22,495 bases of DNA. It comes from a virus. The notes under the pieces are model-generated. The model ran no database searches, was not told the DNA's origin, and saw nothing but the letters and a program-made list of their open reading frames with translations. Below are positions 1 through 22,495 of this stretch, one piece after another (position 1 is the stretch's first letter; each line of letters starts with the position of its first letter). The translations under genes and the position numbers were made by a program. The stretch is from the IMG/VR virus record IMGVR_UViG_3300022200_004149, positions 1 to 22,495 of that record. One strand, written 5' to 3'.

Positions 1-139
1 CTGAGTGAATCATAGCAAGTTGCTTCAACTCAAAAATAATAATGTCTTGTTCATCCATGCGATCTACTGGATCATAGAATCCTTTTTCTATTGCATTAGA
101 GTGAATTACATGTGCTGCATAGTCTAAATCAAACTGCAT
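1..139 (-). CDS. MazG-like nucleotide pyrophosphohydrolase, partial (C-terminus outside window)
   Basis: Only the first 46 codons are in the window. The ATG at 139 follows a strong ribosome binding site, AGGAGG, 6 nt upstream and inside the 3' end of dnaE, and the first 11 nt overlap dnaE. The N-terminus reads HVIHSNAIEKGFYDP, and the visible part ends in LAMIHS. This resembles phage MazG-like NTP pyrophosphohydrolases, where an N-A-x-x-K-G-F/W segment is followed by an L-A-x-I-H-S-E helix that starts the metal-binding ExxE motif. Such enzymes hydrolyse (d)NTPs to monophosphates and are common beside phage replication genes. The metal-binding residues lie beyond the edge, so the call rests on the N-terminal pattern and the context. 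Confidence 0.55.
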   Translation of the reverse strand, partial: MQFDLDYAAHVIHSNAIEKGFYDPVDRMDEQDIIIFELKQLAMIHS

Positions 140-3100
140 TTACTACCTCCTGAAATACTAAGTCCTCATCCTTTGAGAGACTGTAATTGATCTTATATGC
201 ATTACCTTCTTCTAGCCTTGTGTAAGCCATTGCAAAGTTACTTGGAAACACAATCATTGATAACAATTCTCTTCCGCTATCCGCGACAACGAGTGAGGCC
301 ATTCTCTTTCCAGCCTTAGTTATACGAGGTCTAAAGGATAGCACGAAATACTCATCTTGTCCATATGGCAGTTGCTTATAATTTAAGAACCGTACCAACG
401 GGCTGTTGCTTTCTCGTATCTGATCAATAGGAACCGCTTCCACAATCCTGTTAGATCCAACAAGAATAATATAAGTGCGACCTGCTTCGATCTGTGTTTC
501 TTCTTCATCGAAAATTCCTACACTTCCTGTATTGTCTAGTAGTTCTACTCTGCTCCAACCCTTACCCCTCTTGATGCCACGGATTACCCCCATCATAATG
601 AACGCACCCTTTTCATCGAAGTCGTCTGCTGTTGTCATGTATGCGTGATAGTGTTGTGGAACCTGTAGATTAAACTCTGGAAGTTGAAGGTACTCATACA
701 TGTTTTCCTTAATCTCTTCGTCATTACGAGGATTATCTGGAAAGGTAACTGCACCAATCTTCTTCATAGACTCTAGCGCTCTGGAGTTTACTCCATTTCC
801 CTTGGTGAAGGTAAACTCTTCAACCTCTGCATAGGAATTGAATGGGCGAGCAGCAATATATCTTTCAGCAATCTTATCTGATATAAACTTAATTGAGGAT
901 AGACCAAACCTAATACCCTTACCCTCAATCTTAAAGTCCATTCCTGAGTCATTGATGTGTGGAAGCCTCATGGGAATATTCATCCTCTTGGTCTCAATCA
1001 TATATTCAGTGCGACCATCCTTGTCCTTCTCATTCTTAAGAAGAGCAAACATAAACTCTAGAGGGTAGTAATACTTTAGCCACGCCGTCCAGTACGAAAC
1101 TGTTGAGTAAGCAACAGCATGAGACTTGTTGAACGAATACCCTGCGTGGGCTTCAAAGTCATGCCACATCTTCTCAGCAGCCGTCCCACCAAGTGGCCCA
1201 GTCGCATTCCGAACAAATAACTCTTTGAATTGATCAAACTCGCTAGCATCCTTTTTCTTACCAATAATCTTACGAACCTTATTGGCCTCTCCCATAGTCA
1301 TACCGCCAAGTTTCGTACAAGCAAGCATAACTTGTTCCTGATATAGAATTGTACCGTAAGTATCTTCTGTAAATTCCTTCATGATTGGTGAGGGATAGGA
1401 AATGCCCTGCTTACCTTGCTTGCGAGCAATATAATCCTTACCAATAGTATTCATTGCTCCTGGGCGTACCAGAGCATTAGAGGCTACCAACTCAGAGAAC
1501 TTGCTTACCCCCATCTTTACCAAAAGGTTTGTGTAGGGTGTTGCTTCACACTGGAAGACACCCTTTGTATGACCGTCAGAGAGCATGTTGTAGATATTTT
1601 TATCCTCCATATCAATCGCATGAAGGTCTATTCTTTTTCCAGACCTATCCTCAACAATGTCCAATGTATCGTTAATAACAGTAAGTGTCTTTAGGCCAAG
1701 AGCATCGATCTTAATGAGGCCAACGTCTGCTGCTTCCTCCATGTCCATAGCCACTACGGGAAGTCTTACATCGCTCCCTGTGACGTTGCGAGTCTCCATT
1801 GGAGCAATCCTACTGATGGGGGTTTTTGACGTTACCACGCCTGCTGCATGGACTCCTGTGCCACGAATACGACCGCGTAGTTGCTCTCCATAAACCTCAA
1901 CCTCTGGATACTTGTCGCGGAACCATTCAGTGTTCTTTCCACCTACAAACTCTTCCCAAGTATCTACTGTCTTGAGCGCACGATTAACATCTGCGAGGGG
2001 AATGTTGAGAACACGACTAACATCTCTAACGACTCCCTTATCCTTAAACTGCAAGAAGGTTGCAATTGATGCTACATGCTTGTACTGACTCTCTAAATAC
2101 TTTTTGACTTCTTCTCTTCGACTATCCTGAATGTCAGAGTCAATATCTGGGAAGTCATCGCGGTCTGCATCTACAAATCGAAAGAACAGCAGTCCGTGCT
2201 TAATTGGATCAATGTCTGTAATTCCAAGTGCATAGCAGACTAGAGATCCTGCTGAAGATCCACGACCTGGACCAACCATGATTCCCTCTTTCTTTGCCCA
2301 ATTAAGCATATTCTGGACAACAATGAAATAGGAAGCAAACTTCTTATCTTTAATGATAGAAAGTTCTTCATCAAGTCGATCTAAATAATCTTGGTTATCA
2401 GAAAGACCGCGTTCCTTGAGTCCCTTCAAGGATTGCTTCTTAATTTGATTATCAGGATCTTTATGTTCAACTGGTAGAAGGTTTAGGTTTCTATGAAGGC
2501 TGTACTCCTCTACTTTGTTTGCAAGATCAAACGTGTTGTCAAACATATCTGTTCTGGCATCTTCGCCCATAGCCGTCCACATCTCTTCTCCACTAAGAAG
2601 ATGAATGTCAAACTTGTTAAATGACATAGAGCGATCTTTCCCATAAAGATAGTTAAGTCTTTCCATCATGTCTTCTACTTTGAGAGATCCTGTGTAAGAG
2701 GATTCTCCGCTTACCTTGGCATGAGTGTTAAGCAAAAGAACCATTTCTTGAATAACCTTTTGATCTACTGTGGCATGGTGACAGTCAGGAGTTACAATTG
2801 TCTTGTATCCTCCAGCATCTGCTAGATCAATAAGCGCCTTATTCATTCCCTCAGTGTTGTGAGGCATTACCTCAACATAAAAGTCTTCTCCAAACCTATC
2901 ACCAAACCACTTAAGATGCTGCTTGGCAACTCCATATTCATCAGCCTCAATTGCCTTGTTAATTAGACCAGACATACATGCAGATGTAACTATAAGTCCT
3001 TCACGATACTTCTCTAGAACTTCCCAGTCAATTCTGGGCTTCTTGTAAAATCCTTCATTCCATGCAATTTCAGATAGGCGAGAAAGATTCTCAAGCCCCT

Positions 3101-3404
3101 GATCATTCTTAGCGATAACAATTAGATGATTGTAAACCAAGTCAAGTGGTGTTGTTCGTTCAGCCTTATCACGGCGATCAAATCTATCACCAGAAAAATA
3201 CATCTCTTGTCCAACAATTGGCTTAATGCCATTTGCACGCATAGTACGAATCCAGTCGCGGTGTCCCGAACTTGTTCCGTGGTTTGTCTGAGCAGCAGCA
3301 GTCATGCCAAGATCCTTTGCACGAAGGGCATAATCTTCTGGAGTAGCCGTTCCATCAAAGATGCTGTAATGATCATGCATGTGCATAGGAAGGTATTTAG
3401 TCAT
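129..3404 (-). CDS. dnaE: DNA polymerase III alpha subunit (DnaE-type replicative polymerase)
   Basis: A full-length family C replicative polymerase of 1091 residues. The N-terminal PHP domain (about 1-230) keeps every metal ligand that I can align to Mycobacterium DnaE1: H8, H10, D17, H42, E67, H93, C143, D207 and H209. Proofreading by the PHP domain is therefore plausible. The palm carries GPGRGSSAGS (378-387), the catalytic PDIDSD with D420 and D422, and the third carboxylate D567 in KIDALG. The fingers include TYGTILYQEQVM (682-693) and GYSFNKSHAVAYS (755-767). Two OB-fold-like segments end the protein (about 934-992 and 1015-1090). The ATG at 3404 has AAGGAAA 4 nt upstream. Its own promoter appears to lie between ssb and this gene. 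No intein or frameshift is seen. Confidence 0.97.
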   Translation of the reverse strand: MTKYLPMHMHDHYSIFDGTATPEDYALRAKDLGMTAAAQTNHGTSSGHRDWIRTMRANGIKPIVGQEMYFSGDRFDRRDKAERTTPLDLVYNHLIVIAKNDQGLENLSRLSEIAWNEGFYKKPRIDWEVLEKYREGLIVTSACMSGLINKAIEADEYGVAKQHLKWFGDRFGEDFYVEVMPHNTEGMNKALIDLADAGGYKTIVTPDCHHATVDQKVIQEMVLLLNTHAKVSGESSYTGSLKVEDMMERLNYLYGKDRSMSFNKFDIHLLSGEEMWTAMGEDARTDMFDNTFDLANKVEEYSLHRNLNLLPVEHKDPDNQIKKQSLKGLKERGLSDNQDYLDRLDEELSIIKDKKFASYFIVVQNMLNWAKKEGIMVGPGRGSSAGSLVCYALGITDIDPIKHGLLFFRFVDADRDDFPDIDSDIQDSRREEVKKYLESQYKHVASIATFLQFKDKGVVRDVSRVLNIPLADVNRALKTVDTWEEFVGGKNTEWFRDKYPEVEVYGEQLRGRIRGTGVHAAGVVTSKTPISRIAPMETRNVTGSDVRLPVVAMDMEEAADVGLIKIDALGLKTLTVINDTLDIVEDRSGKRIDLHAIDMEDKNIYNMLSDGHTKGVFQCEATPYTNLLVKMGVSKFSELVASNALVRPGAMNTIGKDYIARKQGKQGISYPSPIMKEFTEDTYGTILYQEQVMLACTKLGGMTMGEANKVRKIIGKKKDASEFDQFKELFVRNATGPLGGTAAEKMWHDFEAHAGYSFNKSHAVAYSTVSYWTAWLKYYYPLEFMFALLKNEKDKDGRTEYMIETKRMNIPMRLPHINDSGMDFKIEGKGIRFGLSSIKFISDKIAERYIAARPFNSYAEVEEFTFTKGNGVNSRALESMKKIGAVTFPDNPRNDEEIKENMYEYLQLPEFNLQVPQHYHAYMTTADDFDEKGAFIMMGVIRGIKRGKGWSRVELLDNTGSVGIFDEEETQIEAGRTYIILVGSNRIVEAVPIDQIRESNSPLVRFLNYKQLPYGQDEYFVLSFRPRITKAGKRMASLVVADSGRELLSMIVFPSNFAMAYTRLEEGNAYKINYSLSKDEDLVFQEVVNAV

Positions 3405-3430
3405 TAATTTTCCTTAATAAACAGGTGAGA

Positions 3431-3455
3431 GGGACGGTACTAAGTGTACCGCCCC
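3431..3455 (-). promoter_or_regulatory. 10-bp inverted repeat overlapping the dnaE promoter -10 box
   Basis: On the minus strand, GGGGCGGTAC, a 5-nt loop ACTTA, then GTACCGTCCC. All ten positions pair in RNA, one as G-U. The -10 box TACACT lies across the left arm and the loop. No U-tract follows (TCTCACCTG), so it is a poor intrinsic terminator. It could be an operator for a repressor, or a hairpin in read-through transcripts from ssb that affects processing. Transcripts starting at the predicted site near 3436 would contain only part of the right arm. Confidence 0.6.
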
Positions 3456-3471
3456 CCAACACTATTGTCAA
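3443..3471 (-). promoter_or_regulatory. Candidate sigma-70/SigA-type promoter for dnaE
   Basis: The -35 box TTGACA (3471-3466, 6 of 6) starts directly after the ssb stop codon. A 17-nt spacer follows, then -10 TACACT (3448-3443), which fits the actinobacterial TAnnnT pattern. The expected start near 3436 leaves a leader of about 32 nt with AAGGAAA before the ATG. The same -35 context and the TTAG after the -10 recur at 7951-7979. Confidence 0.62.
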
Positions 3472-4128
3472 CTACCAGTCGATATTGGTGGTGTTACTTG
3501 AGGCTTGAGTCTCAAACCCTAGGTAGAAAGACTCTTGCTCAGCATAGGCAACCTCACGGACAACCTTCTCAAGATTGAATGGCTCTACGCCAGACCAATC
3601 ATGTTTTTCCGTATCTGGATCTCCAGGAAGGAGGATATATGTTGTGTCAGTACCGCTGCCCTGACGCTTCATGCGCCACATGCGGTTGCTGATACTTCCT
3701 GTTTCCAAGGCGTACTCCCGTAGGGTGTTAAATGCAGACTGCTTTCCCACTCCCTGAGACCATACAGCAACATATGGTGGCTCTAGACCATCATCTACAA
3801 AGAGATTGGTGTAGAAGCGAAAGCGTGAACGCCAACCACTCTTAGGCTCCTTACGAGCCATCTCACATCCAAAGCATCGTCCCTCAGAATCCTGAGTACA
3901 GACTGCCTTGCGCTTGTAATCCTTTGGATTGGTGTGTTCTGATACAACGATTGCAAGGTCTCGCGCTGCATCAAAGTTTGGTGAATCTTCATCAAGTTCG
4001 TTAACGAAACGAACCTTTGCACTCTGGCCATCTTCTAACTTGAGCCAGCGAACCTTTGTTCCATCTCCTGCTGATGCTGTTGGTCGATCAAGTGACTCCA
4101 TGGCTTTTAGCCCTTTCATAATTCCCAT
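3472..4128 (-). CDS. gp32-like single-stranded DNA-binding protein
   Basis: A 218-residue protein between the primase and polymerase genes. It begins with a short helical stretch, then an OB-fold-like core (WLKLEDGQSAKVRFV, 29-43). A zinc subdomain follows with H65, C77, C85 and C88. This H-C-C-C order and spacing closely matches the zinc site of T4 gp32 (H64, C77, C87, C90). The aromatic and basic stretch GWRSRFRFYTN (98-108) and later W/F/Y residues suit single-strand DNA binding. The tail ends in TNIDW, loosely like the acidic-aromatic tip of bacterial SSB that binds partner proteins. The ATG at 4128 has AAGGAGAG about 4 nt upstream, 19 nt after the primase stop. It probably coats single-stranded DNA at the fork. 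Family assignment comes from motif and context, not a search. Confidence 0.78.
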   Translation of the reverse strand: MGIMKGLKAMESLDRPTASAGDGTKVRWLKLEDGQSAKVRFVNELDEDSPNFDAARDLAIVVSEHTNPKDYKRKAVCTQDSEGRCFGCEMARKEPKSGWRSRFRFYTNLFVDDGLEPPYVAVWSQGVGKQSAFNTLREYALETGSISNRMWRMKRQGSGTDTTYILLPGDPDTEKHDWSGVEPFNLEKVVREVAYAEQESFYLGFETQASSNTTNIDW

Positions 4129-4147
4129 AATACTCTCCTTATATGTT

Positions 4148-5095
4148 TTATAAATACATTGCCAATAATGGATCTTGGACTCTTTTTGTTAATTCTTGGA
4201 TATCTGCATCTGTCATGTCGCCAATATCCTTGAATCTTTGTGGTAATCCCACAACTGTTGCGCGATCTTTCATTCTATTAACAATCTTGTCAGTTAATGT
4301 CCTTCCAGCATCATCGTTATCTGGAATAACTATAACATTATTAAAGTATTTTGTCAATAGGTCTAATTGAAACTTTGAAATATATACCCCCAAAGTTGCT
4401 ATGGCTGGTACACCACACTGATCTAGACGAATAGCATCAAAGGAAGACTCTACGATATAGACAGAATCATGTCTCTTGGCACGGTGTAGATTAAACAGCA
4501 CCTTGGACTTTGGAAGACCATTCGTGTTTCTAAAATCTTTCCCCTCAACGCTTCTGCCAATGAACCCTACATAGAGGCTTCCATCAGGATTCTGGACTGG
4601 AATGGTTACCATGTCCTGATTCTCACTGAATCCTAAAGAAAACTTTTCCATAGAAGATCTACTAATCCTTCTACCCTCAAAGTATGATGTTGCTCTAGGA
4701 GATTCCAAGGCTTGATTATTTAATCTCTTTATCATAACCTCATCAAATGGAATATACTCTTGCTTCTCTTCAAGCATCTTATCCACACTGTCTATAATAT
4801 TGGTACTCACCTTGGCAGAGTCAATAACTCTTCCTACTTCAAAGAATGATTTTTTCGTAAGGTGCATCAATAGTTCAGTTAGATTACGGGATTCGTGGCA
4901 TGAGAAACAAAAGAATGTGCCATGCTCTTTGCTTACCTCTCCTGCTGGAGTTCTGTAGTTTGCATGGTAGGGACAAAAGATAATATAGTCTGAGTCTACC
5001 TCATTCTCAATCTTTACCCCTGAGATTGCAAGGACTCGTCTGACTTGTTCTGGCGAGTATATATCGGTCTGTTCTTGTCTAGTCCGTCGATACAT
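4148..5095 (-). CDS. dnaG: DnaG-type DNA primase (CHC2 zinc finger plus TOPRIM)
   Basis: A compact primase of 315 residues. The CHC2 zinc site is C41-P-Y-H44 with C63-F-S-C66. The catalytic core includes GFIGRSVEGKDFRN (177-190) and then TOPRIM: the acidic residue E216 in VYIVESSFDA, and PDNDDAGR (258-265), which matches the DxD-x-AGR element with D259 and D261. Bacterial DnaG is about 600 residues. This one lacks the long C-terminal helicase-binding domain, ending soon after KDIGD (289-293). The ATG at 5095 is the only good start; upstream there is only a weak AGGAAAGAAG. The first 82 nt overlap the preceding gene, so translation may be coupled. It makes RNA primers for the DnaB-like helicase and DnaE replisome encoded nearby. 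Confidence 0.92.
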   Translation of the reverse strand: MYRRTRQEQTDIYSPEQVRRVLAISGVKIENEVDSDYIIFCPYHANYRTPAGEVSKEHGTFFCFSCHESRNLTELLMHLTKKSFFEVGRVIDSAKVSTNIIDSVDKMLEEKQEYIPFDEVMIKRLNNQALESPRATSYFEGRRISRSSMEKFSLGFSENQDMVTIPVQNPDGSLYVGFIGRSVEGKDFRNTNGLPKSKVLFNLHRAKRHDSVYIVESSFDAIRLDQCGVPAIATLGVYISKFQLDLLTKYFNNVIVIPDNDDAGRTLTDKIVNRMKDRATVVGLPQRFKDIGDMTDADIQELTKRVQDPLLAMYL

Positions 5096-5331
5096 GCGGC
5101 ATTCTTCTTTCCTATATATGATCCGTATACGCTTAATATAAATTCGTAGTAGTTACCTGTATATGATAGCGACCAATCTGGCTCTATGTCAAATCTGACG
5201 ACATAGCCCTCATCTCTCATGGAGTCAGATAAAAGTCTGATATATTCTTGCTTCATGCGTGGAATAAATCGGTCATCGTGTATCTGACCGTCTAAGGAGA
5301 ACCTCTTTATTTTTTTATGCATGAAACTCAT
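5014..5331 (-). CDS. Small conserved-looking replication-module protein of unknown function
   Basis: A protein of 105 residues, function not recognised. Notable segments are IHDDRFIPRMKQEY (17-30), MRDEGYVVRFDIEPDW (38-53) and a C-terminal beta-like YEFILSVYGSYIGKKNA. From memory, actinophages encode short proteins with the same layout (a GYVPxLDL-like strand, then a YxFxLxxxGVYVG-like strand), so I treat it as real. No signal peptide, membrane segment or cysteine motif is seen. It overlaps the primase by 82 nt. The ATG at 5331 lacks a Shine-Dalgarno sequence, and a perfect TATAAT sits 6 nt before it, pointing to a leaderless message. An ATG at codon 4 is an alternative start. Confidence 0.72.
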   Translation of the reverse strand: MSFMHKKIKRFSLDGQIHDDRFIPRMKQEYIRLLSDSMRDEGYVVRFDIEPDWSLSYTGNYYEFILSVYGSYIGKKNAACIDGLDKNRPIYTRQNKSDESLQSQG

Positions 5332-5337
5332 GGATTA

Positions 5338-5343
5338 ATTATA
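5338..5343 (-). promoter_or_regulatory. Candidate leaderless promoter, -10 box of the 105-residue gene
   Basis: TATAAT, then TAATCC, then ATG. The A of the start codon is the seventh nucleotide after the box, where transcription is expected to begin, and there is no ribosome binding site. A TTGACA lies further upstream (5374-5369), but 25 nt of spacing is too long for a normal pair. The region 5332-5415 otherwise holds nothing I can name. Confidence 0.5.
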
Positions 5344-5415
5344 CATGAATCAATCACAAATGCATCTTTGTCAAATATACAAGTTTTCACTTGGGATCAA
5401 TGGGGGATAAACCTT

Positions 5416-5982
5416 CTACCGCGACTCAATAAAAAGGTATGATGTGATTACATAAAGTCCATTATTATCTACGTCCTTATTGTTTACACTGACCTCAGAT
5501 AGACCCAAGTAGTAGGATGATGGGAAGATAACGGTCATATTGTTGTCAATCTTCTGCTCATAAGCAATGTCTCCACCAATCTGTAGGGTAAGATCTCCCC
5601 CATCAAACTCTTTTGGATCGTTAAAGACAAAGGTAATAATTGTAAATGCAGCAGAGTCATAGTGTAGTAGTGAGGACTGGCCATCTCCGAAGTACCTAAT
5701 CTGAGTTGAGTGATTATTTACTGAATCATATATCCCATACATTGAGTTTGTGTGAATTAGATTCTCAACCACCTCAGGAGAAAAGAATGTCTCCATTGAG
5801 TTATTGTGTATCGGAGATATCTCTAAATCCTTGTACATGTCCAAAAGCCACACGCCATCTGGACCTTGGCACTTTTCTGTAAATTGATGAACTTCATTAA
5901 GGATGTTTGATAATTCCTTTTCACTAAAGGTTTCTTTAATCACTAGAGCATCAAATGGCTCTGCCAGTCTTTCAAAAATCAT
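5416..5982 (-). CDS. 2OG-Fe(II) oxygenase-like protein with a degenerate active site
   Basis: A protein of 188 residues with the outline of a prolyl-4-hydroxylase/2OG-Fe(II) dioxygenase double-stranded beta helix. The proximal iron ligands are present as H107-Y-D109 in SSLLHYDSAAFTIITFVF. FDGGDL (126-131) matches the conserved GG-E/D-L turn, and VIFPSSYYLGLSEV (151-164) matches the FPS strand that normally carries the distal histidine. That histidine aligns with L159, and the arginine that usually binds 2-oxoglutarate (GxR) is also missing in GLYVITSYLF. It may have altered chemistry, be non-catalytic, or be a look-alike fold. The ATG at 5982 has AAGGAGA 5 nt upstream, 29 nt after the helicase stop. 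Its position among replication genes hints at nucleotide or DNA modification, but that is only inference. Confidence 0.6.
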   Translation of the reverse strand: MIFERLAEPFDALVIKETFSEKELSNILNEVHQFTEKCQGPDGVWLLDMYKDLEISPIHNNSMETFFSPEVVENLIHTNSMYGIYDSVNNHSTQIRYFGDGQSSLLHYDSAAFTIITFVFNDPKEFDGGDLTLQIGGDIAYEQKIDNNMTVIFPSSYYLGLSEVSVNNKDVDNNGLYVITSYLFIESR

Positions 5983-6011
5983 TCCATTCTCCTTTATTAG
6001 TTGTTGTTATC

Positions 6012-7223
6012 TTATTCAAAATCTTTGTAGATAAATCTACCAGAGTCAAAGTCTACCTGAACCATAAACTCTCCAAGAAAGCCATTACGATTCTTTCTAA
6101 ATACCGCCTCAAGAACATCGCTGTTAGGGGCACGACCAAGGGCTAGAAGCCAGTCTGCATCGTAAGCAATCTGGCGTGACCAAGAAGTCTGTCCAAGAGT
6201 TGGAACACTATTCATGTCCGTAATATCGTCTGGGGTTGCAGAAGAGATTGCGACAATGGGAATTTGTTCAGAGATAGCCAGCAACTTTAGTTCACGACTA
6301 AGGTTTTTCATCTTAACAACCTCGTTATCAGTCCTAGTATTACTAGTCATCAAGTTAAGGTAATCAACAAAAACAATGTCTGGTCTGTACTGATCAATCT
6401 TTCCACGCAACACGCTTGGACTCACCTCACCAATTCCCTCATTAGAAATGATGTGAATGCTTGGCTTACCCTCAAAGGTCTTTGTCATCCACTTCTTCAT
6501 CATGTCTGTCTCAACATCTCCACGAGAGAGTTTTCTGTGACTCCATACCCCTTGACCAAGAATAGTAAAGACGCGATTCCTTACCTCTGTCTCAGTCATT
6601 TCTAGAGAAACAATCAGGGGGGACTTGCCATTCCTCCAAGCCTGAACAGCAAGGTAGAGAGCCATCCAAGATTTACCAATAGCAGGATAAGCAAGGAGAA
6701 CGCCTAACTGTCCAGGAGTAATTCCTGCTGGCATGTAGTTGTCAAATCCTGCCAGACCTGTGTAGATTCCGTGTGTTCCACTATCCTGTAGTCGCTTGAT
6801 GTTCTCAAAGTAGGCAATAGCATCATCCACATTGGATACGTCTAGATCTCTTGCTGTGGAAGTAATGTGCTTTAGCCTTGCTGTCTCTGACATAAGACCT
6901 TCAAGTGCTGATATAGAATCTCCATCTTGCACTGATGATGCTGCTGACCTGAGCATAACCTTCACATTATCATTAAGAAACTCTGTACGCAACTCATCAA
7001 TGTGATGCTTTGTTGCGCCAGTCTCCGCAACATAATCAAAGTCTGGGAACCTCTGCTTAACAATGTTGAGGGGAGGAACAGTTTGGTTTTGCTCATAATA
7101 GGATCTAACGAAATCCCAAATGTCCGTATGAGTCCTTAGCATTGCCCCCACGTTTGCCTGTAGCAAAACATGCATCTGCTTATCATTTAATACTGCCGAT
7201 AGGGTCTTAGCCTCAAGATTCAT
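6012..7223 (-). CDS. dnaB: DnaB-type replicative DNA helicase
   Basis: A 403-residue RecA-fold hexameric helicase, shorter than bacterial DnaB (about 450-470). The N-terminal 120 residues are helical. A DnaB-like linker follows, IYTGLAGFDNYMPAGITPGQL (153-173), leading to a Walker A of AYPAIGKS (178-185), in which the first glycine is alanine. SLEM (206-209) holds the likely catalytic glutamate E208, and DIVFVDYLNLM (282-292) is Walker B with D287. FRKNRNG (375-381) matches the DnaB K-x-R-N-G motif near the arginine finger. It should unwind DNA ahead of the polymerase and recruit the primase. The ATG at 7223 has AAGGA about 10 nt upstream and overlaps the previous gene by 11 nt. Confidence 0.93.
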   Translation of the reverse strand: MNLEAKTLSAVLNDKQMHVLLQANVGAMLRTHTDIWDFVRSYYEQNQTVPPLNIVKQRFPDFDYVAETGATKHHIDELRTEFLNDNVKVMLRSAASSVQDGDSISALEGLMSETARLKHITSTARDLDVSNVDDAIAYFENIKRLQDSGTHGIYTGLAGFDNYMPAGITPGQLGVLLAYPAIGKSWMALYLAVQAWRNGKSPLIVSLEMTETEVRNRVFTILGQGVWSHRKLSRGDVETDMMKKWMTKTFEGKPSIHIISNEGIGEVSPSVLRGKIDQYRPDIVFVDYLNLMTSNTRTDNEVVKMKNLSRELKLLAISEQIPIVAISSATPDDITDMNSVPTLGQTSWSRQIAYDADWLLALGRAPNSDVLEAVFRKNRNGFLGEFMVQVDFDSGRFIYKDFE

Positions 7224-7524
7224 CTAACCATTCCTTTGCCTTCAGGCGCATCACTGCGCGAAACTCTTCATCTTCTTTTTTTGCTTGCATTGATTGTATC
7301 AACCTATCAGTATTTTGACAATAGCCTTTCCAAGTAGGTCTCTGATTTACCTTAAAGTAATAGTCCATTGCTTCTGCAAGTTTGTCATCATCAAACGACT
7401 CAAGAAGATCGTCTGCTGCCCACTGTTCCTTATGTTTGTTTAACATTGGTATGGGAAGACCAGACTCTTTGCATTTCTTTTCAAACTTTCCAATAAGAGC
7501 AAACCTATACTTACGATCAGACAT
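7213..7524 (-). CDS. Small helical protein next to the helicase; possible helicase loader
   Basis: A charged 103-residue protein predicted to be mainly helical. The most distinctive part is DYYFKVNQRPTWKGYCQNTD (54-73), with a Pro-Thr-Trp-Lys core, followed by a lysine- and glutamate-rich C-terminal helix. I do not recognise a named family. Its place directly before, and 11 nt overlapping, the DnaB-like helicase, together with its size and charge, would suit a helicase loader or replication initiation accessory protein. That is inference from position only. The ATG at 7524 overlaps the stop of the preceding gene as TAATG, so translation is likely coupled. Confidence 0.75.
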   Translation of the reverse strand: MSDRKYRFALIGKFEKKCKESGLPIPMLNKHKEQWAADDLLESFDDDKLAEAMDYYFKVNQRPTWKGYCQNTDRLIQSMQAKKEDEEFRAVMRLKAKEWLDES

Positions 7525-7730
7525 TAAAAGTCCGAAGTGGTTACTGTTGCAGTTAACTCATAGATACCTTCATCATATCCAACGTTTAGGGAGTTGAGCA
7601 TTGCCCACTCATCCTTTTTAATCATGTCATCTACCAAGCGAGCAATCTTCTTGAGTGCCTTGGCAGGATTCTTATCAAATGCACAGATTACTGTTGCAAA
7701 TTCTCCTGTTGCAATGTATGCCTTCTTCAT
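7524..7730 (-). CDS. Small hypothetical protein
   Basis: A 68-residue protein with no recognised family. It has a beta-like N-terminus (KKAYIATGEFATVICAFD), a lysine-rich helix (NPAKALKKIARLVDDMIKK, 21-39), and a beta-like C-terminus ending TATVTTSDF. It is chained to both neighbours: ATGA (4 nt) with the gene before and TAATG (1 nt) with the gene after. Such coupling supports it as a real gene translated with the helicase operon. No signal peptide, membrane segment or metal site is seen. Confidence 0.7.
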   Translation of the reverse strand: MKKAYIATGEFATVICAFDKNPAKALKKIARLVDDMIKKDEWAMLNSLNVGYDEGIYELTATVTTSDF

Positions 7731-7924
7731 GACAGTTCCTCTCTTGCTTCATTCAACTTTCCAATAAGTTGGTTCTCTACAAACTTGTACACACGATCAG
7801 AGGCTTCTTTAGCACTCTCTTCTTCATGCTTGTAATCTGTTACGGAGCAGTCAATCCTGATATTTTGAAAGTTACCAGTATTGATAGTTGTGCCCAATGT
7901 CCATGAAATCTTAGTAGCCTCCAC
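7727..7924 (-). CDS. Small hypothetical protein, first gene of the replication operon
   Basis: A 65-residue protein beginning at a GTG codon (7924) with GGAAGGGG 6 nt upstream. An N-terminal beta hairpin (TTINTGNFQNIRIDCSVTD, 12-30) is followed by an amphipathic helix rich in glutamate and lysine (EEESAKEASDRVYKFVENQL). From memory, actinophages carry short proteins with a TINxGNFxNVR segment near their replication genes, but I know no function for them. A promoter-like sequence lies directly upstream (7951-7979), making this the probable first gene of a transcript that includes the helicase. Confidence 0.72.
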   Translation of the reverse strand: MEATKISWTLGTTINTGNFQNIRIDCSVTDYKHEEESAKEASDRVYKFVENQLIGKLNEAREELS

Positions 7925-7944
7925 TTGAAGCCCCTTCCTTTGTT

Positions 7945-7956
7945 TACCTAATGGTA
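7945..7956 (-). promoter_or_regulatory. Small inverted repeat over the -10 box
   Basis: TACC, ATTA, GGTA on the minus strand: two 4-bp arms around 4 nt. The left arm forms part of the -10 box TACCAT. It is short and could arise by chance. It is listed because the dnaE promoter and the promoter at 9132 also have TACC/GGTA arms across the -10. Confidence 0.3.
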
Positions 7957-7979
7957 TCAGCGTAATGTGCTATTGTCAA
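7951..7979 (-). promoter_or_regulatory. Candidate sigma-70/SigA-type promoter for the replication operon
   Basis: TTGACA (7979-7974), 17 nt, then TACCAT (7956-7951), fitting TAnnnT. It starts 4 nt after the stop of the MerR-like gene, in the only sizeable gap of this region (7925-7983). It shares TTGACAATAG, the spacing, and TAC at the -10 followed by T-TTAG with the dnaE promoter. The predicted start near 7944 gives a leader of about 20 nt containing the GGAAGGGG site. Confidence 0.65.
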
Positions 7980-7983
7980 TACT

Positions 7984-8526
7984 CTAGACGGTTTCAGAGA
8001 ATACTGGAACGAATCTGCCATTATCGTCCTTGAGGTAATAGATCATACCATCGCCCATTGCGTAACGCAACTCTTGCTCTGTGGGAGTTTTATTGTTAGT
8101 GATAAATCCATCTTTACGTTCTCTACCCATATGAGTCTGTGCCATAAGATTTCTAGATTCCCAAATCTGATCTTCAGAATAATAACTCATATAATGAAAG
8201 GCTCTTTCACCATTTGGCAACTCTCCCATAGGTTCTGGCAGAAGACCTGCCTTGATTAATCTGGGGATGCTCTTTTTATGATAGTTTAATAGTTTGGCAG
8301 TCTCTGATACTGAATAGGCTCTTTTTCTTTTTCTTTTAAACTCTACCATTGTTGTCATCATCTGAATAGCCTTGGTGCAGTTCCAGAGAGTTACCATGCC
8401 AGAGGCGCGGCTAATGTGAGTTATTCTAATCAAATCTCCATCAAGAAACCAAGTCTTTCTTCTTGAGTTTTGTATTACTGGGAGATTGAGGCTGTCATTC
8501 TCATTTTTTCCATTTGCCACAACCAT
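7984..8526 (-). CDS. MerR-like helix-turn-helix DNA-binding protein
   Basis: A 180-residue protein. The central region AYSVSETAKLLNYHKKSI (70-87), followed by PRLIKAGLLPEP and then RAFHYMSYYSEDQI, fits a MerR/excisionase-type winged helix: a helix-turn-helix, a wing around Pro/Asn/Gly, then YYSEDQI, comparable to the Y-S-x-x-D-I/L motif of MerR proteins. A strongly basic stretch (EFKRKRKRAYS) precedes it. The N-terminal 60 residues look beta-rich. No effector domain such as the MerR cysteines is seen. The ATG at 8526 has GGAG 7 nt upstream and overlaps the zinc ribbon gene by 52 nt. It lies directly before a promoter that opens the replication operon, so it may regulate that promoter. It could instead bind DNA for recombination or packaging. 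Confidence 0.75.
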   Translation of the reverse strand: MVVANGKNENDSLNLPVIQNSRRKTWFLDGDLIRITHISRASGMVTLWNCTKAIQMMTTMVEFKRKRKRAYSVSETAKLLNYHKKSIPRLIKAGLLPEPMGELPNGERAFHYMSYYSEDQIWESRNLMAQTHMGRERKDGFITNNKTPTEQELRYAMGDGMIYYLKDDNGRFVPVFSETV

Positions 8527-8666
8527 GCGGCTTCTCCATTACTCTTGTCGAAATTGTGATAAAACTTTCTGCTTCCACAACAGATGCAAAATGTTTCTAT
8601 GTGGTTGGGTTCGGTAAACGCTCTATCGATAAACACTCTTCCATTACAGCGTATGCAGTTTAACAT
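8475..8666 (-). CDS. Small zinc ribbon protein
   Basis: A 63-residue protein with two cysteine pairs: C4-I-R-C7 and C27-I-C-C30, separated by 19 residues, the arrangement of a zinc ribbon. The core is about 40 residues, followed by a tail with GEAAWLWQMEKM. From memory, actinophages often have a short protein with a CIRCxGR start and FCIxCG second knuckle next to a MerR-like gene, as here. It may bind nucleic acid or a partner protein. It lacks a Shine-Dalgarno site and follows an extended -10 box by 9 nt. The 3' end overlaps the MerR-like gene by 52 nt. Confidence 0.78.
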   Translation of the reverse strand: MLNCIRCNGRVFIDRAFTEPNHIETFCICCGSRKFYHNFDKSNGEAAWLWQMEKMRMTASISQ

Positions 8667-8675
8667 TATTGGAAA

Positions 8676-8684
8676 AGTATATCA
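8676..8684 (-). promoter_or_regulatory. Candidate extended -10 promoter of the zinc ribbon gene
   Basis: TGA then TATACT on the minus strand, matching the extended -10 form TGn-TATAAT in all but one base. The TGA is also the stop codon of the preceding tail gene. No convincing -35 is seen. Transcription would start about 3-4 nt before the ATG at 8666, giving an almost leaderless message, in line with the absent ribosome binding site. It lies at the switch from tail to regulatory genes. Confidence 0.5.
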
Positions 8685-9125
8685 TGTTGGTATGCCGATT
8701 GCGGTGATATTAACAGTTGTGGTTACTTGACCAGACTTATTAAACTTAACAACGCCTTCGATTCGTGAAGTAGTAATTGATCTAATGACTACGGTAACGT
8801 CATCGCCAATGTCTGAAGCGCCACGATTAACTACCGTGGCAGTTGCTACAGGTGGATACTTAAAGTCAGAAGCGTAGGAAAAGGAAAAGGGTCTGGTAGT
8901 TCCTGCTGTAACGCTTTCGTTATTAACAATGTCTACATATCCAGCAATAATTCTTGCTGCTCTAGTCTGAATGACCTGATTGCCAGCATCCCTTGTGGAT
9001 ACCGTAGTGTAGTTATAGGTTGCTGAAGAGATCTCGTTTGATACTTCGTTGATAGCGTTAGCAATCTGATAGATGTAAGTAACGTCTAGTGGTTGTCCAC
9101 GATCTGGAAGAGGAATTTTTGCCAT
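8682..9125 (-). CDS. Small beta-rich tail or adhesin-like protein
   Basis: A 147-residue protein. A helical N-terminus (MAKIPLPDRGQPLD start, then YIYQIANAINEVSNEI) is followed by a beta-rich body. Residues 84-147 (ASDFKYPPV onwards) run as alternating strands: P-P-V-ATATV, DDVTVVIRSITTS, IEGVVKFNK, TTTVNITAIG. This loosely recalls the small beta-sandwich of H-type lectins and similar phage attachment proteins, where F-x-x-P-P-V starts the domain and an A-I-G strand closes it. It is the last of the tail genes, so a receptor-binding or fibre-tip part is plausible. There is no Shine-Dalgarno site; an extended -10 lies 6 nt before the ATG, suggesting its own leaderless message. Function remains uncertain. 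Confidence 0.7.
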   Translation of the reverse strand: MAKIPLPDRGQPLDVTYIYQIANAINEVSNEISSATYNYTTVSTRDAGNQVIQTRAARIIAGYVDIVNNESVTAGTTRPFSFSYASDFKYPPVATATVVNRGASDIGDDVTVVIRSITTSRIEGVVKFNKSGQVTTTVNITAIGIPT

Positions 9126-9131
9126 GAGAAA

Positions 9132-9140
9132 ATTATACCA
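9132..9140 (-). promoter_or_regulatory. Candidate leaderless extended -10 promoter for the small adhesin-like gene
   Basis: TGG then TATAAT, a perfect extended -10, then TTTCTC and ATG at 9125. The A of the ATG is the seventh base after the box. No ribosome binding site is visible and no good -35. It lies in the 15-nt gap between the two tail genes. Confidence 0.55.
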
Positions 9141-9153
9141 CTAGAGGGTGGTA
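9136..9153 (-). promoter_or_regulatory. 6-bp hairpin at the end of the FnIII-like tail gene, overlapping the next promoter
   Basis: TACCAC, CCTCTA, GTGGTA on the minus strand, followed by TAATTTT. Part of the stop codon TAG is in the loop. The stem plus T-run could act as a weak terminator for upstream transcripts, while its right arm contains the start of the -10 box for the next gene. With six pairs it would be a weak structure. Confidence 0.4.
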
Positions 9154-9953
9154 ATCACCAAATCGTACATTCTAAATGGGTATCCAGTAAATGATCCAAA
9201 ACCTGTTGGAGTTCCCGTTAAGTTTATTCTGTTTGTATCTAATAAAGCATCATTTTTGGTGGGGTACATGGCAATTTTATAATAGTCAATAGTTCTTGTG
9301 TAATAGGTAACGCCATTAGTCAATCCTCCAATTGGGGTTGCTGATGTATATAATCCTGGAGTTCCTGTGCTAGACCCATGCCCTTCAGGAAAAATAAAGA
9401 TATCATTCACCAGATCTAGTGTAGAAGCGTCTTGAGGAAACGTTGCTGTTTTTTCATATCTAGAGATTGGTCTACCAGGTCGATAAACTTCTGCATAAAG
9501 ATACTTTGGAGTTATGTCTGTGATAATACCAGTTGATGGGTTTGTGTATGGATATGTTGGAGGTACTACTATATTCAATGATGTTGAAGCAATTCTTTCT
9601 TTGTAGATCCACTCACTTGGAGTCGAACCTCCTGATCCCGCCCACCTTATCCATAAATCATAATGAAGAAGTTCTCCGATATTAAGAGCAAGGCTATCAC
9701 TATTTCTGTATATTGTTACAGAGTCCCACACAATATTTACCAAAGAAGATCCAACCTTTTCCATTTTTATGCTTCCTGGAATTTCTCTTGTTCCTCTTTC
9801 AAAGAAAATTTCTGGATCAACATTGTAGATAGGGGACCACGCAGAAAGGTTGTTTCTGTCTTCTGATATAAGTCTAAACCTAATTGGATACTTTGGATTA
9901 TAGATGTTTGGGTCTGGAAATTGTTCCCTTGGAACAATAAGTTTCTTTGACAT
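9141..9953 (-). CDS. Minor tail/fibre protein with an FnIII-like domain and a C-terminal GHG/GGLTNG module
   Basis: A 270-residue protein. Residues 22-135 look like fibronectin type III or a similar beta sandwich: IRFRLISEDRNNLSAWSPI, then VNIVWDSV, YDLWIRW and a closing SLNIVVP. The C-terminal part (about 180-256) has DIFIFPEGHGSSTGTP, PIGGLTNGVTYYTR, DYYKIAMYPTKNDAL and INLTG. This is the layout of a small repeat known from bacterial adhesins, in which GHG-x(2)-TGD is followed by GGLTNGTTYYV and a K-L strand. It is probably a structural part of the tail tip or fibre. The start is joined to the fibre gene by TAATG (1-nt overlap), and 15 nt separate it from the next gene. Confidence 0.72.
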   Translation of the reverse strand: MSKKLIVPREQFPDPNIYNPKYPIRFRLISEDRNNLSAWSPIYNVDPEIFFERGTREIPGSIKMEKVGSSLVNIVWDSVTIYRNSDSLALNIGELLHYDLWIRWAGSGGSTPSEWIYKERIASTSLNIVVPPTYPYTNPSTGIITDITPKYLYAEVYRPGRPISRYEKTATFPQDASTLDLVNDIFIFPEGHGSSTGTPGLYTSATPIGGLTNGVTYYTRTIDYYKIAMYPTKNDALLDTNRINLTGTPTGFGSFTGYPFRMYDLVITTL

Positions 9954-11362
9954 TAAGATACCCCTAGCGAAAACCTAAAATCTATATAGTTGTTGGTGTT
10001 TGTTAATTTAATAATAGGAGTGCCATCCCCACGAATAACAGAATATCCAGACATTTTGTAAGTAGGATTCTCTAAAGTATTGTCAATTCTGAATCCATCA
10101 AGGGCGAGATAGTGTACATCTGATTCAGAGTCATCTGCTTTTGTTATTTGAACAAAAACTCTACATAATCTAACTTGTGATGAACTAAAATCTGATGATG
10201 TATAAAATCTTGTGTATGGAAGGGTTGTTAAAGCATCTTCATTGCTGTAATCAATATTTTGAGAAATTTCCCATTCAGATACACGATAACGATTATTCTC
10301 AAAAGTAGATCCAGGAATATAAATCTGTGCCTTGGCAAACCCACCAGTTGTATTTACCTCATTCATAAAGAATTCCATAACAACTTTAACATCCTTTATT
10401 GTCTCTAATGGTGTTGCAGTTTTATCTACCAAAGAGAATGCAAGTTTTAAAAGATCTGCCGAATTGTTTCCAGTTATATTAAAACTGATATCATTTAGGT
10501 GAACGTGTTCTCCCTCTACCGTCCAATCTCCTTCTAAACTATCATACGTTATTGTTGACAAGTCTCCTCTAACCATTAGAGTTCTATTTAGATGGCGTGG
10601 TCCTTCTTTCCTTGTTTTACGAGTATTGGTTTGAAATAGTGGATCGCTAGTAGTAGCGTAAAATACTTTTTCAGTTGCCTGAATGTCTGTTGTCGTTGTG
10701 GTGCCATTAAATCCTAAATTTGTATTCAAAGGTGGGTCACTAATTGAATTCCCATGCAATTGCCAAGATTGAGTAAAGTTAAATATCATTCTGCTGTCAT
10801 ATTGCGTAGCAAGGCTGTTACCCGCTGCTGACCAAATTCCCACCTCTGATATTTCATACCTACTTTCTGTTGGAAGTTCAGCAGTTAAAGATAATTTTGT
10901 TCTTGAAACAATTGCTGAGCCTGAAGGAGATAAGGTAACCGCAGGATCGATTGTTATGAAGGTTGTCTTGTTGTAAGTAAAGCCTATTTGATTTCCACCA
11001 ATATCAAATATTATACTGGTAACCCTATGCTGACCATCTAGTTCTGGATCAACACTGGAAACTATTACAGACTCACCCGCAACAATATTATTATAAACTG
11101 ATGTTGTCAAGGAAACTATATTTGAAATCACCTTCTTTGAAGTAATTAGGTATGTTTCTGAATCGTCTACAAATCCTTTTGAAGAAATTGGAACACGAGT
11201 CATCTCAAAATCCATTCTCTGTTTCCCATAGGTGTTATTTGGTAATGGATCGTTTGAGTCCAATGGTACTGCTCCGCAACCAATGGATAGGTGAGTGGCA
11301 TAGGTCGGAACCTGACCAAGCAGGTATTTTGAAATGAGTTCTTTTCCGTCGTTTGTGATCAT
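9953..11362 (-). CDS. Tail-collar-type fibre protein with an inserted beta module
   Basis: A 469-residue protein. The N-terminus ITNDGKELISKYLLGQ followed by ATHLSIGCG (23-31) matches phage tail-collar/fibre N-terminal domains (TNAGK-x-L-I, then a VAVGDG-like strand). The domain resumes at KLSLTAELP (156-164) and YEISEVGIWS (169-178), the equivalent of EIxEVGLYA in that family. Between these parts, residues about 78-152 form an extra beta module with VSLTTSVYNNIVAGESVIV, ELDGQHRVTSI and IGFTY. That module resembles three copies in the large hub protein. The rest is beta-rich and unassigned, with a possible jelly roll at about 280-430. The ATG at 11362 overlaps the previous gene by ATGA, with only a weak GAGG upstream. 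It is likely part of the adsorption apparatus. Confidence 0.75.
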   Translation of the reverse strand: MITNDGKELISKYLLGQVPTYATHLSIGCGAVPLDSNDPLPNNTYGKQRMDFEMTRVPISSKGFVDDSETYLITSKKVISNIVSLTTSVYNNIVAGESVIVSSVDPELDGQHRVTSIIFDIGGNQIGFTYNKTTFITIDPAVTLSPSGSAIVSRTKLSLTAELPTESRYEISEVGIWSAAGNSLATQYDSRMIFNFTQSWQLHGNSISDPPLNTNLGFNGTTTTTDIQATEKVFYATTSDPLFQTNTRKTRKEGPRHLNRTLMVRGDLSTITYDSLEGDWTVEGEHVHLNDISFNITGNNSADLLKLAFSLVDKTATPLETIKDVKVVMEFFMNEVNTTGGFAKAQIYIPGSTFENNRYRVSEWEISQNIDYSNEDALTTLPYTRFYTSSDFSSSQVRLCRVFVQITKADDSESDVHYLALDGFRIDNTLENPTYKMSGYSVIRGDGTPIIKLTNTNNYIDFRFSLGVS

Positions 11363-11991
11363 ACGTCCTCTACCAAGTCAATTGTACCATTCGTTAAAAT
11401 CTGAACCTGAATTTCTTCACTGTCTTGCACTGAGTCTATTTCTATGACAAGATTGCCATCATCGTCAAAATAGGGGTCTGAAATCCCTCTAAGAGATAGG
11501 TCAATCGCAAATCTTGAAAAATAATCCATTGCTAGAGATGTTGAAACTATGTTATTTGGATTAAACTCTCTTCTTACCGTTGAAAGATTTTTAATTGGTT
11601 CATAAATAACATTTTGGCCATCAATCAAATCATACCTAGATATATTAGAAAGTTCTGTGGCACCTATATCCTCAAACAAAAGATCCGTAATTAACGCAAT
11701 CTCTATTGATTCATCATCAAATTGGATTATATCGCTTGGAGCAACCTTAAAGTTTTTACTTACCGTTGTCATTGGCCTAAATGATGGAAGTATCGGTGCA
11801 GCAGGTGGAGGTGGAGAGGGTGTTGATGCCGTTGCAGGAGCAGGTGCAGGTGAACTATACTTAGACCACCAATCCCTTGCCTCAAGCGCTCTCTGTCTAA
11901 CAGCAGCGTCTGTATGTCCTTTACCTCGTGACCAAATATCAGACTCTGCCTTTAATGCTGCTTCTACATCTGCATAACTCCCAAAACTCAT
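11359..11991 (-). CDS. Minor tail-associated protein with a Pro/Ala-rich linker
   Basis: A 210-residue protein of unrecognised family. A helical N-terminus (1-45), with YADVEAALKAESDIWSRGKG and a WWSKY end, is joined by a linker of Ser, Pro and Ala (46-68) to an acidic beta-rich C-terminal domain. That domain contains DESIEIALITDLLFED and ends in VQILTNGTIDLVED. Such linkers are typical of flexible connections in virion proteins. Its location between the hub protein and the fibre gene suggests a connecting or chaperone role at the tail tip. The ATG at 11991 has GGAGGT 5 nt upstream and follows the hub stop by one base, so expression should be strong and coupled. Confidence 0.7.
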   Translation of the reverse strand: MSFGSYADVEAALKAESDIWSRGKGHTDAAVRQRALEARDWWSKYSSPAPAPATASTPSPPPPAAPILPSFRPMTTVSKNFKVAPSDIIQFDDESIEIALITDLLFEDIGATELSNISRYDLIDGQNVIYEPIKNLSTVRREFNPNNIVSTSLAMDYFSRFAIDLSLRGISDPYFDDDGNLVIEIDSVQDSEEIQVQILTNGTIDLVEDV

Positions 11992-11992
11992 T

Positions 11993-14900
11993 CTATACCT
12001 CCGCTAAGTGAACAGTAGTTGATGTTTGCCCACTATCCCTTGAGTATTCTATATTATAGACTACAAATCTTGTTTCTGGGCTACAGATAATATTTATGCT
12101 TTCATCGTTATAGTTAACTTGAACAATGTCTCCCAATTGCAAGTGGGGGACTCCAAAGGCTGATATACCCACAGTCTTCCTTGGGTGAATTATCTTTTTA
12201 ACTATCCAATCCATCATTGATTCTGCGGCTGCATCAGTTTGCACATATTGTGTTTCAATAGAAAACTCATTGTTTCCATATTTGTTTCTGCTATTTAAAA
12301 CATCTGTATACAATCTCTGATAATCTGCTGCATCAGTTCCACCAGAATATAACTGTTCTGCAAAATTACTATTCTTATTAAAAAAGTCATCTACCTTTAA
12401 TGAGTGTGTGGTATTTTGTGTAAATGCAATTCCTAAAATTCTCAAATAGTTTCCTGTTGTATCATCTAGGTTTAGGTTTTTGTCAATAGCATTAAAGATA
12501 AGAAACTCTGCCCCATAAGATCCAGCCATAAATCCTGACACAGTATATCCTCTTACTCTGTTTAGAGTTTCAGCAAGTTTTGCATAAAGAGCGGGATATG
12601 CGCGATCATACCGAATGTTAAAGTAAGCAGCCTCGCGCATGATTGTTCCAAACTCTTCGTAGTACATACTGTACTTTGGTGGATTCTCAGAACTAATTCC
12701 AGACAAATATGTATTTTGAATCATTCCACTGATTGCATATTTTTTAATTGCCTCAGACTCTGTAATTAATTCGTCACCGAATATCTTTGAGATTGGCAAT
12801 TGCAATGCTCTTGCAGTATTTTCTGCAAAGTTGTCTGATAAAGCATAAATATTTTCAAACATTACGCGAGAAGAACCACGAACAAATAACGCTACATTGT
12901 TGTATTGTGGCAATGGGCTTGTGTCGTTTACAACAGCAATTTGCTTGTTATTGAGATACAAGAAGAATTGACGAGTTGTTCCAATATCCAAATATTCTGC
13001 GGAAAGATCGTATACGGTAGTTTTCTCTGAAGTTGTCAGTCTTGATTGACTTGTAAACTTTCCATCATCAACCAAGATATCAGTAATACCTCTCCAAAGA
13101 ACTTCTGGGATGGCAATCTTGTTGACTCCTGTGACAAGTCCAATTGGGTCAAGATCGGACTCTGCTATCGTTCCTGAAGATATCGTATTAAACTGAATGG
13201 TTCTTGGAGTTACGGCTGTTATTTCCCAAAGTCCGTTTAGTGTAGAATCAATATCTGAAACAACTATCTGCTCCCCCACATCAAGAGAATGATCTCTTAA
13301 AGTAGTTAGCGTAACTAAAGTTCCAGTCCTTTGCTTTTTAATAATGTCTGCGGTATTGGAACCAGAGACAATTTTATAGAAAAATATATTTGAAATTAAA
13401 GTGTCGCTGTCAATAACCCTTTTAACTGTTCCACCATTAGAAGATGTTGTTGACAAAACTACATATGTAGCGGCTCCAGTTGCATCAGTTACAGTTCCTG
13501 GGTCTGTAGTAGAGAATACAGTGAAAGATTTTTCATTGGCTGATTCAACAATAGCCCCTGATAGATTGTATCCAGATGGCGCAAGACCAGAGATATTAAC
13601 TATCATTCCTGACCTAAAGTTATTTGATGCAGTGTATGTTATTGTCCAAGAAGATCCTGATCCAGTTCTAGATACTCCCGTTATATTTGCAGTTGTAAAG
13701 TCTGGTTGTTTAATACTGTAAGTAAACTGCTTTCTATCTGTTGAAATAGCGGTTACCGCGTACTCCCCATTAATTGAGGTAGGACGAGTCTTTCTGTTGT
13801 CATCAACTGCTCCACTAATAATAACAATTGTTCCAACCTCAAAGTCGTGTTGAGTATCAAGTGATACAGTCACCAAATTGTTTACCACTGTGATTATTGG
13901 ACTCTTAGTTATTTGATAAGAACTATAGTTTGAGTTATTGGTATAAGAAGAAACATTGCTTTGGCTTAATGCAGCAATTTCAAAATAATACCCAACGTTG
14001 GTATCTTTATTTAATCCAAAGGCTATACCTCCACTACCACCCTTAATAGAAACTTGCTTGCTAGGATCTCCTGATGAAAGTTCGCTGGGAGAGTAAATTG
14101 TAAACGCTCCAAGAGATGTTTGATCTTGGTTTGTAGCAGACTCAATTTTTCCAATTATCCTAAGCCTTGTTCCAAAATGCTTATACGGTTTATCCAATGA
14201 TTTGTAGGCATATGTCACAAACTCTGCTGGATCTATTTCTGAAGGAATGTCTGGTCCGTTGAACACTAATGCTGAAGTCTGTACAGATCCAGATCTGGCA
14301 GTCTTGTAATAATTAACATCATTCTCTGTAATGTTTGTGTTAGCCATAAAGTTTTTAATTATTCCATTTCTGGTTGACTTGATGGCATAAGACTGTGATG
14401 TGTAGGGTCTGCCACTTATCGTCTTAGAGTTTCCAGCCTCTTCAATTCCAGTATTTTTAGGATAAGATATTGTTCTATTTGTATTAAATAAATATTCTTT
14501 GGAATTTTGAATAGATCCCCTTACATTCGTGTCATTGATCCATGGAGAGTTATCATCAAGTCCAGATGGATGATCAACAATTTCTGTTCCAAATTGTCCA
14601 CGACCATGCTCCTGAACAACATCATTTTGCACACTTGCAAATATCCTAACCCTGCCCGTAGGATACATCTTTCCATTAAACCTCAAGTCTGCAAAATACT
14701 TTTGATATTCTTGATTGTTTTTTACCCAAACATTTCCCACACCAGCAACAGAGTACTCAGAAGCATCGTATCGAATTACCTCTCCATTTGAATAAAAGTA
14801 ACCTGAATAATTGCCCAACCAGTATACACTCTCTCCAAAATCTATTACGTTGTTAACAATAGTTCCATCAACAACTTCTGGAATGCTATCTGTTAGTCTA

Positions 14901-17083
14901 GTCTTAAGAGGCATGGCTGCTAAAGAATATCCTGAAGCCTCTGTTGCAGCCTCATTAACGGTCTTTGTAGACTGTTGACCAGCAACTTCCCACAACAATA
15001 CTGGCTTATAAACAAATGTCTTGTAATCATCTATGTATGGGGCTTGAGCAATTGAACCAATAGATTTTTGAATATACCTTGTTGTGTAATTTATCTCTCC
15101 ACCGTTATATACAAGTTTGTCTTGAGAAGAAATATTCATAATGTTTGGCAAGGCAGTTTTTGACCCCACCAACTCTTCTTGTCCATAGAATACTAAATCT
15201 GTTTCTCTTTGTTGTTCAGATGGCAAAATGTAATCTTTTGACATTACGACAAGATTATTGTATTCATCAAAAAACATTGCACTCTGAGAGGATATTGCTA
15301 ATTGTTGCAACGTTTCTGCTATGTTCTGATCTGGTCCAACAAAAAAGAATGGAATGATTAACTCTTCCTCTCCTTCTGTTCTTTTAAATATGTAGTTGCT
15401 AAATCCAATGTTGTCAAGCAATACCATTACTGCGTAACTTAAAGAGACATTCGTAAGAAGAAGTTCTGGAGATTTCTTTGATTCAAAAAAATAAAATAAG
15501 TCTCTGAGTTCCATGGATATTGTGGCAGCGCCATCACTTACTTGTGGAATTCTCTCAGAATACAAAGTCTTGATTGGAATATAATAATCATAGTCATTAA
15601 TATTTTTAACAATATCGTAAAACAAAAATTTTATTTTACTGTTTGAGTATTGACTTATGATGCTTCCTGTTCCAGTTTCTAGATTGAACAGGTTGTTCTC
15701 GTTAAATGAAAGGTCATCATCAAAAATAGTTATACTTCCCGTTGAGGCCAAAAGATTCCCTGTTGGCATAGAATATGTTCCAAGGTCTGACAAAGTTTTC
15801 CTTACGGAAAAATTAGAAGCCTTCTCTGTAATGTCTGAGACAAGTCTTGGTGAAAGTTCTATCAGGTCAAAGGTGGAGTTAACCTTGTTCATTGTGTCCA
15901 CAACAACCCTTAGACCCTTGGTAAACTGGAATTCTCTGAAAACCTTTTCACCATTGTCTATAAAATAATCTGGATTTGAAAGTTTTTTGACAACATTGGT
16001 GTTTTTGGTAATTTCTATTTCTGACAAATTCCACCCATACTCAGGAGAGAACGCTTGCCATGCTGCGCCATCAGAGATATAGAGGACTCCCATGTCTGTT
16101 TCAGAAGTCTTATATAAGTAGGCATAGCCATAAGGAGCAAGTTCTGGTCTCATGGTGATAGAGGATATCTCTCCTGCAAAGGTAAATACATCTTGGAATA
16201 GAGTAGGTATTGTTAATCCATACTCAATCTCCACATGACCGTCTGAAGATATTATAGGCAATCCGTTTGACCTAGTATCGTTTTCGTCAAAGGAAATAAT
16301 CTCTACCCAGTTATTTTCACTGTCTAAAGATTGAATTGCCCATCTTTTTGGAATTGTTTTGTTTGATTCTCCGTAAAGAGGGTCTGCAACATTGGTATTG
16401 TTTCCAACTCTATAAGGTCCGTTATCTACTGTACCCACATTTGTTTGTACTTTAACAACCACCCTATTGGCAGGAACAGATTCTTTATAAACAACAAAAG
16501 GTGCTGAGTCATAGATGTAATAGGATTGATTGGCCGTTCCAGTTCCTGAATTTAACGCTATTCCAAACTCTATAGTGCTTCCATCTTCAACTTCTGTTCT
16601 ATATGAAGTCCAATACTTAAACTCATCGTATCGTGAGGACATGTAGTACCTTGGACGACTAGAACTTAGACTATCCACATATTGGTTGTATCCAGAAGAA
16701 GTTCCAACAATTCCTAGGTAAAGAAGTTTATTTATTCCTGACCTTGGTCTGTTTTGCTTAAAACAATCATCAAGTGAATATAGGAGATTCATTTTTCTTT
16801 TAGGAGCAATATAAAAGGCTGGATCATTGCTGTCATCAAATCCTGCATTGATTATAATGTCTGAATCTGTTGCACCTGTATAGAATCCTCCAAGATCTTC
16901 TGGTTCGTATAAAGATCTGATTACACCGTATTTTGGATCTGTTGTTCCAGGCCTATATCTATAGTTTCCAACTTTTTCAATATTGTATGATTGATTTAAG
17001 TTCCATTCAACAAATACTGCTTGTTGATTATCAATGGTGTGTGAATAGGTGAGGGCATCCTCAAGGCTGTCCGACTTAAACAT
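11993..17083 (-). CDS. Large hub-like minor tail protein with LamG-like and inserted beta modules
   Basis: A 1696-residue protein, one of the two largest in the window. Residues about 195-295 look discoidin-like (VVVKVQTNVG, then W-A-I-QSLDSENNWVEIISFD). Residues about 490-620 resemble the hub region of actinophage minor tail proteins, with AVMVLLDNIGFSN, IAETLQQLAISSQSAMFFDE and NNLVVMSKDYI. A LamG/concanavalin-like sandwich appears split: GGIAFGLN and GYYFEIAAL (about 1014-1036) resume at FFLYLNNKQIAVVND and VALFVRGSSRVMFENIYAL (to about 1412). Three related beta modules lie between. The C-terminus ends with PHLQLGDIVQVNY and RFVVYNIEYSR, typical of the hub end. It probably forms the tail tip and contacts the host surface. 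It starts by TAATG coupling to the distal tail gene. Confidence 0.85.
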   Translation of the reverse strand: MFKSDSLEDALTYSHTIDNQQAVFVEWNLNQSYNIEKVGNYRYRPGTTDPKYGVIRSLYEPEDLGGFYTGATDSDIIINAGFDDSNDPAFYIAPKRKMNLLYSLDDCFKQNRPRSGINKLLYLGIVGTSSGYNQYVDSLSSSRPRYYMSSRYDEFKYWTSYRTEVEDGSTIEFGIALNSGTGTANQSYYIYDSAPFVVYKESVPANRVVVKVQTNVGTVDNGPYRVGNNTNVADPLYGESNKTIPKRWAIQSLDSENNWVEIISFDENDTRSNGLPIISSDGHVEIEYGLTIPTLFQDVFTFAGEISSITMRPELAPYGYAYLYKTSETDMGVLYISDGAAWQAFSPEYGWNLSEIEITKNTNVVKKLSNPDYFIDNGEKVFREFQFTKGLRVVVDTMNKVNSTFDLIELSPRLVSDITEKASNFSVRKTLSDLGTYSMPTGNLLASTGSITIFDDDLSFNENNLFNLETGTGSIISQYSNSKIKFLFYDIVKNINDYDYYIPIKTLYSERIPQVSDGAATISMELRDLFYFFESKKSPELLLTNVSLSYAVMVLLDNIGFSNYIFKRTEGEEELIIPFFFVGPDQNIAETLQQLAISSQSAMFFDEYNNLVVMSKDYILPSEQQRETDLVFYGQEELVGSKTALPNIMNISSQDKLVYNGGEINYTTRYIQKSIGSIAQAPYIDDYKTFVYKPVLLWEVAGQQSTKTVNEAATEASGYSLAAMPLKTRLTDSIPEVVDGTIVNNVIDFGESVYWLGNYSGYFYSNGEVIRYDASEYSVAGVGNVWVKNNQEYQKYFADLRFNGKMYPTGRVRIFASVQNDVVQEHGRGQFGTEIVDHPSGLDDNSPWINDTNVRGSIQNSKEYLFNTNRTISYPKNTGIEEAGNSKTISGRPYTSQSYAIKSTRNGIIKNFMANTNITENDVNYYKTARSGSVQTSALVFNGPDIPSEIDPAEFVTYAYKSLDKPYKHFGTRLRIIGKIESATNQDQTSLGAFTIYSPSELSSGDPSKQVSIKGGSGGIAFGLNKDTNVGYYFEIAALSQSNVSSYTNNSNYSSYQITKSPIITVVNNLVTVSLDTQHDFEVGTIVIISGAVDDNRKTRPTSINGEYAVTAISTDRKQFTYSIKQPDFTTANITGVSRTGSGSSWTITYTASNNFRSGMIVNISGLAPSGYNLSGAIVESANEKSFTVFSTTDPGTVTDATGAATYVVLSTTSSNGGTVKRVIDSDTLISNIFFYKIVSGSNTADIIKKQRTGTLVTLTTLRDHSLDVGEQIVVSDIDSTLNGLWEITAVTPRTIQFNTISSGTIAESDLDPIGLVTGVNKIAIPEVLWRGITDILVDDGKFTSQSRLTTSEKTTVYDLSAEYLDIGTTRQFFLYLNNKQIAVVNDTSPLPQYNNVALFVRGSSRVMFENIYALSDNFAENTARALQLPISKIFGDELITESEAIKKYAISGMIQNTYLSGISSENPPKYSMYYEEFGTIMREAAYFNIRYDRAYPALYAKLAETLNRVRGYTVSGFMAGSYGAEFLIFNAIDKNLNLDDTTGNYLRILGIAFTQNTTHSLKVDDFFNKNSNFAEQLYSGGTDAADYQRLYTDVLNSRNKYGNNEFSIETQYVQTDAAAESMMDWIVKKIIHPRKTVGISAFGVPHLQLGDIVQVNYNDESINIICSPETRFVVYNIEYSRDSGQTSTTVHLAEV
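13140..13905 (-). repeat. Three degenerate tandem beta modules inside the hub protein
   Basis: Protein-level repeats, each about 70-85 residues, at roughly 13710-13905, 13480-13690 and 13150-13340. The shared pattern is a V-T/L-T strand, then HDF or NNF or DHS, an x-x-G-x-x-V/I-x-I-S strand, an N-G turn, and an A-V-T-A-I or F-T-Y/F-T-V strand. Examples are HDFEVGTIVIISG, NNFRSGMIVNISG and HSLDVGEQIVVSD. They are not alike at the nucleotide level as far as I can see. Confidence 0.5.
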
Positions 17084-17721
17084 TAGACTTCTTCCAGACT
17101 AACGCTAACTGTCCAAAGATCGTGATTAGAACCGCCTCGCTTTTCAATGCTGTAGTCAAATCCTGAAAAGTACATTAGCCTTACGTCATTGTAAACTCCT
17201 AGATTCTGAAAAGACTGATCGGTTACTTGTCCAGCAACCTTAAATGAGTTGCTATTAAATTTATCATATCCTAGATACACATAGAACGGTCCAGAATGAT
17301 TTTCATACCAATCAAGTAGTTCTACTCCTCCTGCTCCACCGTCAACTGTATATTCTGTATCTCCAAGATTCATTATTGATTTTCCAGAACTGTCAAAAAT
17401 AACGTTTCTTGAAAAAGATCTTGAAGGTAGTCTATTCCAACTAACAGAAAGAGAAACTTTATCTGCAATATGATAAGATCTCATAGTTCCATTTATCATT
17501 CTTTGACGAGATTCAATCCTTTGTTGGTTTATGCTCATTTCTGCACGATTATGATCTGAGCAAATAATAAAATCTTCTTTTTCTAAACCTTCTGGAATTC
17601 TAACACCCTCAGTAATTGTTCCAGAGTTATCTGACCAAAGCATTGCTTGTGGCCTAGAATATTTTTTTCTACCAGAAATATAGGTGGCAGTACTAGTTGG
17701 GTTACTGGGATTAATATCCAT
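17083..17721 (-). CDS. Distal-tail-like minor tail protein
   Basis: A 212-residue protein counted from the ATG at 17721, which has AGGAGA 4 nt upstream. A longer reading from a TTG at 17748 would bury that ribosome binding site in coding sequence, so I reject it. The pattern LSVSWNRLPSRSF, then VDGGAGGVELLDWYENHSG followed by PFYVYLGYD, is characteristic of the minor tail protein that follows the tape measure gene in many actinophages. The protein ends in LWTVSVSLEEV. By position it corresponds to the distal tail protein that joins the tube to the tail tip. Its first 11 nt overlap the tape measure gene, and its stop overlaps the next start as TAATG. Confidence 0.85.
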   Translation of the reverse strand: MDINPSNPTSTATYISGRKKYSRPQAMLWSDNSGTITEGVRIPEGLEKEDFIICSDHNRAEMSINQQRIESRQRMINGTMRSYHIADKVSLSVSWNRLPSRSFSRNVIFDSSGKSIMNLGDTEYTVDGGAGGVELLDWYENHSGPFYVYLGYDKFNSNSFKVAGQVTDQSFQNLGVYNDVRLMYFSGFDYSIEKRGGSNHDLWTVSVSLEEV

Positions 17722-20700
17722 TGATTCTCCTAATAGAACTGCTCTCAATACTCTTAATCTTAGTCATTACCTTGTAAGCAATTTCATCTGCGCTAGCATT
17801 TGGCTGATTAACAGGAACGCTAATACTATATGTATTATACACTGGAGCGACAATGCTTGTATTGTTGGATGGTGCTTCAACGTTGGTTGATGGAGAATCC
17901 GTGTTATACCTTGGCATACTGAAAGATCCCTGATTAATTTTTTCAAACATTCCCACCCCATATTTTTTAACCATTGACTTACGGACAATAAATTCTCCTG
18001 GGGTTAGAGTTGATCGAACAGAATCTCTCGCTCCATCTCCTGATATAAACCCTCCTGCATAATTATTTTCAAGTGATGCTGTTCCAGAATCTACTGCGCC
18101 TTGAACAGCAGAAGTTCTTATTGCTTCAACATCTGCTTGGAATTTACCATAATCAAACTCTCCTGTTTCATCCAAGTAGTCTTTATAGTTTATCCCAGTA
18201 ATTTTACTAAACTCTCCTTTTGCAGCATATGAAAGATTTTGCTTGGCTGTTTTATTTGCATCAGCGATTGCATTACCAACTCCCACCCATGTGTCATAAA
18301 GACCTTCTGCAAGTATTCTGGCTCCATCAATTTGCTTAAGATGTGCATTCATTCTTTCATTTTGCTTTTCATAAGCCTCAAGGGTCTTTCCTTGATACTT
18401 CAAATGATCTTTGTCGTAGGAAAGTTGTAGGTTAGAAGAACTAAGCCTATCCGTCCATTGAGTATTAACGCTTTTCAATGGTCCAATAAGATCCTTTTGA
18501 ATTCTAAGAATCTCTCCACTGTTTTCCCAAATTTTATCAGTATGTTCTTTAATTGATTTATCAATCTTATCAATTTCAGTTTTCCAAGTAAGAGTTTCTT
18601 GATTCTTCTGCCAAATCTTATCTTCTAAATCATAGATGAGCAATCCTGTTTGATAGTTTTGCTGATTAATTTGCCACAACTGATCTTCAATCTGTGTCCT
18701 GCTCATTCCACTTTCTCCACGCAATCCACTTACCTGATTGTCTCTTGCAGTGGTTAAAGCATCTCTAGCATCAACCATAGCCTGCTGTGCTTGTTGATCT
18801 TGCATCTCTTGAGCAGCGGCGGCTGCGGCGTAAACATCTCCAGTTGAAAGTGCTCTAGAAATATCAAGTTGTGATCTTTGTGATTGAAGAATTCTGTTAT
18901 TGATAGACTCAACCTCATCAAGAGCGTCCATCCTTTTGTCATACGTTGCGTTAATGTCTTCTTCTGCCTTGCCAATGAGGTCTAATTCATGGTTGAGCAA
19001 ATCAGCCTGATGATTTCTTTGAGAGATTTCCTTGTTGAGTGAATCTATAGACTTTTGCCATCCATTAATATATTCTTGAGCAGCATCAATCTTGTCCTGC
19101 CATTGCTTCTTCTCTCTTTCATGCTCCTGAACCAATCTCTGTTCTTGAGCATTCATATCTTCATATTGATTAATTTGTTGATCATATTGAGAGATAAGAA
19201 TATTATTCTTGTCAATAATGTCTTGTGCGGCTTCTTTTGTTGTTCCAAATTGTGCTTCGAATGCTGCTGCGGATTCATCCTCTAGTCTAAGTTGATCTGG
19301 AGCAAACTGTGACTTAATGGCATCTAGTGCTTCGTCTGCTTGCTGCGTAATAAATTCAAATGGGTTCATGGCATATGCTTCCTGCTGCATTTGCTTTTGT
19401 TGTTTTCTTGCTTCAGTAAAGAAGTTTTGTACAGCAACGTCACCCTTTTTAACAGCATCTGTGTATTGAGCCATCAATCCTGCATCCCCACCAATGTACT
19501 CAATTAGACCTTGTTCCACCCCTTGCCCTCGTGCTGCACCGATGAAGGCTATATTCCTTCTTCTTTCTGCAAACTCTATAGCCTTTTCGGTAGCAGAGGC
19601 AGCCGCCTGTTCTTTAATTGTTGACTTTTCTATTGAGGTTATGTAGGAGTCTAGAGCCTTCTTTGCCTTTTTAGATCCTGATGCAGCCTTGTCTAATAAT
19701 GTAATATACTCTTCTGTTTTTCTTGCATCTCCTATTATTTCAGAAATTGCTTCTCCTGAAACCCCCCTAGAAGACAAATCTCCTGTAACTTTTTGCTGAC
19801 TTCTAGCAGCCTTTCTTCTGTCTTGCCCAGCGCTTAACGTTCCAGAAATGCTTGCTGCCATATATCTGTCTTGAAGTTTTCTTCCTGACTCGTCAAGTCT
19901 CCCACCCTTGCCTGTCATTTTATTAAGAACCTTGTTGGCTTCTTTAGGGTCCATATTCATTAATTCTTCAGCAAGTAATGGATTTAATCCTGCCTTACGA
20001 ATCTTGTCGTCAATTCCATCAGACATTTTGAGTATGTTAAAGAAGTCATACTTTGCCTTCATCAAATCCTTTAACTTTGCTCCAGAATCTGCAAACCTTT
20101 TAATTTGAAGAATAATCCCAGACTTAAAGTCTTTAAATGGTGTCGCCTTCGTTCCACCGCCTCCGCCATTCTCTTCATCCTCATCGTCTACCTTAGGAGT
20201 TTTTCCACCGCCACCACCGTACCCACCACCTGCTGCTGCTGTTCCTGCTCCTGCCATCATTAATGAGGCAGCAGCGACCATCGCTTGACCTTCTGCTATT
20301 AGTGCTGGAGAACTCATCGCCTTACCAGCGACAACAAGTTGATCTCCCTTATCCTTTAGGTCTTGCGCCATGATGCTTGCAGATATAACTTTAACTAATT
20401 CTGCGGGAGGAAGCACCATAACTTCCGCTTCAGTGATTCCCGCTGCTTTCGCAATTTCTGGAATTTGTTTTTTAATTTGTTGTGGAGTTATTTCAACACC
20501 CTCTGCGTCTACCATTTTGGTTACTACAGAGATTACTCTTTCAAGTTTTTGCTCTTTGCTTGTAGCCTTATTTATTGAATTTATCTCTTTGGCATACTTC
20601 TTTAAACTTCCTGCAAATGAGTCTGTTGCATTTGCTGCTGCTTGGATACCCTTGACCCCACCTTGAGATAGAAGACTAACTACATCAATTTCCATTCCTT

Positions 20701-22495
20701 GAAGTTGTTCTATTTGATCTCTAAATTCTTGCAACTCTTGTACTGGCATATCTCCAAGTTCAACAGCGACGGACTTATAAATTTCTGGAGGAAGTTCTGA
20801 TATTTGATTAAGAACTTCTCCGTAAGCAATAATTTGCTCTGGCTTCTTTCCCTCAATCTTTGTGTTAAACACAGTCAGAATTTCTGGATTTTCTGCGAGT
20901 CTTGCGGATATTATATTGATCTCGTTGGCTGCCTTTAAATCTCCTTCAGATTGTAATCTAACTACAGTCTCTATAATATTTTGAGCAGAACCTGCTTTAT
21001 TCTCTTCTGCTGATTGCAAGGCTTGCAAGGCTACAGGATCAATCCTTCCAGTTTGCAAGTCTACAAGCCAACGTACCTCAAACTCTTCTGCCTCCTCATT
21101 GGTTCTAAGTCTGTTCCCTGTTGCACGATAATATGCTGTTCCTAGTGAACCTCCGCCTGGACTAAACCTAGTTTCATCTGAAAGCAGCGCTCTGGCATCT
21201 TTTATGCCTGCTTCTTGTACTGCATTTCTTGAAGAGGTCATTCTTTCCGCTCTTCCTTTTACGTCACCAAGGAGTGCTTGATAATCAACTTCTCTTCTAG
21301 ACTTTTCTTCATCAATTTTCTTTTCTTCTAAGTTTGCAAGTTGACGAGCGGCAATTCTTTTTTGAATTTCAAGTTCTTCTTTTTTCGTTGCATCTTCTTC
21401 TGCTTTAATCTTTTTGTCAATTTCTGCAACAACCTCTTCTTGCTTCATTATCTGATCATCATATGTTGACAGAATTGATTGGGTGTTTGCTAGAACAGCC
21501 TCAAAGAATGCTATCTCTTTTCTTACCATTTCATCGTAGTCTCCAGAAATAATTCTTCCCAAGAAATTATCTTCTATTCCGCTGTAATTCGCTGCTGCAC
21601 GGTCGGCTTCACGCCTCAGTTGATCTTCGTCTGACTCAATGTTTGCTTGAATAGTAGCAGAAATCTTTAGAGGGCTTCTTGTAATATCATCTCCATTTGG
21701 AGCAAGAATCTTATCAATTTGTGCAATAATGTTTGCAGTAAGGTCTTCTCTACCAAGCGCTTCTGACATTGCTGCCGCTACAGACTTTGCTTGCTTTACA
21801 CCCATTGCTCCACTAATTACTGATTGAGATAGTTGTGTTGCAAGGTTTCTTGCAAAGCCTGAGGCATTTTGCTCCAATACCTTCTTTGCCTCTGTTTGCA
21901 TTTGCTGCCCTTGCTCTGATGCAACAAAATCTCTTCCAACACTTTGCTCTCTTGCAGAAAGTCCTGTAATTTTTTTTGTTTCTTTTTGTTTACGCTTTTC
22001 TGCCAAAGTGGTGTTACCAAGTGCTTTAGCAAATTCTGCTTGCTCTTGAGCACTTGTTGTCATTGCGTCTGCATATTCTTTTCCAGCAGCAATATTGTTA
22101 TCCATGCCTTTCTTTAAAAGAACTGCTGCAATAGAGATAGCAGCAACAGGAGCAACTATTGATGCAAGGGCTGTTGCGCTGACTCCCATTGCACCAGCAA
22201 GAAGAACGCCCCCTGACTTAACACCTCCCATTAATGGTCCTGCCATGCTTGCACCCATCATCCCCATGCCAAGCATGTTTGCATCCATTCCTGCAAACTT
22301 TCCTTCAGAATCTTGTGCCATAAACGGAATCATAGATGCCATTCCGATCATTCCACCAGCGCGACCTACACCGCGAGAAACTCTTTTCTTTCTTTGTGCT
22401 CTTTTTTGTGATCTTTTCTCATTGTCCTCTTGTATTTTTCTTTGCTTTTCTGCTAAAATTATTTGTTCGTTAGCCAATCTTTTTTGCTCAAGGGA
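17711..22495 (-). CDS. Tape measure protein, 5' end cut by window edge
   Basis: At least 1594 residues. The frame stays open to the window edge, reading SLEQKRL before the TTG at 22477, so the true start lies outside. A basic charged N-terminus is followed by a glycine/methionine/alanine-rich hydrophobic region (about 75-125, from 22477), the usual membrane-active part of tape measure proteins. Coiled-coil-like stretches occur at about 340-390 and 1090-1330, with a Gly-rich acidic linker at about 757-785. The C-terminal AGGFISGDGARDS (near 1473), followed by LTPGEFIVRKSMV, is a typical tape measure ending. LSTGDVYAAAAAAQEM (around 1213) is also familiar from actinophage tape measures. No peptidase or lysozyme domain is recognised. 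It sets tail length, and at about 0.15 nm per residue predicts a tail of roughly 240 nm or more. Confidence 0.92.
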   Translation of the reverse strand, partial: SLEQKRLANEQIILAEKQRKIQEDNEKRSQKRAQRKKRVSRGVGRAGGMIGMASMIPFMAQDSEGKFAGMDANMLGMGMMGASMAGPLMGGVKSGGVLLAGAMGVSATALASIVAPVAAISIAAVLLKKGMDNNIAAGKEYADAMTTSAQEQAEFAKALGNTTLAEKRKQKETKKITGLSAREQSVGRDFVASEQGQQMQTEAKKVLEQNASGFARNLATQLSQSVISGAMGVKQAKSVAAAMSEALGREDLTANIIAQIDKILAPNGDDITRSPLKISATIQANIESDEDQLRREADRAAANYSGIEDNFLGRIISGDYDEMVRKEIAFFEAVLANTQSILSTYDDQIMKQEEVVAEIDKKIKAEEDATKKEELEIQKRIAARQLANLEEKKIDEEKSRREVDYQALLGDVKGRAERMTSSRNAVQEAGIKDARALLSDETRFSPGGGSLGTAYYRATGNRLRTNEEAEEFEVRWLVDLQTGRIDPVALQALQSAEENKAGSAQNIIETVVRLQSEGDLKAANEINIISARLAENPEILTVFNTKIEGKKPEQIIAYGEVLNQISELPPEIYKSVAVELGDMPVQELQEFRDQIEQLQGMEIDVVSLLSQGGVKGIQAAANATDSFAGSLKKYAKEINSINKATSKEQKLERVISVVTKMVDAEGVEITPQQIKKQIPEIAKAAGITEAEVMVLPPAELVKVISASIMAQDLKDKGDQLVVAGKAMSSPALIAEGQAMVAAASLMMAGAGTAAAGGGYGGGGGKTPKVDDEDEENGGGGGTKATPFKDFKSGIILQIKRFADSGAKLKDLMKAKYDFFNILKMSDGIDDKIRKAGLNPLLAEELMNMDPKEANKVLNKMTGKGGRLDESGRKLQDRYMAASISGTLSAGQDRRKAARSQQKVTGDLSSRGVSGEAISEIIGDARKTEEYITLLDKAASGSKKAKKALDSYITSIEKSTIKEQAAASATEKAIEFAERRRNIAFIGAARGQGVEQGLIEYIGGDAGLMAQYTDAVKKGDVAVQNFFTEARKQQKQMQQEAYAMNPFEFITQQADEALDAIKSQFAPDQLRLEDESAAAFEAQFGTTKEAAQDIIDKNNILISQYDQQINQYEDMNAQEQRLVQEHEREKKQWQDKIDAAQEYINGWQKSIDSLNKEISQRNHQADLLNHELDLIGKAEEDINATYDKRMDALDEVESINNRILQSQRSQLDISRALSTGDVYAAAAAAQEMQDQQAQQAMVDARDALTTARDNQVSGLRGESGMSRTQIEDQLWQINQQNYQTGLLIYDLEDKIWQKNQETLTWKTEIDKIDKSIKEHTDKIWENSGEILRIQKDLIGPLKSVNTQWTDRLSSSNLQLSYDKDHLKYQGKTLEAYEKQNERMNAHLKQIDGARILAEGLYDTWVGVGNAIADANKTAKQNLSYAAKGEFSKITGINYKDYLDETGEFDYGKFQADVEAIRTSAVQGAVDSGTASLENNYAGGFISGDGARDSVRSTLTPGEFIVRKSMVKKYGVGMFEKINQGSFSMPRYNTDSPSTNVEAPSNNTSIVAPVYNTYSISVPVNQPNASADEIAYKVMTKIKSIESSSIRRINGY

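Follow-up and report, generated by a model that had tools for sequence, protein, structure and literature searches.

A conserved TATAAT box points to leaderless expression of a 105-residue gene in the replication cluster of a phage clade

The 105-aa gene on the minus strand of the window, i.e., the whole stretch of DNA analyzed (one virus record of 22,495 bases), is very probably leaderless, with a message predicted to begin at the A of its ATG codon at position 5331 or no more than one or two bases away. This reading, put forward by the initial annotation, was supported by the conservation of a TATAAT box and of its spacing to the start codon, by the lack of a Shine-Dalgarno (SD) sequence, and by a genome-wide peak of such boxes at exactly 6 nt before starts. 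The gene is part of a cluster encoded entirely on the minus strand in the order helicase, oxygenase-like gene, 105-aa gene, primase, SSB and DnaE:

6012-7223, minus strand: DnaB-type helicase, by profile match
5416-5982, minus strand: 2OG-Fe(II) oxygenase-like gene, by a weak match, with the SD aaaggag
5014-5331, minus strand: 105-aa gene, phrog_17515 (unknown function), by open reading frame and PHROG profile
4148-5095, minus strand: primase, with its start within the 105-aa gene and an SD-like aggaaagaag of its own
3472-4128, minus strand: SSB, with the SD aaggagag
129-3404, minus strand: DnaE-type DNA polymerase, with the weaker SD aaggaaa

The designation of the 105-aa gene as a replication gene is based only on its position in this cluster, while the protein itself matches a PHROG of unknown function (E 9.7e-24, residues 4-97 on positions 1-97 of the 98 in the profile). 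Searches with this protein returned no match in Pfam up to E 0.1, none in a PDB sequence search up to E 1 and none in a PDB fold search at E<=0.001. Its AlphaFold model has a mean pLDDT of 82.9, with residues 1-3 below 50.

The site before the gene, given here in the order in which it is read on the minus strand, consists of the following elements:

5345-5344, minus strand: TG immediately upstream of the -10 element, shifted by one base towards the box relative to the usual TGnTATAAT
5343-5338, minus strand: TATAAT, the candidate -10 element of the proposed leaderless promoter
5337-5332, minus strand: TAATCC, the bases between box and start codon
5331-5329, minus strand: ATG start codon of the 105-aa gene, with A5331 as the predicted +1

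The motif as originally described, TATAAT followed by six bases and ATG without a ribosome binding site, is exact: the distance from the first T of the box to the A of ATG is exactly 12 nt, and no SD of three or more bases was found in the 17 bases scanned (-20 to -4; row L001, which has the same sequence as the window there). The accompanying claim that the neighboring genes have clear ribosome binding sites applies to SSB and the oxygenase-like gene and less so to DnaE with its weaker site, and the contrast to the 105-aa gene is real. In relatives, SD sequences of at least four bases were found at 26 of 26 helicase genes and 18 of 21 primase genes (26 loci chosen from 80 helicase-selected ones), the primase figure being flattered by the use of the best of the candidate starts. 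If only the window is considered, the motif does not exceed what chance would give. TATAAT followed by ATG after 5-8 nt occurs three times compared to 1.51 expected, a count reached in 26 of 100 shuffles, and a sigma-70 scan gave 58 sites compared to 58.3 in shuffled sequence. Since these statistics are within chance, the window is unable to settle the case, which is decided by the comparison with relatives and by the spacing profile.

For the comparison with relatives, loci were collected with two queries, the 105-aa protein (14 loci) and the helicase, a query that is neutral as to the presence of the 105-aa gene (80 loci); a further locus (L015) was fetched at the window's own site. The profile found the 105-aa gene in 74 of these 95 loci (L001-L095), made up of the 14 loci from the protein query and 60 from the helicase query. 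Together with the window, this gave 75 rows that were reduced to 50 distinct start regions (40 bases upstream and 60 downstream), some of which are identical in the last 24 upstream bases. Among the in-frame start codons near the profile start, the one farthest upstream was used in each case, irrespective of the box. TATAAT was present in 49 of the 50 start regions and TATACT in the remaining one; the spacer between box and ATG measured 5, 6 and 7 nt in 9, 29 and 12 of them, respectively, the start codon was ATG in all 50, and the base before it was T or C in 41. Fewer than four matching SD bases were found in 45 start regions. Clustering of the start regions at 60% identity over the 40 bases that precede the box resulted in 15 context groups, and the box was found in all 15 representatives. 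The largest group comprises 31 of the 50 start regions, with the helicase gene as its usual neighbor. Twenty of the 80 helicase-selected loci had no match to the 105-aa gene. In four of them (L053, L054, L057 and L086) the sequence does not reach beyond the helicase match, and in 15 others the 150 bases after the helicase match were assigned by eye to primase or another gene. In the remaining locus (L036) a different gene occupies the expected place after the helicase match, which ends at 4241, and this gene has its own TGATATAAT followed by six bases and ATG.

Boxes at the same distance from a start codon also form a class throughout these genomes. The spacing profile covered 11 contigs (ten relatives and the window) with 1,259 genes and 2,375 start-region ATGs, genes being called by a simple longest-ORF rule with several ATGs counted per ORF. 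At a distance of exactly 6 nt upstream of start-region ATGs, TATAAT was counted 77 times, sites that are not all independent because the contigs share ancestry, while the 40 other distances between 0 and 40 nt totaled 196, or 4.9 each; a spacing of 5 nt, with three counts genome-wide, was not enriched. Among 33,490 ATGs outside start regions, only 18 had TATAAT at 6 nt and 52 at 5-7 nt, without a peak. The extended pattern TGNTATAATN6ATG was found 89 times in 24 contigs and was present in every one of them, compared to two occurrences of the reversed pattern. In two non-actinobacterial control stretches of 50 kb each, from T4 and S-PM2, the count of TATAAT at 6 nt was zero. The class was further characterized with 83 genes that have a box 6 nt before ATG or GTG. 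In these, the upstream TG is well represented (T.77, G.89), and the -1 base is T in.64, C in.29, A in.06 and G in.01, in agreement with the pyrimidine-purine step that is usual at bacterial transcription start sites. SD sequences of at least four bases precede 20 of the 83, which compares to 21% of random positions and, for other genes, to 55% at the first start and 74% at the best start. No -35 signal was detected upstream of the boxes in this class; a TTGACA lying 25 nt before the box of the 105-aa gene (hand count) was considered as a -35 element and discarded.

Only two boxes in the 11 contigs lie at 11-14 nt, a distance corresponding to potential leaders of 5-8 nt; boxes return from 15 nt on, and 26 of the 36 at 15-20 nt are accompanied by an SD. 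TATAAT was also slightly overrepresented in the 11 contigs at distances of 9 nt (15 counts) and 10 nt (9 counts) from ATG, which might reflect leaders as short as 3-4 nt or a second ATG in the same frame. At 8 of the 83 sites, the upstream gene, by the simple gene calls, ends 7 nt before the ATG, so that the stop codon falls inside the box and promoter, stop and start are contained within fewer than 20 bases. Three genes with a leaderless box (L096:17145-17585, L103:16273-16608 and L096:11148-11753) match HNH endonuclease or endonuclease VII families, and such a compact promoter-plus-start cassette would suit mobile genes.

A second gene of the window belongs to the same class and serves as a control for the 105-aa gene:

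9132-9140, minus strand: box TGGTATAAT, six bases before the ATG at 9125, of the same class as the box of the 105-aa gene
8682-9125, minus strand: 147-aa gene, predicted to be leaderless in the window, with relatives that are leaderless or have a short SD leader

The 147-aa protein had no match in a PHROG search at E<=0.001. Its homologues gave 52 distinct upstream sequences. Half of these (26) were classed as leaderless, including one (L014) counted as such despite an SD-like stretch overlapping the box; in 22 the box stands 15-28 nt from the ATG (at 15-19 nt in 21 cases), with an SD in the predicted leader, two are intermediate (10 and 11 nt), and two are without a good box. On a tree of these homologues, quickly built and with some long branches, 25 were labeled leaderless and 23 SD leader, the latter including L067 with a weak box, while four (L014, L037, L064 and L091) were left unlabeled. 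The two modes require at least seven changes on this tree, three of which are forced by well supported branches. Since shuffled labels gave about 16 changes, translation mode is also clustered on the tree. Unlike this gene, the 105-aa gene keeps a constant mode in the 50 start regions. Bacterial orthologues are likewise described as changing their translation signal (PMC3160421).

With regard to the factor that might read these boxes, the host of the window phage would be actinobacterial, as judged from its relatives. WhiB, which is described as a marker of actinophages (PMC10202952), exceeded the cut-off in 14 of 24 contigs searched; the window was among the 24, and no WhiB was found in this 22.5-kb fragment. 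A helicase alignment against genome contigs, carried out as a host search, found no relative. In genome contigs, WhiB was encountered at two loci only (L126 and L127), both phage-type and in MAGs named Chitinophagaceae and Chitinophaga pinensis, which are probably misbinned actinophage contigs. A sigma-70 region 2 (PF04542) was found in none of the 24 contigs, several of which are fragments, and the host's own sigma factor is thus the likely reader. In the mechanism we propose, host RNA polymerase with the housekeeping sigma factor would bind the -10 TATAAT and open the DNA, RNA synthesis would begin at the A of the ATG (5331), giving a message without leader, and a 70S ribosome would bind the 5'-terminal AUG directly. 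The same RNA would probably continue through primase, SSB and DNA polymerase, each translated from its own SD, co-transcription with the 105-aa gene being judged from gene order and spacing only.

Several observations do not fit the leaderless reading smoothly: the spacing at this gene is looser (5-7 nt) than in the class, at least four SD bases are present in 5 of the 50 start regions, and the bases before the box are TGA or TGG in 9 and end in TG in 18, leaving 23 of the 50 without TG. In addition, the box was missing in those members of an outgroup that were read. This outgroup consists of homologues of the 105-aa gene in 136 records of cultured phages (127 from Streptomyces and 9 from Rhodococcus phages). 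Nine of these were read (Bmoc, Circinus, Braelyn, Francesca, Trina, Ankus, Karimac, Weasels2 and Wakanda, with Bmoc and Braelyn being near copies of each other), and none of the nine, out of the 136 matched, had a TATAAT in the 42 bases upstream. All nine proteins begin at the residue matching Met4 of the window protein (GTG in Weasels2), and the outgroup helicase, where annotated, ends at or near the start of the homologue. The lack of the box together with the start at Met4 suggests that box and short N-terminal extension occur together in the clade of the window. In the 50 kb of Bmoc read, TA...T occurs eight times at 6 nt and at most five times at every other distance. Five of the 49 annotated plus-strand starts of Bmoc (L160) have TA...T exactly 6 nt upstream, including those of the head maturation protease and the head-to-tail adaptor, and leaderless starts are therefore likely in this phage too.

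As an alternative, the box might serve as a promoter for primase, SSB and polymerase only, with the 105-aa protein made by translational coupling on a read-through message from the preceding genes. The nine homologues, which start at or a few bases from the helicase stop and have no box, look coupled, and several relatives also have the ATG shortly after the helicase stop. In the window, however, the oxygenase-like gene intervenes, with 84 nt between its stop and the 105-aa start, and the box lies within 5-7 nt of the 105-aa ATG in all 50 start regions, in keeping with a genome-wide peak that is tied to start codons. We consider this alternative very unlikely. Even less probable is a genuine promoter combined with translation from Met4 (5322), which would leave a 9-nt leader. 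The outgroup starts, the disordered residues 1-3 in the AlphaFold model and the onset of the PHROG match at residue 4 speak for this arrangement, but Met4 is not preceded by an SD, and in 34 of the 50 start regions the ATG next to the box is the sole in-frame ATG, GTG or TTG among the eight codon positions examined, that of Met4 included. With no other candidate available, the box-adjacent ATG must be the start in those 34. This count replaces the invariance of Met1 in 26 aligned proteins, which was dropped as evidence since it arises partly by construction, the sequences having been cut at the chosen ATG. That TATAAT is a chance AT-rich match, as the window-only statistics would allow, can practically be dismissed, because it is contradicted by the presence of the box in 15 of 15 context representatives compared to 52 of 33,490 non-start ATGs at 5-7 nt.

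A leaderless start of the 105-aa gene, our preferred reading, is nothing exceptional in kind: in those Actinobacteria genomes in which leaderless genes were found (86 of 89), they make up 19.2% of the genes on average (PMC3160421), and phage transcripts are often leaderless according to one phage paper (PMC5312081). From the sequence comparisons, what appears unusual is the strength of conservation at a single phage gene, the sharp spacing class and the two-state second gene. The 105-aa gene is predicted to be leaderless in 50 of 50 start regions, while the gene at 9125 changes modes several times on its tree. It is conceivable, as a tentative suggestion, that leaderless translation is a selected, gene-specific trait in this phage clade, and that the message class sets when or how well each gene is translated while the ribosomes or initiation factors of the host are altered in the course of infection. 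Since its relatives combine a single type of promoter with two modes of translation, the 147-aa gene represents a natural experiment on why a gene is leaderless or not. Moreover, a box locked 6 nt before the start allows gene starts, promoters and probable message ends to be read from sequence alone in uncultured phages, for which gene callers relying on SD sites may misplace leaderless starts.

The cI gene of phage lambda is a single regulatory gene of a coliphage. It resembles the present case as a phage gene with a leaderless message (PMC9031893) and differs from it in that a replication-cluster gene and a genome-wide class are concerned here. For leaderless messages, binding of the 70S ribosome to the 5' AUG is described as the main route (PMC9031893). 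In sequence, the site resembles the 'TA-led' leaderless genes of Actinobacteria, in which a TANNNT precedes the start codon by about 12 bp (Zheng et al., 2011, PMC3160421): the first T of the box of the 105-aa gene lies 12 nt before the ATG, and an SD is lacking. However, 'TA-led' genes were described from bacterial chromosomes, while a phage gene and a phage clade are involved here, with a perfect TATAAT that is mostly preceded by TGn. For actinobacterial phages, the literature searches made here brought up isolated leaderless proposals only (PMC11373665, PMC11855218). Gene 90 of Adephagia is likewise an actinobacterial phage gene with a predicted leaderless start, but it is a single prediction at a toxin-antitoxin gene, presented in that passage without a comparison across relatives (PMC11373665). 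Finally, the leaders reported for Lactococcus cremoris are either shorter than 5 nt or much longer, with none identified between 4 and 14 nt (PMC10986495), a gap that resembles the scarcity of boxes at 11-14 nt in our spacing profile, even though the former was measured in a Firmicute and the latter is predicted for phages from their DNA.

Follow-up and report, generated by a model that had tools for sequence, protein, structure and literature searches.

A degenerate 2OG-Fe(II) oxygenase-like protein, probably retained for binding, in an accessory slot behind a phage helicase

Between the helicase and primase genes of an uncultured tailed phage lies a gene for a protein that resembles 2-oxoglutarate (2OG)-Fe(II) oxygenases but has lost part of their cofactor site. 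Is its product an enzyme with altered chemistry, a gene in decay, or an oxygenase scaffold that has been kept for some other role?

The gene and the fold of its product

The window, by which we mean the whole stretch of DNA analysed, is a tailed-phage fragment of 22,495 bases from an IMG/VR record. A further IMG/VR contig (L001) matches it without a difference across 10,215 bases, which makes an assembly-specific base error unlikely, though both contigs may share one population. The helicase and primase have actinophages as their nearest isolate relatives (35-38% identity), and a scan of genome contigs found no relatives of the oxygenase-like protein, so no host is named. The genes concerned are as follows:

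6012..7223, minus strand, DnaB-like replicative helicase, upstream neighbour (phrog_19, E 8e-60)
5989..5994, minus strand, Shine-Dalgarno-like AAGGAG ahead of the oxygenase-like gene's ATG, read from the sequence
5416..5982, minus strand, putative pseudo-2OG-Fe(II) oxygenase gene, 188 aa (ORF call, Pfam and PHROGs matches, structure model)
5014..5331, minus strand, phrog_17515 gene, function unassigned, downstream neighbour (E 9.7e-24)
4148..5095, minus strand, DNA primase (phrog_47, E 5.6e-52)

The first 82 bases of the primase ORF overlap the phrog_17515 gene in a different reading frame (window 5014-5095), an overlap that is also present in two related phages discussed below, L015 (100 bases) and L007.

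The sole Pfam match of the protein is PF13640, at 17.5 bits against a gathering cut-off of 27 bits, but homology to the 2OG-Fe(II) oxygenases stands despite this sub-threshold score because the PHROGs family of these enzymes, phrog_61, matches at E 3.7e-6. A tblastn search matched 124 phage records, nearly all of them cyanophages, with full-length cases at 22-28% identity. The AlphaFold2 model (pLDDT 90.8, pTM 0.89; input alignment of 14 relatives) finds prolyl hydroxylases as its best PDB matches, namely Pseudomonas putida PPHD (Z 16.5) and PHD2 (Z ~16), followed by Shewanella 3dkq (Z 16.0) and vCPH (Z 15.3), and cyanophage 2OG oxygenases top the list when a viral structure library is searched with the same model. 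The homologous protein of L015 also models confidently (pLDDT 92.0) and matches prolyl hydroxylases at Z 16.5. Structure prediction and fold search thus bear out the double-stranded beta-helix (DSBH) that an earlier note had proposed from the letters of the sequence, and the fold is predicted to be of the prolyl-hydroxylase type.

Cofactor residues and selection

The motif was examined in an alignment of 25 rows, which on thinning at 80% identity left 18 canonical relatives, for the most part 2OG-Fe(II) oxygenases of cyanophages and uncultured phages. All 18 of these non-redundant sequences carry H-x-D...H...R in the same columns, and in the full 25-row alignment this motif is broken only in the window protein (with its twin in L001) and in L015, wherever the sequence covers the columns. 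The ligand columns are secure, as there are hardly any gaps in the alignment near H107 and L159. The codons concerned, all assigned by alignment, are:

5671..5673, minus strand, S104; the column is Tyr in 18/18 canonical relatives
5662..5664, minus strand, H107, proximal iron ligand, kept in the window; Arg in L015
5656..5658, minus strand, D109, the sole iron ligand common to both degenerate proteins
5506..5508, minus strand, L159, distal iron-His column; His in all other relatives including L015
5455..5457, minus strand, L176, column of the Arg for 2-oxoglutarate; L015 has Ile here and every other relative Arg

The facial triad HxD/E...H is therefore incomplete in the window protein, where Leu replaces the distal His, and the late-strand Arg/Lys for the C5 carboxylate of 2OG is absent, being replaced by L176 (Ile in L015). 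The earlier note had reported that H107 and D109 survive in HYD alongside the GGD turn and the FPS strand, and that the distal His and the Arg are gone; comparison with the canonical relatives agrees on each count, with the two ligands in LLHYD, the turn at 128-130 and the strand at 153-155. A shifted His or Arg is rejected, since the relatives carry both residues in the same columns. To these losses we add that of the invariant Tyr at S104, which had escaped that first reading. A Fe(II)/2OG halogenase, in which both His are kept and the Asp/Glu becomes Ala or Gly, can also be rejected, because here the Asp is kept and one His is lost in each degenerate protein.

Across the 18 canonical relatives 12 columns are invariant, five of them linked to the cofactors (Y104, H107, D109, H159 and R176), where Y104 is presumed to belong by analogy with the PHD2 Tyr at position -3 from the proximal His. 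The other seven are E30, G128, G129, N148, F153, P154 and V161. H107 and D109 survive in the window protein, D109 and H159 in L015, and the Tyr and Arg in neither, so that only 1/5 cofactor columns is retained by both degenerate proteins; of the remaining invariants both keep 6/7, the exception being V161, which is Leu in each. The difference in retention gives a Fisher p of 0.07 for residues kept by both proteins and 0.03 when pooled per protein, suggestive rather than strong evidence that cofactor residues were lost selectively while the scaffold was spared.

The L015 protein (IMGVR_UViG_3300037295_000153) is 51% identical to the window protein, and its gene has the same neighbours, helicase before and phrog_17515 after. 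At the proximal site LLHYD in the window corresponds to GLRDD in L015, and at the distal site YYLGLSEV corresponds to YYHSLSEV. The His losses are thus reciprocal, the window lacking the distal ligand and L015 the proximal one (Arg instead), and D109 is the only shared ligand. This bears on whether the site has been re-purposed, with D109 and further residues (H107 in the window, H159 in L015, or H59/H91) supporting a different reaction that needs no 2-oxoglutarate. Such a site would draw on the Asp kept by both proteins, the one His left in each, and H59 and H91, which are common to the pair and absent in L007. Had the pair evolved a new cofactor site in common, one would expect the same ligands in both, yet the clade has no conserved pair of metal ligands, and the 2OG Arg and pocket Tyr are gone from both proteins. 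H59 and H91 may serve as replacement ligands, but in the window model H91 opens a strand 16 residues ahead of H107 and H59 lies in an N-terminal helix, neither of them evidently close to the original site. The case for a new chemistry common to both proteins is thereby weakened, and we regard a re-purposed site as unlikely. A metal site drifting independently on a conserved scaffold is the pattern expected of a pseudoenzyme, and the earlier note, which had offered either a new cofactor use or a structural role, appears to have been nearer the mark with the second; a structural or binding role is the likelier half.

Loss of catalytic residues could equally mark a gene without a selected role, functionless accessory cargo heading for deletion. 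The patchy distribution of the gene described below would suit such decay, as would its faster change relative to its neighbours, with the oxygenase-like proteins of the window and L015 at 51% identity against 67-85% for the helicase, primase, phrog_17515 product and SSB. The substitution pattern argues otherwise. Between the two genes NG86 gives a dN of 0.45 and a dS of 2.88, hence a dN/dS of ~0.16 that is rough since dS is saturated, and the frame has stayed open in both phages at this synonymous saturation. The scaffold residues are intact, the fold is confidently predicted and the ribosome-binding site is kept. Decay therefore seems improbable to us.

Some oxygenases with unusual triads are active, which counts against reading the protein as a pseudo-oxygenase. 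The window protein might still work as a canonical 2OG oxygenase if H107, D109 and a water or nearby residue held the iron and another basic residue held the 2OG, and its intact fold would permit this. However, the distal His and the Arg, invariant in the canonical relatives, are missing, L015 has dispensed with the proximal His instead, and the Pfam score lies under the family cut-off, so retained canonical activity is very hard to credit. Just as improbable in our judgement is a heteromeric arrangement, in which the protein would regulate an active 2OG oxygenase encoded elsewhere in the phage or its host. It has precedents in cyanophage 2OG genes, which often adjoin other 2OG genes, and in OGFOD1, which pairs a catalytic with a non-catalytic DSBH domain (PMC4396695), but neither the window nor the L015 record (48.6 kb), both of which are fragments, yielded a second PF13640, PF13759 or A1-type gene.

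A maximum-likelihood tree groups the window protein with L015 in a clade with 100/100 support, whose stem is 1.43 changes per site long. Its sister is the canonical protein of L007 (IMGVR_UViG_3300047548_000106; 93/87), which has a full HRD...H...R motif and occupies the same slot, and L094 follows (88/82). The tree is best explained by a single acquisition in the slot, after which one branch lost catalysis. Separate acquisitions of oxygenase genes in the slot are conceivable, given that helicase identity is equal among the window, L015 and L007 phages (77-78%). Scans of viral contigs with the window protein, L015 and the alignments, together with a DMYKDLE DNA pattern, yielded only L001 and L015 as further degenerate members, so that the clade is known from two sequences, that of the window (with its twin L001) and that of L015. 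As to degeneracy as a general habit of phage paralogues, the adjacent cyanophage paralogues inspected diverged too far for the motif scan to align them and gave no rate.

An accessory slot behind the helicase

The earlier note had placed the gene in the core replication operon, between helicase and primase. The position holds, though the small phrog_17515 gene intervenes before the primase; the core operon does not. We compared 67 distinct helicase-phrog_17515 junctions, and in the window two features define the interval:

5344..6011, minus strand, accessory insertion slot, from the helicase stop to the -10 element of the phrog_17515 gene (67 junctions compared)
5338..5343, minus strand, TATAAT (-10-like), 6 nt ahead of the phrog_17515 ATG, conserved in relatives (from the sequence)

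The junction is short or empty in 52/67 relatives, 51 of which measure 21-123 bases; the other is L006, where the helicase (L006:5528-6744) is split into two overlapping frames, probably by an assembly or sequencing frameshift, with nothing inserted. L006 was accordingly rejected as a cargo-bearing junction and counted as empty. Cargo is present in the other 15/67 junctions, and the window-type 2OG family in three of these (window, L015 and L007). A core replication role for the oxygenase-like gene is rejected, as the slot is usually empty.

The cargo is varied. Endonuclease VII-like proteins occur in L007 and L018 by Pfam match and in L025 and L030 by sequence similarity, and L036 carries a PF13759-type 2OG oxygenase. 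Two genes past the latter (L036:5304-6729) a protein opens with a short collagen-like GPQGPAGPAGG, and the two may form an enzyme-substrate pair. The L079 slot (L079:3853-6728) holds four genes within the replication region, of which one codes for a fibre protein with collagen repeats and another for a PA14/GLEYA protein; pairs of small, beta-rich-looking cargo proteins may be virion or fibre parts. In L075 (L075:4995-6738) one ORF is putatively endonuclease-like and another, judged by eye, shows DNA-methylase-like motifs (DPPF).

TATAAT stands 6-8 bases before the phrog_17515 ATG, both in the window and in the majority of the relatives inspected, empty sites included. In relatives the element before phrog_17515 often reads TGTATAAT, and in the window TATAAT is also found within 6-8 bases of the ATG of a second gene, upstream at 9125 (minus strand), an arrangement resembling leaderless transcription. 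These sequence features suggest that transcription of the helicase unit ends with the slot, and that a separate, probably leaderless start serves phrog_17515 and the primase, which would explain why insertions are tolerated there. As the slot is accessory and lies upstream of the promoter-like element that separates it from the primase genes, the position of the oxygenase-like gene is no argument for a function in replication.

A binding role and comparison with known systems

Taken together, our data make it reasonably probable that the protein is a phage pseudo-oxygenase, its scaffold kept, that works by binding and carries out no oxygenase chemistry. In this scenario an ancestor of the phage group would have held a canonical 2OG-Fe(II) oxygenase of the cyanophage-related phrog_61/PF13640 kind in the slot after the helicase, a form still visible in L007. 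On the line to the window and L015 the 2-oxoglutarate Arg, the pocket Tyr and one iron His would then have been lost, a different His in each, while the beta-helix scaffold would have stayed under purifying selection. Most likely, then, oxygenase chemistry is gone and the protein acts by binding. Its former substrate groove, or the surface around it, would hold a phage or host molecule (peptide, protein or nucleic acid), and the protein would serve as decoy, scaffold or inhibitor. We infer the loss of activity, the order of the losses and the binding function from the computed fold, residue losses, motif in relatives, slot and selection. The protein is homologous to active enzymes, has lost their cofactor residues and keeps its frame under selection, as a pseudoenzyme would, with activity itself presumably lost. 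A more specific version, in which a clade whose two members each dropped a different iron His now binds a ligand or host protein, possibly as a dominant-negative decoy for the substrate of a host or rival-phage 2OG oxygenase, is put forward only tentatively.

Multiple 2OG-Fe(II) oxygenase genes are common in cyanomyoviruses (14/16 genomes), for which roles in DNA repair and 2OG control have been proposed and whose substrates are unsettled (PMC3037559). The family is thus already known and the new element is a free-standing pseudo member of it, with confidence limited by the two sequences available; a keyword search of the open-access literature found no paper on a phage 2OG pseudoenzyme, a weak absence. 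If the protein is kept without its cofactor residues, selection in the phage 2OG family would act partly for binding and not for oxygenation, and the inactive form, used as bait, could expose the substrate of phage 2OG oxygenases. It also cautions that not every phage 2OG-oxygenase homologue should be counted as an auxiliary metabolic gene.

The T4-like cyanophage phrog_61/PF13640 oxygenases (ACG-2014d, Syn30, S-H38 and others) are full-length homologues of the window protein with the same fold (22-28% identity), and share with it the GGD turn, the NNxxxIFPS strand and the final strand. They differ in keeping HxD...H...R and the Tyr at column 104, whereas the window protein lacks the distal His, Arg and Tyr, and in lying elsewhere in cyanophage genomes than in the slot after a DnaB-like helicase. 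The nearest canonical sister, that of L007, shares the slot and 30% identity, but has the full motif, is ~20 residues longer in its N-terminal region and adjoins an endonuclease VII gene. The HIF-type and bacterial prolyl hydroxylases (PPHD 4j25, PHD2, PiuC/Sbal_3634 3dkq and vCPH 5c5t) match the window model at Z 15-16.5 over 149-174 residues, but these are active enzymes with the full ligand set and only 9-17% sequence identity to it. The closest functional parallels are oxygenase folds without a working metal site that have binding or scaffold roles, such as the C-terminal domain of OGFOD1/Tpa1p, whose yeast relatives bind Nro1 and Ett1 (PMC4396695), and JARID2, which has a structural role in PRC2, with Epe1 as a further case of a non-enzymatic role (PMC7192584). 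OGFOD1/Tpa1p and JARID2 are eukaryotic and the domains belong to larger proteins, whereas the phage protein is a free-standing domain of 188 aa for which a binding role is predicted.
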